Assembly (NCBI GenBank): GCA_017642885.1
Contig: JAEPOM010000003.1
Span: 62,001 to 126,000 of the forward strand
Direction of reading: 5' to 3'
Length of the DNA stretch: 64,000 nucleotides
Origin: Henriciella sp.
GTDB lineage: Bacteria; Pseudomonadota; Alphaproteobacteria; Caulobacterales; Hyphomonadaceae
Positions 1 to 64,000 of the stretch are shown here, piece by piece. The notes under the pieces are model-generated. The model saw only the letters and a list, made by a program, of their open reading frames with translations, searched no databases and was not told the DNA's origin. Position numbers and translations under genes: made by a program. Position 1 is the stretch's first letter. The number at the start of each line of letters is the position of its first letter.

Positions 1-7
1 CGATGAA

Positions 8-886
8 ATGCCGCTGCTCGGCTATCAATATACTCCCGATCATATTTTGGAGTTTTCTATTCCTGAAAAACTGCGCGAGATTGGGTATTTCGGTCGCCCG
101 CAACAAAAACGTTTTAGCTGGCTTGAGGCGGGAGCGCCTTTAATGAGCGTTACTGGAGAAGGCGAAACACCGATAACTGCCCACTCTCCAATTGGTGGGC
201 GCATCATGACAGCCATTGAAGGGCAGAGCGATGAGACGGGTTTTGTCATTGCGCTTCGCGGAAACAGATTGCTCAGTAACAGCGAAAAGTTGGACTATTC
301 AAACAGCGTATTTGGGCCAAGGCTAGAACAACTCCGTCGCGTTGAAGAAGCTCTTTTACTGGCGGAGCAAGAGCGCGAAAGACTGCGCCGCGAGGAACAA
401 GAACGGCGCAAGGCGCAACTTGAAGAGGATCGACTCAGAGCAGACCGCGAAGCCACAGAGCAAAGAGAACGCGAAGAACGAGAACGTCAGGAAAAACTCG
501 CGCGCGAACGAAAAAACAAAAAGGCTCAGCTTGAGTGGAACAAATATGCGAATGAACGCAAAGCTCTGAATGCTAAAACAGAAGCCACGGACGCTTACGC
601 AAATGAACTGAGGATGCCGGGTTGGATGGTTTTCCCAGTGCTGTTTATCGGCGGCGGCGGAGCAATCCTTATGCTAGCTGTGGGAGCACCTTTGGTTGCC
701 GCACCAATTGGCTTAGCTACCGCGCTATTGCTCATCTTTGGAAACTTCTCGGAACCGCCAAGCGGTTCACCTTCAGCTGGCAAAAATTTGAGTAGAATGT
801 CGCACATAGCCAAGGAGCACGAATTGCGAAAACGCTACGGCGACCCACCATCATCGAACTTCACATTGCCGCCCCTGAAAGACTAG
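8..886 (+). CDS. Unknown protein with lipoyl-like N-terminus, coiled coil and membrane segment
   Basis: I do not recognise this gene. Residues about 36-70 read like a biotinyl/lipoyl-type beta barrel (GAPLMSV then ITAHSPIGGRI), but the lysine that carries the cofactor is not evident. Residues about 105-200 are a dense Glu/Arg/Gln coiled coil, and about 203-246 form a hydrophobic hairpin long enough for two membrane passes. The layout suggests a membrane-anchored structural or adaptor protein. The frame stays open to the window's left edge, so the true start may lie outside and the protein may be longer. It ends four bases into a leftward gene remnant. Confidence 0.6.
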   Translation: MPLLGYQYTPDHILEFSIPEKLREIGYFGRPQQKRFSWLEAGAPLMSVTGEGETPITAHSPIGGRIMTAIEGQSDETGFVIALRGNRLLSNSEKLDYSNSVFGPRLEQLRRVEEALLLAEQERERLRREEQERRKAQLEEDRLRADREATEQREREERERQEKLARERKNKKAQLEWNKYANERKALNAKTEATDAYANELRMPGWMVFPVLFIGGGGAILMLAVGAPLVAAPIGLATALLLIFGNFSEPPSGSPSAGKNLSRMSHIAKEHELRKRYGDPPSSNFTLPPLKD

Positions 887-1248
887 CGAGAATAATCATC
901 TCCGCGTTCAAAGTCGCCTGAGCGTTCTTGTTGAACTTCATCTGCGCGCTGTTGTTCTTTGTCCCATCGATCATCAAAACTCTCGCGATCCACAGCGCGG
1001 GCGATTTCCGGCGCGGGCTTCGGCTCTAACACTGGCTGGTCGTTGGCGACCATTCGTGAACCGTCGCCGCGCTCGTCCGGCTGCGGTGTTTCCAAGCTCT
1101 GAGAAGGGTCATCTTCGCGCGCCGCATTGAACGCTTCGGCCGTTAGTCCATATCGCTCGAGGGCGTTATCGGCAGAAGCTTCTAGCGCTTCTTTTGCGTA
1201 GGAAGTCGTGCGTTCGGAAATGGCCTTGATCCTTGATGAGAGCGCACC
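883..1248 (-). pseudogene. C-terminal remnant of a larger protein
   Basis: The minus frame is open from 1248 to the stop at 883 and has the charged composition of a disordered C-terminal tail (PQPDERGDG, QQRADEVQQERSGD). There is no ATG in the upstream half; the ORF track starts at an internal TTG at 1095. Immediately upstream the frame hits a stop, and unrelated sequence with the promoter of the next gene follows. Acidic and Arg-rich tails like this are common at the end of mobilisation or conjugation proteins, but I cannot identify the parent. A short functional protein starting at the TTG is the alternative. Confidence 0.4.
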
Positions 1249-1295
1249 TTAGCGCCACTTCACCGAAACTCAAAATCATCCGTTTTGACGCAAGT

Positions 1296-1325
1296 TTGCA
1301 GGCGCGCCTCCACATTTGGTATAAT
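1296..1325 (+). promoter_or_regulatory. Sigma-70-like promoter for the gene at 1362
   Basis: TTGCAG (1296-1301) and a perfect TATAAT (1320-1325) are separated by 18 bases, inside an AT-rich stretch that contrasts with its surroundings. The predicted transcript starts near 1332, about 30 bases before an ATG with a purine-rich AAAGGGG leader. Confidence 0.55.
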
Positions 1326-1361
1326 ATTACAATACGAAAAAATTGGCAGAAAAGGGGATCG

Positions 1362-1715
1362 ATGGGGCTAATTCCAACGTTTAAAGATCAAGCTGACACA
1401 GATGGGTCATTCTACGCCAATATTTCGATGGGCGATGCACTCAGCTACAAAGGCCAATTCATGAACATGCTGAATTCAGCAGCGCACGAGCTTGGCATTC
1501 AAATTGGTGTCAATGAGACGCCTGATGGCCTCGAACTTGGGTTTGAAGACCCGGCGCACTACACGGCTACAATGGATGTTGTTGAGCCGCGCTTTAACAA
1601 AGTTCTGAGCGCTGCAAGCCGGTCCATAAATCGAGTCATTGAAAACGCTGATGGCGGCAATACTCCTAAACCGCTCGATCAATGTCGCGGCGAAGACAAT
1701 GAATTGGCGCGTTAA
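1362..1715 (+). CDS. Unknown 117-residue protein
   Basis: The ORF track begins at 1233, but the better start is the ATG at 1362. It follows AGAAAAGGGG and a consensus -10 box, and removes an unlikely N-terminus that would lie upstream of the promoter. The product starts MGLIPTFKDQ, is soluble, has no signal peptide or membrane segment, and carries a central DGLELGFEDP stretch. I recognise no family. Its stop overlaps by four bases the stop of the converging gene at 1712. Its AT-rich control region and position among plasmid-like remnants suggest cargo of the integrated element. Confidence 0.55.
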   Translation: MGLIPTFKDQADTDGSFYANISMGDALSYKGQFMNMLNSAAHELGIQIGVNETPDGLELGFEDPAHYTATMDVVEPRFNKVLSAASRSINRVIENADGGNTPKPLDQCRGEDNELAR

Positions 1716-2308
1716 TCTGTTGGATACGCGATAATCATGAGGCCCAAAGTATCGCCTCTCATAGCGAGATCACCATCTAAAAAGGACTGCTCCCCCACGA
1801 TACCATCGTACTCCAAGACTAAGTAGAAATGCTGGTCGGCAGAGTCCGTTAGACAGCAGATTCTTTCGCCTGATTTGAACTCCTCACCTTGGGCAATAAG
1901 CCAGCTCACCCGCAATAATTTATCCTCGGTTGGCACTTCTTCGGGAACACCTATGTTTTGCGTTCCATTGAATCTTTCAGGCAAATTTTCCACGAGGGCT
2001 TCTGTCTTGAGCCGCCTCTTTTCCTGTTCAGCGCGATGCTCGAATCTCAACCATCCATTCGCTTCCATCTCAGGGACCAAACGTGCAATTTCGTTCACAA
2101 GCTCCGATACTGCTTGATCTGGTTCGCAGGTGTCCAACATATTTGCTGTCACAGCGAGGAGCAGTTTCCGTTTCGCTTTCGGTGTTAATTGTCGGGGAAT
2201 GGAATTCTCGTCTACAATTTGAAAGACGGCCACGCGGTGCTCGATGAGGTTCATCAACTCATAAAATCTCTCATCGAAAACTGCGTCTTCGTCGCTAATG
2301 TCTTTCAT
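1712..2308 (-). CDS. Unknown 198-residue soluble protein
   Basis: I do not recognise a family. The N-terminal half is helical (MKDISDEDAVFDERF, then a stretch similar to helical adaptor domains). The C-terminal third has alternating hydrophobics and Cys-Cys (ERICCLTDS) and ends in a predicted beta-rich segment (FYLVLEYDGIVGEQ). There is no signal peptide or membrane segment. The composition is that of a real protein, with no long low-complexity run. It converges with the 1362 gene. A TATAAT on the minus strand at 2504-2509 could be its promoter, which would give an unusually long leader of about 190 bases. Confidence 0.55.
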   Translation of the reverse strand: MKDISDEDAVFDERFYELMNLIEHRVAVFQIVDENSIPRQLTPKAKRKLLLAVTANMLDTCEPDQAVSELVNEIARLVPEMEANGWLRFEHRAEQEKRRLKTEALVENLPERFNGTQNIGVPEEVPTEDKLLRVSWLIAQGEEFKSGERICCLTDSADQHFYLVLEYDGIVGEQSFLDGDLAMRGDTLGLMIIAYPTD

Positions 2309-2518
2309 CGATTCAAACCCTTCAGCCTAGAATTATCAAAATTCGACTGTCTTTGTCTTTTTAAGGCAAATCAATGGCTTAGCAGCTTGCCATAATTCTG
2401 ATTTTCCATTTTGCCGACACAAAATGTGCGAAAAACCAACTAAGCAATTGATCCAGAACAATAAAACCCATTGTCGTAATAACTGTTATCACTCAAAGTT
2501 TGCATTATAGATTTCATC

Positions 2519-2539
2519 TATGGTAAAAAACATACCATA
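2519..2539. repeat. 7-bp inverted repeat, possible operator
   Basis: TATGGTA, seven bases, TACCATA is a perfect inverted repeat in an AT-rich gene-free stretch. It lies about ten bases upstream of a minus-strand TATAAT (2504-2509), where a repressor could block the -35 region. No regulator can be assigned. Confidence 0.35.
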
Positions 2540-2555
2540 ACTATTTAGCTATGCT

Positions 2556-2723
2556 TTGAGTTTAGATTTAGACAAGCGACAGCGGGATAAAGCCCCGCAA
2601 CCGAACCCGGAATTTACCGCCGCGCACAACGCAACCGACGCAGAGAATTGGCGCTTGCTCGAACGCGATCTTGAAGAAAACCCTCATCTTTGGCCCCTGC
2701 CCGACTTTGAGACGTTAAAATGA
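2556..2723 (+). pseudogene. 5'-truncated remnant of an unknown gene
   Basis: An open frame ending in ...PHLWPLPDFETLK and TGA has clear coding character (a Pro/Asn-rich then Trp/Leu-rich acidic segment) but no ATG. The first usable codon is a TTG at 2556, without a ribosome site, and a stop lies just upstream. It is most likely the C-terminal end of a gene cut by rearrangement. The TGA overlaps the ATG of the next small frame (ATGA), which suggests the two were once translationally coupled. Confidence 0.4.
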
Positions 2724-2866
2724 AATCTCTGAACTCAGAATTCAAATCGCAATCCACGAAGCTTGCCGCTCGTCGCTATGGGCACAAATTCGCTACCTCG
2801 AAATTTCAGCCGCGCGTCCGTTCCACGATCAAGCACCGCTTTAGAAAGCCAGATTGGCAAAAGTAG
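2720..2866 (+). CDS. Small basic protein, 48 residues
   Basis: Too short for the ORF track. It reads MKSLNSEFKS...RKPDWQK, with about a third of its residues Lys, Arg or His, so it may bind nucleic acid. It begins at an ATGA overlap with the upstream remnant and ends two bases from the stop of the converging toxin gene. No family is recognised. Its survival as an intact frame beside a truncated partner is the main reason to keep it; chance is a real alternative. Confidence 0.35.
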   Translation: MKSLNSEFKSQSTKLAARRYGHKFATSKFQPRVRSTIKHRFRKPDWQK

Positions 2867-2867
2867 C

Positions 2868-3158
2868 TTAGTCTTCGAACGGCGGGTACATTTCTGCGCC
2901 GTGAAGAACGCGCAAGATGTACAGGCTTTCTGGGCTTAAGATGGCATACACCACAATGTACTTTGTCCCGGGCACAACGAGTTCGCGAGTATCGAGAACT
3001 CGACCTTCTTTTCCAATGAGCGGAAATGTTTCGAGCATTCTGATCGAAGTCGCGATGGCTGAAAGCTGCTTGTGTGATGCAATTGCATTCCGCGGCTCAA
3101 GATAATCTTTGAGCTGGGTAAGATCGGTTTTGGCAGTGGGTGTAAAATAGACGTTCAC
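2868..3158 (-). CDS. parE: ParE/RelE-type toxin
   Basis: A 96-residue protein of the ParE/RelE superfamily. It has the N-terminal FTPTAKTDLTQLKDYL helix, a central helix, the RELVVPGTKYIVVYAI beta strands and the YILRVLHGAEMYP ending typical of plasmid-stabilisation toxins. ParE members poison DNA gyrase and RelE members cleave mRNA on the ribosome; the sequence favours the ParE branch but does not settle it. The start is GTG at 3158, overlapping the antitoxin stop (GTGA), so the two genes are translationally coupled with the antitoxin first. Such modules stabilise plasmids and islands, which fits the replication remnants next door. Confidence 0.8.
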   Translation of the reverse strand: MNVYFTPTAKTDLTQLKDYLEPRNAIASHKQLSAIATSIRMLETFPLIGKEGRVLDTRELVVPGTKYIVVYAILSPESLYILRVLHGAEMYPPFED

Positions 3159-3328
3159 AGATCGAGGTCTTTGAGGACATCTTTCATAGGAGCACAGGAC
3201 TCGGGGTTTTCCTGGGCTTCTTTCAAACCACGCTCAACTTGTTCTTTAAACCATTCATCATGGCCCGCAACAGGTACTGTTCCCGCGGGCAATTCTGGGC
3301 TTTCATGATCTTTCAAAGTCTCGCTCAT
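3155..3328 (-). CDS. Antitoxin partner of the ParE-type toxin
   Basis: A 57-residue frame missing from the ORF track because of its length. It starts MSETLKDHES and ends MKDVLKDLDL. It is acidic, with a central DEWFKEQVERGLKEAQ helix of the kind that wraps the toxin in ParD-like antitoxins. It lies immediately upstream of the toxin with a four-base GTGA overlap. The N-terminus is short for a full ribbon-helix-helix domain, so the ParD label is by context. It neutralises the toxin and probably represses the pair. Confidence 0.75.
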   Translation of the reverse strand: MSETLKDHESPELPAGTVPVAGHDEWFKEQVERGLKEAQENPESCAPMKDVLKDLDL

Positions 3329-3815
3329 ACAAGAAGTATAGCAGATTCTAAGGCTTAGAGGCTAATACTATTTCCAACGCTTGAAGGCACTGTCCGGACG
3401 GCAACTCTTGAACGTTCCCGCATCTCCGGCATGTCAGGTCATGACTTCCCACGTTGGGTTTGTTTGTGCGCCAGTGCTCACGCTTGGCTTTCCTGAAGGC
3501 AAACCCTCGAACTTTCCGCATTCGCCGGGTGCGCCTGTCTATCGTCCGCGTTGAATGTATGCAGAGACATGCAACGTCGGTTTCGCCAATCACTTATGGA
3601 GCGAAGGGGAAGATTTTAAACACCCCTCACCCCAGTGTTTGGGGTTTTAAGATCATTCCTGTAGCGGGCAGTGATGGTCGAATGATGTTTGGTCTGATCT
3701 CTTATGCAATGTTGGCGAGCCTGAGCTGAGGACCAATTGAACAAATCGTTCGCCCGCTGCGTCAGCAGCACCATAGGGCGAATTCCATTGAAGTATGCGT
3801 TAGCATTCAATTTCT
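3329..3815. other. Stretch without a convincing gene
   Basis: Two minus frames (3348-3593 and 3616-3852) and one plus frame (3454-3729) overlap here, and none has convincing composition or a ribosome site. The 3348 frame contains CRRCG, but only one such pair. The 3616 frame overlaps the end of the Rep-like gene by 37 bases. The stretch probably holds decayed plasmid sequence downstream of that gene. Confidence 0.4.
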
Positions 3816-4403
3816 CTATCCGCTTTCGATCTTGATCCCATTTCGACTGCAAATCTGGATCAATCTTCGCTCGAAAGGATCTGGGGATAGAGTGTTTATA
3901 AGAATGTTTCTATTAGTGTCGGACTCTTGTGTCGTGGCCTGATTTCTGCGGCTCACATCCCCAAAAGACTTGTCAGATCGCAGCGACGCTTGCTTCTTAC
4001 TCTGGGAGAAAATGGCGGCCTTGCACAGCACGATGCGCAAGCCAATGACATAGCCCATTCGGTTTGTGACTTTGCGAAAGTATAAGTATCCCTCCTCCGT
4101 AGCATCTCGCAAATAGCGTTGCACCTGCCGTGATGATCGCCCTAGGTGCTTGCCGATGATGCCAAGCGTCGTATCAAGCGGCCGCCCGCCCCCACTCCAC
4201 CCAGCAAGCAAAGCAATCATGCGCAGCGTTCCGGGCGCGATACGTGGGTCCATCACGAGAGACTGCGTGATTGGGAGAACAAATTTCCATCCGCTTTCAG
4301 GGCGTTCGAGGCTCTTGCGCCGCGGGCCCCGCCTCGCCAGGTCGTCGAAGTTTGAAGGCACGTAATATGGCAATGAGGCCATTGCAAAGGACAAGTGTTT
4401 CAT
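3816..4403 (-). CDS. Winged-helix plasmid replication-initiator-like protein
   Basis: About 195 residues. The core (LDTTLGIIGKHLGRSSRQVQ then RYLRDATEEGYLYF) is a winged helix-turn-helix like those in small replication initiators and related regulators of alphaproteobacterial plasmids. Here it follows a segment reading PITQSLVMDPRIAPGTLRMI. I start it at the ATG at 4403, six bases after AAAGGA, rather than at 4409, which leaves no spacing. It is short for an initiator, and the C-terminal tail looks disordered and may be truncated. The DNA-binding coiled-coil gene, GTTGC motifs and toxin-antitoxin nearby support a plasmid origin. A plain transcription factor is the alternative. Confidence 0.5.
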   Translation of the reverse strand: MKHLSFAMASLPYYVPSNFDDLARRGPRRKSLERPESGWKFVLPITQSLVMDPRIAPGTLRMIALLAGWSGGGRPLDTTLGIIGKHLGRSSRQVQRYLRDATEEGYLYFRKVTNRMGYVIGLRIVLCKAAIFSQSKKQASLRSDKSFGDVSRRNQATTQESDTNRNILINTLSPDPFERRLIQICSRNGIKIESG

Positions 4404-4481
4404 AGGCATTCCTTTCTATCGAAGGAAAACCGCACCGTTTGGGCCATACGGTATTATTCGCAAAAACTTCTTGCGTTATAC

Positions 4482-4497
4482 TGTTACAGTGGTAACA
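4482..4497. repeat. Inverted repeat in the Rep-like upstream region
   Basis: TGTTAC, four bases, GTAACA forms a short inverted repeat about 80 bases upstream of the Rep-like start. It sits where a replication or transcription regulator could bind and overlaps the candidate promoter of a plus-strand small RNA. Confidence 0.3.
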
Positions 4498-4556
4498 TAG
4501 GAATTGTTCAGAGACCTACATCACCGATGTATAGACCCGCCCCGGCGGGTTTTCTT
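4490..4556 (+). ncRNA. Candidate short counter-transcribed RNA
   Basis: A -10-like TATACT (4478-4483) lies about 50 bases upstream of a clean intrinsic terminator (4535-4556), with no open frame between. The transcript would be about 65 bases and would run antisense to the leader of the Rep-like gene, the arrangement of copy-control RNAs in plasmids. The -35 element is poor (TTATTC). This is inference from layout only. Confidence 0.2.
4535..4556 (+). terminator. Intrinsic terminator
   Basis: ACCCGC, a four-base loop and GCGGGT, then TTTTCTT. No plus-strand gene lies directly upstream, which is why a short RNA is proposed. Confidence 0.6.
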
Positions 4557-4642
4557 ATGTCCAAGTTTCTAAATACTTGTTGATAATTCATGCGCATGAG
4601 CTGCGCGAGAATCGAATCAATGTTATAGTATTACAAACATAA

Positions 4643-4672
4643 GCAACATTGCAATAGCGTTGCGTGCAACAC
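4643..4672. repeat. GTTGC/GCAAC motif cluster, upstream copy
   Basis: GCAACATTGC, GTTGC and TGCAACAC occur within 30 bases just upstream of the coiled-coil DNA-binding protein. The same motif recurs inside that gene (4877, 4892, 4918, 4928, 4955) and just after it (5174-5226). It may be an iteron or partition-site array, or an autoregulatory operator. Confidence 0.4.
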
Positions 4673-4690
4673 TCTTGAGTATTGAGTTTA

Positions 4691-5173
4691 ATGGGAACGC
4701 CCAAGTACTTCTTATCAATGACAAAAGCGGCATCCTTTGCCGGTGTGAACCGTTCGACAATTCAGCGGCAGATTAAAGCTGGCAAGCTCTCGGCTCAAAG
4801 AGATGACAACAATCAATGGCGAATCGACCCTGCCGAACTGTCGCGCGTTTACCCGGATGCCGGGAAGAAAGAGCCTGTTGCAAATGATGATGCAACGCAG
4901 CGCCAAACCGATGCGTCGCAACATTCCGCAACACCGGAATCAAAGGAAATCATCGCAACATTGCGCACCATGGTTGAAACGCTCGAGCGCAACAATCGAC
5001 GAGAGGTAGAACACCTCAGTGAGACGATTGAGGACTTGCGAGATCGGCTGGACAAAGAAGCTGCTCAAAGCCGCGTATTGACTGCAATGCTGACCGATCA
5101 GCGTGAACAAAAAGAAGAAACCCCCGAGCCAAAGCGTGGAGGCTTCTTCGGCCTATTCTCCGCATCAAACTAG
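4691..5173 (+). CDS. Helix-turn-helix DNA-binding protein with coiled-coil tail
   Basis: About 160 residues. The ORF track starts at a TTG (4682); I prefer the ATG at 4691. The N-terminus carries an excisionase/MerR-like helix-turn-helix (ASFAGVNRSTIQRQIKAGKL). A Ser/Thr/Gln-rich linker follows, then a coiled coil (MVETLERNNRREVEHLSETI), and a GGFFGLF tail. This layout is common in small plasmids of alphaproteobacteria next to rep genes, where it is thought to act in regulation or partition. GTTGC/GCAAC motifs before, within and after the gene are candidate binding sites. It diverges from the Rep-like gene. Confidence 0.6.
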   Translation: MGTPKYFLSMTKAASFAGVNRSTIQRQIKAGKLSAQRDDNNQWRIDPAELSRVYPDAGKKEPVANDDATQRQTDASQHSATPESKEIIATLRTMVETLERNNRREVEHLSETIEDLRDRLDKEAAQSRVLTAMLTDQREQKEETPEPKRGGFFGLFSASN

Positions 5174-5226
5174 GTGTTGCGCATCATTGCGCCGCAACGC
5201 TGTGCAACACTTGCGGCTGTTGCAAC
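5174..5226. repeat. GTTGC/GCAAC motif cluster, downstream copy
   Basis: Starting at the base after the stop codon: GTGTTGC (5174-5180), GCAAC (5194-5198), GCAACAC (5204-5210) and the palindrome GTTGCAAC (5219-5226). GTGTTGC and GCAACAC form an inverted pair 23 bases apart. The rest of the gap to 5462 shows nothing I can interpret. Confidence 0.4.
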
Positions 5227-5462
5227 AAACCACTGCTGCTCAGCTTAAACGGTGCACACCTCTACTTTGGGCAAATTTGGCTCAGGAGGCAGGTAAAACG
5301 ATTTCCCGTCCCAATCCCCAATGCAAGAAGTAAAACTGCCGTCTAGAAGCTTCTATTCGCAATAATGGCGAGCATCACCCTAGGAAGGTTGGGGGCGTTA
5401 GCGACGATTAAAAATACATTGGCGAAACATCGCGCTGTTCCGCCAATTCTCGATTGAAATGA

Positions 5463-6647
5463 CTATTGAGCTTCAAACGAAATTATGTGTTCGGTTCGCA
5501 TCCGCTTGGACAAAGAATTTTCCTTGTTCAAGCTAATAGGCATGTACCGCCTGTTATTGGGTATCTCACGCACTTGCTCATCAACGAGTTTCAAACCAAC
5601 GCTTCGTGCGCAAGATTTCAAAAACTCACTATTTCGAACGTGAGTGTCCTTAATGTTGGAATTCCCGATTACATAGCAAGCATTTGCGCCAGACCGAAGA
5701 ACCCGCGCAGATTCAGCTGTGAGTGCTTTTAGGTCTATGTAGTATCGGAACAGCATCTGTGTTTGCCGACTCGTAAGCTCATTGAGCCCGAGTGCATCAT
5801 GGAGTTCATCAAATTCCTCCGAATCTCGAATGTGCATCGATTTCTCGGATCCGATCGACGTCGCCCGAATCTCGCGCAATTCACGTATGGTATAACCCAT
5901 CCAAACCAGAGACATCTTGTGCCCCCGCATGTAGTCAATCGCATTCAAGTAAGGCGGAGATGTGATTATAGCATCCACCGAGCCGGCCTCTAGCCTCGAG
6001 AGTTGTCGGGCGTCGCCTTTGTAGACCTTGGCATTGGTAAGAATTTCGTGCGGCTTTAGGGCTGATAACATTTGCTCAATCGAGCGATGAAACTCTTCAA
6101 CGATGTCAAAATCGTTCTGTAGGATCGTCCTGTGTGGACGGCTATGAGCGGTGTCTCTAGCTAGCGACGCTTTCGGCTCTTTTGTAACTATAAGCCGAGA
6201 AACCGCAACTTTCATAAAGTCGAGAATCGTTCTGCTTGTTGTAAAGGGGGTCGCGATTAGGTGTAGCGCGAAAGCTCGCAATTGATGTCGCTGTTTTTCG
6301 GCGAACCAATAGTCGATGAACTTCGAAGTCTCCGGGTCAGAATCTATCCAATCCAATGTGATAGATTCCCCTCGCTCACAACTATTCTCAACTTTGTGCA
6401 GCAATTCGTTCGCGCGTTTCCGAATGAGGTCAGGGTTCACGTTTGTAGCGCCGACTTTAGAAATGAGTTTTGCCAACGGGTCGAGGTCGAATCCTATAGG
6501 TTTCATTCCTTTTCGGGAAGCTTGAGATAAAACCATTCCGGATCCAGACATCGGATCGAGCACGACAGAGTCAGGGGCTAACTCCGCAACATGCGCTAGT
6601 GCTATTTCGGGGGCCATCCGAGCCGGAAAGGGGTGTATGTGCCTCAT
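5463..6647 (-). CDS. DNA methyltransferase (SPPY, N4-cytosine/N6-adenine type)
   Basis: 394 residues. The AdoMet-binding motif DPMSGSG is at 31-37, after HPFPARMAPEIA, and the catalytic TSPPY is at 229-233. Motif I therefore precedes motif IV. The serine form of the motif is usual for N4-cytosine enzymes, but N6-adenine members exist. A predicted target-recognition or insert region lies between the motifs. It is the last gene of a three-gene operon and its ATG overlaps the preceding stop by four bases. In that setting it probably marks self DNA while the Z1 protein and the small protein act on foreign DNA. An orphan regulatory methylase is the alternative. Confidence 0.85.
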   Translation of the reverse strand: MRHIHPFPARMAPEIALAHVAELAPDSVVLDPMSGSGMVLSQASRKGMKPIGFDLDPLAKLISKVGATNVNPDLIRKRANELLHKVENSCERGESITLDWIDSDPETSKFIDYWFAEKQRHQLRAFALHLIATPFTTSRTILDFMKVAVSRLIVTKEPKASLARDTAHSRPHRTILQNDFDIVEEFHRSIEQMLSALKPHEILTNAKVYKGDARQLSRLEAGSVDAIITSPPYLNAIDYMRGHKMSLVWMGYTIRELREIRATSIGSEKSMHIRDSEEFDELHDALGLNELTSRQTQMLFRYYIDLKALTAESARVLRSGANACYVIGNSNIKDTHVRNSEFLKSCARSVGLKLVDEQVREIPNNRRYMPISLNKENSLSKRMRTEHIISFEAQ

Positions 6648-7111
6648 GGGGAGACCTGTATCCTGCTTCGCATTGGGTGCAACGCCTCTGCAAGACTATT
6701 TCTTGATATGCGTTTTTCCAAAACCCCATCTCTTCCTTTGATTTGATACATCTTATTATGCCGACGTCTGACGGTTACAGATTCTTGCGCTTCAAAGTTT
6801 TCGTCCAGCACTGCGCGAAAGTCTTGGTGTTTCAGTGCTACGATGCCATCTCGCCCGCATACAAAAATCATGATGCACTCTTTGTGTACTTCCGCCAAAA
6901 ATTGCTGGCGTTCTTGGTGCTCTTTGTGGAACGTGAATTTCCAAGGGCCGCGTCTCTGAGAGGAATACTTGATGTAAATTGGCAGGCGTTCATTCAACAG
7001 ATAAAATCCGGCGAAATCCTCATAAGCTTTTCGAATAGCTACAGAGCCGTCCCACCGATCAACAATGTAAGAAAACACCGCGCCAAAATATCTGGAAGTA
7101 TCGGTGATCAT
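6644..7111 (-). CDS. Unknown 155-residue protein of the Z1/methylase operon
   Basis: I do not recognise this protein. It is alpha/beta, with YFGAVFSYIVDRWDG, a helix, LPIYIKYSSQRRGPWKFTF, a helix (HKEHQERQQFLAEVHKE), a hydrophobic strand (CIMIFVCGRDGIVAL) and a basic tail. The strand-Lys-Tyr-Ser element followed by a basic turn resembles the core of PD-(D/E)XK nucleases, but the acidic residue before the Lys is Tyr here, so catalytic activity is doubtful. It overlaps both neighbours by four bases and must be co-translated with them. It is the obvious candidate for the effector or specificity subunit. Confidence 0.65.
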   Translation of the reverse strand: MITDTSRYFGAVFSYIVDRWDGSVAIRKAYEDFAGFYLLNERLPIYIKYSSQRRGPWKFTFHKEHQERQQFLAEVHKECIMIFVCGRDGIVALKHQDFRAVLDENFEAQESVTVRRRHNKMYQIKGRDGVLEKRISRNSLAEALHPMRSRIQVSP

Positions 7112-8940
7112 TGACGGTTTTGAATGAACTTAATCGAACCGCCGTTGATCTTATAGAACAATCGCGCCTGGCCATGTGGGTTACGAAACACCTTGAGATG
7201 GTGGCGAGCCATCGGCTTATCACCCCGCCGAAATTCATTGTTTGAGAAAATACCTTTCTTACGTCTCAGTGCTCTAACCTCAGTAGCGTCGTAATTTCCA
7301 AGCTTCGTTCCAAATTGACCCGGCTTGTGGAAGCAAATATCCGTACCTCTCAGCTGATCATCCTGCGAGAGATAATCGAACAAGTATTGGGGAAACTGAT
7401 TATTGTTCAACGCTTTTCGCAAGCCGTTCAATGTATCCTTATTTGATCGGCCATTTTGTTCGAACAGGTGGTCGACTTCGTCCGCGTTATAGTCAAATAT
7501 CCCAAAGGACATTTCTCCGCCTTCAAAATCCACCGAAGATTTGTCAATGGACGCCGCTGATGTGGGAGTGGTCTTGTGGTCTGACAGCCAAACCGGCGCA
7601 CCCGATCCGGATCTCATGGCTTGAAGTGCGAGCTTGTGAAACTCGAAACACTTACTCCAGTTTGCCATTAACTCGTCTGGAATCCAGAGCTGAAAAGCGT
7701 CTTTGTAAGCATTTCGGGCACCGAACATTCTCGCACGTTGAATATAGGTGTCTTGAGAGAATTTCCCCTTAACCGCGCGGGTAAAATACATAGACAGCAA
7801 ATTGTCGAATGTGACGCCCCGAGATATAATGTTGCCGCCGGCTCCGAACGAAAACAGGCTTGTCGGTTTCGCGATATCGGCAACAGCTCCACTATCCTTC
7901 TTGGAGTTGATTTCCACTATGTGGTGCTTGTTGATATTGCTCAAAACAAAGTGCATCACGGCATGAGCGTCGCCGTAACCAGCCGCTACCTTTTCAAGAC
8001 GTGACACTAGCCGTGGAAAACTCGGATGATCAGCTTTTGAGAGCACGCTAATCGAGTCTTGGATGACCTTCACGTCTTCACCGTGTTCGCTCTTCTTTCC
8101 GCTAGTATGGGCGAGCATGGTGAAGTTCTTTGAGTTGCCCAAATGATGTTGTTCGGCCACGCCGCACATAAAGTGCATAATCGCGTTTTGGAGTTCGGAC
8201 CGTTCGTTCCCTTCATCGCGAGCAAAAGTTCGAAGGCGATAAGGGACTTCCCCAGAAGACGGGAAAAAGTAATCCTGCCCGACATATGCTGGATGTGGCG
8301 GAAAATCGACCCACAGCTCGCTCACATTCTCGAAAGTGTTGTTCAGATTGAGCCTAGCGGGCGTCGCGGTGACGCCGATATACTGCCCATCTGCGCCCAG
8401 TAAAGTATGGATCAGCTCGTTAATTTTTGTTTTTTCGTCTTTATTTACCTTGGCATTTGGGGACGCGTAGTCCGCCTCGTCATCGATAATCATTAGACCA
8501 GTCTCATGCCTCAGAAGCTCAATTAGCTTTTCAAGATCCCGAGCGTTCTTTTTCGAAAAGATCACCCATTTCTTGCCCTTCAAGTCTGCCGCATTTTTCG
8601 GGAGCTCGCTGAATTGTTTAGGCGACGGGCTCAGCCCGGAGGCTCGAAAACGATCCAAGCTCTGCCGAAGTAAATCTACGCTATCAGTTAGCAAATTGAT
8701 GATTATGGTTGTGCCTTCATCCAGCAATCGTGCATTGAGCGCAATCATCATTTCGGTCTTACCGCTTTGCGGTTCACCAAAAATCACAAACGAACTTCCT
8801 TTGGCAGCTTGGAGATTTTTAACTGTCGATTCAACGGTAGTTTCTATCGACGATGTATCCATGCCGTTGTTTTTTAATCCGGTTATTCGGTCAACGTACT
8901 GATTATTTCCGACATTGCCGACTACACTGGCCCAGTCCAT
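7108..8940 (-). CDS. Z1-domain helicase-like ATPase
   Basis: In the numbering of the 623-residue ORF, it has Walker A GEPQSGKTE at 68-76, Walker B MIIDDEAD at 163-170 and helicase motif III GVTATPA at 202-208. The Z1-domain signature lies at about 378-433 (GGNIISRGVTF, YIQRARMFGAR). Z1 proteins are superfamily-2-like ATPases of bacterial conflict systems, usually encoded with methylases and nucleases. I start it at the ATG at 8940, because GGAG sits seven bases before it, while the ATG at 8979 has no ribosome site; this gives 610 residues. It leads a three-gene operon with four-base overlaps. It likely translocates on or remodels DNA. Confidence 0.8.
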   Translation of the reverse strand: MDWASVVGNVGNNQYVDRITGLKNNGMDTSSIETTVESTVKNLQAAKGSSFVIFGEPQSGKTEMMIALNARLLDEGTTIIINLLTDSVDLLRQSLDRFRASGLSPSPKQFSELPKNAADLKGKKWVIFSKKNARDLEKLIELLRHETGLMIIDDEADYASPNAKVNKDEKTKINELIHTLLGADGQYIGVTATPARLNLNNTFENVSELWVDFPPHPAYVGQDYFFPSSGEVPYRLRTFARDEGNERSELQNAIMHFMCGVAEQHHLGNSKNFTMLAHTSGKKSEHGEDVKVIQDSISVLSKADHPSFPRLVSRLEKVAAGYGDAHAVMHFVLSNINKHHIVEINSKKDSGAVADIAKPTSLFSFGAGGNIISRGVTFDNLLSMYFTRAVKGKFSQDTYIQRARMFGARNAYKDAFQLWIPDELMANWSKCFEFHKLALQAMRSGSGAPVWLSDHKTTPTSAASIDKSSVDFEGGEMSFGIFDYNADEVDHLFEQNGRSNKDTLNGLRKALNNNQFPQYLFDYLSQDDQLRGTDICFHKPGQFGTKLGNYDATEVRALRRKKGIFSNNEFRRGDKPMARHHLKVFRNPHGQARLFYKINGGSIKFIQNRQ

Positions 8941-8979
8941 GCCTTCGCTCCAAATAACCCTTGCGACGCATATATTCAT

Positions 8980-9336
8980 ATTTCAAGCTTTACGGGAATA
9001 CGCTGACCGGCGGAAAGTTGTATTATTCGTCAGGTAGGATTTCTCCGTCTAATCAGCCTATCAGAATCTGAGTAAACACAGCTCAATCTAAGATCACAAC
9101 CTACACAGGGTTGCGACCTTGAGGTCTTTTTCGAGCGCCAGAGAGGATGTTAGAGCCATCAGTGTTCATGTCTTTTCTGGGCGCAAAAGATGACTCAAAA
9201 CAATGCTCTCCTCAACGGGCGAACAGGGGACTCGCTTGGTCGGTTAAATGCGAACATCAACCCTCGCGCATTGGATCGACATGCCCTCGACAATGGTTGA
9301 TAGCTAAGTAGTGAATCATTGGAATGTTTGTCAGCC
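8980..9336. other. Gene-free stretch upstream of the Z1 operon
   Basis: I see no credible frame here. It must hold the promoter of the leftward Z1 operon, but no strong -35/-10 pair stands out. One small hairpin with a T-run (9115-9131) is listed separately. Confidence 0.5.
9115..9131 (+). terminator. Weak hairpin with T-run
   Basis: GACC-TTGA-GGTC followed by TTTTT. The four-pair stem is short, and there is no plus-strand gene upstream, so it may be fortuitous. Confidence 0.25.
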
Positions 9337-9633
9337 CTAGTAACCGCAGGATTCCATTGTTGAGCGAGTGTCCGCCTCGATTGCCGCGACTTTGCCTGCG
9401 CGACCCTGATCCTCTGGAGCGCTCGCGATATCGTGCCATTGCGCCTCAGTCATTTTCTCGTTCATACAAGCGCAAGTTTGCATGATATTCGCTTCAGGGA
9501 AATCTGCTCTTTCTTCTTCTGCGATCCCGACAAGGCAAGCCGCGTACCAATCTTCAGATTCGCTTCCTGAGCACCCAGTCATTACCGTCAACAACGACAC
9601 CACGAGGATAACTGTATGGACGTGATTTATCAT
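9337..9633 (-). CDS. Small predicted lipoprotein
   Basis: I start it at the ATG at 9633 (MINHVHTVILVVSL), because this gives a proper lipoprotein signal peptide ending in LTVMTGC; the longer frame would bury it. The mature part, about 80 residues, has several cysteines (WYAACLVG, MQTCACMNEKM, MESCGY), which suggests disulphides or metal binding in the periplasm. It lies about 160 bases after pyc on the same strand and is probably a separate unit. I recognise no family. Confidence 0.6.
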   Translation of the reverse strand: MINHVHTVILVVSLLTVMTGCSGSESEDWYAACLVGIAEEERADFPEANIMQTCACMNEKMTEAQWHDIASAPEDQGRAGKVAAIEADTRSTMESCGY

Positions 9634-9792
9634 TCCACAAAGGCCTTTGATTTCAAATTGATATGCAGTCGGGTCACACGACGATATACGCTCGATCGGC
9701 ATCGTTCTTGTCTGTCAGCGCCATGCTGCTTGTATATGAGTGCAACTGGAGCAACGGGGGTTTTAGTCCCGTGTGCGACGGGTCTTGTCGAA

Positions 9793-12700
9793 TTATTCTG
9801 CCTTTAGCCGAATAAGAAGTTCTTTTGCGTCGACGTCGTCGCCCGGCTGAACCGCTACGAACTCAACTATACCATTCGAAGCTGATTGAAGTGTGGATTC
9901 CATCTTCATGGCTTCCATTGCGATCAGTACATCTCCCTTTTTGATCTTGTCACCGATTTGCACCGCAACCGATACTATTCTCCCCGGCATCGGGGCGCCA
10001 ACTTGATTGACATCCTGTGGATCGGCCAGAGGACGGGAAGAAGATACAACGGCAGCAACATCTTCTTGTACTTTTATTGTTCGTGGTTGACCATTCAGTT
10101 CGAAGAAGACGCTATGCCATCCAGTTTCAGATCTTTCGGAAACACTGACCAGGGTTATTTCCAATGTCTTGCCTTTTTCAAGCTCAACTGAAATGGATTC
10201 GCCTGGATTCATACCATAGAAAAAAACGGGCGTCGGTAGGGCACTCACAGGACCATATTGATTCAAGTGAGCGCGGTAGGTTGCGACAATTTCGGGGTAC
10301 AGGGTCGCGCTGATCGTTTCTTGATCGCTTGGCCTGCGACCGTCCTCACAATGAGCAAGGTTTGCTTCTATGGAAGAGAAATTTGCTGGTTCCAATTTCG
10401 CCCCGGGTCGTTCAAGGAGAGGTTTGTGACCTTTAAGCGCTTTCTTTTGAAGCGTCTTAGGCCACCCTCCTTTGGGTTGACCAAGTTCACCGCGTAGCAT
10501 GGAAATGGTTGAATCAGGAAAGGCGACGTCCTTCGCTGGGTCCTCGACATCTTTCCGACTGAGACCTTGGGAAACCATCATTAATGCCAAATCACCAACG
10601 ACTTTCGAAGATGGTGTGACTTTGACGATGTCACCAAACATCATATTCGCCTGGGCATATGCGTCTGCGATTTCAGCCCACCGATCGAGTAACCCAAGAC
10701 TCGCGGCTTGGGCTTGCAAGTTAGTGAACTGTCCGCCCGGCATCTCGTGAAGATAAACTTCAGATGCCGGGGCCTTATTCTCAGTTTCAAACGCCGCGTA
10801 TTGCGACCGAACCGCTTGCCAATAATTTGAGATCTCTCGCACCGCGTATGGATCTAAACCTGTGTCCCTGGGTGAGAACTTCATCGACTCGACCAACGAA
10901 CCAAGACAGGGTTGAGAGGTGGTCCCGGACAAAGAGTCCATTGCCGTGTCCACAATATCGACTCCGGCTTCGCTTGCGGCAAACAGTGTAGCGGCCGAGA
11001 TTCCACTTGTGTCGTGTGTGTGCAAATGAAGCGGCAATCCAGTCGCGGCCTTGAGTTCTTTGACCAGTAATCTAGCGGCATCGGGTTTCAATAACCCGGC
11101 CATATCTTTTAACCCCAATATGTGAATGCCCTGCGATTTAAGATCGATTGCTAGCTCGACATAGTAATCGAGGTCATACTTCGTTCGCGCCGGATTAAGG
11201 ACATCTCCAGTATAGCAAATTGTGCCCTCGCAAACACGTTCGCTCTCCAGCACCGCGGCAATCGCTACCTTCATATTCTCGGTCCAATTGAGACTATCGA
11301 AAACACGAAACAAGTCCACACCAGTCTCTGCTGCGCGCGCGACGAATGCCTGCACCACATTGTCTGGATAGTTCTTGTAACCAACCGCGTTTGAGGCACG
11401 CAGCAGCATTTGCAGAAGTATATTGGGCACTTTTTCGCGGATTTCGGTGAGCCGCTGCCACGGGTCTTCTTTCAGAAAGCGGTAAGCCACATCAAATGTA
11501 GCTCCGCCCCAACACTCGAGGGAAAATAGGTTATGCAGCTTGTCAGCATAAACAGGCGCAATTTTGAACATATCATAACTGCGCATCCGGGTTGCGAGCA
11601 GAGACTGGTGCGCATCGCGCATCGTGGTATCAGTGACCAAAAGCCGGTTTTCCCCCAGAACGTAATCGGCGACGGCTTGAGGTCCTTTCGTCTCTAGAAG
11701 CGTTTTTATTCCTTGAGGACATGGCGTCTGGTGAAGTTTTGGTACATTCGCTCGGCGGAAACCTTCCGGGCGAGGGCAATTTTTAACGTCCGGGTGACCG
11801 CGTACCGTGGTTTCTGCGATATAGGTGAGAAGCTTGGTTGCTCGATCCTTACGATTAGAAAAATTGAATAAGTCAGGCGTCGTGTCGATGAAATTTGTCG
11901 TGTAATTCTCATTCAAAAAGCCAGGATGCCTTAGCAGGTTCCCCACAAAATCGATGTTCGTACTGACCCCGCGCACGCGGAATTCGCGCAATGAACGATC
12001 GAGTCGCGCGAGCGCGATTTGAGAGCTCTGTCCCCAGGCTGTGACTTTGGCGAGCAGGCTATCGTAGAAACGCGTGATGACGGCTCCAGAATAAGCTGTT
12101 CCGCCATCCAAACGAATTCCCATACCATTTGCGGGCCGATAGGCGGTGATGCGACCATAGTCGGGAATGAAGTTGTTTTGCGGATCCTCGGTCGTCACCC
12201 GGCATTGTATGGCATGTCCATTCAATGGTACGTCGGCTTGAAAGTTGATACCGGTCGCCTCGGCTAGCGCGACCCCACTCGCGATCAAAATCTGAGCGCG
12301 CACAATATCAATGCCTGTAACTTGTTCGGTGACGGTGTGCTCGACCTGCACGCGCGGATTCACTTCAATGAAAAAGAACTCACCCGAATCCATATCCATC
12401 AAGAACTCGACGGTTCCTGCATTGCAATACTTCACGTGGCTGCCAATTTTTTTTGCGAGCGCGCACACGTATTCTCTTTGTGTTTGATTCAAATACGGTG
12501 CCGGCGCTCGTTCCACGACTTTCTGGTTTCGGCGCTGGATTGAGCAGTCGCGTTCCCAAAGATGAAAAAGGTTCGCGCTAACGTCACCTAAGATTTGCAC
12601 CTCAACATGCCGTGCCCGCTCAATCAGCTTCTCTAGAAATCCTTCTCCATTTCCAAACGCTGTTTCAGCCTCTCGTCTTCCCTCAAGAATATTGCGTTCC

Positions 12701-13236
12701 AGCTCTTCCGGACCAGAGATAGCGCGCATCCCTCGGCCTCCTCCGCCCCAAGACGCTTTCAGCATGAGCGGATACCCGATCAATGCGGCTTCCTTTTTTA
12801 TCTGATCAAAATCATTTCCCAGAACGCCGCTGGCGGGAATGACGGGCACACCGGCCTCAATCGCTATTCGCCGAGCCGATGCTTTATCCCCAAGCTGACG
12901 CATGGTCTCCGATTTTGGCCCAATAAAGACCAGACCCGCGGCGTCGCACGCGTCTACAAAGTCTGGATTTTCGGAGAGAAATCCATACCCGGGATGGATC
13001 GCATCTGCGTTGGCGTGCTTCGCCACGCGAATAATTTCATCAACTTCCAGATAAGCTTCTACCGGCCCCAGATCTTCGCCAATTAGATAGGATTCATCCG
13101 CTTTGAAACGATGAAGCGCGAGCCGATCCTCTTTAGAATAGACGGCGACCGTTTGCAGTCCCAACTCATTAGCTGCGCGCATGACACGGATGGCGATTTC
13201 ACTTCGATTGGCAATCAGGATTTTTTTAATGGGCAT
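9793..13236 (-). CDS. pyc: Pyruvate carboxylase
   Basis: 1147 residues, full length for the single-chain enzyme. It catalyses ATP- and biotin-dependent carboxylation of pyruvate to oxaloacetate. The biotin carboxylase domain comes first (IANRSEIAIRVMRAANELG; ATP-grasp KASWGGGGRGMR near 160-171). The carboxyltransferase domain follows (TMRDAHQSLLATRMR near 535-550), then the PYC/OADA domain, and a biotinyl domain with EAMKMES, biotin on Lys1111. It is the last gene of the TonB/glyoxalase-dioxygenase/dld/acs operon, 144 bases after acs. In that setting it would refill oxaloacetate from the pyruvate made by Dld. Its AT content is higher than that of the acs before it. Confidence 0.97.
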   Translation of the reverse strand: MPIKKILIANRSEIAIRVMRAANELGLQTVAVYSKEDRLALHRFKADESYLIGEDLGPVEAYLEVDEIIRVAKHANADAIHPGYGFLSENPDFVDACDAAGLVFIGPKSETMRQLGDKASARRIAIEAGVPVIPASGVLGNDFDQIKKEAALIGYPLMLKASWGGGGRGMRAISGPEELERNILEGRREAETAFGNGEGFLEKLIERARHVEVQILGDVSANLFHLWERDCSIQRRNQKVVERAPAPYLNQTQREYVCALAKKIGSHVKYCNAGTVEFLMDMDSGEFFFIEVNPRVQVEHTVTEQVTGIDIVRAQILIASGVALAEATGINFQADVPLNGHAIQCRVTTEDPQNNFIPDYGRITAYRPANGMGIRLDGGTAYSGAVITRFYDSLLAKVTAWGQSSQIALARLDRSLREFRVRGVSTNIDFVGNLLRHPGFLNENYTTNFIDTTPDLFNFSNRKDRATKLLTYIAETTVRGHPDVKNCPRPEGFRRANVPKLHQTPCPQGIKTLLETKGPQAVADYVLGENRLLVTDTTMRDAHQSLLATRMRSYDMFKIAPVYADKLHNLFSLECWGGATFDVAYRFLKEDPWQRLTEIREKVPNILLQMLLRASNAVGYKNYPDNVVQAFVARAAETGVDLFRVFDSLNWTENMKVAIAAVLESERVCEGTICYTGDVLNPARTKYDLDYYVELAIDLKSQGIHILGLKDMAGLLKPDAARLLVKELKAATGLPLHLHTHDTSGISAATLFAASEAGVDIVDTAMDSLSGTTSQPCLGSLVESMKFSPRDTGLDPYAVREISNYWQAVRSQYAAFETENKAPASEVYLHEMPGGQFTNLQAQAASLGLLDRWAEIADAYAQANMMFGDIVKVTPSSKVVGDLALMMVSQGLSRKDVEDPAKDVAFPDSTISMLRGELGQPKGGWPKTLQKKALKGHKPLLERPGAKLEPANFSSIEANLAHCEDGRRPSDQETISATLYPEIVATYRAHLNQYGPVSALPTPVFFYGMNPGESISVELEKGKTLEITLVSVSERSETGWHSVFFELNGQPRTIKVQEDVAAVVSSSRPLADPQDVNQVGAPMPGRIVSVAVQIGDKIKKGDVLIAMEAMKMESTLQSASNGIVEFVAVQPGDDVDAKELLIRLKAE

Positions 13237-13380
13237 GTATCGGTTTTCAAACTTTAACGAACGCTGCCGCGTCTAGGGCACGCTTGGCTGTTCTAGTGAC
13301 GAAGAAGAGGTAGAAAGAGCACCAACGGGAAGGACTCGGCGCTTCCATTTCGGGCGGAATACAACGGTTGGCTGTGTTAA

Positions 13381-15339
13381 TCAGGTGCATTCGCGGTTCT
13401 GCCTGTTCTCGATCAAATCCTCGACCACTTCCGGTTCCGCCAGGGTCGAGGTGTCGCCGAGATTGTCGAAACTGTCTTCGGCGATCTTGCGCAGGATGCG
13501 GCGCATGATCTTGCCGGAGCGAGTTTTGGGTAGGCCGGCGGCAAACTGGATGAGATCCGGTGAGGCGATCGGGCCGATCTCCGTCCGGACATGCTGGACC
13601 AGGCTCTTCTTCAGCTCGTCATTACCCTCGACGCCCGCGACCGGAGTCACATAGGCATAGATGCCCTGACCCTTAATCTCATGCGGATAGCCGACCACCG
13701 CGGCCTCAGCGACCGCGTCATGGGCGACCAGCGAGCTTTCCACTTCGGCGGTCCCCATACGGTGGCCTGAGACATTGATCACATCATCGACCCGGCCCGT
13801 GATCCAATAGAATCCATCCTCGTCGCGCCGGCAGCCATCGCCGGTAAAATAAGTGCCGGGATAGGCCGAGAAATAGGTCTCGATGAAGCGCTGATGGTCG
13901 CCATAGACGGTGCGCATCTGGCCTGGCCAGCTTTTCGTGATGATCAGATTGCCTTCCGTGGCCCCGGCTAACTCTGCGCCCTCGGCATCCACCAGTTTCG
14001 GCTCGATCCCGAAGAAGGGATGGCTGGCCGCGCCGGGCTTCATGTCTGTCGCACCAGGCAGCGGCACCATCATGCAGGCGCCAGTCTCGGTCTGCCAATA
14101 CGTGTCGACGATCGGGCAGCGCGCCTCACCCACCGTGTGATAATACCATTCCCAGGCTTCTGGATTGATCGGTTCGCCAACTGAGCCGAGGAGGCGCAGG
14201 CTCGACCGGCTGGTTGATCTGACCGGTCCCTCGCCTTCGCGCATCAGGGCGCGGATCGCCGTCGGGGCGGTGTAGAAGATCGTCACCTGATGCTTGTCGC
14301 AGGCCTGCCAGAAGCGGCTCGCATCCGGATAAGTCGGCACGCCCTCAAACATCATGCTCGTGGCGCCATTGGCGAGCGGGCCATAGACAATATAGCTATG
14401 CCCGGTGACCCAGCCGACATCGGCCGAGCACCAGTAGACATCGCCTTCCTTCAGGTCGAAGACATATTCATGGGTCATCGAAGCCCAGACCAGATAGCCG
14501 CCGGTGGTGTGCAGCACGCCTTTTGGTTTGCCAGTTGAGCCTGACGTATAGAGGATGAAGAGCGGATCTTCGGCATTCATCGGCTCAGGCGGGCAATCAG
14601 AGCTGACCTCAGCGCCGGCCTCATGCAGCCAGATGTCTCGTCCGTCAGTCATGTTCACGGGATTACCGGTGCGGCGCACGACGAGGACTTTCTCGACCAG
14701 GCCGCCAGCCAGGTCGCAGGCCGCATCGGCATTCTTCTTCAGCGGCACGATCCGGCCGCCGCGCACGCCTTCATCGGCGGTGATCATGAACTGGCTGTCG
14801 CAATCGGTGATCCGGCCCGCCAGCGCCTCCGGCGAAAACCCGCCAAAGACAATCGAGTGGACCGCCCCAATCCGAGCACAGGCCAACATCGCATAGGCCG
14901 CCTCCAGGATCATCGGCATATAGATCGTCACCCGGTCGCCCTTCTTGACGCCCATCTCTTTGAGGACATTGGCAAACCGGCAAACCGCGCCATGCAGCTG
15001 CTTGTAGGTCACTGTCGCATCATCAGACGGGTCATCGCCTTCCCAGATGAGCGCCACCTTGTCGCCGCGGGTCGCAAGGTGGCGATCAATGCAATTATAA
15101 GCGACATTCAGCTCGCCATCCGAGAACCAGCGCACATGCAGGTCTGACTTGTCCCAGGACACATCCTTGACCTTTGTGTAGGGCTTCGACCAGTCGAGCC
15201 GCTTGCCTTGTTCGCCCCAGAATGCCTCCGGGTCGGCAATCGACGCGGCATACATTTCGCGATATTGCTCAGGCGAGAGATTGGCCTTTGCGGCAAAGTC
15301 CGAAGGGACGGGATATGATAGTGTTTCAGCGTTGGCCAT
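13381..15339 (-). CDS. acs: Acetyl-CoA synthetase, island copy
   Basis: AMP-forming acetate-CoA ligase, about 652 residues. Visible landmarks are the P-loop [17 protein letters not shown], the hinge region [13 protein letters not shown], and the C-terminal [11 protein letters not shown] whose lysine is the usual acetylation site. The ATG at 15339 is preferred over the upstream TTG at 15357. It lies 31 bases after dld and activates acetate, one of the two products expected from the Dke1-like domain upstream. The protein is about 95% identical by eye to the copy at 31316-33259, and the gene is more GC-rich than its operon neighbours, so it was probably recruited from, or converted by, the other copy. 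Confidence 0.97.
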
Positions 15340-15370
15340 ATCAGTCGAATCCTTCAATCTACGAAGTCAC

Positions 15371-17116
15371 TTACTTCCAGAATTTCAGCCGGGACGTTTT
15401 TCCAATGCCAGGGTTGAGACTATTGGTGGGGTCAAGTGCTTTATAGAACGCAGCCAACTCGGGCTTCGCAAGATAGAGGTGACCGACATTGTGTTCAGCA
15501 GGACATTGCGCTCCGCCTCGTTCCAGATGCTCAACTAGTTCTTGCTCAAAAGTGTGACCATCGACCCCATTCTCAACGATGAAGTCTAGGTGGAAGACGT
15601 TGCAAAAGAAATGACCATAGACGAACAACGCTTTGACTTTGGGTTTGAGCTGTGAAGGCACAAGATCATCCCAGGAGACGTCGTTTCGACGTAGCGCGAC
15701 ATCTACCGCGACAAGACGAGTCTTTTTTTTATAAGTGAGGGCATCATAGCGGATTGCAGCGCCTGCAGAGACGAACCGATGCTGAAACACTTCATCGCCT
15801 TCATCTTGTGAGCACTCCAAACATTCAACTTCCGTAGAAGTCGATATTTTTGCAAGTTCTTTTCGAACTGTATCGACCTGCGTTCCGTCAACTTTCAACA
15901 GGAGAGAATGGGCGAATTGGGCACCCTGGGATTTGAGGGTTTTGCTCATCGCATATGGAAAAGGCGAAGCAATAAATTGAAGGGCCTTGTCGCTAAAGAA
16001 AGAAATAGGAAGTCGAAGTCGACGACACCACCGATCAAGCGCATTCTTGAGACTGAAGAGCAATGGTAAGCGATTAGTTCCCAACAACTTTATCGCTAAA
16101 AATGAGTCTTTCGCGTAAGTCATTGCCGCCTGAAAAATCGTGCGATCCATGTATTCGGCCGCGATCGGAACGATATTGAGATCCATCAAAAAACGTCGTT
16201 TGATTTGGTTTAGTGCAGACGCTTTGTTTGTGCTAATCGCAAACACGTGAGTAGATTTTGGTTTCTCAAAACTATCAAGCCGAAGTGCAAACACAATCAC
16301 TCGGCCGGCACTGCCTGATGCTTCGAACAGCCCACGTGGATCAGCATTATAACGCGCTGGCGTTGACTCATCTAAACCACGCACATGTTCGTGATAGTCG
16401 GGAGACGAGCAGTGGCGGTTTGAAATACTATCCGGTTCGACTTCGTAGTTCCCGCTCTGCAAGTTGTTTAAGATCTCTTCCGGCGTTGACCCAAGGTCTA
16501 CGCCAAGGTGATTGATGAGATGGAGCTCTCCATTTGCATCGACCTTAGCATAAACAGCGGCTTCGGTATAAGCTGGCCCACGTTGCACCAACGCACCACC
16601 GGAATTATTGCACACACCGCCGAAAACAGAAGCACCTATGCAGGACGATCCGATTTCCGAGTGCGGACTGCGATCATAAGAAGCAAGTTCGTTTTCAAGT
16701 TCATAAAGTGTTGAACCAGGCAGACAAATGACCTGTCGGCCTTGGAGCACCGGGCGAATACCCTTCAATCTCAATGTGTTCACAACGACAACGTCACGAT
16801 CATAAGCACCAAAAGGTGTAGATCCACCCGTTAATCCGGTATTGGCCGCTTGCATGATTAGGATTTTATTGGCGCGCATGCACGCCAAAGCTACCTGCCA
16901 TAACTCAAAAAGCGATCCGGGCAACACGACCGCAACCGCGTCGCCCGAACCGACTCGATAACCGACAGTATATCGGAGGATAACGTCACTACCTGTCAGC
17001 ACATAGCGACGCCCAGCGATTTGAGTCAGTTGATCAATGAAGCGGATCGTGCACCTTTTCGCAATTGGTTTAGAGCCAAGTTGCGTGCTAACCGACTGGG
17101 GTGAATTACCCGACAT
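15371..17116 (-). CDS. dld: Quinone-dependent D-lactate dehydrogenase
   Basis: 581 residues, close to the E. coli Dld length. It oxidises D-lactate to pyruvate with FAD and passes electrons to quinone at the inner membrane. The FAD-binding half shows QAANTGLTGGSTP (89-101), LPGSTLYELE and GSSCIGASVFGG (156-167). The distinctive Dld membrane-binding and cap region follows, with VYGHFFCNVFHLDFIV and GAQCPAEHNVGHLY, ending DPTNSLNPGIGKTS. The match along the whole length separates it from glycolate-oxidase relatives. It sits directly after the glyoxalase I fusion. D-lactate is the end product of the glyoxalase route, so the neighbours explain its job. Confidence 0.96.
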   Translation of the reverse strand: MSGNSPQSVSTQLGSKPIAKRCTIRFIDQLTQIAGRRYVLTGSDVILRYTVGYRVGSGDAVAVVLPGSLFELWQVALACMRANKILIMQAANTGLTGGSTPFGAYDRDVVVVNTLRLKGIRPVLQGRQVICLPGSTLYELENELASYDRSPHSEIGSSCIGASVFGGVCNNSGGALVQRGPAYTEAAVYAKVDANGELHLINHLGVDLGSTPEEILNNLQSGNYEVEPDSISNRHCSSPDYHEHVRGLDESTPARYNADPRGLFEASGSAGRVIVFALRLDSFEKPKSTHVFAISTNKASALNQIKRRFLMDLNIVPIAAEYMDRTIFQAAMTYAKDSFLAIKLLGTNRLPLLFSLKNALDRWCRRLRLPISFFSDKALQFIASPFPYAMSKTLKSQGAQFAHSLLLKVDGTQVDTVRKELAKISTSTEVECLECSQDEGDEVFQHRFVSAGAAIRYDALTYKKKTRLVAVDVALRRNDVSWDDLVPSQLKPKVKALFVYGHFFCNVFHLDFIVENGVDGHTFEQELVEHLERGGAQCPAEHNVGHLYLAKPELAAFYKALDPTNSLNPGIGKTSRLKFWK

Positions 17117-17146
17117 TGTGTTGTTTCAACCACTCAATCTTCGAGC

Positions 17147-18295
17147 CTAGGCCTTCTCGAGTACTTCCTTAATTGACCCTTCCCAAACCTCTTGGGCTGC
17201 CTGCCACGTGACCACCGCGAGTGTGTCGCCGTTTTCTTCGTTGACCATCTGCAATGGCCCAAGGAAAGTCATGTAAAACTCGCTATCGATTGGGAAGAAA
17301 GTCCGACCATGAAACGCTTGGCAAGACTCGTATCCATAAGCGGGTGCCACAACCGTCTCACCTCCGTCATTTACGCCACCGCGAACTTCCATTCGTCCCT
17401 TGGTTAAAAAATACTCGCCCGGGCCAATGTGGTAATGGCTGGCAAAGCTCGACCCTGCGGGACAATCGAAGATCGCGGCCCAGGACCCGAGTTCCGGGGC
17501 AACATTCAGAAGTTTCCAGCGAATTCCTCCGCCGCTGAATGCTTCAGGAAACGGAACCCATGGTAGATCGTCTAGCTCTACAGCGCGACCTTCGACCGGG
17601 TCATAGTGATTGGGTAATTTGGACATATCAATTTTGCTCCCTTTGGTTTGTGATTGTGTGGCGCTGCTTTTCGCTGCAGCGGGTTTATCTTTTCGTTTGA
17701 ACAGTCCCATGTCTGGGCTCCCCTCATCTTCTTCTGTTTGTGGAATGGCGCCGGCATCGCGACACAGCCTTGTCAGGCTGGTAGCCTCTAAGATTTCAAT
17801 CCAGTAGCCATCAGGATCTTGAACAAAGGCCAGGCCCTTCATGCTGCCTTCTTCGGGGCGCTTGACGAACGTTACGCCCATCCGATCGAACCGCTGGCAC
17901 GCCCGAGCCACATCGGGAACGGATAATCCGATATGGCCAAATCCACGCGGGTCTGCGTTGCCATTGTGATAGACGTCGCCTTCCTCAGTTTCTGTTCCCC
18001 AATTGTGGGTGAGCTCGAGCATGGCGCGTTGCTTAAACACAAACTCTGTACGACCGGCCGCGGTCGCGGGGAGCGGTCCGTCCTCCGGACTAAGATATCC
18101 CAGGAAAAACAACGTGAACTTCATGTCCGGAAAGTCGAGTTGTTTCAACAAGACCATGCCCAGGACGTCCTGGTAGAAATTCAAGGACCTTTCCGGGTCT
18201 TTTATTCGCAACATTGTCTGATTGAAAACGAAGCCATCGGTCTCTTTTGCTTCGTTTACTGTACTGGACGGTTGTTCGTATTTCTTAGGTTTCAC
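17147..18295 (-). CDS. Glyoxalase I - acetylacetone dioxygenase-like cupin fusion
   Basis: 382 residues, two enzymes in one chain. Residues 20-175 are glyoxalase I of the long zinc type, close to the human enzyme. Metal ligands Gln26, Glu94 (LELTHNWG), His121 (GFGHIG) and Glu167 (WIEIL) are all present, and it turns methylglyoxal-glutathione hemithioacetal into S-D-lactoylglutathione. Residues 245-372 are a cupin matching acetylacetone dioxygenase Dke1 in my memory of that family: VPFPEAFS, CPAGSSFASHYH, GPGEYFLTKGRMEVRGG, and the three-histidine iron site His287, His289, His329. Dke1 cleaves acetylacetone to methylglyoxal plus acetate. The linker (176-244) keeps two internal ATG codons with good ribosome sites (17710 and 17626), so a free dioxygenase may also be made. 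The start is GTG. Confidence 0.88.
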   Translation of the reverse strand: MKPKKYEQPSSTVNEAKETDGFVFNQTMLRIKDPERSLNFYQDVLGMVLLKQLDFPDMKFTLFFLGYLSPEDGPLPATAAGRTEFVFKQRAMLELTHNWGTETEEGDVYHNGNADPRGFGHIGLSVPDVARACQRFDRMGVTFVKRPEEGSMKGLAFVQDPDGYWIEILEATSLTRLCRDAGAIPQTEEDEGSPDMGLFKRKDKPAAAKSSATQSQTKGSKIDMSKLPNHYDPVEGRAVELDDLPWVPFPEAFSGGGIRWKLLNVAPELGSWAAIFDCPAGSSFASHYHIGPGEYFLTKGRMEVRGGVNDGGETVVAPAYGYESCQAFHGRTFFPIDSEFYMTFLGPLQMVNEENGDTLAVVTWQAAQEVWEGSIKEVLEKA

Positions 18296-18316
18296 GAGAT
18301 GCCAACTCCGTAAATC

Positions 18317-18341
18317 ATGCCCGGCCGTGCAGGCCGGGCAT
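18317..18341. repeat. Strong hairpin between TonB receptor and fusion gene
   Basis: ATGCCCGGCC, five-base loop, GGCCGGGCAT: ten perfect pairs inside the 54-base gap. In the direction of transcription (minus) no T-run follows, so it is probably not a full terminator. It more likely serves as an mRNA processing or stability element that sets different levels for receptor and enzymes. Confidence 0.6.
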
Positions 18342-18349
18342 TTGTTGCG

Positions 18350-20659
18350 TTAGAATTCAACCTTGACTGAACCGATGACGCGGCGGGGCTGCTCGAGCGA
18401 GCCGATGATGATCTGCCCGGGCCCGCCAGGGACGAGACTGCCTGCGAAATTCGGAAACTCTTGAACGTCGACATAGTATTCTTCGTCAAAGACATTCTCG
18501 ACATAGAGATCCACAGTCACATTCCCGAAGGAGTAACCCGCGCTAACATCCACCACGGTGAAGCTTGGATTGGTGAACTCCGGAAAGTCGTCGCCGGGCG
18601 CCTCAAAGAACTGCGCATTGGTTGAAGACTCGCCTTTGTAACGGGCCTGCACGCGCGCGAAGAACTCAGATTCATTGCCCACAGGCTTTGAGAAATCTAA
18701 TGCTGCGGATCCACTCCATTCGGTCGCGTTAGGAGGTTGCGTCCCGGAGATATCCCGACCGGTTATGGGCGAAATCGTGCCATCATCCCATTCAGCGTCG
18801 AGATATCCGAAGCCGCCTGAGAAGGTTAGGTAATCAGAGAGAAGCCAGGTCAAATCGGCTTCGAAGCCAAGTTGCTGCGAATCCCCCGCATTGACGACGC
18901 CTTCAACAAAACCACCGTCGGGATCGCTCGCCTGGAGTTCGAATTGGCGGTCTTTGTAATCGATGTAAAAGCCAGCCGCGGTTAGAATCATTCGGCCATC
19001 CATCAACTGGCCTTTATAGCCAAGCTCAAACTGAGTGGCGGTCTCCTTATCGAACCCGAGCAAATTATTAGAATTCGCAAAATTATTGAGACCAAAGTCC
19101 CCAGGTTCAAAGCCCTGTGAAATAGACCCGTACAAAAGTGTTGAGCCATCGTCACTCTTCCACGACAAGGAACCACGTCCTAGAACGACGGTCTCAGAAT
19201 TCTCTCCGGAAATCCCCGTGTCCAGATTGGTTCGCTTCGTCTCGGTGTCATCGATCCGGATACCGCCACCGAGTTCCCAATTGCCAAACGTATAGCTCCC
19301 ATTCGCAAACACGGCCTGTTGAGTACGGCTTCGGCGGCTCACTTCGAAGGGGAGGACGGCCTGAATTACACCATCGTCTGCATCGGGAAGCGGTGCACAG
19401 ACGCCCGGGTCCAAGAAACAAAATCCGCCACGAACATTCAGTACTGAGCTTAAATCGCGAGACAGGTCCAAGTAATAAGCACCGACTTGCCAGTCGAGAG
19501 GACCATTGCCGTTTGAGCTTACTCTGAATTCCTGCGTCACGGCTTCGAAATCTTCTGGTCTGAACAGGTCGAGCACAAATTCCTGGTTAAGGTCCAAGTC
19601 CGTTTGGCGAAGAGACTCAGTTTCTGTGTATGATGAGATCGACGATAGGATCACATTCGGCAGTTCGTAGGTTAGATCAAGTGTCGCTGCGGTCGTCTCT
19701 CGGTCATGACGTGGATTGAAACTGGTGTCGACTGTCGTGGGATACTCAAACGAGCCGTCTAACTCCAAAGACCAAACATTGTTGGGGGCATCAAGCTCAT
19801 TGTATCGAACGGAAGCGAGAGCTGAAAAGTTTTCAGTGATGTCGCCACCAAGCGAAACGCGAAGCCCCATTTCTTCGAACGACCGAACGTCTGGATCATT
19901 GGTTCCTGCAAGACCGTTTGAGCGAACCGAGTTTGGATTGGTCAAGTACGAGTCATCTGAAACCGAAAATCCAAACAATCTCAGCGCCCAGCTATCTGAG
20001 AGTGGAATATTGGTTTCGGCCTCCAGGTCGATATACCCATCTTCTCCGCCGCGAAGCTTCGCTCGCGCGGTATAGCCACTAGGGTCCGGACGCGCGCTGA
20101 TGAATTTCACAGCACCGCCTATATTAGATCCGCCATAGAGGATACCCTGCGGCCCTTTTAGCACTTCGACGCGCTCAAGGTCTCCAAATCGGGACGAGGC
20201 GTCAGAAAAAAGCTGCACATCGTCCAGGTAAAATCCAACGCCCTGAGTATTCCCGAATCCGCCGAGCCCTCGCAATGTGACATTTGGGAATCCGTCAAGC
20301 CGTGTGCTGAGAAACAGGTTCGGAACCAGCAGGCCGATATCACTAAGGCCATCAATATTCGCATTCTCGATGTCACTCTCGGAAAACGACGCGAGACTTT
20401 CCGGCACATCAAGTTCTGATTCAGCCTTTTTCCGAGCTGTGACGGTCACAACTTCCAAAGTCTTGCGCTCTTGTTCTTCGACGGGAGCGCCATCAATTTC
20501 AGTGTCAGCATCGGGACCCGATTGAGCGAATGCCGGTGATGCGGCGAACACCATTCCGATCGAAAGCGCCGCGGCTCCTAACAGTTGCGTACGGAATTTG
20601 TTGCCCGAAGACGTGCGCTCGAAAATGGATGAGTCGCGGCTGATATATGATGATCCCAA
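18350..20659 (-). CDS. TonB-dependent outer-membrane receptor, first gene of the island operon
   Basis: 769 residues, full size. A long N-terminal signal region ends ASPAFAQ. A TonB-box-like segment (LEVVTVTARKK) follows, then the plug (VTLRGLGG, LERVEVLKGPQGILYGGSN, GGAVKFIS) and a 22-strand barrel ending in an aromatic C-terminus (VIGSVKVEF). It imports a ligand across the outer membrane using energy from TonB-ExbBD. The ligand is not readable from sequence. As head of an operon for a diketone-type substrate it may take up that substrate or its iron complex, since acetylacetone chelates iron; that is inference. Its start faces a divergent AraC regulator. Confidence 0.93.
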   Translation of the reverse strand: MGSSYISRDSSIFERTSSGNKFRTQLLGAAALSIGMVFAASPAFAQSGPDADTEIDGAPVEEQERKTLEVVTVTARKKAESELDVPESLASFSESDIENANIDGLSDIGLLVPNLFLSTRLDGFPNVTLRGLGGFGNTQGVGFYLDDVQLFSDASSRFGDLERVEVLKGPQGILYGGSNIGGAVKFISARPDPSGYTARAKLRGGEDGYIDLEAETNIPLSDSWALRLFGFSVSDDSYLTNPNSVRSNGLAGTNDPDVRSFEEMGLRVSLGGDITENFSALASVRYNELDAPNNVWSLELDGSFEYPTTVDTSFNPRHDRETTAATLDLTYELPNVILSSISSYTETESLRQTDLDLNQEFVLDLFRPEDFEAVTQEFRVSSNGNGPLDWQVGAYYLDLSRDLSSVLNVRGGFCFLDPGVCAPLPDADDGVIQAVLPFEVSRRSRTQQAVFANGSYTFGNWELGGGIRIDDTETKRTNLDTGISGENSETVVLGRGSLSWKSDDGSTLLYGSISQGFEPGDFGLNNFANSNNLLGFDKETATQFELGYKGQLMDGRMILTAAGFYIDYKDRQFELQASDPDGGFVEGVVNAGDSQQLGFEADLTWLLSDYLTFSGGFGYLDAEWDDGTISPITGRDISGTQPPNATEWSGSAALDFSKPVGNESEFFARVQARYKGESSTNAQFFEAPGDDFPEFTNPSFTVVDVSAGYSFGNVTVDLYVENVFDEEYYVDVQEFPNFAGSLVPGGPGQIIIGSLEQPRRVIGSVKVEF

Positions 20660-20959
20660 CTGAACCTCCCTTGGGTGCAGGCATTTTCGCCTTATTGCCT
20701 GCAGGATGGCGATCGGCAGCTGAAACGGCTTTACTCACAGCGCAAAGCGTCTTGGATAATTGTGCGAAGCCGTCCGGCTGCGGGGAATGTGCGAGTCGCT
20801 ATATCTGCCGGGGATGTTGCTATTCGGCGAGATCTAAGAACACGCAAGTATCCTTCGTCAGTCAACGAGCGGAGCCCTCCAGACTGTACATTTGGCGAAT
20901 AATCGATCAGTATAAGTGAAAATACGTACTCGATTTTAGGCGAGTAAGGAGGATTTTCG
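20660..20959. promoter_or_regulatory. Divergent control region of the island operon
   Basis: 300 bases between the TonB receptor and the AraC-type gene, with no credible frame. GGCGAG/GGCGAA recurs at 20825, 20894 and 20939, each preceded by a T-rich run, and could mark regulator half-sites. I see no clear sigma-70 promoter on either strand. The AraC ribosome site AAGGAGG is at 20946-20952. Confidence 0.4.
20946..20952 (+). promoter_or_regulatory. Ribosome binding site deciding a TTG start
   Basis: A perfect AAGGAGG seven bases before TTG at 20960. It fixes the AraC-type start at TTG, as no in-frame ATG lies near. Confidence 0.85.
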
Positions 20960-21910
20960 TTGGCTGTTGTTCCAGAGGCCCAATCCTGGACTACAACAAA
21001 TCACGTATCGCATCAGCGATACGATGCATGGGTGCATCTACTCAATGAGACGTTCGGCACCTGGGGTGCACAGTCTATTTCGAACCGAGACTTCAACGCT
21101 GAGGTAAAAGCGACCGACATAGGGTCGCTTAAGGTTGTAGAATGTGTTTGCGACCCGTGCGGCGGTCAACGTACTGCCAGTACAGTGCGGATCGACGATG
21201 AAGAGCGGCTCGCCATTCAGCTCGTCCTCTCAGGACGTGAGCATATGCGCTTGGGCGATCAGGAGGCAGTTCTTGAGGCTGGCGACATATTCGTTTGGGA
21301 CACGACTCAGCCAATGACATTTGAAGTCCAGCAAAGGCTCCACAAAATATCTGCTGTCCTTCCTCTCCAAAGGTTCAAGCAGTGGATGCCAGACACATGG
21401 CTTACCGTTCCACGACATGTGAAGGCCGGATCACCCACGTCGTCGCTCGTCGGATCTTTTCTATCAAGTCTGGCGTTTTCGAACATTGCAGACCGCCCCG
21501 TGAATGACACCGCTCTGATCGAAGCTGCGATTGCCTTGTTTGCAACTCCAGGTCACGGATCCCCCGCTGATGCCACGCTGAAATCTTCGCAGCTACGGCT
21601 CGTTAAATCTTCGGTCATTCGCCGATTGTCCGATCCGTCTCTATCGGTGGAGAAAATTGCCCAACAGAATGCGATATCCGTTCGCAACCTTCACTGGCTG
21701 TTCGAGGAAAACGACGAAACCGCTTGGCGCTTTGTCGTTTCTGAACGTCTTAAACGGTGTCAAAAAGATCTCTGCAATCCTACGATGCGGGCGCGGAGCA
21801 TAACAGATATTGCGTTCGCTTGGGGGTTCTCAGACGCAGCATACTTCAGCCGCGTCTTTAAAGAAAAGTTCGGCACAAGCCCATCCCAGTTTCGGAACGA
21901 AAAAGCTTAA
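20960..21910 (+). CDS. AraC-family transcriptional regulator
   Basis: 316 residues. The N-terminal part resembles the AraC-binding-like sensing domain (a beta barrel including IQLVLSGREHMRLGDQEAVL and GDIFVWDTTQPM). The C-terminal 100 residues are an AraC double helix-turn-helix (LSVEKIAQQNAISVRNLHWL, then SITDIAFAWGFSDAAYFSRV and FKEKFGTSPSQFR). It is divergent from the TonB receptor and is therefore the likely inducer-responsive activator of the five-gene operon. The inducer could be the diketone or methylglyoxal. It is transcribed towards the tRNA-Gly fragment. Confidence 0.92.
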   Translation: MAVVPEAQSWTTTNHVSHQRYDAWVHLLNETFGTWGAQSISNRDFNAEVKATDIGSLKVVECVCDPCGGQRTASTVRIDDEERLAIQLVLSGREHMRLGDQEAVLEAGDIFVWDTTQPMTFEVQQRLHKISAVLPLQRFKQWMPDTWLTVPRHVKAGSPTSSLVGSFLSSLAFSNIADRPVNDTALIEAAIALFATPGHGSPADATLKSSQLRLVKSSVIRRLSDPSLSVEKIAQQNAISVRNLHWLFEENDETAWRFVVSERLKRCQKDLCNPTMRARSITDIAFAWGFSDAAYFSRVFKEKFGTSPSQFRNEKA

Positions 21911-22022
21911 GCGTTGCATTTCTATTCTAGATTTTAGTTACTAACCGCAATAATCTAATTTGGGCGATACAGCGGACGTCCTCGGCGTCCAATTACGGGC
22001 ATTTTAAACCGTACCCGGATGT

Positions 22023-22104
22023 GGGCAACGTATGGGCAATGCTAATCGCCTTCGAAGCATTACAATACGCTGCGATAGGCTACGTTAAACTGCGTTGGGC
22101 AACG
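22023..22104. repeat. GGGCAACG direct repeats beside the attachment site
   Basis: GGGCAACG at 22023, GGGCAATG at 22034 and GGGCAACG at 22097, within 125 bases of the tRNA fragment. Repeated short motifs flanking a tRNA core are typical of integrase arm-type sites. A further GGGCAACG occurs at 28952, so the motif may have another meaning. Confidence 0.35.
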
Positions 22105-22146
22105 TTGTGCTCTTTCAAATTCAATGACTTAATGGAAGTCGGAGCG

Positions 22147-22191
22147 TTGCCAAGGTTGGGGTCGAGAGTTCGAATCTCTTCGCCCGCTCCA
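22147..22191 (+). other. 3' half of tRNA-Gly(GCC): likely island attachment site
   Basis: The sequence starts in the anticodon loop TTGCCAA and continues through the anticodon 3' stem, variable loop, T-arm (GAGAG-TTCGAAT-CTCTT) and acceptor strand CGCCCGC-T-CCA. This is the 3' half of a glycine tRNA with anticodon GCC. The preceding 35 bases (AATGACTTAATGGAAGTCGG...) do not form a D-arm or acceptor 5' strand, so there is no complete tRNA here. Tyrosine integrases insert elements into tRNA 3' halves and leave such an orphan copy at the far end. The orientation puts the intact tRNA to the left, with the element between. Confidence 0.8.
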
Positions 22192-22435
22192 AATTGATCA
22201 TATACTACTTCCACACATTGTTGGCGCGGCGCCCAGCCAGGCGCCTTGTGAGGAGCCCGTCTGACCGAGCATACGTTGTTGTCAATTTGCAACATTGTCC
22301 GGACATTTCTGATCCGTGATTTCACCTAGGCTTGTCAATTCATCCTAAATGAGCTCAACCAAATGGTATATCATTTGATTGATATGCAAATAGCTTTGCG
22401 TGCTGAGGATCGCGCTGGCGCAAAGGGAGATAAGA

Positions 22436-24742
22436 TTGTCCAAATCATTTTTGCTAGCGGGCGCAACCGCGCTCGCATTTACGAGTTTCGCTATACCCGC
22501 GCACGCACAAAGCGTAGAGGACGAACCCGAAGCCAGACAAGATGTCGTTGTGATCACCGGTCGGAAGAAAGAGGAAACGCTTCTCGAAGCTCCGATTTCG
22601 GTTTCCGCTTACTCGGCTGAATTGCTCGAATCCTTCGGCGCTGTGAACGCGCGGGATGTCGCCGACCTCACCCCCGGGCTTCAAATCGCGGGGGATTTTG
22701 GTCGATCGGGCGAACGTCCTGTTATTCGCGGGATCTCCAACCTTCGGACAGAAACGGCCCAGCCCGTCGGTCTGTTTATCGATGGCGTCTATGTTCGCAA
22801 CGGGATCATTTCCGAGATCCTCGACAATGTCGAACGGGTTGAGGTTCTGAAAGGCCCGCAAGGCGCACTTTATGGCCGATCCACCTATGGCGGCGTGATC
22901 AACTATATCTCGAAAACCCCAAGTGACGAGTTCGAAGCGAGCTTCTCCGGCACCTATGCCGAGCATGATCAGGCAGAGGTTACGGCGCGCGTTTCCGGTC
23001 CGGTTGCCGACGGTTTCAATCTCGCCGTCGGGGGCCGGTATTACGAGTATGGCGGTGAGTATGACAACACGAACGCGAACTCCAGCGGGCGTGATGTCGG
23101 CGAAGAAAAGACCACAGCCGTCTATGGCGCGATCAATTTTCAGCCTCCGCAAACGCCGCAATTAGAAGCTAATTTCCGCGCCTATTATTCCAAGGATGAA
23201 GACGGTCAGTTTGCCGGGCAATTGTTTGATTCTACGTTTAACAATTCAGTCGCGGCAGGCGGGACTGCATGTCCTGAGGTTATTCGCTCCTATTTCTGCG
23301 GCGAAGCTTCCACGCCGAGCAGCGTGAACATTGCGACGTCCGCCGACCAGGGTCAGATCGTGTCTCCATTCTTTGGCGGAATTGGCGCAGCGTGGGATTT
23401 CCGGGCCGGCCTGGATCGTGAAATCCACCGCGTCACCGGTGACGTCACTTATGATTTCTCCGAGAACCTGTCGCTGACTTATATGGGCGGCTTCACGTCT
23501 GAAGAAAGCCAGACCGTCACCAACCAATCGTATTCTGGAACAATTGTCGGAAATTCATTTGGTTCGTTCCCGTCTGCCTGGGTAACTGACGATCAGGCCG
23601 AGCGTGATTACTGGTCCCATGAATTGCGCCTTAACGGCACGATCAACGACCAATTGGACTGGATCCTCGGCGCCTTCATTTATGATGAGGAATCGTCCGG
23701 AATCGATCGCAATATCCTGGAGCCGACTTACGGATTTGATGGCGAGCGCAGCAACGAAGAGAAAGCCGTTTATGGCGCCCTTTCTTTCGATGCTACGGAT
23801 CAACTCTCCTTCGGGCTGGAAGGCCGCTACTATGAAGAAGACGTCGGCGTTGTCACAGCCGTGGCAAATGCACGTGGACGGGAGCTCGACGCAACGTTTG
23901 ACGGGTTCACCTATCGCGCCACCGCGGACTATACATTTGCTGACGGTACGCTGCTTTACAGCAGTGTATCGACTGGCAACAAAGCCGGCGGGTTCAATAC
24001 AAACGTCAACCCCGATGACCCGGTCGAAGCACCGTTCTCATCTTTCGATGAAGAAATCTCGACCCAGTACGAAGTTGGCCTCAAAGGGCAATATTTCGAC
24101 AATCGCTTGCGCCTTTCAGGTGCCCTTTATCGGATCGATCTCGAGGATCAGCAGATCAGTCAGGTCGTGATCCTCAACGAAGGTACGCCGCAACAAGTCC
24201 AGGTGACCGTAGTCTTGAATGCCGGCCAGACCGAGATAAACGGCCTCGAAATCGACGGGCAGTTTGACGTGACCGACAACTTCACGGTCGGGGCGGTTTA
24301 TTCTCGCGCCGATGGTGAGTTTACGGAGGGTAGCGATCCAACACAGGCAACCATCTTGCCATCAGATACGATTGTTGGCTTCAGCGTGCCGCGGGTGCCG
24401 AAAGACACCGCGACCGTCATGGCGAATTATACGTTCCAGGATGTCGGCGGCTGGACGCCGAACCTGCGCGTAGACGGGATCTTCCGATCTTCACAATACG
24501 CTCAAGTTCAAAATCTGATCGAAACCGGCGAAAGCTTCAAAACCAATCTCCGCCTTTCCCTGGATCACGCGGACTCGAATACGGAAGTAACCCTGTGGGG
24601 ACGCAACATCCTTGATGATGACGCCCCGATCGGCGTTTTCCGCTACGTCGATCCCGGTGACTTCCGCTTCTTCGCCCGCGCACACGTATCTTTCCTGCCG
24701 CGCGGTCAGCAATTTGGGGTCACCGTGCGCAAAGAATTCTAG
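22436..24742 (+). CDS. TonB-dependent receptor
   Basis: About 768 residues. I start it at TTG 22436, six bases after AAGGGAG, instead of GTG 22400; this gives a clean signal peptide SKSFLLAGATALAF...AHAQS. Plug motifs: RQDVVVITGRKKEE (TonB box region), VIRGISNLRTE, VERVEVLKGPQGALYGRSTYGG. The barrel ends in FGVTVRKEF. It is the first gene right of the tRNA fragment and is followed by a strong terminator, then a secreted amidohydrolase in the same direction. The ligand is unknown; the neighbour hints at peptides or modified amino acids. Confidence 0.93.
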   Translation: MSKSFLLAGATALAFTSFAIPAHAQSVEDEPEARQDVVVITGRKKEETLLEAPISVSAYSAELLESFGAVNARDVADLTPGLQIAGDFGRSGERPVIRGISNLRTETAQPVGLFIDGVYVRNGIISEILDNVERVEVLKGPQGALYGRSTYGGVINYISKTPSDEFEASFSGTYAEHDQAEVTARVSGPVADGFNLAVGGRYYEYGGEYDNTNANSSGRDVGEEKTTAVYGAINFQPPQTPQLEANFRAYYSKDEDGQFAGQLFDSTFNNSVAAGGTACPEVIRSYFCGEASTPSSVNIATSADQGQIVSPFFGGIGAAWDFRAGLDREIHRVTGDVTYDFSENLSLTYMGGFTSEESQTVTNQSYSGTIVGNSFGSFPSAWVTDDQAERDYWSHELRLNGTINDQLDWILGAFIYDEESSGIDRNILEPTYGFDGERSNEEKAVYGALSFDATDQLSFGLEGRYYEEDVGVVTAVANARGRELDATFDGFTYRATADYTFADGTLLYSSVSTGNKAGGFNTNVNPDDPVEAPFSSFDEEISTQYEVGLKGQYFDNRLRLSGALYRIDLEDQQISQVVILNEGTPQQVQVTVVLNAGQTEINGLEIDGQFDVTDNFTVGAVYSRADGEFTEGSDPTQATILPSDTIVGFSVPRVPKDTATVMANYTFQDVGGWTPNLRVDGIFRSSQYAQVQNLIETGESFKTNLRLSLDHADSNTEVTLWGRNILDDDAPIGVFRYVDPGDFRFFARAHVSFLPRGQQFGVTVRKEF

Positions 24743-24766
24743 TCTACGCGTTTCGCGCTTAAAATC

Positions 24767-24802
24767 GGGCGAGCTTCTCAATTATGGAAGCTCGCCCTTT
24801 TT
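24767..24802 (+). terminator. Intrinsic terminator after the TonB receptor
   Basis: GGGCGAGCTTC, nine-base loop, GAAGCTCGCCC, then TTTTT: eleven perfect pairs. Confidence 0.9.
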
Positions 24803-24957
24803 GCATCCTTCGTCATCGTTGGTAGCAATTCTCGCGTGATCGGAACGGGATCGCTTGATTTTCAGCACCCGAGCTCTGTACAGTTCAGAAAAACAAGAAA
24901 AGCCGGAAGGCAGGTCGCGCCCCGACACGCCTGCCCGATCCACAAACGGAGAGATTC

Positions 24958-26241
24958 ATGAAACGCACCCTTGGCGCCATCGCCGCGCTGACCGTCACCT
25001 TTCAGGCCCAGGCCTTCGCAGATGGGTATCAAACGCTTCTGGAAAACGCGTCTCTGATCGATGTGGAAACCGGAAGCATCACCGAAGATCAGAACGTCCT
25101 GATCGAAGACGGCATGATCACAGCGATTGGCTCGCGTGTCCGCGCCAAGGGATCGGCGACCCGCATCGATTTGGACGGCGCATATCTTTTGCCCGGTCTG
25201 ACCGATAGTCATGTCCACTTGACCGGCCGGGCTGACAAGCACGGCCTGCGACGACTCACAGTTTCAACTCCGCGCGCGGCCATAAGCGCTGTCGCCAACG
25301 CCAAGATTACGCTTGAAGCTGGCTTCACAACGGTGCGCAATCTTGGGTCTCCGGGCTATGCGGACATCGATCTGCGCGAAGCAATCGATGAGGGGGAAGT
25401 TCCGGGTCCGCGCGTTCTTGGCGCGGGGCAGAGCCTTAGCATAACCGGTGGTCATTGCGGCGATGCGACTTCCCTACCCTATGAAGACAGAGTCGTGGGA
25501 CGTGCCGCAGATGGCCCCTGGGCGGCTCGACAGAAAGTCCGTGAGAATAAGAAATACGGTGCAGACGTTATCAAATTCTGCGCCACTGGCGGCGTTCTGT
25601 CTCCCAACACCACGATCAATGCCCAGCAATTTACATTGGAAGAAATGAAAGCCATCACAGACGAAGCGGCGGCGCTTGATCTGAAGGTTGCTGTTCACGC
25701 GCATGGGCCGCGCGGCATTCAATCTGCACTCGATGCCGGAGTCGATTCCATCGAGCATGCCAGCATGATTACAGATGCCAGCATCGCACAGGCGGTGAGC
25801 CAAGGGACGTATCTCTCAATGGACGTCTATGTTTCTGACTATATTTTGTCAGAGGGAGAAGCGGCCGGGATTTTGCCAGAGTCACTCGCCAAGGAGCGGC
25901 AAGTTGGGCGCTTTCAGCGCGAACGCTTCAAAGCCGCCGTGGAAGCCGGTGCGAACATCGCCTTCGGAACAGACGCGGGCGTTTACCCCCACGGGACCAA
26001 TGCGCGACAGTTCGCAAAAATGGTCGAGTGGGGCATGACACCGCTGCAGGCCATTCAAGCTTCAACCATCGGCAATGCTGACCTGTTCGGCATGTCCGAC
26101 GAGATCGGCTCGATCACTGTTGGCAAGTATGCGGACTTGATCGCCGTTCCCGAAAACCCGCTCAACGACATCTCTGTCTTGGAACATGTCGACTTCGTGA
26201 TGAAGAATGGCGACGTCTACAAGAATGAGCTGGCGGACTAA
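24958..26241 (+). CDS. Periplasmic amidohydrolase (prolidase/imidazolonepropionase-like)
   Basis: 427 residues of the metal-dependent amidohydrolase superfamily. A signal peptide (to about residue 22, AFADG) indicates export. LLPGLTDSHVHL carries the HxH metal pair (His85, His87). VIKFCATGG carries the lysine usually carboxylated as a metal bridge, VAVHAHG and IEHAS the other histidines, and FGTDAG the catalytic Asp. Members of this branch hydrolyse Xaa-Pro or N-acyl dipeptides, but the exact substrate cannot be read here. GGAGA lies five bases before the ATG. It lies between two TonB receptors, suggesting peptide scavenging. Confidence 0.88.
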   Translation: MKRTLGAIAALTVTFQAQAFADGYQTLLENASLIDVETGSITEDQNVLIEDGMITAIGSRVRAKGSATRIDLDGAYLLPGLTDSHVHLTGRADKHGLRRLTVSTPRAAISAVANAKITLEAGFTTVRNLGSPGYADIDLREAIDEGEVPGPRVLGAGQSLSITGGHCGDATSLPYEDRVVGRAADGPWAARQKVRENKKYGADVIKFCATGGVLSPNTTINAQQFTLEEMKAITDEAAALDLKVAVHAHGPRGIQSALDAGVDSIEHASMITDASIAQAVSQGTYLSMDVYVSDYILSEGEAAGILPESLAKERQVGRFQRERFKAAVEAGANIAFGTDAGVYPHGTNARQFAKMVEWGMTPLQAIQASTIGNADLFGMSDEIGSITVGKYADLIAVPENPLNDISVLEHVDFVMKNGDVYKNELAD

Positions 26242-26271
26242 TCGAGCCAAACCACAACCAGTACAAAGCAA

Positions 26272-26306
26272 AACGGGCAGTCCCAGAGGACTGCCCGTTC
26301 TTTTTT
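26272..26306. terminator. Terminator between convergent genes
   Basis: AACGGGCAGTCC, CAGA loop, GGACTGCCCGTT, then CTTTTTT: twelve perfect pairs. The T-run serves the plus-strand amidohydrolase. On the minus strand only a weaker T content follows. Confidence 0.9.
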
Positions 26307-26331
26307 GGTCTGTGATCGACGCTAGAGCGTC

Positions 26332-28842
26332 TTATTCACCGAACTTGTAGTTAAAGCGGACACCAACGGCACGTGGCGCGCCAAGCGTCGCATAATGCGT
26401 CCGCACAGTGACAGGGTTGCCGTCATTGTCTGAAACGATCTGATTGCTCAGAGGCGTGCCAACAAAACCTGTCTCGATGTACTGGTCGAACAGATTGTTA
26501 ACGTACAGTGAGGCCGTCCAGCTATCCGTCACGTAGGTTGCGTTGACGTTCGCAACACCGAATGACTTCAGAGTAACTGAATTTCCTCGACCGCCGGTGC
26601 GTGTCAGGACATCGCCCTGCCAAGCATAACCGCCATTGAAGACCAACTCGTCGCCATTGTTGAGCGGCTTCGTGTAGTCAGCAAAGAACGAATACTGAGT
26701 CTCTGGCGAGCCAGGCAGACGATCACCCGTGCGACCATCTTCAAACGCAGTCCCAAATCCTGGAGGTGTAATGGTCCGAACCAGGAATGGAACATCCTCG
26801 GTCAGTTCCGTATCGGAAACCGACAGCGCCCCTCGCAGGTTCAGAGCGTCGTTGACGGCCCAGGATCCCTGCAATTCAAGTCCAGTCGATTCTGCACCAG
26901 CGGCGTTGATGGTGATTGGAATGTTTGCGTTCACCGTCGCTGAATCAACCTGCGGGTCAACCCAATCGACGTAGTAGAGCGCACCGTTTAGCGTCAGCGC
27001 GCCATCCAGCCAGGTCGTCTTGGCTCCGATCTCATAGTTGGTGGTTTGATCTGGACCAAACTGACGCTCATCAAATTGCGCAATATCGCCAGGATTTGGA
27101 CCAAACTGCTGACCGGGTGCCAGAGCACAGGAGCCTTGGGTTCCGTTCGGGTCAAACGTCGGGCAAGGGCCAAGGCCGTTCGAGTTACCAATCCGATAGC
27201 CTTCGCTGATCGTGAAGTAAGCCAGGAAATCATCGGTGAAATCATACGACGCGTTAAACTTGTACAGGAACCCGTCATCGGCCTGACCAAGACTTGGGTC
27301 AAACGGCTGAGAACTGATTTCGCCCAGCGAACGTGGAACGAAGCCAAGATCGAACAATGGGAAGTCCACTGCGCTGAATTCTTCCAGCTCGTAATCGTAC
27401 CAACGCGCACCAACGGTGACGTTCAACCGATCCGTAATGTCGTAACCGAGTTCACCGAAGATCGCGGTTTCGGTCAGCTCAGAATACGCTTGCGAGAAAT
27501 ACTCGAGATCGTCAGGACGATCGACCAGGAAAGTGAACCCAAGCGTGTTGATCGCATAGGTGTCGTATCCAGGAGTGAATTCGGATGACGATCCAACAGT
27601 TTCATTCTTTGAGTAGAAACCGCCAATAATCCAGTCGAATGGACCGTCATGCTTCGAAACCAGACGAACTTCCTGTGTGAAAGTTTCTTCTTCGCCAACT
27701 TCGTGCGTAATCGAAGCAAATGCTGGGAACAGCTCGTAGGAATACTCGAGCGAGATAAGCAGATCGTTCTGATCGCGCATACCGTCATCTTCGAAAGTAG
27801 ACAGACCCGTTGCCGAAGTCAGCTCAGCAAATCCTAGATCCGCGGTCACTTCCAATGCCAGCAAATCATTGGTGATTTCATTTGGCTCAGGAACTCGCTT
27901 GGCATTTTCGAACGCGCCAGCGCGGAAAATGTTGGCAAGGGCGCCCGGATAAACCGCGCGCTGAGATGAGATCCGACGACCACCGACATCCACATTCTGA
28001 TAGTAGTAGGTCAGCGTACCATCGAGCCAATCAGTTGGCGTCCAACGCGCAGCAATACGTCCGGAAAGCGCTTCTTCGCTATCTACGTCTGTTGCGCTGC
28101 GCAGATTCGCCGAAACATCAGCGGGATTTGTGAAATCGGGATCAGGATTAGATACACCTGGTTCAATCAACAGGAATGGCTGATCAACGAAGCCGCTATC
28201 GTTGAGCATATCGAGTGAACCACGAATGGCGAAATTGTCACCGAACTGCTTGTTGAAAGTGAATCCGTAATCGGTCGAAAGGCTGTCAGCGGTTTCGTAC
28301 TGATAAGCTTCAGCGCGAACTTCGAACGTGTCAGCTGCGAAGTCAGGGCGCTTCGGGATGTAGCGAATGGCGCCAGCCAGCGTCCCGGCACCGTAAAGCG
28401 TACCTTGTGGTCCGAGCAGAACTTCGACGCGCTCAACATCATTGAGTTTGAGGTCGATAAAGAGCGGAATGTCGCCAATGTACGTCGCAACTGTGCCGCC
28501 GCCATCATTGTTCCCGTCGCCCGAACCGATTGGGTTCGCGTTCAAGCCGCGGACAACTATCGGGTTACCCTGACGACCGCCGCGGTCAACAACGTTGATC
28601 CCCGGAACATAAGCCAGCGTATCTGCAAGCTCCGTGAAGCCTTGCTTTTCGATTTGGTCAGCACCAACCGCCGCGATGTTCAGCGGAACATCCTGAACGC
28701 TCTCGGCGCGGCGCGTAGCCGTAATAATGACTGTTTCCTGGCGAGCTTCGGTTTCGTCAGCGTCGGTCTCTTGAGCGATCGCATGCGGGGCCGCAGCTAA
28801 GGCGAGCAGGACACTCGCACTCGTGAGTAGTTTGGTTTTCAT
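26332..28842 (-). CDS. TonB-dependent receptor
   Basis: 836 residues. Signal peptide MKTKLLTSASVLLALAAAPH...AIAQ, TonB box region ETVIITATRRAES, plug motifs IVVRGLNANP and VERVEVLLGPQGTLYGAGTL, barrel ending GVRFNYKFGE. Loop insertions make it longer than the other two receptors. It diverges from the TPR-sulfotransferase at 28981; this pairing of a TonB receptor with a TPR-sulfotransferase is frequent in Caulobacterales and Sphingomonadales. It probably takes up a complex organic ligand, which is not identifiable. Confidence 0.93.
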   Translation of the reverse strand: MKTKLLTSASVLLALAAAPHAIAQETDADETEARQETVIITATRRAESVQDVPLNIAAVGADQIEKQGFTELADTLAYVPGINVVDRGGRQGNPIVVRGLNANPIGSGDGNNDGGGTVATYIGDIPLFIDLKLNDVERVEVLLGPQGTLYGAGTLAGAIRYIPKRPDFAADTFEVRAEAYQYETADSLSTDYGFTFNKQFGDNFAIRGSLDMLNDSGFVDQPFLLIEPGVSNPDPDFTNPADVSANLRSATDVDSEEALSGRIAARWTPTDWLDGTLTYYYQNVDVGGRRISSQRAVYPGALANIFRAGAFENAKRVPEPNEITNDLLALEVTADLGFAELTSATGLSTFEDDGMRDQNDLLISLEYSYELFPAFASITHEVGEEETFTQEVRLVSKHDGPFDWIIGGFYSKNETVGSSSEFTPGYDTYAINTLGFTFLVDRPDDLEYFSQAYSELTETAIFGELGYDITDRLNVTVGARWYDYELEEFSAVDFPLFDLGFVPRSLGEISSQPFDPSLGQADDGFLYKFNASYDFTDDFLAYFTISEGYRIGNSNGLGPCPTFDPNGTQGSCALAPGQQFGPNPGDIAQFDERQFGPDQTTNYEIGAKTTWLDGALTLNGALYYVDWVDPQVDSATVNANIPITINAAGAESTGLELQGSWAVNDALNLRGALSVSDTELTEDVPFLVRTITPPGFGTAFEDGRTGDRLPGSPETQYSFFADYTKPLNNGDELVFNGGYAWQGDVLTRTGGRGNSVTLKSFGVANVNATYVTDSWTASLYVNNLFDQYIETGFVGTPLSNQIVSDNDGNPVTVRTHYATLGAPRAVGVRFNYKFGE

Positions 28843-28980
28843 GTTTTTACCTCCAGACCTCTCTCCATAATTCTGACAAACACGCGCTGGTCGCCACTCG
28901 TCAAACTTATCTGAGTGTCTCAGCAGCCATTGACATAAATGCGTTGTAATTGGGCAACGTTTGCCTGATTAAGTGCCAGC

Positions 28981-30552
28981 ATGGATGACTTGCGCAAAAA
29001 CTTGCCTGAAGCGCGCAGACTGCTGCGCCGCAAAGCCTATCGTGAATGCCACGCGATTTGTCTTAATGTCCTAAAATCACAGCCGAAAAATGCGGAAGCG
29101 TTCACTATTCTCGGCTTGTTGACAGCGGAGCACGGAAACTTCACCAAAGCTCTGGAACTGTTCCGTCGCGCGATTGCAGCGAGTGAACTGACTGGCGAAG
29201 CGGAGGCTCATGCGGCCCGATGCCTGATCGCTCTTAATCGCCGAGACGAAGCTGTCTCAATGGCTCAAGCCGCAGCGAATCGGGGCCCGACTAACGCGCT
29301 CATCCTGGATACGATTGGGGTCGTTCTTAGCCGGGCTGGGCATCATGATGATTCACTGGCTTACTATCAACGCGCGGTCGAGGCCGACCCCGCTGACCCA
29401 AGCTATCATTATAATCTGGGCGCTGCGCTGCAATTTCTCGGACGTTTCGATGCTGCTAAATCCGCCTTTCATGCCTGTCTTGACCTGAACCCGGACGAAA
29501 GCCGCGCTCTGGTCGCGCTCGCCTCCATGGGAAGAGACGCAAACGAGGCCTCGCTCATCCCCGCACTGGAGGCGGCGTGGGAGGCCCGCGATGAGACCGA
29601 TGCCGATCAGGCCTTGCAACTCGCACATGCTCTGGCCCGCTCGTACGAAGATCAACAAGACCCAGACACCGCCATGAAATGGCTCGAGCTGGGAAAACGC
29701 CAGAAACGCGCAACTGTGCGCAATCGGGAAGAAGAAGACAAAGCTTGTTTTGCCGCCGCGATTGATCTCGCCTCAAGTCTTCCCATCGCAAGCACGGCGA
29801 ACAAGGGTGGCCCCATCTTCATCGTCGGTATGCCCCGAACAGGCACCACGCTCACCGATCGGATTCTCTCCAGCCACCCCGAAGTTAACTCTGCCGGCGA
29901 GCTCAGCGATTTCAGCGTCGCGCTTAAACGACAAACACAAACGGCCGGGCCATACGTTCTCGATGCGGAGACGCTCTTTGCCGCTAAAGGTGTGGACCTG
30001 CCCGCCCTCGGACAAACCTATCTGGGAAAAGTGGCTGCCACCCTCGGACTCGATGGCCGCTTCGTCGACAAGATGCCACTCAACGCGTTTTTTGCGCCAA
30101 TCATTCTCGCGGCGATCCCAAATGCGCGCGTGGTTTGCTTGCGCCGACACGCGGCGGATACCGTGCTCAGCAACTACCGCCAGCTTTTCGCCACTTCGTT
30201 TTCTTATTATGCTTACGCGTACGATCTGAAAGCGACGGCGCGCTATGTCGTGAAGTTCTTCAATCTGATCGACGAGTATGAAACCGCCTTACCACCCGGA
30301 CGATTCAAAATTCTGGACTACGAGTCGCTCGTTGCGGACCAGGAAGGTCAGACCCGTCAATTGCTCGATTTTTGCGGTCTGACGTTCGACCCCGCCTGCC
30401 TCAATTTTCATGAAAACGAAGCACCGGTTGCAACAGCCAGCGCGACGCAGGTCAGGCAGCCGCTCTATTCAAGCTCGATGGGGCGCTGGAAATCCTATCG
30501 CCCGGCCATGGATCCGGCGCTTGAAATCCTTCAGGTCGCCGATCTGATCTAG
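28981..30552 (+). CDS. TPR-repeat sulfotransferase
   Basis: 523 residues. The N-terminal half (about 5-245) is tetratricopeptide repeats (for example AEAFTILGLLTAEHGNFTKA and YHYNLGAALQFLGRFDAAKS). The C-terminal half is a sulfotransferase fold, with the PAPS 5'-phosphosulfate loop VGMPRTGTT at 282-290 and the RVVCLRRHAADTVLSNY segment that binds the 3'-phosphate. It transfers sulfate from PAPS to an unknown acceptor. There is no signal peptide, so it is cytoplasmic or peripheral. It is divergent from a TonB receptor, and its stop overlaps that of the converging enoyl-CoA hydratase (CTAG). Confidence 0.88.
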   Translation: MDDLRKNLPEARRLLRRKAYRECHAICLNVLKSQPKNAEAFTILGLLTAEHGNFTKALELFRRAIAASELTGEAEAHAARCLIALNRRDEAVSMAQAAANRGPTNALILDTIGVVLSRAGHHDDSLAYYQRAVEADPADPSYHYNLGAALQFLGRFDAAKSAFHACLDLNPDESRALVALASMGRDANEASLIPALEAAWEARDETDADQALQLAHALARSYEDQQDPDTAMKWLELGKRQKRATVRNREEEDKACFAAAIDLASSLPIASTANKGGPIFIVGMPRTGTTLTDRILSSHPEVNSAGELSDFSVALKRQTQTAGPYVLDAETLFAAKGVDLPALGQTYLGKVAATLGLDGRFVDKMPLNAFFAPIILAAIPNARVVCLRRHAADTVLSNYRQLFATSFSYYAYAYDLKATARYVVKFFNLIDEYETALPPGRFKILDYESLVADQEGQTRQLLDFCGLTFDPACLNFHENEAPVATASATQVRQPLYSSSMGRWKSYRPAMDPALEILQVADLI

Positions 30553-31310
30553 ATGTCTTCAAAATCGCCACCGCGGCCTTTGCCGCCAGCGAAGCGTCCA
30601 GCGCCCTGAGCCGCGCCAGCCCGCAAGGAGTCGCGGCCATACTCAGCTTCAAGCTCCAGCGCCTGATCGATGGGAAGTCCCCATTGCTCAATCGAACTGG
30701 CGCGGTCCAACCGCATGCAGGTCTGCGGGAAGGCCGCGAGCTGTTCAGCTAAATCAATGGCCGCTTGCAACGCGGCGCCATCCGGCACAATTCTGTTTGC
30801 GAGACCAAAAGAAAGCGCTTCGTTCGCGTCAACGGAGCGTCCCGTCAGGATCATATCCATAGCGCGCGACTGACCGATCAAGCGCGGCAGACGAACGGTA
30901 CCGCCATCAATCAGCGGCACACCCCAGCGCCGGCAGTAAACCCCGAACACGGCGCTCTTCGCCGCTATGCGTAAGTCGCACATGATCGCGAGCTCCAGGC
31001 CGCCCGCAACGGCGTGCCCTTCTACGGCGGCGATTGACGGCTTGGTGAGTGACAACCAGCTCGGCCCCATGGGACCTTTGCGCTCATATCGCTGACCTTC
31101 CGAAACGGCTTTGAGATCGGCGCCAGCGCAAAAATGTCCCTCGGCGCCGGTCAAGATGTGTACGGCGACGTCCGGGTTTGACTCGCCTTCGAGAAACGCT
31201 TGCTTCAAGGCCGCTGCCGTCTCCGGATCGACGGCATTGCGTGCGTGCGCCCGGTTGATCGTGATAATCTGCGCGGGCCCGCGCGTTTCGACCAGAACAG
31301 TCTCCGCCAT
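30549..31310 (-). CDS. Enoyl-CoA hydratase/isomerase family protein
   Basis: 253 residues, the usual crotonase length. Oxyanion-hole segments are GHFCAGADLKAVS and HAVAGGLELAIMCDLRI, and the C-terminal helical trimerisation part follows. The second catalytic glutamate of true hydratases aligns with the RRWGVPLIDGGTVRL segment, which lacks an obvious Glu, so the enzyme may be an isomerase or another crotonase rather than a hydratase. It starts five bases after the acs stop and is co-transcribed with it, suggesting a role in acyl-CoA metabolism beside acetate activation. Confidence 0.85.
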   Translation of the reverse strand: MAETVLVETRGPAQIITINRAHARNAVDPETAAALKQAFLEGESNPDVAVHILTGAEGHFCAGADLKAVSEGQRYERKGPMGPSWLSLTKPSIAAVEGHAVAGGLELAIMCDLRIAAKSAVFGVYCRRWGVPLIDGGTVRLPRLIGQSRAMDMILTGRSVDANEALSFGLANRIVPDGAALQAAIDLAEQLAAFPQTCMRLDRASSIEQWGLPIDQALELEAEYGRDSLRAGAAQGAGRFAGGKGRGGDFEDI

Positions 31311-31315
31311 GGTGT

Positions 31316-33259
31316 TTACCTGTTTTGCCGGTTCTCGATCAGGTCATCAACGACTTCGGGTTCGGCAAGGGTTGAGGTGTCGCCGAGATTGTCGAATTGA
31401 TTCTCCGCGATTTTACGCAGGATGCGACGCATGATCTTGCCCGATCGGGTCTTGGGCAGCCCGCTCGCAAACTGGATCAGGTCTGGGCTAGCAATTGGGC
31501 CGATCTCTGTGCGGACATGTTGGACCAGCGCTTTCTTGAGCTCATCATTGCCTTCGATGCCCGCAACCGGCGTGACATAGGCATAGATGCCCTGTCCCTT
31601 GATATCGTGCGGATAGCCGACAACGGCGGCTTCTGCGACGGCGTCATGGGCGACAAGGGATGACTCCACCTCAGCCGTGCCCATACGGTGGCCGGAGACA
31701 TTGATGACATCATCGACGCGGCCGGTAATCCAGTAGAACCCGTCCGCATCACGCCGACAGCCATCGCCAGTAAAATAAGTACCGGGATAGGCCGAAAAGT
31801 AGGTCTCGATGAATCGCTGATGGTCGCCATAAACGGTGCGCATCTGGCCAGGCCAGCTATTGGTGATGATCAGATTGCCTTCGGTGGCCCCGGTCAGTTC
31901 TGCGCCCTCGGCATCCACCAGTTTCGGCTCGATTCCGAAGAATGGATGGCTCGCCGCGCCCGGCTTCAAGTCTGTCGCGCCGGGCAGCGGCACCATCATG
32001 CAGGCGCCCGTCTCGGTCTGCCAATACGTATCGACGATCGGGCAGCGCGCCTCACCCACCGTGTGATAATACCATTCCCAGGCTTCCGGATTGATCGGTT
32101 CACCAACTGAGCCAAGCAGGCGGATCGTGCTGCGGGAGGTCGAATTGACCGGCCCCGCGCCTTCGCGCATCAGCGCGCGGATCGCCGTCGGAGCCGTGTA
32201 GAAGATCGTGACCTTATGCTTATCGCAGGCCTGCCAAAAGCGGCTCGCATCCGGATAGGTCGGTACACCTTCAAACATCATGCTCGTGGCGCCATTGGCG
32301 AGCGGGCCGTAGACGATATAGCTATGCCCGGTGACCCAGCCGACATCGGCGCTGCACCAGTACACATCGTCTTCCTTCAGGTCGAAGACATATTCGTGGG
32401 TCATGCTGGCCCAGACCAAATAGCCGCCGGTGGTGTGCAGCACGCCTTTCGGCTTGCCTGTTGAGCCTGACGTATAGAGGATGAAGAGCGGATCTTCCGC
32501 ATTCATCGGCTCCGGCGGGCAATCGCTGCTGACCGCGGCACCTGCCTCATGCAGCCAGATGTCTCGCCCCTCAGTCATGTTCACGGGATTGCCGGTACGG
32601 CGCACGACGAGCACTTTCTCGACCAGGCCGCCGGCGAGCGCGCAGGCCGCGTCGACATTCTGTTTCAACGGTACGATCCGGCCGCCGCGCACGCCTTCAT
32701 CGGCGGTGATCATGAACTGGCTGTCGCAATCGGTGATCCGGCCCGCCAGCGCTTCCGGAGAAAAGCCGCCAAAGACAATCGAGTGGACCGCCCCAATCCG
32801 GGCACAGGCCAGCATCGCATAGGCTGCCTCCAGGATCATCGGCATATAGATCGTCACCCGGTCGCCCTTCTTGACGCCCATGTCTTTCAGGACATTGGCA
32901 AACCGGCAGACCGCGCCATGCAGCTGCCTGTATGTCACAGTGGCATCGTCAGACGGGTCATCGCCTTCCCAGATGAGTGCCACCTTGTCGCCGCGCGTCG
33001 CCAAGTGGCGGTCGATGCAGTTGACCGAAACGTTTAGCTCGCCGTCCGAGTACCAGCGCACGTGCAAGTCGGACCTGTCCCAGGAGACATCCTTGACCGT
33101 GGTATAAGGCTTCGACCAGTCCAGCCGCTTGCCCTGCTCGCCCCAGAACTTTTCCGGATCTGCGATCGAAGCGGCATACATTTCACGGTACTGCTCAGGG
33201 CTCAGATTGGCCTTCGCAGCGAAATCGGATGGGACAGGATAGATGGCGGATTCACTCAT
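31316..33259 (-). CDS. acs: Acetyl-CoA synthetase, second copy
   Basis: 647 residues, AMP-forming. It has the same landmarks as the island copy ([34 protein letters not shown]). GGAG lies seven bases before the ATG. It differs from the first copy at roughly 35-40 positions by eye and at both ends ([11 protein letters not shown] here; no ECT extension after ENRQNR). It lies 98 bases after ccoS on the same strand and directly before an enoyl-CoA hydratase gene. It is likely the resident chromosomal enzyme, as its GC-rich composition fits the flanking cco genes. Confidence 0.97.
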
Positions 33260-33357
33260 ACAAAGGCTCCATTGAGCTGGATCGGATTCTTCCTGTCACA
33301 ATGCGGATTTGTCTGACGAGGTAAAGTCTGACCTTGCGCCAAAGCCGACCTGATCAG

Positions 33358-33507
33358 CTAAAGCGGTGTATCGTCGTCTTCGAGAATTCGATGCGCCGCC
33401 CCGTCCAGGTCCTCATACTGATCGGAATTCACCGACCAGAGAAAAGCGACCAGCCCAAGCGCCCCAAGCCCGAGCGCGACCGGAATAAGATAGACAATGA
33501 TATCCAC
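33358..33507 (-). CDS. ccoS: cbb3 oxidase maturation protein CcoS
   Basis: 49 residues, too short for the ORF track. It begins with GTG immediately after the ccoI stop codon (TAG-GTG). One membrane helix (IIVYLIPVALGLGALGLVAF) leads into LWSVNSDQYEDLDGAAHRIL, the CcoS signature. CcoS is needed to insert cofactors, haem b and copper, into the CcoN subunit. It is the last gene of the ccoNOQPGHIS run. Confidence 0.9.
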   Translation of the reverse strand: MDIIVYLIPVALGLGALGLVAFLWSVNSDQYEDLDGAAHRILEDDDTPL

Positions 33508-35715
33508 CTAGGACTGCCCCCAATTCATGCGCAACGCATTGACGGTCACGATAAGCGAAGAGGCGGACATGGCAATCGCGGCGATCAAAGGCGTGACGTG
33601 ACCGGTCACCGCGATCGGCACAGCAATCATGTTATAGGCCGCCGCCAGGCCAAAATTCTGGAGCATCACCTGCTTCGTCCGTTTTGCGACATTCAGCACC
33701 GTCACAATTGACGATAATCCGCCCGCATAAACCGCATCCGAAGCCGACTGAGAAACGTCCATCGCTCCGCCCGGCGCCAGCGAAGCATGCGCCATGGCGA
33801 GCGCGCCCGCATCGTTCAGGCCATCGCCAACCATCAGCACTTTCTTTCCGCGCTCGCTGAGGGTCGTGAGGCGATCAACCTTGTCCTGCGGAGAGACTTT
33901 CGCGTGCCAGATGGAGACGCCTGTTCGCTCAGCGACTTTGCGCACGGAATCCGGTGTATCGCCGGACAGGATCTCGGTCTCCAATTGGCGCGCTCGGAGA
34001 TCTGCGAAGACCTCGCTCGCGTCTGATTGAAGTTGATCCTCGAAAAGGAACTGGATGGGCTCAATGTCATCGCCTGCGAACCACAGGGTCGGCCCGTCAG
34101 TCGGTTCCTTGCTTTGCACGGCGACCCATTCAGCAGAGCCCAGGCGGTACTTGCGTCCTTCAATCTCGCCTTCCACGCCGAGGCCGGGCAATTCCTTGAC
34201 CTCATCTGCGATCGGCCCCGCCCCTTCAGCCGCAACGATGGCGCGGGACAACGGGTGGCGACTGGCTCTCGCGAGCCGGGCGGCGAGACCAAGCTCTTCG
34301 CCGTGCTGAGAGACAAGGCTCGGCGTCCCGAGCGTGAGTGTCCCGGTCTTGTCAAAGACCAGGTGATCGATATCGGCAAACCGCTCCAGCGCGTCGCCGG
34401 ATCGCAAATAAATCCCATTGCGGAACAGACGTCCCGACGCCACGACCTGCGCCACCGGTGCTGCGAGCGCGAGCGCACATGGACAGGTAATGATCAGGGT
34501 CGCCACGGCAACCATGATGGCGTCCCGCACGTCTGCGCCGAGCAACAACCACGCGATCAAAGTGACGGCGGCCGTCGTGTGAACGAATGGCACATAAAGT
34601 GACACGGCCTTGTCGGCGATCCGGCGATATCGGGCGCGCTTCTGCTCACCAGCTTCGAGCATCTGCGCGATATCCGCGAGCAGGGAATCGGAGGTGCTGC
34701 CGAGCGCCTCACCCGTGATGGGATGGTCCAGATTGACGGTCCCAGCATAAAGCGTCTCGCCCGTCTGGATCTGGCGCGGCAAGGATTCCCCCGTCACCAG
34801 GCTTTCATCGACAGTGCTGGTGCCGGACGCGATCTTGATATCGATCACAGCCCGCTCGCCAGCCGCAAGCAGGATTGTATCACCGCGGCGAACGTCTTCC
34901 GCGCGCACGCTCTCAACGGAATGATCGGCGCCGAGGCGATTGACGGAGCGGTTTTGCAGCGCGGCAAGATCATGCGCCGCTGCATGGGCCTGCCGTCTCA
35001 GACGCGCGTCCAGGAAGCGCCCAATCAAAAGGAAGAAGAGCAGCATCACGCTGGCATCAAAATAGGCGTGATCGCCCTTGGCTGCGGTCTCCCAGACGCT
35101 GACGCCGAACGCCAGTGTGAGAGCGAGGGAAATTGGTACATCCATGTTGGCGCGGCCATGCTTCAGCACCGACCAGGCCGACTGGAAGAAATGACGTCCG
35201 CTAAAGATCAGAACCGGAAATGCGATCAGACCAGAAATGGCATGCAAGGCCGTACGCGTGTCGCCACCCATCTCACCATGTCCGCCCCAGACCGAAACGG
35301 ACAGCAACATGATATTGGCAAGCGCAAACGCCGCGACGCCCATTGAAATGAGCAAGGCACGCTCTTCGCGTTTGGCGGCTTTTTCAGAGCCATCCTCGGA
35401 ATAGGCTGAGACGCCGTAGCCGAGCTCGGTTAAGCGCTCGACGATCGTATTCGCCGCAATGGCGCCCCGCCACGTCACTTTCAGTTTTCCGTTCGAGAGG
35501 TTCATTCGAACCTGCTCGACGCCGGGAACTGCCCCGACTGCGCTCTCAATCTTTGACAGGCAGCCGCCGCATTTGGCCCCGCGCACCGAGAGGGACAGGA
35601 CGGACTTACCGTCCTTGGACTGAACGAACGCGCTATAGTCGCCACCCGCCGAGCGACTGGGAGGTTCCAGTCCGGATGGACATCCTATCGGTCCGGAGAG
35701 GACCGTGTCCGTCAT
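33508..35715 (-). CDS. ccoI: Copper-transporting P-type ATPase of cbb3 assembly
   Basis: 735 residues (FixI/CopA2 group). An N-terminal heavy-metal domain has GAKCGGC (Cys49, Cys52). The membrane metal site is CPCALALAAP, the phosphorylation motif DKTGTLTLG, and the hinge GDGLNDAGAL. It exports copper across the inner membrane for cbb3 oxidase. Its start overlaps the ccoH stop by four bases and its stop abuts ccoS. An N-terminal extension with GCPSG precedes the metal domain. Confidence 0.95.
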   Translation of the reverse strand: MTDTVLSGPIGCPSGLEPPSRSAGGDYSAFVQSKDGKSVLSLSVRGAKCGGCLSKIESAVGAVPGVEQVRMNLSNGKLKVTWRGAIAANTIVERLTELGYGVSAYSEDGSEKAAKREERALLISMGVAAFALANIMLLSVSVWGGHGEMGGDTRTALHAISGLIAFPVLIFSGRHFFQSAWSVLKHGRANMDVPISLALTLAFGVSVWETAAKGDHAYFDASVMLLFFLLIGRFLDARLRRQAHAAAHDLAALQNRSVNRLGADHSVESVRAEDVRRGDTILLAAGERAVIDIKIASGTSTVDESLVTGESLPRQIQTGETLYAGTVNLDHPITGEALGSTSDSLLADIAQMLEAGEQKRARYRRIADKAVSLYVPFVHTTAAVTLIAWLLLGADVRDAIMVAVATLIITCPCALALAAPVAQVVASGRLFRNGIYLRSGDALERFADIDHLVFDKTGTLTLGTPSLVSQHGEELGLAARLARASRHPLSRAIVAAEGAGPIADEVKELPGLGVEGEIEGRKYRLGSAEWVAVQSKEPTDGPTLWFAGDDIEPIQFLFEDQLQSDASEVFADLRARQLETEILSGDTPDSVRKVAERTGVSIWHAKVSPQDKVDRLTTLSERGKKVLMVGDGLNDAGALAMAHASLAPGGAMDVSQSASDAVYAGGLSSIVTVLNVAKRTKQVMLQNFGLAAAYNMIAVPIAVTGHVTPLIAAIAMSASSLIVTVNALRMNWGQS

Positions 35716-36221
35716 GACACGACAATCGTTTTGGTGACATTGAACAGGACGGTGTCAGCATCCGCATCCATGACATTGATCCGCAGCGCCCATTGGCCTG
35801 ATGCCAGTGCGCCAGCGGTGGCGACGTATTCACCATTCGCACGCGCACTATAGATGATCGCCTGATCGGCATCCTGGGTGGCGAACCGGCGAAGTTCGCC
35901 GATGACGACAAGGTTTGAAACGGGCGCGCCATCTCGGTCATGCAGGCGAAATATCAACTCTTCACCTTGCAGGCCGGCCTCTGCTGTCCAGCCCAGCTCT
36001 GCCTGCGCGGCACGCGCGGCCAAAGTCTGATTGTAGCTCAAGCCCTGAACGTACGATTTCTTGACATCCTCGCCGGGAAAACTGGTGATCGCATGATAGA
36101 GAAAGACGCCATTGACGGCGAACATGACACCAAAAAAACCGAGCATAATCAGCAGGACATGCCAGCCTTTGAGTTCTCTGCCAGAACTTTCGGACGCCGG
36201 AACAGCTTGAGCTTCAATCAT
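35712..36221 (-). CDS. ccoH: cbb3 oxidase assembly protein CcoH
   Basis: 169 residues. One N-terminal membrane helix (WHVLLIMLGFFGVMFAVNGV) is followed by FLYHAITSFPGEDVKKSYVQ and a periplasmic beta domain ending in a carbohydrate-like fold (GQWALRINVMDADADTVLF), as in FixH/CcoH. It stabilises the assembling oxidase. Four-base overlaps with both ccoG and ccoI show translational coupling. Confidence 0.92.
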   Translation of the reverse strand: MIEAQAVPASESSGRELKGWHVLLIMLGFFGVMFAVNGVFLYHAITSFPGEDVKKSYVQGLSYNQTLAARAAQAELGWTAEAGLQGEELIFRLHDRDGAPVSNLVVIGELRRFATQDADQAIIYSARANGEYVATAGALASGQWALRINVMDADADTVLFNVTKTIVVS

Positions 36222-37684
36222 CGATTTGGTCCTCTGAAGGATGCGCGGTTTGTGTCGGTTTCTTCACTCACCGTATCGCGCACGGATAAGGTGATCTGGC
36301 GTTGCGGTGCGCCTTCGGGAGCGCTTACCAGAACTCTGTAGCGGTCAACACCATAAGGTTCGACCGGAACGATCAGCGGCTCGGAGCCTTCATGTTCAAA
36401 ACCGATCACGTTGAAAGACAGACCCTCGATCCCGGTGATGCTGATCTCCATCTGTCGCGGTTCAGCCAGCTTGTTCACCAGCTTCAGCGTGTAGCCGTTT
36501 TGAATATCGCCGTCAGACAATTGCACGAATGGCGGTGAGCGGTCTTTCAGCACATTGGCTTCAATCGTCGCCTTAGTTGCGAGGCCCCAGATGATCAAAC
36601 CGCCAATGGCGGCGATCAGAACCGAGTAAAGAACGGTCCGGGTCCGTAGAATACGATACTTAGGCGGCGTCTGGTGCGCAGCACGGGCAGCAACGGCGAC
36701 ATCCGTATCGTAGGCGATCAGACCGGTCGGGCGGCCGATCTTGGTCATCATCTGATCACAGGCGTCGATGCAGAGCGCGCAATGTATACATTCCAACTGT
36801 GGTCCGTTGCGAATATCGATTCCGACAGGACAGACTTGCACGCACTGATCGCAATCGATGCAATCGCCCCGTTCATCCCAGCTTTCTGATTTTCGTTTCG
36901 GTCCGCGTGGTTCGCCTCGATCGTAGCGGTAGGTGACGTTCAGCGCGTACTCATCTGTCAGCGCGGCCTGAATGCGCGGCCAGGGACACATATAGGTACA
37001 AACCTGTTCGCGCATCCAACCAGCCAGGAAGTATGTCGTCAGCGTCAGCAAGCCTGCGAACCAATAGGCCGATAGTGGGGCCTCGCCGGTGAACCAGCCG
37101 CGCGCGACGGTTGGCGCGTCGTGCCAGTAGAGAATGAAAGCGCCGCCGGTCCAGAACGCAATAATCAACCAGACTGTATGCTTGCCGAGTTTGCGCCAGG
37201 CTTTGTTGAACGTCCACTTGCCCTTATCGAGACGCATGCGCGCCGCGCGATCACCCTCAAAGGCGCGTTCGACCCAGATATAGAGATCGGTCCAAACCGT
37301 CTGTGGACAGGTATAGCCGCACCAGACTCGCCCCAGCAGGGAGGTCACAAGGAACAGAGCCAGTGCGGCTAAAATCAGAAGGCCCGCAAGGAAGTGTATG
37401 TCCTGCGGCCAGATCTCGACGAAGAAAAAATAGAATTTTTCGCTCTCGAAGTCAGCAAGAACAGCCTGGTCGGGAATGCCCTCACCGCGCTCCCAGCGAA
37501 TCCAGGGCAACAGGTAGTACACACCTAGCGTCGCCGCCATCACCACCCATTTGACGAGGCGGAACTTGCCATGCGCTAGCTTAGGATAGATCTGCTCGCG
37601 CTTGGCATAGAGATCCTGATGCGAGGGCGGCGTCGGACCGCCGGATCCCCCGCCCGGATGGATGTTGAGTGTGGTCTGTCCCAT
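36218..37684 (-). CDS. ccoG: cbb3 oxidase accessory iron-sulfur protein CcoG
   Basis: 488 residues (FixG/RdxA). Several membrane helices (including a VWCGYTCPQTVW turn) are followed by two [4Fe-4S] motifs (CIDCDQCVQVCP and CIHCALCIDAC), and a C-terminal periplasmic domain of immunoglobulin-like strands. It is thought to reduce copper during oxidase assembly. It starts 11 bases after the ccoP stop. Confidence 0.95.
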   Translation of the reverse strand: MGQTTLNIHPGGGSGGPTPPSHQDLYAKREQIYPKLAHGKFRLVKWVVMAATLGVYYLLPWIRWERGEGIPDQAVLADFESEKFYFFFVEIWPQDIHFLAGLLILAALALFLVTSLLGRVWCGYTCPQTVWTDLYIWVERAFEGDRAARMRLDKGKWTFNKAWRKLGKHTVWLIIAFWTGGAFILYWHDAPTVARGWFTGEAPLSAYWFAGLLTLTTYFLAGWMREQVCTYMCPWPRIQAALTDEYALNVTYRYDRGEPRGPKRKSESWDERGDCIDCDQCVQVCPVGIDIRNGPQLECIHCALCIDACDQMMTKIGRPTGLIAYDTDVAVAARAAHQTPPKYRILRTRTVLYSVLIAAIGGLIIWGLATKATIEANVLKDRSPPFVQLSDGDIQNGYTLKLVNKLAEPRQMEISITGIEGLSFNVIGFEHEGSEPLIVPVEPYGVDRYRVLVSAPEGAPQRQITLSVRDTVSEETDTNRASFRGPNR

Positions 37685-37695
37685 GACAGTGCGCC

Positions 37696-38580
37696 TTATT
37701 CGCCCCCGCCCAGTGTGTGGACATAAACCGCCAGCGCCTTGATCGAAGCGTCATCCAGACGATCCTGCCAGGCCGGCATGTGCGAATTTCTGGCATTGTA
37801 GATCGTATTGTAGATGTCGTCACGCGAGCCACCGAACAGCCATTCCTGGTCCGTCAGATTCGGCGCACCCTGGTTTCGGTCACCTGTGCCGTCGACGGCG
37901 TGACAAGACGCGCATTGCTGCTGATAAAGTTCGGCGACACGGCCCGCCGCAACGGGATCATGCTCTTGCCCGGAAACCAGCAGGACATAGTCCGTCAGAT
38001 CGTCAATCTGATCAGTTGAAAGCAGGTTGTCGCGACCGAAAGACGGCATCAGCGAGAAACGAGTATCGAGATCGTCGTCATGGCGAATGCCGTGCCGCAA
38101 CGTGTACTCAATCCCGTCCAAAGTGCCGTCCCACAGCCAGACATCGTCGGCCAGGATGGGATAACCAGCAGCTCCTCGTCCGCCAGCGCCGTGGCAAGTT
38201 GCGCAGTTATCGCCGAACAGGCTCTCGCCCATGGCGAGCGCAAATTGCTGCAGGCCGCGATCGGTTTCGATCTCCTCAAGCGACGCTTCGAGCAGAGTTT
38301 CCGACTGCGCAACGCGGGCTTCTTTCAGGTCGGCCACAGCGACTGCAACGAGATCCCGGTCAGAGTGGTTACGCAATCCGGTCGTGTTCGTGCCCATACC
38401 CGGCAGCGCTGGAATGGCCGGCATCAAGACCATGTAGACCACAGCCCACACAATCGTCCCGTACCAGATATACAGCCACCAGCGTGGTAGCGGGTTGTTC
38501 AATTCCTTGATCCCGTCCCAGCTATGGCCGGTGGTTTCAATGCCGCTATGATCGTCAATGTCTTTGATTTCATTGGCCAT
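37696..38580 (-). CDS. ccoP: cbb3 oxidase dihaem cytochrome subunit CcoP
   Basis: 294 residues from the ATG at 38580, preferred over 38595 because GGAGG lies close before it. An N-terminal membrane anchor (LPRWWLYIWYGTIVWAVVYM) is followed by two cytochrome c domains with CATCH and CASCH haem sites. It takes electrons from cytochrome c or bc1 and passes them to CcoO/CcoN. Its first codons overlap the ccoQ end by 11 bases. Confidence 0.95.
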   Translation of the reverse strand: MANEIKDIDDHSGIETTGHSWDGIKELNNPLPRWWLYIWYGTIVWAVVYMVLMPAIPALPGMGTNTTGLRNHSDRDLVAVAVADLKEARVAQSETLLEASLEEIETDRGLQQFALAMGESLFGDNCATCHGAGGRGAAGYPILADDVWLWDGTLDGIEYTLRHGIRHDDDLDTRFSLMPSFGRDNLLSTDQIDDLTDYVLLVSGQEHDPVAAGRVAELYQQQCASCHAVDGTGDRNQGAPNLTDQEWLFGGSRDDIYNTIYNARNSHMPAWQDRLDDASIKALAVYVHTLGGGE

Positions 38581-38734
38581 CTGATGGCCCTCCATCTTCT
38601 AAAGGCAGCCGCGCGGCGGCATCGAATTTTTCCTGATTTCGTGGCCACAACGCGTAGGCGAGTGCGCCGGCAAACATCAGGACGAAATAGATCAGTCCTC
38701 CTGTCTGCGCGAAACTGGCAAGCAGTTCATACAT
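38570..38734 (-). CDS. ccoQ: cbb3 oxidase small subunit CcoQ
   Basis: 54 residues, below the ORF-track limit. It starts MYELLASFAQ, has one membrane helix (GLIYFVLMFAGALAYALW) and then PRNQEKFDAAARLPL, the FixQ/CcoQ pattern. It stabilises the CcoN-CcoO-CcoP complex. It overlaps ccoP by 11 bases and lies 12 bases after ccoO. Confidence 0.9.
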   Translation of the reverse strand: MYELLASFAQTGGLIYFVLMFAGALAYALWPRNQEKFDAAARLPLEDGGPSDGQ

Positions 38735-38746
38735 AGCTGGTCTCCC

Positions 38747-39517
38747 CTATCGACGGTTGCTGAGATCATCGGCCTCATAAGTCGAGAAATCGACCAGAGT
38801 GCCAGTCATCTGAAGGTAGGCAACGAGCGCATCCATCTCCGTGATCTCGTCTGGATTGCCGTCCCAGTCGCGCGCTTCGACTGTTCCTTCGCGGCCAGCT
38901 TCGGCCTCGTACAGGCCCATCAAGCTGTCATAGTAATCGAAGCCTTTATCGTCCGGGTCTGCTTGAGCGAGTATGTGCCCTTTGGCGTTTTCGATCATCT
39001 CGTCAGAATAAGGTACGCCGACCAGTCGCTCTGTACGCAGGCGATCTTCGATACCTTCGTATTTGAGCTTCTTATCCATCAGGAAGGCGTAAGGCGGCAT
39101 GATGCTTTCTGGCACCAGAGCGCGCGGATCGATCAGGTGATCCACCTGCCATTCTGCAGAATACTTGCCGCCGACCCGCGCCAGATCCGGCCCCGTTCGT
39201 TTGGAACCCCACTGGAAGGGATGATCGTACATGGACTCTGCTGCGAGCGAGTAGTGACCATAACGTTCTACTTCATCCCGCAGCGGGCGGACCATCTGGC
39301 TGTGACAGACATAACAACCTTCGCGGATGTAGATGTCCCGGCCTTTCAGCTCGAGCGGTGTGTAGGGCCGCATGCCGTCCACTTTCTCGATCGTATTGTC
39401 CATGTACATCAGCGGTGCCATCTGAATGATCCCGCCAATCGAGACCACGATCAGAATGCCGACGGTGAGGAGCAGAGAGTGGCGTTCCAGAACGCCGTGA
39501 TTGTTCATCAGTCCCAT
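38747..39517 (-). CDS. ccoO: cbb3 oxidase monohaem cytochrome subunit CcoO
   Basis: 256 residues. One N-terminal membrane helix ([19 protein letters not shown]) and a periplasmic cytochrome c domain with CYVCHSQM and the downstream Met ligand ([10 protein letters not shown]). It relays electrons to the CcoN active site. It starts 15 bases after ccoN. Confidence 0.95.
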
Positions 39518-39532
39518 GATACTCCGGGCCTC

Positions 39533-41227
39533 CTATTCAGCAGGCGCCAGCGCGGCGCGCGGCTCTGGTTGTGCGTAAGGATCGCTTGCCGTCTCGAGAT
39601 CTTCGGCTTCGCCGTGCCCGAGTGCGGTTTTGATCAGATTGTAGGCCATGATCGCAGCGCCGCTAAAGTAGAGCAGTCCACCCAGTGCACGGATCATGTA
39701 GCTGATATGCTTGGCCTCAACGGTCTCCACGAAGCTGTATTCGAGGAAGCCATACTCGTTATAAGCGCGCCACATCAGACCTTCCATGATCCCGGCAAAC
39801 CACATGGAGACCATGTAGAAGATGATGCCGATCGTGGAGATCCAGAAGTGCCACTCGACCAGTGATTTGGAGAACAGACCCTTCTTCTTATAGAGCCATG
39901 GCACCAGGCAGTAGAGCGCACCGAAGCTGATATAGCCAACCCAGCCGAGCGCACCGGAATGCACGTGGCCAATGCCCCACTCTGTGTAGTGGCTAAGCGA
40001 GTTCACTGCGCGAACCGACATGAGAGGACCTTCGAAGGTCGACATGCCGTAAAAGGCGAGCGAGACAACCATCATCCGAACGACAGGGTCTGTGCGCAGC
40101 TTGTCCCACGCTCCTGACAGGGTCATCACGCCGTTGATCATGCCGCCCCAACTTGGCATCCACAACATAATCGAGAAGGTCATACCCAGCGTCTGTGCCC
40201 ATTGTGGCAGAGCCGTGTAGTGCAAGTGGTGAGGTCCGGCCCAGATATAGATGAAGATCAGCGACCAGAAGTGCACGATGGACAGGCGGTAGGAGAAGAC
40301 CGGCCGATTCACGCGCTTCGGAATGAAGTAATACATGATCGCGAGGAATCCGGTGGTGAGGAAGAAACCCACCGCATTGTGGCCGTACCACCACTGCGTC
40401 ATCGCATCCTGAACCCCTGCGAACACTTGCACGGATTTAGAGCCCGTCAGGCTAACCGGGATAGACAGGTTGTTGACGATGTGAAGCATCGCGATGGTCA
40501 CAATAAAGGACAGGTAGAACCAGTTCGCGACATAGATATGCGGTTCTTTACGCTTCCAGAGCGTGCCGAGGAAAACCAGAAGGTACACGACCCAAACCAG
40601 GGTCAGCCACAAATCGACATACCATTCAGGCTCGGCATATTCCTTCGACTGCGTGATCCCCAGGAGGTACCCCGTCGCCGCCAGCACGATGAAAATCTGA
40701 TACCCCCAGAACACGAACCAGGGCCACATGCCGCCCGCGAGGCGGGTCCGACAGGTGCGTTGAACGACGTAGAAACTTGTCGCCAGCAACACGTTGCCGC
40801 CAAACGCAAATATCACGGCGCTCGTATGCAGCGGGCGCAAGCGTCCGAAATTGGTCCATCCAAGCTCTGGAAAATAGAAAATCGTTGGCCAGGTGAGTTG
40901 CAGCGCAATGATGACGCCAACCAGCAGTCCCGCGATGCCCCAGAACATGGAGGCTGCGACGCCAAACTTAACGAGCGTGTTCTCATATTCAGATTCATCG
41001 AACGGATCGCGATCTACCAGCCCTCCGGCCCACATCGCTGTTGCGATCAGAAATACACCCCCCAAGACTATGAAGGTAAGTGCCTGATATTCCATTCCGG
41101 CATCCTTCGAGAAGGTTGCCATCAGCAAGGCCAGGAACAGGAAAACGCCTGTCAGCGCTCCCACTCCTAAAATGCTGGTATTGTTTCCGCGCCTTGTGGC
41201 CCCAATCCGTTCCGTCATCGCCGACAT
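39533..41227 (-). CDS. ccoN: cbb3 cytochrome c oxidase catalytic subunit CcoN
   Basis: 564 residues, about 12 membrane helices. Metal-ligand histidines appear in [40 protein letters not shown] and the late [14 protein letters not shown]. It reduces oxygen to water with high affinity and pumps protons. It heads the cco operon, with GGAGG just before the ATG. No FNR/FixK box (TTGAT-N4-ATCAA) is visible in the 150 bases upstream, so control by the adjacent FixLJ may be indirect. Confidence 0.96.
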
Positions 41228-41377
41228 TCACCTCCGTAAGTCCCCAAAAAGGGGCGGTTTCAGCTCGGGCGATGCATAACTTTGGCCGCGCGCGGCCTGA
41301 ATAAGGGTAATCCCCTATGTGCGTGCGCGCCGCACTCGGTAAATACGGAAACACACGGACCAGAGCGGACTCTCAAC

Positions 41378-41635
41378 ATGACGAATTTTGGAACAGCCCT
41401 ACTTGCCGCAGCGATGATTGTGATCGGCAGCATAAAAACCTGGCTACTTATGGGTTCAATTCCGCTGCTCGCTTTGCCAACCTGCAACGGCGAGACGCTC
41501 AATATAGCGATCGGCAATGTGAGCTTCTTTGAACGCGCTCATTGCTGGGGGTGCTATATGTTGGCGGCGGGATTGACCGTAGCGGCGTTTGCAGCTCATG
41601 ACCGATTTGCCAAGCGTCGCTCTGTCGCTTCCTGA
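41378..41635 (+). CDS. Small two-helix membrane protein
   Basis: 85 residues from the ATG at 41378; the longer frame in the track starts with an unlikely basic segment. There are two hydrophobic helices (TALLAAAMIVIGSIKTWLLM and CYMLAAGLTVAAFAAH), with cysteines between them (LPTCNG, RAHCWGC). No family is recognised. It is divergent from ccoN and 12 bases before fixL in the same direction, so it belongs to the oxygen-response block and may be a respiratory accessory protein. Confidence 0.6.
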   Translation: MTNFGTALLAAAMIVIGSIKTWLLMGSIPLLALPTCNGETLNIAIGNVSFFERAHCWGCYMLAAGLTVAAFAAHDRFAKRRSVAS

Positions 41636-41647
41636 TTGGATTGATCC

Positions 41648-42838
41648 ATGCCTGACGCCCGCTACAAAGGTTGGCTGATGTCAGAGCCACTTTCCCCGAT
41701 TCTCACGGATTCGTCCGGCAATTATGGAGACAAAGAGTCTCTTGAGCTGTTGATGCAGTCCATTCTGGCGTCCGTGCCGGACGCCATGATCGTTATCGAC
41801 GAGACCGGCAAAATTCTCGCCTTCAGCGCTGCGGCCGAACGCCTGTTTGGATACGAGGCCCAAGACATAGCCGGTCGCAATGTTTCCCATTTGATGGCCG
41901 GAGCTGACGAGAAACACCACGATCAGTACATTCGCAATTATCTCACGACTGGAGAAAAACAAATCATTGGGATCGGGCGAATCGTCGAAGCGAAGCTTGC
42001 GAATGGCGAAAGAATACCCGTGGAACTGAAGATCGGTGAGGCGAATGTTCACGGGCGGCGATTGTTCACCGGATATATTCGCGACATGTCCGAGCAGCAG
42101 GCAAACGCCCTGCGTCTGAATGAAATGCAGGTGGAGCTCGCGAACTTTTCACGGCTTAGCGCCGTCGGCACAATGGCATCAGCAATGGCCCACGAGCTCA
42201 ATCAGCCGCTGACTGCCGTCGCGAATTATCTCGAAGCCGCTCGCGACTTGCTGGATCAGGCCGATCCCGAAACGCTGTCTTTCATCCAAGAAGCTCTCGA
42301 CGCGGCGGCCACGCAATCCATCCGCGCGGGTCAGATTGTTCGCCGTCTGCGCGACTATGTTTCTCGGGGAGAGCTCGATCTGCGATCAGTCCATCTCCAG
42401 GAAGTTGTTGATGATGCGATCTCACTGGCAAAAGTCGGCATTGAAGGGCAGTTGGCGCGGGTTATCTCTCGCGTTCCGGATGATTTCCCTGCCTTGTTGG
42501 CCGATCGGCTTCAGCTGCGGCAGGTCATCGTAAACCTCGTGCGTAATGCGATCGAAGCGCTTGCAGAGACTGCCAATCCCCAAGTCTGGATCCGCGCAGA
42601 ACTGGAAGACGGTCTCGCCGTAATCACAGTGGAAGACAACGGCCCGGGCTATCAAGGCCAAGGTGACGCGTCGCCGTTTGACGCGTTTAACAGCTCAAAA
42701 ACCCACGGCATGGGCCTGGGCCTGTCCATTTGCCAGACCATTCTCGATGCCCACGGCACCGATATCGAGTACGCGCCATCCGAAAGAGGCGGCGCAGCCT
42801 TCAAATTCACCCTTCGCCTGGCACAAGGAGAGGAATGA
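41648..42838 (+). CDS. fixL: Oxygen sensor histidine kinase FixL
   Basis: 396 residues, soluble. The PAS domain (about 35-150) carries the FixL haem pattern: HHDQYIRNY with proximal His91, IIGIGRIVEAK, and PVELKIGEA. A HisKA domain (AHELNQPLTAV, His182) and an ATPase domain with N, G1 and G2 boxes (NLVRNAIEAL, VEDNGPGY, GMGLGLSIC) follow. Low oxygen frees the haem and switches on the kinase, which phosphorylates FixJ encoded next. There are no membrane helices, as in Bradyrhizobium FixL. A second ATG (residue 11) also has a reasonable ribosome site. Confidence 0.93.
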   Translation: MPDARYKGWLMSEPLSPILTDSSGNYGDKESLELLMQSILASVPDAMIVIDETGKILAFSAAAERLFGYEAQDIAGRNVSHLMAGADEKHHDQYIRNYLTTGEKQIIGIGRIVEAKLANGERIPVELKIGEANVHGRRLFTGYIRDMSEQQANALRLNEMQVELANFSRLSAVGTMASAMAHELNQPLTAVANYLEAARDLLDQADPETLSFIQEALDAAATQSIRAGQIVRRLRDYVSRGELDLRSVHLQEVVDDAISLAKVGIEGQLARVISRVPDDFPALLADRLQLRQVIVNLVRNAIEALAETANPQVWIRAELEDGLAVITVEDNGPGYQGQGDASPFDAFNSSKTHGMGLGLSICQTILDAHGTDIEYAPSERGGAAFKFTLRLAQGEE

Positions 42839-42839
42839 A

Positions 42840-43460
42840 ATGACCAATCGAACCGTCTATCTGGTCGATGATGATGAAGCGATCCGGCATTCGGCGAGCT
42901 TCATGCTGCGCCACGCTGGATACCTGGTTAAAACCTATCCGGATGGCATGTCCTTCCTTGAGCAGGTCACCAGCGATATGGATGGCTGCATCCTCCTTGA
43001 TGTGCGCATGCCAGGCATGGATGGCCTCGCCGTACAGAGCGCGCTCAACCAGCGCGGCATCAAAATGCCGGTCATCGTTCTGACTGGTCACGGTGATGTT
43101 CCGGTCGCAGTCGAAGCGATGAAGGGCGGCGCGATTGAGTTCCTGGAAAAGCCCTACGAGAAGCACACACTCGTCACAGCAATAACCAACGCGTTTGAGC
43201 AACTCGACACCGAAACAGCAGACGACCGCCGCAGCAAGGATGCCCAAGCGCGGCTCAGCGCGCTGACTCCGCGAGAAATGGAAGTTCTGGAATGCCTAGT
43301 GGCCGGGCTTACCAATAAAGGCATCGCGCAGGCGCTCTCAATCTCGCCTCGCACGGTTGAAATCCACCGCGCACACATGATGGAAAAGCTCGAAGCAGAA
43401 AGCCTGTCCTCGGCATTGCGACTAGCGTTCGTGGCCGGGATCGGAAGTGAACAGGCATAG
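42840..43460 (+). CDS. fixJ: Response regulator FixJ
   Basis: 206 residues from the ATG at 42840, right after GGAGAGG and one base after the fixL stop. The 265-residue frame in the track is an artefact reading into fixL. The receiver domain has DDD near 10-12, phospho-acceptor Asp54 (LLDVRMPGMDG) and Lys104 region LEKPY. A LuxR-type helix-turn-helix follows (LTPREMEVLECLVAGLTNKG, ISPRTVEIHRAHMMEKL). Phosphorylated FixJ normally activates fixK, which then drives cco genes; fixK is not in this window. Confidence 0.94.
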   Translation: MTNRTVYLVDDDEAIRHSASFMLRHAGYLVKTYPDGMSFLEQVTSDMDGCILLDVRMPGMDGLAVQSALNQRGIKMPVIVLTGHGDVPVAVEAMKGGAIEFLEKPYEKHTLVTAITNAFEQLDTETADDRRSKDAQARLSALTPREMEVLECLVAGLTNKGIAQALSISPRTVEIHRAHMMEKLEAESLSSALRLAFVAGIGSEQA

Positions 43461-43481
43461 GGACAGTACCTAGAGACGAAT

Positions 43482-43500
43482 GTGTAGCTCTTAACTACAC
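43482..43500. repeat. Inverted repeat before the receiver gene
   Basis: GTGTAG, seven bases, CTACAC in the 47-base gap between fixJ and the receiver gene. It may be an operator or a short mRNA hairpin. Confidence 0.4.
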
Positions 43501-43507
43501 GCATATT

Positions 43508-43909
43508 ATGCCAGAGCGATCTCATCCGCCCACACGCGCCAAGCCCGCGCAATCCTCCCGGTTGGTCTTGATCGAGGATGATGAGAACGTGCGTCGCTCA
43601 ATGACGATGCTGTTGCGAGCGCGCGGGTTCATCATCGATGCTTATCGCAGCGGGACCGAATTCCTGACGCTGCAAGGTCGCCATGGCGGCGATTGTCTAC
43701 TGATCGATTACAAAATGCCGCGTTTGGATGGCCTCGAGGTTATGCGCAGACTGAGAGCCGTGAATGACACGACACCCGCGATCATGATCACAGGCTACTA
43801 TTCAGATTCCCTGTTAGCGCGGGCCCAGTCTGTCGGATTCGCGGAGGTCCTTGAAAAGCCCGCCACTCCGGAAGTGCTGATTCAATTGATATCAAACACG
43901 ATCAACTGA
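43508..43909 (+). CDS. Single-domain response regulator
   Basis: 133 residues, receiver domain only: LVLIEDDENVRRS, phospho-acceptor Asp67 (LLIDYKMPRLDG), MITGYYSD, LEKPAT. There is no output domain. Directly after fixLJ it may act as a phosphate sink or an inhibitor of FixL, similar in logic to FixT but not in sequence. It could also serve an unrelated kinase. A short unstructured tail (PPTRAKPAQSS) precedes the domain. Confidence 0.88.
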   Translation: MPERSHPPTRAKPAQSSRLVLIEDDENVRRSMTMLLRARGFIIDAYRSGTEFLTLQGRHGGDCLLIDYKMPRLDGLEVMRRLRAVNDTTPAIMITGYYSDSLLARAQSVGFAEVLEKPATPEVLIQLISNTIN

Positions 43910-43953
43910 AGGATCGAAGGCGCATCTCTGTGCAGTCCACGCGTCATCGGGCC

Positions 43954-44958
43954 TTACAATTGCAAATTCGGCGTCAGATCGAATACGTTCTCCGAACCGA
44001 GGATTTGCGCCGTCCCATCCATTTTGTTCGGGTGTATAAAGTCGGATCGAAACCACTTGTGCGTTTGCTCGTTGAAAATGGATTGAAGCCACTCGATGGC
44101 CGCCATCCCCGCAGGGTTTCGACGAACCCGCTCAGTATAAGTCAACCAGAATTGAATTGGCGCCAACGCAGGCAGATGAAGCGGAACCAAGTCTGGTTCA
44201 ACCTCCGCGATATAGCTGGGAAGAATCGCGATTCCACCGGCGTTTCCGGCGAGTTGCAGCAAGGCCGTTCCGGAATTCGTAATCACTGAATAGTCGATGA
44301 AGTCCTTTAATTGTTTGATGTTTTTCGACCATTGTTCGACTTGATGCACATAAGCCGTGTGCATCAGCAATTTGCGGTTTTGAAACTCGAAAATCGATTG
44401 CGGATGCCCGTGCTCATCAATGTATGCCTGCGAGGCAAAACACATATAATGCAACGTACCGGCACGCTGCGAAATGATCTCTGGGTGTGTCGGCTTTTCG
44501 AACACGATCGCCACGTCGGCTTGTCGATGAACCACTTCGTCAACCGCAAGGCCGATCTCGAGATCAACCTGTACGTTCGGAGCGGTGCGGTGAAAGTCCG
44601 GGAGCTGGCGGGCAATCCAGTAAGGCCCAAGGCCGTCGCCCGCCTTAATCTTAACCGCGCCAGCAATCGTCGCGTTCTTCTCGGCCACCTGATCGCCGAC
44701 CGTTTCGACCAAACCCTGCATCTTCTGCACAAGGTCCAGAAGTCGTTTGCCTGCCGCTGTCATCTCGACGCCGCGTTTTGAGCGTTGGAAGAGTTTGGTG
44801 CCGAGCTCTCGCTCCAGATCGTTTATTCGTCGACTGACTGTTGGAGTAGATTCACCAAGCGTGCGTGCGGCGGCGGTCATGCTGTGAGCTTCTGCGACCA
44901 GGCGGAACACCCGCAATCTGTCCCAGTTGAACCGCTCTGATAACACACGCTGCTCCAA
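43954..44958 (-). CDS. LysR-family transcriptional regulator
   Basis: 334 residues. The N-terminal winged helix-turn-helix (FRLVAEAHSMTAAARTLGES then TPTVSRRINDLERELG) is followed by the periplasmic-binding-like effector domain (VKIKAGDGLGPYWIARQLPD, ITNSGTALLQLAGNAGGIAI). The only start in frame is TTG at 44958. The target is unknown; the nearest divergent gene is a small unknown protein at 45113. Confidence 0.88.
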   Translation of the reverse strand: MEQRVLSERFNWDRLRVFRLVAEAHSMTAAARTLGESTPTVSRRINDLERELGTKLFQRSKRGVEMTAAGKRLLDLVQKMQGLVETVGDQVAEKNATIAGAVKIKAGDGLGPYWIARQLPDFHRTAPNVQVDLEIGLAVDEVVHRQADVAIVFEKPTHPEIISQRAGTLHYMCFASQAYIDEHGHPQSIFEFQNRKLLMHTAYVHQVEQWSKNIKQLKDFIDYSVITNSGTALLQLAGNAGGIAILPSYIAEVEPDLVPLHLPALAPIQFWLTYTERVRRNPAGMAAIEWLQSIFNEQTHKWFRSDFIHPNKMDGTAQILGSENVFDLTPNLQL

Positions 44959-45112
44959 ATATTGTTCTGTTTACCTAAGTTTTGCGCAGAGGACTGGCTT
45001 AATCCAGACCTAAACTGCATTTTCAGGCGATCAGATTAATTTGGATCTTTCTCATTAAGCCTTTTCACACCCAAGACTGGCAGATAGCGCGAAGGGAAAA
45101 ACGGGTGGATAG

Positions 45113-45313
45113 ATGAGAAAGCGGGTGAGCGAATTCGAGCAATTGGATCGTGTTTTAGCGACTATGAGGTTGCTTCAGAGCCATCTGGAAGAAGCAAACT
45201 TCGAAGTTACCGAGTTTGAGGAAGTCGAGATCTTTCTAGACCTTGCTCTCAACGCAGGCGAACAGTTGCGCAAGCCAGAGCATGCGCCGGTTCTTGATCG
45301 ATATTTTAAATAG
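45113..45313 (+). CDS. Small acidic protein of unknown function
   Basis: 66 residues, MRKRVSEFEQLDRV at the start. It is amphipathic and helical, rich in Glu and Leu, with no cysteines. GGGTGGAT lies just before the ATG and a hairpin with T-run just after the stop, which supports expression as its own unit. No family is recognised. Confidence 0.5.
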   Translation: MRKRVSEFEQLDRVLATMRLLQSHLEEANFEVTEFEEVEIFLDLALNAGEQLRKPEHAPVLDRYFK

Positions 45314-45315
45314 TC

Positions 45316-45334
45316 GGGCTTAGCGCCCTTTTTT
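45316..45334 (+). terminator. Short intrinsic terminator
   Basis: GGGC-TTAGC-...GCCC followed by TTTTTT, starting two bases after the small gene. It overlaps the end of the converging mucR-like gene. Confidence 0.5.
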
Positions 45335-45733
45335 GCCGAGCCCGATTTTCTTGGCAAAATCTGACCGCCGTCGCGCGTATTCAGGTGCGACCATTGGATA
45401 ATCCGCAGGCAACCCCCAACGCGCGCGGTATTCATCTGGCGACATATCATAGTGCGTCCGCAAATACCGCTTGAGCATTTTCAGCTTCGCGCCGTCTTCC
45501 AGACAGATGATATGGTGATCTGTAACCGACTTGTTGATCGCAACAGCTGGATCCGGTCGGGGCGAACTCGTGCTCGACTCTGCCAGTTCTCCAAGCTTGG
45601 CGTGAACGACTTTCAGAAGTCCCGGCAAGTCTGCAGGGCTGATCGCATTATTGCTCACATAAGCCGATACGATGTCGGTCGCCTGGCTCAACAAATCTAG
45701 ATTGGATACGGAATCATTTTCAATAGTAGACAT
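45320..45733 (-). CDS. MucR/Ros-family transcriptional regulator, copy 1
   Basis: 137 residues. The C-terminal half is the Ros/MucR zinc-finger domain: the pseudo-finger with ICLEDGAKLKMLKRYLRTHY, then MSPDEYRARWGLPADYPMVA and the basic PEYARRRSDFAKKIGLGKK tail. The first cysteine pair is reduced to a single Cys before LEDG, as in many MucR proteins. These factors bind AT-rich sites and silence or tune surface, motility and cell-cycle genes. A paralogue lies at 61361-61777. Two palindromes lie in the region upstream of its start and may be binding sites for autoregulation. Confidence 0.9.
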   Translation of the reverse strand: MSTIENDSVSNLDLLSQATDIVSAYVSNNAISPADLPGLLKVVHAKLGELAESSTSSPRPDPAVAINKSVTDHHIICLEDGAKLKMLKRYLRTHYDMSPDEYRARWGLPADYPMVAPEYARRRSDFAKKIGLGKKGR

Positions 45734-45835
45734 GCCCTCGGATAGGGATGAGACTTGTTATCTGTCTATAAAACCGCCTGAAATACTAGCTTGATTGCAG
45801 ATTTGTATATTCGCACCCGAAGATCGTTTCAATTT

Positions 45836-45881
45836 TAGTGTATACACACTAGAATGGACCATCTGGTTTATATCTAAACCA
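45836..45881. repeat. Two palindromes upstream of mucR copy 1
   Basis: TAGTGT-ATAC-ACACTA (45836-45851) and TGGTTTA-TATC-TAAACCA (45864-45881), both perfect and both with four-base spacers, 13 bases apart, in a gene-free AT-rich gap. Neither is followed by a T-run. They may be regulator binding sites. Confidence 0.45.
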
Positions 45882-45908
45882 CATCAACGGGCAATAGAGG
45901 CTGGAGCT

Positions 45909-47636
45909 TTACCAGCCACCGCCGCCGCCGCCGCCACCGCCGCCTCCAGAGAAGCCCCCTCCTCCACTTCCGGACGAACTGGAGCTTTGCGGCAGTGCTG
46001 AAGAGACGCCGGAACTCATGCCGGACACCATGCCATCGGTCATCCCCCCCATAGAGCCAAACGTGCGCGCGCTGACATTTGTCCAGCCGGGATTGTAGTT
46101 TTTGGCTTCCTCAGGAATCAGGCGTTCGAAATGCTTGGTCCACGGTTTTTCGACGCCCAACGCAACGGCGTAAGGCAGGAACGTCTCGTAGCGCTCCACA
46201 GTCATCGGCGGCGGCGCATCGCTGCCCACTTCCACCGAATTGAGCTGCAGTTTTTCAGCCTTCTCCATGTATAAACGGAACCCCTGCAAATGGGTCCTGA
46301 CGTCCTGGCCCTTCTCTGTCGGCGCAGGCATCAGGTACATAAACAGGCCGTTCAATCCAGCGAGCGAGACGACAAGAAGCGTATGCCAGCCTGACCAGTA
46401 TGAGACTTGGGCGATCGCGAAAGCGACAGCCGCGACGCTGAGAATTCCGCCGATGATAAGGTAGATGAGATTCCACTTGAAATAGGCCGAGCCATACTTG
46501 CCTGAGATTTTTTTCCGGAACTGAGTGTAGGCCTTGGTGAAGTCCGCATCATATTTTTCACCTAGCTTTACCGCAGCCTTCCCTGAAAATAGGCGGCTGT
46601 GAAAGGATGCCAATTCGGCGGTCACCGCCGACGCAGGGCCGGACGTTTGCTTCGACAACGTCGTTTTCTTTTTGTCGTTCTTGTCGACGTCGATACGCAT
46701 ATGCCCGTTCGCAGCGAGGAACATCAGGCTGCCAATCAATCCATCATGACCACGGAACCCGCGATAATAGATGTGATGCGCAGCGGCGGGTGAGTAACCT
46801 TTCGGTGGCTCATATTGCGGAAACACCGGCCCTTTTGTCGGATCACGCCCGACCCGGTCAAAGCTACGCTGGTAGAAGATCAGCAATCCAAAGAAGGATG
46901 TGATGAGCGCCGTGAGGGCGCCATTTCGCGCCCACCATAGCCAGCCTTTGTCAGATAAAGACGGGGGATCGATCACGCCCTTTGCAATCGAGACAGATAC
47001 GGTCAGCCCCTCACGAGGGCTCAGAGGTCGATTGGTTCGAAACACATGAGACGTGCCATTACCGCGATAATCATAGTCCCGACCTGCGCTACCACCGTAT
47101 CCCGTGTAGGCATTTGCATCGACCATCTGCGCACCGTCCGGGAAACGCACGTCCGCGCTCGCCGACAGGATCGGGAATTGCCAGTAGGTGCCCGTGGCGT
47201 TCCAGTAGACCTCGTCAAAGCCTTCGCTGTAACGAACCATATTCTTCACGAGGTAGCGAATTTCATAGGAGTGCACGCGGTAATCCAGATAGACATTGGG
47301 ATCGCCGATCTGAACGCGCACGGCATTTCCGATCGTCTCCCGCGAGTACGGCTCGCGCTCTCCATCCTTCCTGACGCTCAGGATGGTGTACCTATACGGC
47401 AGAGTTCCCGTGCCGTCTGAGTCCTGGAAGGAAGCGGGAAGGTCGCGAAAGATCCCGCGGCGGATATCGCGGCCTTCAACATTCACATCGATCGTCTCAG
47501 TAACCCTGATGTCGCCGTTCGTCTCAACTTCTATAACGACATCGAAGTTTCGGATCTCTTCCTGACCGACAGCCAGCCCACTCAGGATGAGCGCAGCACA
47601 GCAAAGGAATATCAGGCGAGCCAGTCCCAGCATCAA
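45909..47636 (-). CDS. DUF2207 membrane protein with Gly-rich tail
   Basis: 575 residues. A signal peptide (LSGLAVGQ) is followed by an extracytoplasmic beta domain (RNFDVVIEVETNGDIRVTET, RGIFRDLP), the DUF2207 signature, then membrane helices near 240-260 and 395-440, and a C-terminus of serine and glycine ending in a run of GGGG and W. The tail is typical of LemA-associated DUF2207 proteins. It overlaps lemA by four bases, so the two act together, probably in the envelope. The exact role is not known. Confidence 0.88.
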   Translation of the reverse strand: MMLGLARLIFLCCAALILSGLAVGQEEIRNFDVVIEVETNGDIRVTETIDVNVEGRDIRRGIFRDLPASFQDSDGTGTLPYRYTILSVRKDGEREPYSRETIGNAVRVQIGDPNVYLDYRVHSYEIRYLVKNMVRYSEGFDEVYWNATGTYWQFPILSASADVRFPDGAQMVDANAYTGYGGSAGRDYDYRGNGTSHVFRTNRPLSPREGLTVSVSIAKGVIDPPSLSDKGWLWWARNGALTALITSFFGLLIFYQRSFDRVGRDPTKGPVFPQYEPPKGYSPAAAHHIYYRGFRGHDGLIGSLMFLAANGHMRIDVDKNDKKKTTLSKQTSGPASAVTAELASFHSRLFSGKAAVKLGEKYDADFTKAYTQFRKKISGKYGSAYFKWNLIYLIIGGILSVAAVAFAIAQVSYWSGWHTLLVVSLAGLNGLFMYLMPAPTEKGQDVRTHLQGFRLYMEKAEKLQLNSVEVGSDAPPPMTVERYETFLPYAVALGVEKPWTKHFERLIPEEAKNYNPGWTNVSARTFGSMGGMTDGMVSGMSSGVSSALPQSSSSSGSGGGGFSGGGGGGGGGGGW

Positions 47637-48199
47637 TCGGCCCCGCCAAGGTCGATTTCCGGGATGGCGCGATCGCTCATTTGGATTTCGAAGAAGTGCC
47701 GGCGTGCGAACCCAAACATTCCGGCAATAAGATTTCCAGGAAAGCTCTCAACCGCAACATTCATCTCTCGCACTGCGCCATTATAAAAGCGCCGCGCCAT
47801 TTCGATCTTGTTCTCTGTCTCGGCGAGCTCGGTCTGAAGCTCCTTGAAGTTTTCGTTGGCTTTGAGGTCTGGATAGTCTTCCGCCAGGGCTATGAGCTTT
47901 CCGACGGGCGCGGCGAGCGCGCTTTCCTTTGATCCACGCGCGCCGGGATGATCCCCGGCCTGCAGGGCCGCGTTTCGTTTCATTATGACATCCTCGAACA
48001 ATTGCCGCTCATGACTGGCATAAGCCTGCACCGTCGTGACCAATTGCGGGATCAGGTCCGCGCGCCGTTTGAGCTGAACATCGATATCTGCCCACCCATT
48101 GTCGACCATGTTCCGCTTACCAACCAGCTGATTGAACAGAATGATCACAAAGGCGAGTAGAACGACGAGGATGCCGAGAACCACATAGATTGGTGTCAT
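47633..48199 (-). CDS. lemA: LemA family protein
   Basis: 188 residues. One N-terminal membrane helix (VVLGILVVLLAFVIILFNQL) is followed by the LemA core: GKRNMVDNGWADIDVQLKRR, ADLIPQLVTTVQAYASHE, and a C-terminal AGMFGFARRHFFEIQ. Helical LemA proteins associate with membranes and are found with DUF2207 or TPM proteins. AGAGGGG lies before the ATG. Confidence 0.93.
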   Translation of the reverse strand: MTPIYVVLGILVVLLAFVIILFNQLVGKRNMVDNGWADIDVQLKRRADLIPQLVTTVQAYASHERQLFEDVIMKRNAALQAGDHPGARGSKESALAAPVGKLIALAEDYPDLKANENFKELQTELAETENKIEMARRFYNGAVREMNVAVESFPGNLIAGMFGFARRHFFEIQMSDRAIPEIDLGGAD

Positions 48200-48370
48200 T
48201 TAGATAGGCCCCTCTTTCTGTGCATGTAATCAGGCTTACGGCATTCACCTCGTTTGTGAAGAGCGCACAAAATACTGACAAGCGACCCGGGTGTTACACT
48301 GTCATGATTGCCAGCCACACCGGCCCGGTCTAGATCGGTTGCATCGTCTAAATAACTGGGAGAGATGGGC

Positions 48371-49987
48371 ATGGCAGAGGCCGCCGCACAGGCAGAAACA
48401 AAAGGCTTTCTCGGCTGGGTAGAGAAAACGGGAAATAAATTACCCGACCCGGTCTTTATATTCTTCTATTTGATTATCTTGTTGATCGGCATTTCCGTGG
48501 TCGCTCAGATGGTCGGCGTTTCCGCCGAACATCCGACCCAGATCGCCGCCGACGGCACCGCAAAAGTTGAAGAGGCTGTCAGTTTGCTGTCCCCGGACAA
48601 CATCCAGCGGCTATGGGTCGATATGCCGAAAACCTTCACCCACTTCCACCCGCTGGGCTATGTGCTCGTGGTGATGCTGGGGGCAGGTGTTGCGGAGCGA
48701 TCCGGCCTCTTTGCCAGCGCCATCAAAGGCGCTGTTCGTAACGCACCTAAAGCCTTTCTGACCCCGCTCGTCGCGTTGATCGCGATGCTGTCAAACCACG
48801 CCGCTGATGCGGGTTATGTCGTCATGATTCCGCTGGCAGCGATCATCTTCGCGTCGGCTGGCCGTCATCCTCTGGCGGGCATCGCTGCTGCGTTCGCTGG
48901 CGTATCGGGCGGGTTCTCCGCCAATATCGCCCCCGGTCAACTTGATGCGCTTCTCTATGGCATCACCGAGACGGCGTATGATGCCAGCTCCATCGATGCG
49001 GGTTGGACAATGAACATCGCCGGAAACACCTATTTCATCATGGCGCTTCTGTTTATCTATATGCCCATCATCTGGTTCGTGACGGACCGCATCATTGAGC
49101 CTCGTCTAGGCAAATGGGTGCCGGATGAAGGCAGCGATGCTCAAAGCTATGGCGACGAAAACAAGGCGCTGACGACGGAACAAAAGAAGGGCCTCAAATG
49201 GGCCGGTATCGCCGTACTCGGCGTCTGCGCACTTTGGGCCTTCATGACATTCGGCCCGGGTACGCCGCTGATCGACGAAGCCGCGTGCGCAGGTGAAGCC
49301 GCGGCGACCGGCGCGTGCAGCCCGATTTCGAATTACGGACCATTCTTTCGATCGCTCGTGGGCGGCTTCCTCGTCCTGTTCCTGGCTGCAGGTTGGGCCT
49401 ACGGCGCGGCTGCCAACACGATCAATAATCACAAAGACCTTGTGAACATGATGTCGGAAGCGATGAAAGACATGGGCTACTATCTGGTCCTGGCTTTTGC
49501 CGCCGCTCACTTCGTAGCGATGTTTGGCTGGTCGAACCTGGGACTGATCACCGCCGTGCATGGCGCTGACGCCATTCAGTCGAGCGGATTGCCGCTACCA
49601 ATCGTCCTCGGCTTGATCGTCCTGTTCTCGGCCTTGCTGAACCTGTTTGTCGGCTCTGCTAGCGCCAAGTGGGCGCTAATGGCGCCTGTCCTGGTGCCCA
49701 TGCTAATGCTGCTCGGGATCAGTCCGGACGGCGCGACCGCGGCCTACCGCGTCGGCGACGGTGCGACCAATATCATTACTCCGCTTATGGTGTACTTCCC
49801 GCTGATCCTTGTATTTGCCCAGCGCTGGAAGAAGGATTTCGGTCTCGGCAGTCTCACGGCGATGATGATCCCTTATTCGATCTGGCTCCTGATCTCGGGC
49901 GTTATTCTGATGATGATCTGGATCTTCCTGGGCTTGGATCTTGGACCAGGCGCACCCGCGCAGATCCCGATCCCTGGAGCCGGTTAG
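48371..49987 (+). CDS. AbgT-family transporter
   Basis: About 538 residues, some 12-13 membrane helices. The N-terminus GWVEKTGNKLPDPVFIFFYL and the inner motifs NHAADAGYVVMIPLAA, GGFSANIAPGQLDALL, GSASAKWALMAPVLVPM and RVGDGATNIITPLM are typical of p-aminobenzoyl-glutamate/sulfonamide-type AbgT carriers. It probably works as an ion-coupled carrier or antibiotic exporter. The second ATG (48371) has better ribosome-site spacing than 48365. It ends with a four-base overlap of the converging pseudouridine synthase. Confidence 0.93.
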   Translation: MAEAAAQAETKGFLGWVEKTGNKLPDPVFIFFYLIILLIGISVVAQMVGVSAEHPTQIAADGTAKVEEAVSLLSPDNIQRLWVDMPKTFTHFHPLGYVLVVMLGAGVAERSGLFASAIKGAVRNAPKAFLTPLVALIAMLSNHAADAGYVVMIPLAAIIFASAGRHPLAGIAAAFAGVSGGFSANIAPGQLDALLYGITETAYDASSIDAGWTMNIAGNTYFIMALLFIYMPIIWFVTDRIIEPRLGKWVPDEGSDAQSYGDENKALTTEQKKGLKWAGIAVLGVCALWAFMTFGPGTPLIDEAACAGEAAATGACSPISNYGPFFRSLVGGFLVLFLAAGWAYGAAANTINNHKDLVNMMSEAMKDMGYYLVLAFAAAHFVAMFGWSNLGLITAVHGADAIQSSGLPLPIVLGLIVLFSALLNLFVGSASAKWALMAPVLVPMLMLLGISPDGATAAYRVGDGATNIITPLMVYFPLILVFAQRWKKDFGLGSLTAMMIPYSIWLLISGVILMMIWIFLGLDLGPGAPAQIPIPGAG

Positions 49988-50685
49988 AGCCCCAGCTCAA
50001 TCCGCTTATCTTCGAACTCAACTGGAACTGGCGCCTCGAGCGCCAGTTTCTTTTTGTCGGGAAGTTCAATTTCGAGCGCAGTCGCATGAAGCATCAACCG
50101 CGCCGCGTCGTCGCTCCCATGACCGTAAATTGCGTCGCCCAGAATCGGACAGCCCATAGCTGCGAGATGGGCGCGAATCTGATGCATGCGCCCGGTTTCC
50201 GGGCGCGCCTCGAGCAGCGCCTGGTCGCCTGACCTGCTCAGCACCCGCCACGCCGTCCGTGCGGCATCTGCCCCGGCCTCGATTTGGCCCGGCACGACGC
50301 TCCGCCCTGTCTTGAGCAAGGGGATGTCGCAAACACCCTCGTCCTCAGCCGGCAAATCGCCCGAGACCAAAGCAAGGTAGCGTTTCTGTACCCGGCGCTC
50401 AGCAAACTCCGTCGACAGCGCTGCAATGGCTGGTTTGGTCTTACCTGCGAGGATGAGACCGGAGGTTCCCGCATCGATCCGGTGAACCAATTGCGGGCGC
50501 TTGCCGTTCGATCGGGCGAATGTCCACAGCAGATGATCCAGCGACGTGCCGCGATTACCGCGGGTCTGCACGGGTAGCCCGGACGGCTTGTTGAAGGCGA
50601 GTAAGATCTCGTCCTCGTAGAGCACGAGATCGCGCACGAACGCCTGTTGATCGTCTGCGATCCTGGGAATGGGACGATTGCGCAT
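49984..50685 (-). CDS. RluA-family RNA pseudouridine synthase
   Basis: 233 residues. Landmarks are LAFNKPSGLPVQ, catalytic HRIDAGTSGLIL (Asp of the HRxD motif), KRYLALVSGDLP, and GRMHQIRAHLAAMGCPILGD. It converts uridine to pseudouridine in rRNA or tRNA. There is no N-terminal S4 domain, so it fits the RluA/RluC-like short group; the target base cannot be read. Confidence 0.92.
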   Translation of the reverse strand: MRNRPIPRIADDQQAFVRDLVLYEDEILLAFNKPSGLPVQTRGNRGTSLDHLLWTFARSNGKRPQLVHRIDAGTSGLILAGKTKPAIAALSTEFAERRVQKRYLALVSGDLPAEDEGVCDIPLLKTGRSVVPGQIEAGADAARTAWRVLSRSGDQALLEARPETGRMHQIRAHLAAMGCPILGDAIYGHGSDDAARLMLHATALEIELPDKKKLALEAPVPVEFEDKRIELGL

Positions 50686-50694
50686 AAAGGCGGG

Positions 50695-51645
50695 TCAGGC
50701 TTGGACTGAGAGTCCGCTCACGATGAGCGTCGCAAGCATGATCACCAGGGTCACGCTCGACCAGAAGAAAAAGATCAAGAATGTTCTGAGCCCAGACATC
50801 ATGATGCCCGATCCACCGGCAACCATCAGGCTGCGCCAGAGATAGACAAAAAAGCCGATCCCATAGAGCCAGAATGCAATCCCTGGCAGCACGGGCCCCG
50901 CAAACATCATGAACGCCCCGGTCAGATAGATCCAGGAATGCAGGTGCAGCGCGTGAACCGCGTGGTCATAGACGTACAATTTCCGGCGCCAGACATGTAG
51001 CAAGACCAATGCAATGATGGTGAGCGGGACCAGGAGGATACTCAGGCGCGGCAGCCATTTCTCAACTTCGGCTCCGAACTGGTCCGGATGGTCAAGGACA
51101 TTGGCGACCTGCGCTTCGATTTCGCTTTGATAGGCCTCCGCCGTCTCGACATCGATATTCGCTTCCTCGAGCTGCGCAAGCGTCGTCTCATCGACTTCTG
51201 ACAGATCCATGCCTTCGTTGAGGCTTTGCTCGATTCCGTTTCGCGTATCTGTATCGATCGTGTTGATCCACCGCCCCGGAGTCACCAGCGTGAACAGCAT
51301 CAGATAGAATACAAGGCTGGCGAGCAGGAACATGCGGAAGGGCGGCACATATCGTGCACGTTTTCCTTCCGTGTAGTTGCGGGTCAGCCGCCCCGGTCGA
51401 AAAAGTAAAACCGGAAGAGTGCGCGCGAGCCGTCCATCCAGAGTGAACGTGTCTGAGATGGTCTCACCCATCAAGGTCCAGATGGGGCGATGAAAACTCG
51501 CGGCGAGCTGACCGCATTCGGAGCAATATTTCACTTCGACATTGGCGCCGCAATTGCGGCAGGGCTCTCCGCTGAGATCAGCGGACTGCCGGGTGGAGAG
51601 CGCGCCGGCTGACGCGGCTCCCGCGATTTCGAGTTCTACGGACAT
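50695..51645 (-). CDS. DUF3667 membrane protein
   Basis: 316 residues. An N-terminal zinc ribbon (CRNCGANVEVKYCSECGQ) is followed by RTLPVLLFRPGRLTRNYTEG, the DUF3667 signature, a membrane helix near 130, a cytosolic or periplasmic helical insert, and four more helices at the C-terminus. The function is unknown. It lies 9 bases before the pseudouridine synthase gene on the same strand. Confidence 0.88.
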   Translation of the reverse strand: MSVELEIAGAASAGALSTRQSADLSGEPCRNCGANVEVKYCSECGQLAASFHRPIWTLMGETISDTFTLDGRLARTLPVLLFRPGRLTRNYTEGKRARYVPPFRMFLLASLVFYLMLFTLVTPGRWINTIDTDTRNGIEQSLNEGMDLSEVDETTLAQLEEANIDVETAEAYQSEIEAQVANVLDHPDQFGAEVEKWLPRLSILLVPLTIIALVLLHVWRRKLYVYDHAVHALHLHSWIYLTGAFMMFAGPVLPGIAFWLYGIGFFVYLWRSLMVAGGSGIMMSGLRTFLIFFFWSSVTLVIMLATLIVSGLSVQA

Positions 51646-51665
51646 GATCCTCCCCCGAGTCTGCC

Positions 51666-53303
51666 CTATTCAGTCGTTTCAGTGTCCGGTGTCGCAACTG
51701 CTGGCGCAGGGCACAGCCAGCGAGACCGGTGATTGTCTTCCGCGTTTTCCGCCCAGCCCTCCAGATTCGGATCTACCAGGTTCTTAGTGACTTGGAACCA
51801 CATTGGCGTGACCGGATGGTCTTCCAACATAATCTTCTCAGCCTGTGCGAATTGCGCAGCTCGCGCCTGAAGGTCGCGTTCTTGGCTCGCCGCTTCAAGC
51901 AGGCGATCAAATTCCGGGTTGGAATAGTTCCCGTAATTCTGCTGCCCCGTATCGCTATCAAGCAGATAGAGGAAATTCAGCGGGTCGTTATAGTCAGCAA
52001 GCCACGCACCGTCCGACACTTCGAAATTGCTTTGGCGAAGATCGGAATAGAGCACTTTCGTATCCTGGCGCAGGATCTGAGCGTCGACCCATGGCGCAAT
52101 CTCGTTCCAGTTGGACTGTGCTACCGGGGCGGCTTTCGGGTTATCATCGGTTGAGCGGTGCTTGAACTCGAAGCGCAATTGATTGTCTGGACCATATCCC
52201 GCGTCTTCCAGAAGTGCGCGCGCTTCAGCCAGTCGCTCTGGACGGCTCAGCGATTTCCACGAAACTTCCGGACGAACGGTGTCGTAATTGTTGATCCCGG
52301 GCGGAACGAAGCTATAGGCTGGCACGAATCCAGGCGTGAGAACGTTCTCGACCAGATATTCGCGATCAAGCGCCATGGAAAGCGCCTTGCGGACACGGAT
52401 ATCGTCGAATGGCGGCTCGCTGGAATTAAAGCTCCAATAGGTGGTCAGCAGGCCGGGCGTCGTCCGCGCCCATCCTGCTAGACGGCGGTCCAGCTCGGCT
52501 TTGCGTCCGCCGTCAAAGGCGTTATTGATGTCGAGTTCACCCGCTTCGATCCGGCGCTCAACAGCGGCGAGATCTTCAAGCTCGAAATAGCTTACGCGCT
52601 CAAAGCATAGCGTATCGGCTTCATAAAAAGCCGGGTTTTTCTCTACCACGAGCTGGTCGCCCGTGACCCAGTAAACCAGCTTGTAGGGACCATTTACTTC
52701 GATGTTGTCCGGCTGAACCCAAGCCTCACCATACTGCTCGACGATATGCCGGGGCACTGGATAGGTGGTGTAGTGCGTCAGGAGACCAAGCAGATAGGGC
52801 GCGGGCTGTTCGAGCGTAATCTCGAGCGTGCGATCATCGATCGCGCGAACGCCGAGCTCCTCCGGCTCAATACGGGCCTCATTGAGGGCCTGAGCATTCT
52901 TGATGATGTAGAGCAGCGAAGAATACTGCGAGGCGATTGCCGGATCCTGGATACGGCGCAGCGCATAGACGAAGTCTTCTGCCGTCAGCGGTGTTCCATC
53001 CGACCAGGTCGTGTCGCGCAGGTTGAACGTCCAGATCAAACCATCGTCAGACGTCGTCCAGCTTTCCGCCATTGCCGGAATGACCTGCCCGTCAGCTGTG
53101 TGCTGTGTGAGACCGAGGAACATGTCGCCAATGATGATGTTTTCCCAGGCCGCAGAAGAACGGTGAGGATCGAGCGTATCGACTTTAGCGGAAATTCCCC
53201 GGCGCAGCGTGAGCGTATCATCGCCTCCACCGCCGCCTCCGCAAGCAGACAAAGCGAGCGCGAAAGCAATCGCGGTTCCGGCAAAAAGGCGGTTCAAGCG
53301 CAT
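51666..53303 (-). CDS. Oligopeptide-binding lipoprotein (ABC importer)
   Basis: 545 residues. The ATG at 53303 is chosen because AGGAGAG lies before it and a lipoprotein signal follows at once (ALALSAC, then a Gly run). The body is an SBP_bac_5 protein of the OppA group: LRRGISAKVDTLDPHRSSAA, YALRRIQDPAIASQYSS, VRKALSMALDREYLV, DYNDPLNFLYLL. It captures peptides in the periplasm. No permease or ATPase genes are adjacent, so partners must be elsewhere. Confidence 0.9.
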   Translation of the reverse strand: MRLNRLFAGTAIAFALALSACGGGGGGDDTLTLRRGISAKVDTLDPHRSSAAWENIIIGDMFLGLTQHTADGQVIPAMAESWTTSDDGLIWTFNLRDTTWSDGTPLTAEDFVYALRRIQDPAIASQYSSLLYIIKNAQALNEARIEPEELGVRAIDDRTLEITLEQPAPYLLGLLTHYTTYPVPRHIVEQYGEAWVQPDNIEVNGPYKLVYWVTGDQLVVEKNPAFYEADTLCFERVSYFELEDLAAVERRIEAGELDINNAFDGGRKAELDRRLAGWARTTPGLLTTYWSFNSSEPPFDDIRVRKALSMALDREYLVENVLTPGFVPAYSFVPPGINNYDTVRPEVSWKSLSRPERLAEARALLEDAGYGPDNQLRFEFKHRSTDDNPKAAPVAQSNWNEIAPWVDAQILRQDTKVLYSDLRQSNFEVSDGAWLADYNDPLNFLYLLDSDTGQQNYGNYSNPEFDRLLEAASQERDLQARAAQFAQAEKIMLEDHPVTPMWFQVTKNLVDPNLEGWAENAEDNHRSRWLCPAPAVATPDTETTE

Positions 53304-53397
53304 AAAGGCTCTCCTGGTGAATAAAGTTATGTTTGCAATCAACTTTGTTTCAGACAAAAGCGGGCTTGCCTAGGTCACACCTGTCACATTCGGGCGA

Positions 53398-54159
53398 TTA
53401 GCGACGGCGGAAAAACCCAACAAATCCAAACAGTCCGGCCAACAATGATCCGATCCCACCCGCAACAACGGTGATCGGGCTGACAGATCTCGCAATTGCG
53501 ATCGCCTGACCAATGCGGGAAACATTGACCTCGACCTCATCGCGGAACGTCCGCAGCGGCAGCGCCTGACCATCCAGGTTAGCGAAAAGCTCGATCACCA
53601 ATTCCTGTTTGCCAGTGGCAGTTGGCGTAACTTTCCAACGCCAGACATTCTCCGTCATCGGCGAAATCAGCTGCGTTTCCGGTGTAACAGCCCGGACTTC
53701 AAACGTGTCGCCTGACACCAAGGCAGTCACTGACGAAGAGATCTGTGCCTCCCCCTCAACCACGTTGCCACGGCCAGACAAGGCGTCGGCGGCCGTGTCA
53801 TCGCCCGTTGCATCAACGGCCAACGTCACAGTGAATTCTCTCCCGAATTGCGCTTCGGACGGTGTTTCATGGGCAATCGGGACGGTTCTCAACGTCGTCA
53901 TCAGGCCGCTATCCGCCGACGCAACGCCGAAGAAATCATCATCAGAGCTGGAAGATGGCTGTGTCAGGCTGCGGCTTCTCGGGCTCGCCGCAATCGGAGA
54001 CTCTGACCCGGCAGGGGCGTCAAATCCAAAGCTTTCAGACGGCGGAGGCGCTGAAGCTGCGCGCTCAGATTGAGGTTGTGTTTGCAGATATTGATACCCG
54101 CCAAAGGCAAGGGCTCCAGCACCGACAAGGATCAACAGAATAGATAGGAAACGGAACAT
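53398..54159 (-). CDS. Unknown membrane-anchored protein
   Basis: 253 residues from the ATG at 54159, where GGGGAGAAAA precedes it and a membrane helix (FLSILLILVGAGALAFGGYQYL) follows. A Ser-rich linker leads to a beta-rich extracytoplasmic domain (EAQFGREFTVTLAVDATGDD, VWRWKVTPTATGKQELVIEL) and a second helix near the C-terminus ending FFRRR. The fold resembles domains of envelope stress or chaperone proteins, but no family is recognised. Confidence 0.6.
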   Translation of the reverse strand: MFRFLSILLILVGAGALAFGGYQYLQTQPQSERAASAPPPSESFGFDAPAGSESPIAASPRSRSLTQPSSSSDDDFFGVASADSGLMTTLRTVPIAHETPSEAQFGREFTVTLAVDATGDDTAADALSGRGNVVEGEAQISSSVTALVSGDTFEVRAVTPETQLISPMTENVWRWKVTPTATGKQELVIELFANLDGQALPLRTFRDEVEVNVSRIGQAIAIARSVSPITVVAGGIGSLLAGLFGFVGFFRRR

Positions 54160-54272
54160 GGCGCGATTTTCTCCCCGATCACCAGAAGAAGCTACCACAA
54201 AATTCTCGGTTAAAAACCCGTCGCTTTTGGGGCACGTCTATTCATCTCCCAGTCGGGTCGGCGTTAAGGCCC

Positions 54273-55868
54273 CTAAACCGACCGTTCCTTGGTCGCCGTG
54301 AAGCGGATTTCGGGGTTCTTTTCCTGCGCGTAGCCAACATCCCAAGCATTCTTAGCCAGATAGACCGGCGCGTCGTCGAGATCGGTACCGGACGCCGATT
54401 TGTTCTTGTCCAGAAAGGCTTCGAGCACGGCATCATCGTCACAATGAATCCAGCGCGCGACATTGTACGGCGCTTCTTCAAACAAAACATCCAGGCCATA
54501 CTCGTTGACCATACGCTCAGCCATGACGTCGATTTGCAGAGACCCAACGGCCCCGACAATCATATCCGAGCCAATGGTCGGCTTGAACAGCTGCGTCACG
54601 CCTTCCTCGGCCAGACCTTCCAGAGCCTTGCGCAAGTGCTTTGCTTTCATCGGATCTGTGGTGCGCGCGCGTCTCAGGATCTCGGGCGCGAAGTTCGGAA
54701 TGCCCGCAAACCGGATATCGCCGTTTTCTGACAGACTGTCGCCCACGCGCAGCTGGCCGTGATTAGGAACACCGATCACATCGCCCGCATAAGCGGTTTC
54801 CGCAATTTCTCGATCCTGGGCCAGAAACATTAGCGGGTTATGGATATTGATCTGCTTCCCTTCGGCTGTCTTCAACCGCATGCCGCGCTTGAACTCGCCT
54901 GAGCAGAGACGCAGGAACGCCACCCGGTCGCGATGGTTAGGGTCCATGTTCGCCTGGATCTTGAACACGAAACCGGCGACGGGCTTATCATCCCGGTTCA
55001 ACGTGTGTTCGACGTCTTTGCGATGACAGGTCTGAGGTCGCGGCGCGGGCGCGAACTCCTCCAGGACCGACAAGAGTTCGCCGACCCCGAAATGACGCAG
55101 AGCCGTTCCAAACACGACAGGGGTCATATGACCTTCCAGGAAAGCCTGCTTATCAATCGTCGGAAGCATCTCGCGCGCCATCTCGGCGCCCTCTTCCAAT
55201 TCTTCCAGCGCGCTCGGGTCGACTTCGTCTCGCACGCTATCCAGGGATACGCGCGGGGACTCGCCGGGGGTCAGACCCTCATCGGCGGTCTTTTTGGAAT
55301 AGTGCAGAAATTCGCCCGTCCGAAGATCGCTCATCCCGCCAAAACGTTGACCGGACGCTGCTGGCCAATAGAGCGGTGCACAGTCGAGTTGCAATTGGTC
55401 CTGGATCTGGTCGAGCAATTCGAGCGGGTCCAGCGCTTCACGATCAAGCTTGTTGATAAAGGTCACGATCGGAATATCGCGCAGACGGCAGACTTCGAAG
55501 AGCTTCAGCGTTTGCGGCTCGATGCCTTTGGCTGCGTCCAGAACCATGATCGCACAATCGGCTGCGGTCAGCGTACGATAAGTGTCTTCGGAGAAATCCT
55601 CGTGACCCGGCGTATCGAGCAAATTGTAGACATTACCACGATACTCGAAAGTCATGACCGAGGCGCTGACCGAGATACCGCGATCGCGCTCGATCTTCAT
55701 CCAATCGGACGTTGTCCGGCGGCGTTCGCCGCGCGCAGCCACCTCGCCGGCCGCGCGGATCGCGCCACCCGCCAGAAGCAGGTTCTCAGTCAGCGTCGTC
55801 TTACCGGCATCCGGGTGCGAAATGATCGCAAAGGTTCGGCGGCGACCCGCCTCTTCTGTCAAAGACAT
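54273..55868 (-). CDS. prfC: Peptide chain release factor 3
   Basis: 531 residues, full length. G1 SHPDAGKTTLTE, the switch region RRRTTSDWMKIERDRGISVS, G3 DTPGHEDFSEDTYR and G4 NKLDRE are present, then domain II and a C-terminal domain ending ATKERSV. This GTPase recycles RF1/RF2 from the ribosome after termination. It stands alone, with unknown proteins on both sides. Confidence 0.96.
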   Translation of the reverse strand: MSLTEEAGRRRTFAIISHPDAGKTTLTENLLLAGGAIRAAGEVAARGERRRTTSDWMKIERDRGISVSASVMTFEYRGNVYNLLDTPGHEDFSEDTYRTLTAADCAIMVLDAAKGIEPQTLKLFEVCRLRDIPIVTFINKLDREALDPLELLDQIQDQLQLDCAPLYWPAASGQRFGGMSDLRTGEFLHYSKKTADEGLTPGESPRVSLDSVRDEVDPSALEELEEGAEMAREMLPTIDKQAFLEGHMTPVVFGTALRHFGVGELLSVLEEFAPAPRPQTCHRKDVEHTLNRDDKPVAGFVFKIQANMDPNHRDRVAFLRLCSGEFKRGMRLKTAEGKQINIHNPLMFLAQDREIAETAYAGDVIGVPNHGQLRVGDSLSENGDIRFAGIPNFAPEILRRARTTDPMKAKHLRKALEGLAEEGVTQLFKPTIGSDMIVGAVGSLQIDVMAERMVNEYGLDVLFEEAPYNVARWIHCDDDAVLEAFLDKNKSASGTDLDDAPVYLAKNAWDVGYAQEKNPEIRFTATKERSV

Positions 55869-55944
55869 ATAAATTCTCGAATATGATCAGGCCGTGCGGT
55901 TAAACGAAAACGCAAGCCGCTTCAATTGATCGGTCTGCGATCTT

Positions 55945-56304
55945 TCAAGCAGAAGCGCTTTGGCGGTCGTCTCGATCATTGGCGACGCCCGCTCTGAACG
56001 TCTCCAGCACAAGGGGCCGCACGTCCTGCAGGCGGGCTTCAAACAGGCCGCCAGCAATCGGTTTGAGGATGAGACTGTTGGCGCCGGTCTTGGAAACGAT
56101 AAGCGCGGCAATGTCTCCCAACAGGTCCGGATCCGCTTCAGCGGTTCGTCCCATCCAGGGATGGAGTTGAGTCTTGGCAAACTCAACCGCATCTGATGCT
56201 CGCAGCTTGCGCGGATCTCCGCACCCCATATCGCGCCATCGAGCCAACACTCGCGCCTCTGGCGCGTCGATCTCAATGACCGTGTCATTCAACAAAAACA
56301 ACAT
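55945..56304 (-). CDS. Unknown 119-residue protein
   Basis: Begins MLFLLNDTVIEIDAPEARVL with GAGGG before the ATG. It is alpha/beta (LGDIAALIVSKTGANSLILK) and ends in a helical tail. There is no signal peptide. It overlaps a longer frame (55887-56288) whose Cys/Trp/Arg-rich composition looks non-coding. The family is probably conserved among alphaproteobacteria, but I cannot name it. Confidence 0.6.
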   Translation of the reverse strand: MLFLLNDTVIEIDAPEARVLARWRDMGCGDPRKLRASDAVEFAKTQLHPWMGRTAEADPDLLGDIAALIVSKTGANSLILKPIAGGLFEARLQDVRPLVLETFRAGVANDRDDRQSASA

Positions 56305-56377
56305 GGATCGTCCCTCACTTAACGCCCATGTCGCGGATTGGCGGTTAACGAACGGTTACAACGCCTGATTGAAGCAC

Positions 56378-56719
56378 CTATTCTACCGGTTCGGTCAGAA
56401 AATGCCGTGCCTCGCGATCCTCGATTTCGATAACCCATAGATCGCGATCACGGTCTCTCGCGCGAGCCAGGTAGTCGTCCACGCTGGGTTCTTCCGGGCC
56501 AATTCCCTGCACTTCCAGGTCAACAAACACGCGATCGCCTTCCATTGAGGTTCGCGGGACGTAGGCGCGTGCGCTCCCGGATAAATCGGAAACTTTGATC
56601 AGGACATCGCCGCGCGACTCTTCCCCGCGCTGCACGACGAAGGCAGCCGCACCCGCAACTTGCGCGCGCCGCACCAAGGCATCGACCCAGATCCGCGTGG
56701 AGAGGCGTTCTTCAAACAT
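56378..56719 (-). CDS. DUF1491 family protein
   Basis: 113 residues matching the DUF1491 pattern: an N-terminal STRIWVDALVRRAQVAGAAA, then FVVQRGEESRGDVLIKVSDL, and a C-terminal RDLWVIEIEDREARHFL. It is a small cytosolic protein found almost only in alphaproteobacteria; its role is unknown. It lies 36 bases after a histidine kinase gene on the same strand and is probably co-transcribed. Confidence 0.85.
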   Translation of the reverse strand: MFEERLSTRIWVDALVRRAQVAGAAAFVVQRGEESRGDVLIKVSDLSGSARAYVPRTSMEGDRVFVDLEVQGIGPEEPSVDDYLARARDRDRDLWVIEIEDREARHFLTEPVE

Positions 56720-56755
56720 CAGAGGTCGGTCCTTTCCCGAGCAAGTTCTTCGCGT

Positions 56756-57982
56756 TCACTCCGCCGCCCGTTTCTGGTCTTCCCGTAGGGCTGGCAGAGT
56801 GACGGTCACAGTTGTGCCTGCGCCAAGCGCTGTTTCAATCTTCACTTTGCCACCCTGCATTTCTACAAGGCGGTGCACGAGTGCTAAACCGAGACCGGTT
56901 CCCGGGCGTCCTTTTGCATTGCGCCCCTGCGAAAACGGCGCTGCGATCCGGGCGAGATCCGCCGCGTCCATACCCGTACCGGTGTCGCGCACTTGCAATA
57001 CGGCTTGTCCGTTCCGTACGCCCGACAGGAGGGTCACTGTGTCGCCCGCCGCTGAATATTTGATCGCGTTCGATACGAGATTGTCCCAAATTCTGCGAAT
57101 GGCTCCGGCGTCCGCAAGAGCCAGAACTTCAGCATCGCATTTCATGCGTAAGGCGACGCCAGCTTTATCGGCCGCCGGCTGCGACTGACGCAGAACGCTC
57201 TCGCCGCTCGCCGCTATGTCCATCGGGGCAAGATCAAGCTCATAGGTTCCCGCTTCTGACTTGGCATAGCCGAGCATGTCCTCGACTAAGCGGAGCAAAG
57301 CTTCGCCGCTTTCCCGGATGAGCCCTGGATAATCTTTGTAAGCCTCTGGCATCGGCCCACGGATTTCGGCGTCCATGACGTCGGCGAAGCCAATCACCGC
57401 ATTGAGCGGGCTTTTTAGATCATGCCCAAGTCCAGCAAAGAAATTCGTCCGCTCCAGGACTTCATTCGATAGAGCCGCGTCATCGACCTGCGCCGGCGCG
57501 AGAACCACTATCATCCCCGAATCTGTGTTGAACCGGCGAATCACCAATGGGTCGCGAGCAGTCTTCAATTCTGTCGCTTCGGGTGCGATTAGTTTCTCCA
57601 AAATCACACCGACCCGCAGACCTTCCAGATAGTCGGTATTTCCCCAAACGGAGCGCACGCGCCCAAGATCCGACACGCTGATAATCAGGATTTGATCCCG
57701 ATTTGGGGCGGTATCTTGCGCGATCTCCGGTCCAGATTGGGACACCTCAACTGGTCGTCCAGGCGCCAGCTCAGTTCGTCCCGTAAGCGAATAAATTTGC
57801 AATATGATCAGTACGGTAAACACCGCGGCACCAAGCATCGTGCCGACCTGACCGCCTGCCAGCGTTACAGCTAGCGCGCCGGTCCCAGCTAGACAAATTC
57901 CGCCCAGAAGCCAGTAACTCTTAACCGAGTTCCCGCGTTCTCGACGGCTCATCTTAACGGATTGGTCAGGTCTGTTAGGCAT
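56756..57982 (-). CDS. Membrane sensor histidine kinase
   Basis: 408 residues. Two membrane helices lie near 23-68, then a PAS-like segment (RDQILIISVSDLGRVRSVWG). The HisKA domain has FAGLGHDLKSPLNAVIGFAD. The ATPase domain has WDNLVSNAIKYSA, VRDTGTGMD, and GTGLGLALVHRLVEMQGGKV. The His-Asp-Leu-Lys-Ser-Pro box is the type common in alphaproteobacterial kinases. No response regulator gene is adjacent, so the partner is unknown. Confidence 0.9.
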   Translation of the reverse strand: MPNRPDQSVKMSRRERGNSVKSYWLLGGICLAGTGALAVTLAGGQVGTMLGAAVFTVLIILQIYSLTGRTELAPGRPVEVSQSGPEIAQDTAPNRDQILIISVSDLGRVRSVWGNTDYLEGLRVGVILEKLIAPEATELKTARDPLVIRRFNTDSGMIVVLAPAQVDDAALSNEVLERTNFFAGLGHDLKSPLNAVIGFADVMDAEIRGPMPEAYKDYPGLIRESGEALLRLVEDMLGYAKSEAGTYELDLAPMDIAASGESVLRQSQPAADKAGVALRMKCDAEVLALADAGAIRRIWDNLVSNAIKYSAAGDTVTLLSGVRNGQAVLQVRDTGTGMDAADLARIAAPFSQGRNAKGRPGTGLGLALVHRLVEMQGGKVKIETALGAGTTVTVTLPALREDQKRAAE

Positions 57983-58097
57983 TTTCCTTATCGTGGATTC
58001 ATTAAATATGCGGCAGAATCCTTATTTCAGCAGATGCTAGCCTTTGCGGAACGCAAAAGATAGGCCAGTGTCTCGGTCGTAGAGTGAGGAGCTATTC

Positions 58098-59108
58098 ATG
58101 ACCAAAAGAACGATAATGACTGCCATCGCAGCCATTGCAGGCCTGACCCTTCAGGCGACTGCACAGATGGTCACACCGGCTCCCCAGCAGGTCTCAGCGA
58201 CAGCTGCGGAAACGGACCCCCTCGCGCGGGCAGCGGCGCTCTATGCAACTTACCAGGGCGAAGTCACCGACGTGAAAACCAAAGGGTTTGCTTCAGCGCG
58301 TGACATCGACAAGTCCCTGACCAATCTTGGCGGCCACAATCCAGAGCAACTCACTCAAGGTTGGATGGCGTATTCGGCCCTGGTTGCCGCGCAGAACCCA
58401 GAATTTCGCGCAGCTGTTCTCGATATCGAAGGTTATTATGGTCGCGATATGCTGATGACCGGCATGCAGAACGACATTCGCTATGCTCGCACCTTGAGCG
58501 GCGGCAACGCCGCGGTGAATCAGGCGCTCACAGCAGTGAACGCAGACAGCGATCGCTTGATCGGTGCCGCAGCGTTCGTGAAAGAACAAGCTTACAGCCT
58601 GCAGGGATCAGGTTGGGCAAAAGGCCGGGTTGGAAACTCTGGTGCGAAAGCGTCGAGCCTGTTCGCGTCTACACAGACCGGCATTCCGGCCCGCAATGCA
58701 ATGGTTCAGGCCATGCACTCTCCAGAGATCAACACCGTGTTTCAACAAGCCGGTCAGTCTGGCGCGCCCTCGGTTTGGGAAAGCGTCTCCGGCGCCGCGA
58801 GCACAATTCGTGTGCCGTCTGTCGTCGCCAGCCTCGGCCAGTCGAACGGAATTGCACGAGGCAAGGAACCGATTGCCGACCGGATCACAACATTGGCCGC
58901 ATACCGCATCCTCAGCGCTGACCCGATTAAGGCCGGCTCTATGCGACAGGCTATGGGTGAACGCGAGACGCAGGCCTGCCTGAACATGGCGAACCTCAAT
59001 CTCCAACAATGTGTGGCTGCTGCTCACAAGCATTACGAAGTTCCGTTCTGCATCGGCGAGCACGCTCTGTCAGATGTCGGTAAATGCATCGGAAAAGTCA
59101 CCCACTAA
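58098..59108 (+). CDS. Secreted protein of unknown function
   Basis: 336 residues. A signal peptide ends near AQM (MTKRTIMTAIAAIAGLTLQA...). The mature protein is alanine-rich and helical, with four cysteines in the last 60 residues (ETQACLNMAN, QQCVAAAHKHYEVPFCIGEH, VGKCIGK), likely two disulphides. GAGGAG precedes the ATG and a strong terminator follows. The family appears limited to Caulobacterales relatives; its function is unknown to me. Confidence 0.7.
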   Translation: MTKRTIMTAIAAIAGLTLQATAQMVTPAPQQVSATAAETDPLARAAALYATYQGEVTDVKTKGFASARDIDKSLTNLGGHNPEQLTQGWMAYSALVAAQNPEFRAAVLDIEGYYGRDMLMTGMQNDIRYARTLSGGNAAVNQALTAVNADSDRLIGAAAFVKEQAYSLQGSGWAKGRVGNSGAKASSLFASTQTGIPARNAMVQAMHSPEINTVFQQAGQSGAPSVWESVSGAASTIRVPSVVASLGQSNGIARGKEPIADRITTLAAYRILSADPIKAGSMRQAMGERETQACLNMANLNLQQCVAAAHKHYEVPFCIGEHALSDVGKCIGKVTH

Positions 59109-59129
59109 GACAACCATCTCCACTTTCAG

Positions 59130-59164
59130 AAAACCCCTGGCCACAGTTCCAGGGGTTTTCTTTT
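59130..59164 (+). terminator. Intrinsic terminator
   Basis: AAAACCCCTGG, eight-base loop, CCAGGGGTTTT, C, TTTT: eleven perfect pairs, 21 bases after the secreted-protein gene. Confidence 0.9.
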
Positions 59165-59181
59165 GCCTGTTTATCACCCAA

Positions 59182-59601
59182 ATGCGGCGCATGACGATTA
59201 CAGAACGCGCCGCCAATATCGAAGACGAGTTTGCATTCCTGGATGATTGGGAAGATCGCTATGCTCACATCATCGATCTCGGCAAGGCCAACCCGCCTCT
59301 TGAGGTCCATGAGCGAACTGAAGACAGCAAGGTACGCGGCTGTGCGTCTCAAGTCTGGATGGTCATTACGCCTCTGGAAGATGATCGCCTGGAGATCCGT
59401 GCCGAAAGCGATGCGATGATTGTTTCTGGCCTGATATCGCTTCTGATACAGCTATTTTCTGGCGCTCCGCGGGCTGAAATCTCTGATTTCGATGCCGATG
59501 CATTCCTTGAAAAAATCGGCGTAAAAGGCGCACTCAGCGCGCAGCGATCCAACGGGCTGGCATCCATGTTGGCGCGCATCAAACAGACGGCGGCCGCTTA
59601 A
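59182..59601 (+). CDS. sufE: SufE-type cysteine desulfuration protein
   Basis: 139 residues from the ATG at 59182 (a second ATG at 59191 is possible). The longer frame in the track runs back through the terminator and is rejected. It has DDWEDRYAHIIDLGKANPPL and the sulfur-accepting Cys54 in KVRGCASQVWM, then FSGAPRAEISDFDADAFLEK. SufE takes sulfur from SufS and feeds iron-sulfur cluster assembly. The other suf genes are not in the window. Its stop overlaps that of the converging DUF6456 gene. Confidence 0.92.
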   Translation: MRRMTITERAANIEDEFAFLDDWEDRYAHIIDLGKANPPLEVHERTEDSKVRGCASQVWMVITPLEDDRLEIRAESDAMIVSGLISLLIQLFSGAPRAEISDFDADAFLEKIGVKGALSAQRSNGLASMLARIKQTAAA

Positions 59602-60287
59602 TCGGTTCGCCGAACCTTATCCCGATAAACTTCGTGCAAAGCGCGAATAGCCGCCAAGGATCGGCGCTCCATTAAAGCAGGTCGTCCGCCCAGTCTTTTG
59701 GTCAATTGCGTCCGGCTGTCTCCACTTAAGATCAACCGGTCCAGGAGACTCATCGTTTCACTCCCCAGATGTCTGCGCAGCGCTTCATGAGCAGATTGCG
59801 CCGACAGCGCGCCGCCGCCTGGCCCCTGATCCGAGAAACCGCGCCCTCCATCGATCTTTCCGCCCAACGCAAGCCCATCCCAGTTCATTCCGCGGGCAGC
59901 ACCCACACTTGAAGCGCGCTCCGCATCGGCGCGATATCTCCGAGCGGTTTCCCGAATGAGCTCCCGAAGCCCCACATCTTGAGAGCGCGACAGGAGGAGT
60001 TCTATCATTGGAGCGACGGTTCCTTGAGCGTCGTTATCGAGACGCGCCGAACTCGGGGCAACGAGCGGCGTTTCAAGTACAGATCCCGCCCAGACAAGTA
60101 TAAGCGGTTGACCGTCGCCGAGCGATTTCAGCGCTTCACGGACACGCAGCACGTCGATTTCGGCGCCGGTCAGGACGCCTATCATCCGACCGCGCCTGTC
60201 TTTGCTGCGCCAAACACCCCATCGCTCGGGGCCAATCTCAGCTACGATCCCGCCGCGCTGAAGAGCGCGGATCAGGCGCGACTTCAT
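59598..60287 (-). CDS. DUF6456-like protein
   Basis: 229 residues. The N-terminal third is a small alpha/beta segment (RALQRGGIVAEIGPERWGVW). The C-terminal half matches my memory of DUF6456: MNWDGLALGGKIDGGRGF, ALRRHLGSETMSLLDRLILS, RSLAAIRALHEVYRD. It starts inside the last codons of the DnaA-domain-IV gene (four-base overlap), a pairing seen in other alphaproteobacteria. It may act in DNA binding or replication control, but that is inference. Confidence 0.6.
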   Translation of the reverse strand: MKSRLIRALQRGGIVAEIGPERWGVWRSKDRRGRMIGVLTGAEIDVLRVREALKSLGDGQPLILVWAGSVLETPLVAPSSARLDNDAQGTVAPMIELLLSRSQDVGLRELIRETARRYRADAERASSVGAARGMNWDGLALGGKIDGGRGFSDQGPGGGALSAQSAHEALRRHLGSETMSLLDRLILSGDSRTQLTKRLGGRPALMERRSLAAIRALHEVYRDKVRRTD

Positions 60288-60661
60288 GCGCCAGGTTCGC
60301 TCAAGGGCGCAACCGTCATCAACCCTTTCTCGAGAGTCTCAAGCCAGGCGTCAAACTCCGCCTCATCACGCATCTCTTCTATCTTGTGACAAGCATGCGC
60401 GACCGTGGATCGATCGCGTTCAAATGCGTTTGCCACGCGCGACAAACTCATCTCTAAACCAACATGAGTGAGGTACATCGCCACCTGCCGGGCCTGCACC
60501 ATGTCCCTTGGTCCTCTGTCCCGCATCAGGATGTTTTCTGCTTTTAGTTCCAGCGCGTATCCGACCAGACTGGCCGCCAGATATGCGTTGTTTCGATCAA
60601 TCCGTTGCTGGCTGCCCACTCTAAAATCTCCTTCCGACCACCGGGAAAGAAACACTATCAT
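60284..60661 (-). CDS. Stand-alone DnaA domain IV-like protein
   Basis: 125 residues. The segment ARQVAMYLTHVGLEMSLSRV then ANAFERDRSTVAHACHKIEE is the helix-turn-helix of DnaA domain IV, including the DRSTVxHAC signature that reads the DnaA box. There is no ATPase domain, so it cannot load helicase. It could compete with DnaA for boxes or serve as a transcription factor. It leads a two-gene operon with the DUF6456-like gene. Confidence 0.8.
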   Translation of the reverse strand: MIVFLSRWSEGDFRVGSQQRIDRNNAYLAASLVGYALELKAENILMRDRGPRDMVQARQVAMYLTHVGLEMSLSRVANAFERDRSTVAHACHKIEEMRDEAEFDAWLETLEKGLMTVAPLSEPGA

Positions 60662-60716
60662 GGCCTTATAGGTGTAGGATTGTTTTCCTATTTCCCATTG
60701 GGCTTTCTCAAAGAAA

Positions 60717-61217
60717 TCAAGCTGCTAGCGTATGCCGATGAGGTTGGACGCTGTGGGACTCGCCGCGACGGTCTTGACGCATACGCTCTTTCGGCACGAG
60801 CGTGTCGTGACATAAAACGAGCGCGCGGCTGCGCGAGGAGTGGAGCGGCAGGCGCAACCAAGCGTGGCAATCCATGTCTCGCTCAATCAACCCACCGACG
60901 GGACGCAACTGATCCAGCGCGCTCGACAGTCCGAGCGACCACATTTCGCAGACCGTCGCGCCGAGCTCAGCGACGCAGCGGCCTCGCATCTCACGGCCGA
61001 GAATGTCACGCAGTCCGGATCCAGCAAGACGGAACCGAACTTGTCCCTCCGCCTCGACTTCGACGATGGAGATAGAGGCGAGGTGGGCCCGGATCGCACC
61101 TGGATCGAGGTCTTCACGCCTTGGAAGGCAGAGCCCATGGCGACACGATTCCCAATGTTTCAGGAGATCAATTTGCGAAGGCGTGAAGCCTGCGAATTCT
61201 GTTGACAACGAAACCAT
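60717..61217 (-). CDS. PAS_5 domain protein
   Basis: About 166 residues from the ATG at 61217; the track start (61247) uses a GTG before a GC-rich ribosome-like run. It matches the alphaproteobacterial PAS_5 family: LLKHWESCRHGLCLPRREDL, IRAHLASISIVEVEAEGQVR, FRLAGSGLRDILGREMRGRC. Members are small one-domain proteins, probably sensory or protein-binding. It shares the strand of the DnaA-IV gene but is separated from it by 55 bases. Confidence 0.8.
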   Translation of the reverse strand: MVSLSTEFAGFTPSQIDLLKHWESCRHGLCLPRREDLDPGAIRAHLASISIVEVEAEGQVRFRLAGSGLRDILGREMRGRCVAELGATVCEMWSLGLSSALDQLRPVGGLIERDMDCHAWLRLPLHSSRSRALVLCHDTLVPKERMRQDRRGESHSVQPHRHTLAA

Positions 61218-61281
61218 AGCCACCCCCGCGGTGATTCGACTCACCACTAGTGAATCAGTTTGATTCGCCGTGCAAGGGGAA

Positions 61282-61313
61282 AATCAGTAATTCGTTAACC
61301 TATATTACTGATT
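61282..61313. repeat. AT-rich ten-base inverted repeat
   Basis: AATCAGTAAT, 12 bases, ATTACTGATT. It lies between the PAS_5 gene and the end of mucR copy 2. On the minus strand it is followed by TTTCCCC, so it may end the mucR transcript; its AT-richness also fits a MucR-type binding site. Confidence 0.45.
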
Positions 61314-61360
61314 TATTTCATTTCTTATTCGAAACGATACTATTTGTTTTGAATTCGAAA

Positions 61361-61777
61361 CTATTTCTCGAGCTTTCCCAAACCCATTTCTTTCGCTAGC
61401 GCGGATCGCTTGCGGGCATAGCTGGGCGCCACCATTGGATAGTCGTATGGCAAGCCCCACTTCTCGCGATACTCTTCCGGGCTCAGTCCATACTTGGACC
61501 GCAAATGGCGCTTGAGTGACTTGAACTTCTTGCCGTCTTCAAGGCAGATCAGGAACTCATCCGTGATCGAGTTCTTAATCGATACGGCAGGCTTCTTGGC
61601 GGGCGCATTGTCTCCGCCATTGCCGAGCTTGGCTAGCGTCGCATGCACATCGCGGATCAGGTCCGGTAGCTCGCCGCTTTGAATCGCATTGTTGCTGACA
61701 TAGGCCGATACGATATCGGACGCGAATTCCAAGATCGCCCCAGTCGAGGCGACCTCATGATTTATCTCTTCACTCAT
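61361..61777 (-). CDS. MucR/Ros-family transcriptional regulator, copy 2
   Basis: 138 residues. It is similar along its whole length to copy 1: EFASDIVSAYVSNNAIQSGE, LICLEDGKKFKSLKRHLRSK, YGLSPEEYREKWGLPYDYPM, then VAPSYARKRSALAKEMGLGK. AAGGGGA precedes the ATG. Caulobacterales usually carry two MucR genes that act with SciP-type networks on cell-cycle and flagellar genes; that role is family knowledge and is not shown here. Confidence 0.9.
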   Translation of the reverse strand: MSEEINHEVASTGAILEFASDIVSAYVSNNAIQSGELPDLIRDVHATLAKLGNGGDNAPAKKPAVSIKNSITDEFLICLEDGKKFKSLKRHLRSKYGLSPEEYREKWGLPYDYPMVAPSYARKRSALAKEMGLGKLEK

Positions 61778-61958
61778 ACTAGTTCCCCTTAGTACAAGCT
61801 CGATATATGGTGGGCTCCGCTGGAGAGTAAACAGAAAATTACAGAGCTTTTACCAGCGTTTCTCTAGCATGTGTTCCGATTGCTACAGGCTTCTCTAATA
61901 CTGGCTCAGAACTCATTGCCGCGTCACCGCGATCTATTCAAAGACTCGCGGCGTCGAC

Positions 61959-63737
61959 TTAACTCGCCAACAGAACAATCAGCATAACGACGCCGAGCAG
62001 CACGGCAGACCACATCGCCATGGAATTGGTCAATCCGCCCCTAGCCAGCGCGCCGCGCGGGCTAAACGTCGCTTCAATCTGTTCGAAAGTGCGAGCTCCG
62101 ATCCGACCAGCAAAACCGGTCATGGCAGGTCCCGCTTTACCCCAGACGGTGCCGGCCCACTTGAACAGGCCAAATCCCGGTTTCCGCAGAACCCAATCTG
62201 TATCCAGGATGGTGCCAGGTCGTTCCGGCGGATACAGCCCGAACCGCTTCAGCAGCATGAAGGCCAGAACGGCGAGCATCAGGAGCTGCATCTGGGTCAG
62301 AATGTGATCGACGGTATACGGCTTGTAAGTCTTGATCTCGTCGCCTGAGATCATACAGACGTCCGCAGGTGCGGTGACCGTACACGGCAGCATGTCGTAG
62401 AGCCAACCGTAACCAAAGCCGCCAATCGCAGGCAGACCGATTGCAATACAAATGAACGCGGCCATACCCATGGCTAGCAACATGTTAAACGGCGCCTCTT
62501 TCACCCTGATCCCGCTATCGTGTCCAAAGAAGGTAAAGTACGGAATCTTGATCCCCGAATGCTCCAGCACACCTGCAGATGCGAACAGCAGCATCAGCCA
62601 GACTATGACATACCCTTCGGTTGCAACCGCGCCCATCGTCATCGCCTTGGCAACAAAGCCTGAGAAGAGCGGAAAGGCGGAAATCGAAACCGCCCCGATG
62701 ATGCAGAATATCGTCGTCCAAGGCATGGACTTGTACAATCCGCCAAGTTCGCTGGCCTTTGCCGTGCCAACCCGATAGAGGACGGCGCCCATGCTCATGA
62801 ACAGCAAGCCCTTATAGATGATATGGGCGAACGCGTGCGCCGCAGCGCCATTCAGCGCCAGCGGCGTGCCGATACCAATCGCACAGATCATGAAGCCAAG
62901 TTGGTTGTTGAGCGAGTAGGACAGGACCTTTCGGAGATCATTTTCGATCACAGCGAAGAAGACCGGGAACACAGTCATAACTGCGCCGATCCAGATCAGC
63001 ACTTCGAAGCCTGGGAACATGCGCGCAAAGGCGTAGACAGCAAGCTTGGTCGTAAACGCCGACAGAACCACAGCGCCAACAACTGTCGCCTTCGGATAGG
63101 CGTCCTGCAGCCAGTTATGCAGGAATGGGAAAGCGGCCTTGATGGCAAATGCGATGAAGATGAATTTAGCGCCCGGCTGATCAAAGCTGGTAAACGCATC
63201 CAGCGAAAGACTACCGGTAGATTTGTAGACATAGCCGAGGCCATTCAGCAGCAACACGCCGGAGAATATCTGCACGCCGAGATAACGCATCGCGGCTTGG
63301 TAAGCCGCCTTGGTCCCTGCCCGCAGGATCAGGAAGACCGAGCTAACTGCCGTGATCTCCCAGAAAATGAACAGGGTCATCAGGTCGCCTGCAAAGGTCG
63401 CCGAAACGGCCGCCCCCGCATAGGCGAGGGCCATACCATCTTGCAGTCGATCGTCCGTATGCAGCGCATAGATGGCGTTCAAGAAGGACGCGATCAGGAA
63501 GGCCAATCCGAAGATGAAGGAAAGGCTATCAACGCGGTAGAGGATGAGATCGATCCCCAGTACCGATGCGGTGGCGAGATCAGTGCTACGCTCGGCCAGC
63601 GCCAGCATCAGGATCGCAACCACGGGGGTCGCTACCATCAGTGCCTGACGCACCCGCTGGATCGGGATCAAGCACCCGATAAAGCCGACCGCGACGAGCA
63701 GAAGTCCGGGATTGATCTGACCGAGAAGCCCGCTCAT
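61959..63737 (-). CDS. Na+/H+ antiporter subunit D-like protein
   Basis: 592 residues with about 14 membrane helices, of the NuoM/MrpD proton-translocating family. Landmarks are the helix with FIFWEITAVSSVFLILRAGT, the charged KAAFPFLHNWLQDAYPKATV, and AHAFAHIIYKGLLFMSMGAV. A C-terminal extension near 490-560 is longer than in NuoN. Its start overlaps the stop of the upstream membrane gene by four bases, as in Mrp-type gene strings. The rest of the complex must lie to the right of the window. Confidence 0.88.
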   Translation of the reverse strand: MSGLLGQINPGLLLVAVGFIGCLIPIQRVRQALMVATPVVAILMLALAERSTDLATASVLGIDLILYRVDSLSFIFGLAFLIASFLNAIYALHTDDRLQDGMALAYAGAAVSATFAGDLMTLFIFWEITAVSSVFLILRAGTKAAYQAAMRYLGVQIFSGVLLLNGLGYVYKSTGSLSLDAFTSFDQPGAKFIFIAFAIKAAFPFLHNWLQDAYPKATVVGAVVLSAFTTKLAVYAFARMFPGFEVLIWIGAVMTVFPVFFAVIENDLRKVLSYSLNNQLGFMICAIGIGTPLALNGAAAHAFAHIIYKGLLFMSMGAVLYRVGTAKASELGGLYKSMPWTTIFCIIGAVSISAFPLFSGFVAKAMTMGAVATEGYVIVWLMLLFASAGVLEHSGIKIPYFTFFGHDSGIRVKEAPFNMLLAMGMAAFICIAIGLPAIGGFGYGWLYDMLPCTVTAPADVCMISGDEIKTYKPYTVDHILTQMQLLMLAVLAFMLLKRFGLYPPERPGTILDTDWVLRKPGFGLFKWAGTVWGKAGPAMTGFAGRIGARTFEQIEATFSPRGALARGGLTNSMAMWSAVLLGVVMLIVLLAS

Positions 63738-64000
63738 GAGTCCGACTCCACATCTTGTGGCTTGGTATCGGCTTCGCCGTAATAGTCTTCATCGCGGCGC
63801 AGCAGCTTGCCGAGCGGCCAGCCGGATAGAACCGCGATCGCGAAAGCCGCAAATCCCCAAAACGCGTAGAATCCGGTTGATTCAGCAAACGCGGTATACT
63901 TGTACTCATGACGATCGATAAAGACGTCCGCCACAATCAAGCCCACGGAAATCAGGACAACGATCAACAGCAATAGGAACGGTGTACGCGGCGACTCCAC
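63734..64000 (-). CDS. Two-helix membrane protein, partial at right edge
   Basis: 88 residues are visible, starting at a GTG on the last three bases; the true start may lie outside. Two helices (LLLLIVVLISVGLIVADVFI and FYAFWGFAAFAIAVLSGWPL) flank DRHEYKYTAFAES, and an acidic tail follows. It is translationally coupled with the antiporter subunit and is probably a small subunit of that complex. Confidence 0.65.
   Translation of the reverse strand: MESPRTPFLLLLIVVLISVGLIVADVFIDRHEYKYTAFAESTGFYAFWGFAAFAIAVLSGWPLGKLLRRDEDYYGEADTKPQDVESDS

Follow-up and report, generated by a model that had tools for sequence, protein, structure and literature searches.

A GTTGC/GCAAC array overlapping a helix-turn-helix, coiled-coil gene in a Henriciella integrative element, the candidate site of a one-gene maintenance system

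The window, a stretch of 64,000 nt from Henriciella sp., takes in the right end of an integrative mobilizable element that spans 29.7 kb and sits at tRNA-Gly(gcc) (C33:54473-84191, from L054 12424 to window position 22191). The element carries an integrase adjoining the tRNA gene, a MobA/VirD2-type relaxase, NikA/MobC and, at L054:17821, a 726-aa open frame that we take as a putative coupling protein; its counterpart in L056 matches T4SS-DNA_transf. In another genome of the genus (G028) this tRNA likewise harbours a related element, in which a rep-like gene and a helix-turn-helix (HTH) + coiled-coil gene again form a divergent pair (Table 1); the pair recurs in L055 and L056. The rep-like protein, which has no direct family match itself, is 45% and 49% identical to the L055 and L056 proteins, themselves weak HTH_36 matches, and a rep role is suggested by this homology. 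The terminator hairpin between the two genes is common to the window, L055 and L056, and the structured RNA candidate is possibly a copy-number control RNA; an Rfam search of 3700-5400 returned no RNA family and one chance-level match. Elsewhere on the window lie a ParE/RelE-type toxin gene (2868-3158), with its antitoxin partner probably just upstream, and a putative restriction-modification-like set at 5463-8979, comprising a type II-type DNA methyltransferase, a small protein (phrog_28860) and a Z1-domain helicase with an MzaC-like C-terminal part. The element's cargo includes a pyruvate carboxylase gene (9793-13236), which has a close match in none of 40 relatives, and an acetyl-CoA-synthetase-like gene (13381-15357).

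Table 1. Features of the array locus and the right end of the element (window positions).
Feature	Position	Strand	Evidence
Rep-like HTH protein, divergent from the HTH + coiled-coil gene	3816..4409	-	L055, L056 homology
Candidate structured RNA, antisense to the rep-like leader, with a terminator (4533-4552) at its end	4440..4555	+	fold z -3.0
Palindrome TGTTACAGTGGTAACA between the two genes	4482..4497	.	read in sequence
Upstream cluster, three sites (4643-, 4659+, 4666-)	4643..4670	.	word count, chance test
HTH + coiled-coil gene, 160 aa, ATG at 4691	4691..5173	+	HTH_17, NF038291, AlphaFold
Winged helix-turn-helix, residues 10-53, MerR-like	4718..4849	+	AlphaFold, Foldseek
Linker, residues 54-81, low-confidence (disordered)	4850..4933	+	AlphaFold
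Intragenic cluster, six sites (4877+, 4892-, 4918-, 4928-, 4955-, 4989-), three frames	4877..4993	.	counts, synonymous permutation
Long helix (coiled coil), residues 82-143	4934..5119	+	AlphaFold
C-terminal tail PKRGGFFGLFSASN, putative membrane-binding peptide	5129..5170	+	family tail motif, MinD likeness
Downstream cluster, five sites, inverted repeat 5174-5191/5193-5210	5174..5226	.	
attR, 26-bp exact copy of the tRNA-Gly(gcc) 3' end; right end of the element	22166..22191	+	

The HTH + coiled-coil gene, for which an in-frame TTG at 4682 is a possible alternative start, encodes a protein whose N-terminus matches Pfam HTH_17 (E 9.7e-7; 29.4 bits, above the cut-off of 27). The domain plan was taken from an AlphaFold model built from the window sequence alone (mean pLDDT 79). 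The recognition helix of the winged HTH reads VNRSTIQRQI, and the best Foldseek matches of the model, BldC-DNA, RacA-DNA and phage Xis, were obtained via the HTH only, at E 0.008 or worse. The linker, modelled at pLDDT 52-55 over residues 61-80, is encoded by the stretch where the intragenic array is densest. The C-terminal tail is basic, aromatic and similar to the C-terminus of E. coli MinD (KKGFLKRLFGG, from its genome), which suggests a putative membrane contact. Across the family an aromatic/hydrophobic pair motif is present in 121 of 134 tails, usually beside basic residues, and the tails take two main forms, GFWKRLFG and WWPWKR.

The protein matches NCBIfam NF038291 (rep_pAB02_ORF2) at E 7.4e-14 with 52.5 bits, the curated cut-off being 85, and all 24 aligned relatives match the same family at E <= 0.01 (best 1.1e-20). 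Judged by this similarity, the window protein is beyond doubt related to the NF038291/Exc1-like family, though it falls under the curated cut-off. With the window protein as query 522 plasmid records had a match, and with a Morganella member 2572; the matched proteins include 'entry exclusion protein 1' and the Acinetobacter 'plasmid replication DNA-binding protein'. The former name derives from ColE1 exc1, whose entry exclusion role was later excluded, according to work cited in PMC3832669. Exc1-like, 'repA'-ORF2 and NF038291 proteins belong to one family with the window protein, present on many small plasmids, and their gene typically lies beside rep. Maj 2013 found the Exc1-like gene conserved beside different REP modules and called its function undetermined (PMC3832669), as did Lean and Yeo 2017 for the ORF2 gene conserved beside rep (PMC5559437); neither paper describes an array for the family gene. 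Searches for further loci with the single window protein and with alignment A1 returned zero related loci, and a closer alignment returned 80 genome and 9 viral loci.

The array at 4643-5226 comprises exactly 14 GTTGC/GCAAC words, where 1.3 are expected. The preliminary description had spoken of a dozen or more such words before, within and after the gene, and the count agrees, placing them in three clusters. The window mean is 1.3 per 584 nt and the maximum outside the array locus is 6; the whole window holds 145 words where 157 are expected, and with no overall excess the clustering is local. The best 6-mer is TGTTGC, with 11 of its 44 window copies inside the array locus, and close pairs of TGTTGC are found genome-wide twice at this locus and as single instances at seven other places. 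The 80 nt upstream of the gene hold 3 sites against 0.18 expected, significant by itself, and the 80 nt downstream hold 5 against 0.18 (P 1.4e-6). Within the coding sequence TGTTGC is present 5 times, compared with 0.95 when the gene's own codons are permuted and 0.45 under window codon usage, above all 5000 shuffles in each case. The shorter GTTGC gives a weaker excess, with 6 copies against 2.6 (own codons permuted, p 0.011) and 1.4 (window codon usage, p 0.0006).

Comparison with codon-matched shuffles was the test on which the array had been said to stand or fall and, with TGTTGC above every shuffle, its reality is confirmed both locally and against codon-matched sequence. Since A, T and Q abound in the linker, the array might be put down to low complexity or codon choice. 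Such an artefact is scarcely credible, however, given the excess over synonymous shuffles, the use of three frames, the sites in both flanks and the different words that relatives hold at the same place, and we count it as already contradicted.

Relatives on plasmids, where it had been proposed to look for the same array, do carry arrays in the same places, with differing words. The word is the same in pFER1 (40% identity over the matched part), where 13 of 21 plasmid copies lie at the family gene; other relatives use GGTCA, GTTCC, CTTGC, GTCAC, GTTTC or TGTAA. Their sites concentrate in two places, the region immediately preceding the gene and the part that encodes the linker, and they fall in every frame and on either strand. 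The upstream cluster is at -70 to -1, and the densest one lies 130-230 nt into the gene. Among 20 loci chosen because they have arrays, site density was 32.1/kb in the linker, 17.2 upstream, 2.6 in the coiled coil and 2.2 in the rest. Adjacent sites are spaced with peaks at 10, 5 and 25 bp. The inverted pairing that the first description had stressed exists in the downstream cluster of the window, but in relatives adjacent sites mostly point the same way (186 of 284 pairs are '--').

Because it is free of selecting loci for arrays, we used a split test that counts linker words recurring in the upstream region of the same gene. Across 41 loci, at most 75% identical though not independent draws, 745 recurred against 156 +/- 47, the maximum among 20,000 permutations being 385; the new loci gave 683 against 217 +/- 48. 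A control on the last 137 nt of the coding sequence gave a slight excess (263 against 190 +/- 23); composition thus accounts for a minor share, short of the several-fold effect. A clear array was absent in many relatives (e.g. L009, L020, L026, L027, L031, L033, L038-L040). A maximum 6-mer test at p<=0.05 picked out 19 of 51 loci, one of them (L050b) a non-member, and 19 of 129 control ORFs; since these controls are over-dispersed (15%) and a non-member is included, our conclusions rest instead on the split test, the prediction test and the synonymous permutations. In the 31 loci of the window's word class, 161 intragenic sites were counted against 77 +/- 7 under synonymous permutation, in three frames, and an excess was also found in three other word classes. 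Related loci encode the same word via different amino acids (e.g. AT, QH, RN), indicating that the word is kept and the peptide is not.

The word also follows the recognition helix. The helix cores N..TIQR, TITR, TIHR, TILK and TISK go with GTTGC, CTTGC, GTTCC, GGTCA and GTTTC, respectively. These predictions were fixed in advance and then applied to 89 newly fetched loci, where each of the five classes with several members was enriched, 5 to 17-fold, in the word predicted for it: 38.2 against 2.2/kb for TIQR/GTTGC, 33.8 against 3.1/kb for TIHR/GTTCC, 23.1 against 1.7/kb for TILK/GGTCA, 14.8 against 2.0/kb for TISK/GTTTC and 14.6 against 3.0/kb for TITR/CTTGC. Twenty testable new loci encode proteins no more than 70% identical to those of the earlier loci; in 11 of these strict loci the predicted word alone ranked first of six, and over all 20 a total of 80 predicted words were found against 34.8 +/- 10.9, the maximum of 20,000 label permutations being 79. 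Several misses differ (N to S) at a second helix position that matters too, the residue three places ahead of the T, which is N, S or A, and GTTGC is read by N-TIQR loci but by no S-TIQR loci, a refinement made after the fact. The sibling element L055 has SKMTIQR with GTTAC copies where the window has NRSTIQR with GTTGC. An all-pairs correlation of helix and word at 25-50% identity fell short of significance (p 0.054).

The recurrence of words at the same places, their dependence on the helix and the intragenic excess over synonymous shuffles together argue that the array words are very probably binding sites of the encoded protein. The earlier suggestion of a partition or replication site overlapping the gene of its own binder therefore holds in so far as the words behave, by sequence criteria, as binding sites; partition is the more conjectural part. 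The locus resembles a module for plasmid maintenance that has been retained within an integrative element, and we regard it as fairly probable that array and protein form the cis-acting site and the effector of a one-gene maintenance system that tethers or spreads DNA, with autoregulation from the upstream sites. In this model the winged HTH would read TGTTGC-type sites, many about 10 bp apart, the coiled coil would oligomerise the bound copies, and the basic, aromatic tail would meet the membrane once the protein had multimerised. The element DNA would then be tethered or spread and so kept through cell division while it exists as a circle, excised or plasmid-like; through the upstream sites the protein would in addition regulate its own level. 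The tethering or partition role taken separately is somewhat favoured. The window copy is now chromosomal, where partition is unneeded, and some family members lie on ColE1-type replicons with Rop, which are usually multicopy; both facts count against partition.

The main rival is autoregulation alone, with the sites as an extended operator through which the protein represses itself and perhaps rep. The upstream cluster just before the gene is likely also its operator, relatives have theirs in the corresponding place, and for KfrA of RA3 the binding target is a set of five 9-bp repeats in its own promoter (PMC7783346). We nevertheless consider autoregulation as the sole function unlikely: the densest cluster in relatives lies inside the gene, the window also has sites behind it, and a repressor needs neither so many sites nor a conserved basic, aromatic tail. 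KfrA moreover affects plasmid maintenance too (PMC7783346), and one role need not preclude the other. An accessory role in replication, in which the array would be part of the origin or a handcuffing site for it, is suggested by the position next to rep in many plasmids and by the NCBIfam name 'plasmid replication DNA-binding protein', yet it appears rather improbable. The minimal replicon of the Acinetobacter plasmid pMAC does not include its family member ORF2 (PMC5559437), which makes a direct role in replication less likely, and the gene is found with different REP modules (PMC3832669). That the winged HTH resembles Xis/BldC, in an element with an integrase and a relaxase, could point to an excisionase or a conjugation regulator. 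This is very unlikely, the array being 12 kb from attL and 17 kb from attR, and an excisionase role was rejected because the same gene and array are present on 4-8 kb plasmids with no integrase annotated in the incomplete PLSDB gene tables.

For the preferred maintenance reading, B. subtilis offers a comparable case, in that the partition site parS lies within spo0J/parB, which encodes the protein that binds it; that is a single palindromic site of the ParABS type. Scanning of neighbouring proteins (window 0-9.7 kb) gave no match to the ParA, ParM or TubZ families, and in the incomplete gene tables of small plasmids such as pFER1 no motor NTPase is listed. By analogy, the window protein would work like pSK1 Par and RocS. 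The staphylococcal one-protein partition system pSK1 Par has, as described in PMC11500499, an HTH, a coiled coil and a membrane-type tail from one gene, a plan resembling the one predicted for the window protein. Par differs in having DUF536; matches to this domain were listed neither for the window protein nor among the 25 families shown for 24 members. A profile match to pSK1 Par (8csh) was weak (E 0.003) and an HTH-only profile against the PDB did not find it; given these results, filing the protein as a Par homologue was rejected. RocS of S. pneumoniae also joins an HTH to a coiled coil and has a MinD-like amphipathic tail needing oligomerisation for the membrane (PMC11500499), but it is chromosomal, longer and has DUF536. 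TubY of type III par systems likewise combines a MerR-like HTH, a coiled coil and a tail that binds membrane only as an oligomer (PMC7762940); it works with TubR and TubZ, whereas no such partners were noticed in the annotations examined. R388 StbA is, by its description, a DNA-binding protein that with its repeat arrays (stbDRs) stabilises a plasmid, StbB being unneeded for stability; its 9-bp DRs lie around the operon promoter, and it is reported to be without ParB-like homology (PMC3098194). KfrA (RA3, RK2-like) is an autoregulating alpha-helical HTH protein with a long helix and a repeat operator (PMC7783346); the operator, however, is only in the promoter, and its partners are IncC/KorB and KfrC.

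Taken further, and tentatively, the proteins named Exc1, 'repA' and ORF2 might be a large, mis-annotated one-gene partition family, with a centromere partly inside linker codons and a helix-to-word code. For a gene whose role was left open in PMC3832669 and PMC5559437, the arrays let the bound DNA be predicted from a few helix residues. If partition is true, many small plasmids thought to segregate randomly would own a compact anchoring system, with protein and site overlapping in one stretch that is movable as a cassette. The helix-to-word code may also set compatibility between co-resident plasmids. One genome (G434) has five family members (L041, L044, L047, L048, L049), each with a different recognition helix, as expected if the word sets compatibility; a counter-example is Salipiger marinus (L075, L090), with two N-TIQR members. 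In a Tritonibacter plasmid record (L017) the same protein accessions occur twice, at 744-1175 and 4893-5324, and this appears to be a tandem duplication of the whole replicon, possibly a dimer or an assembly artefact.
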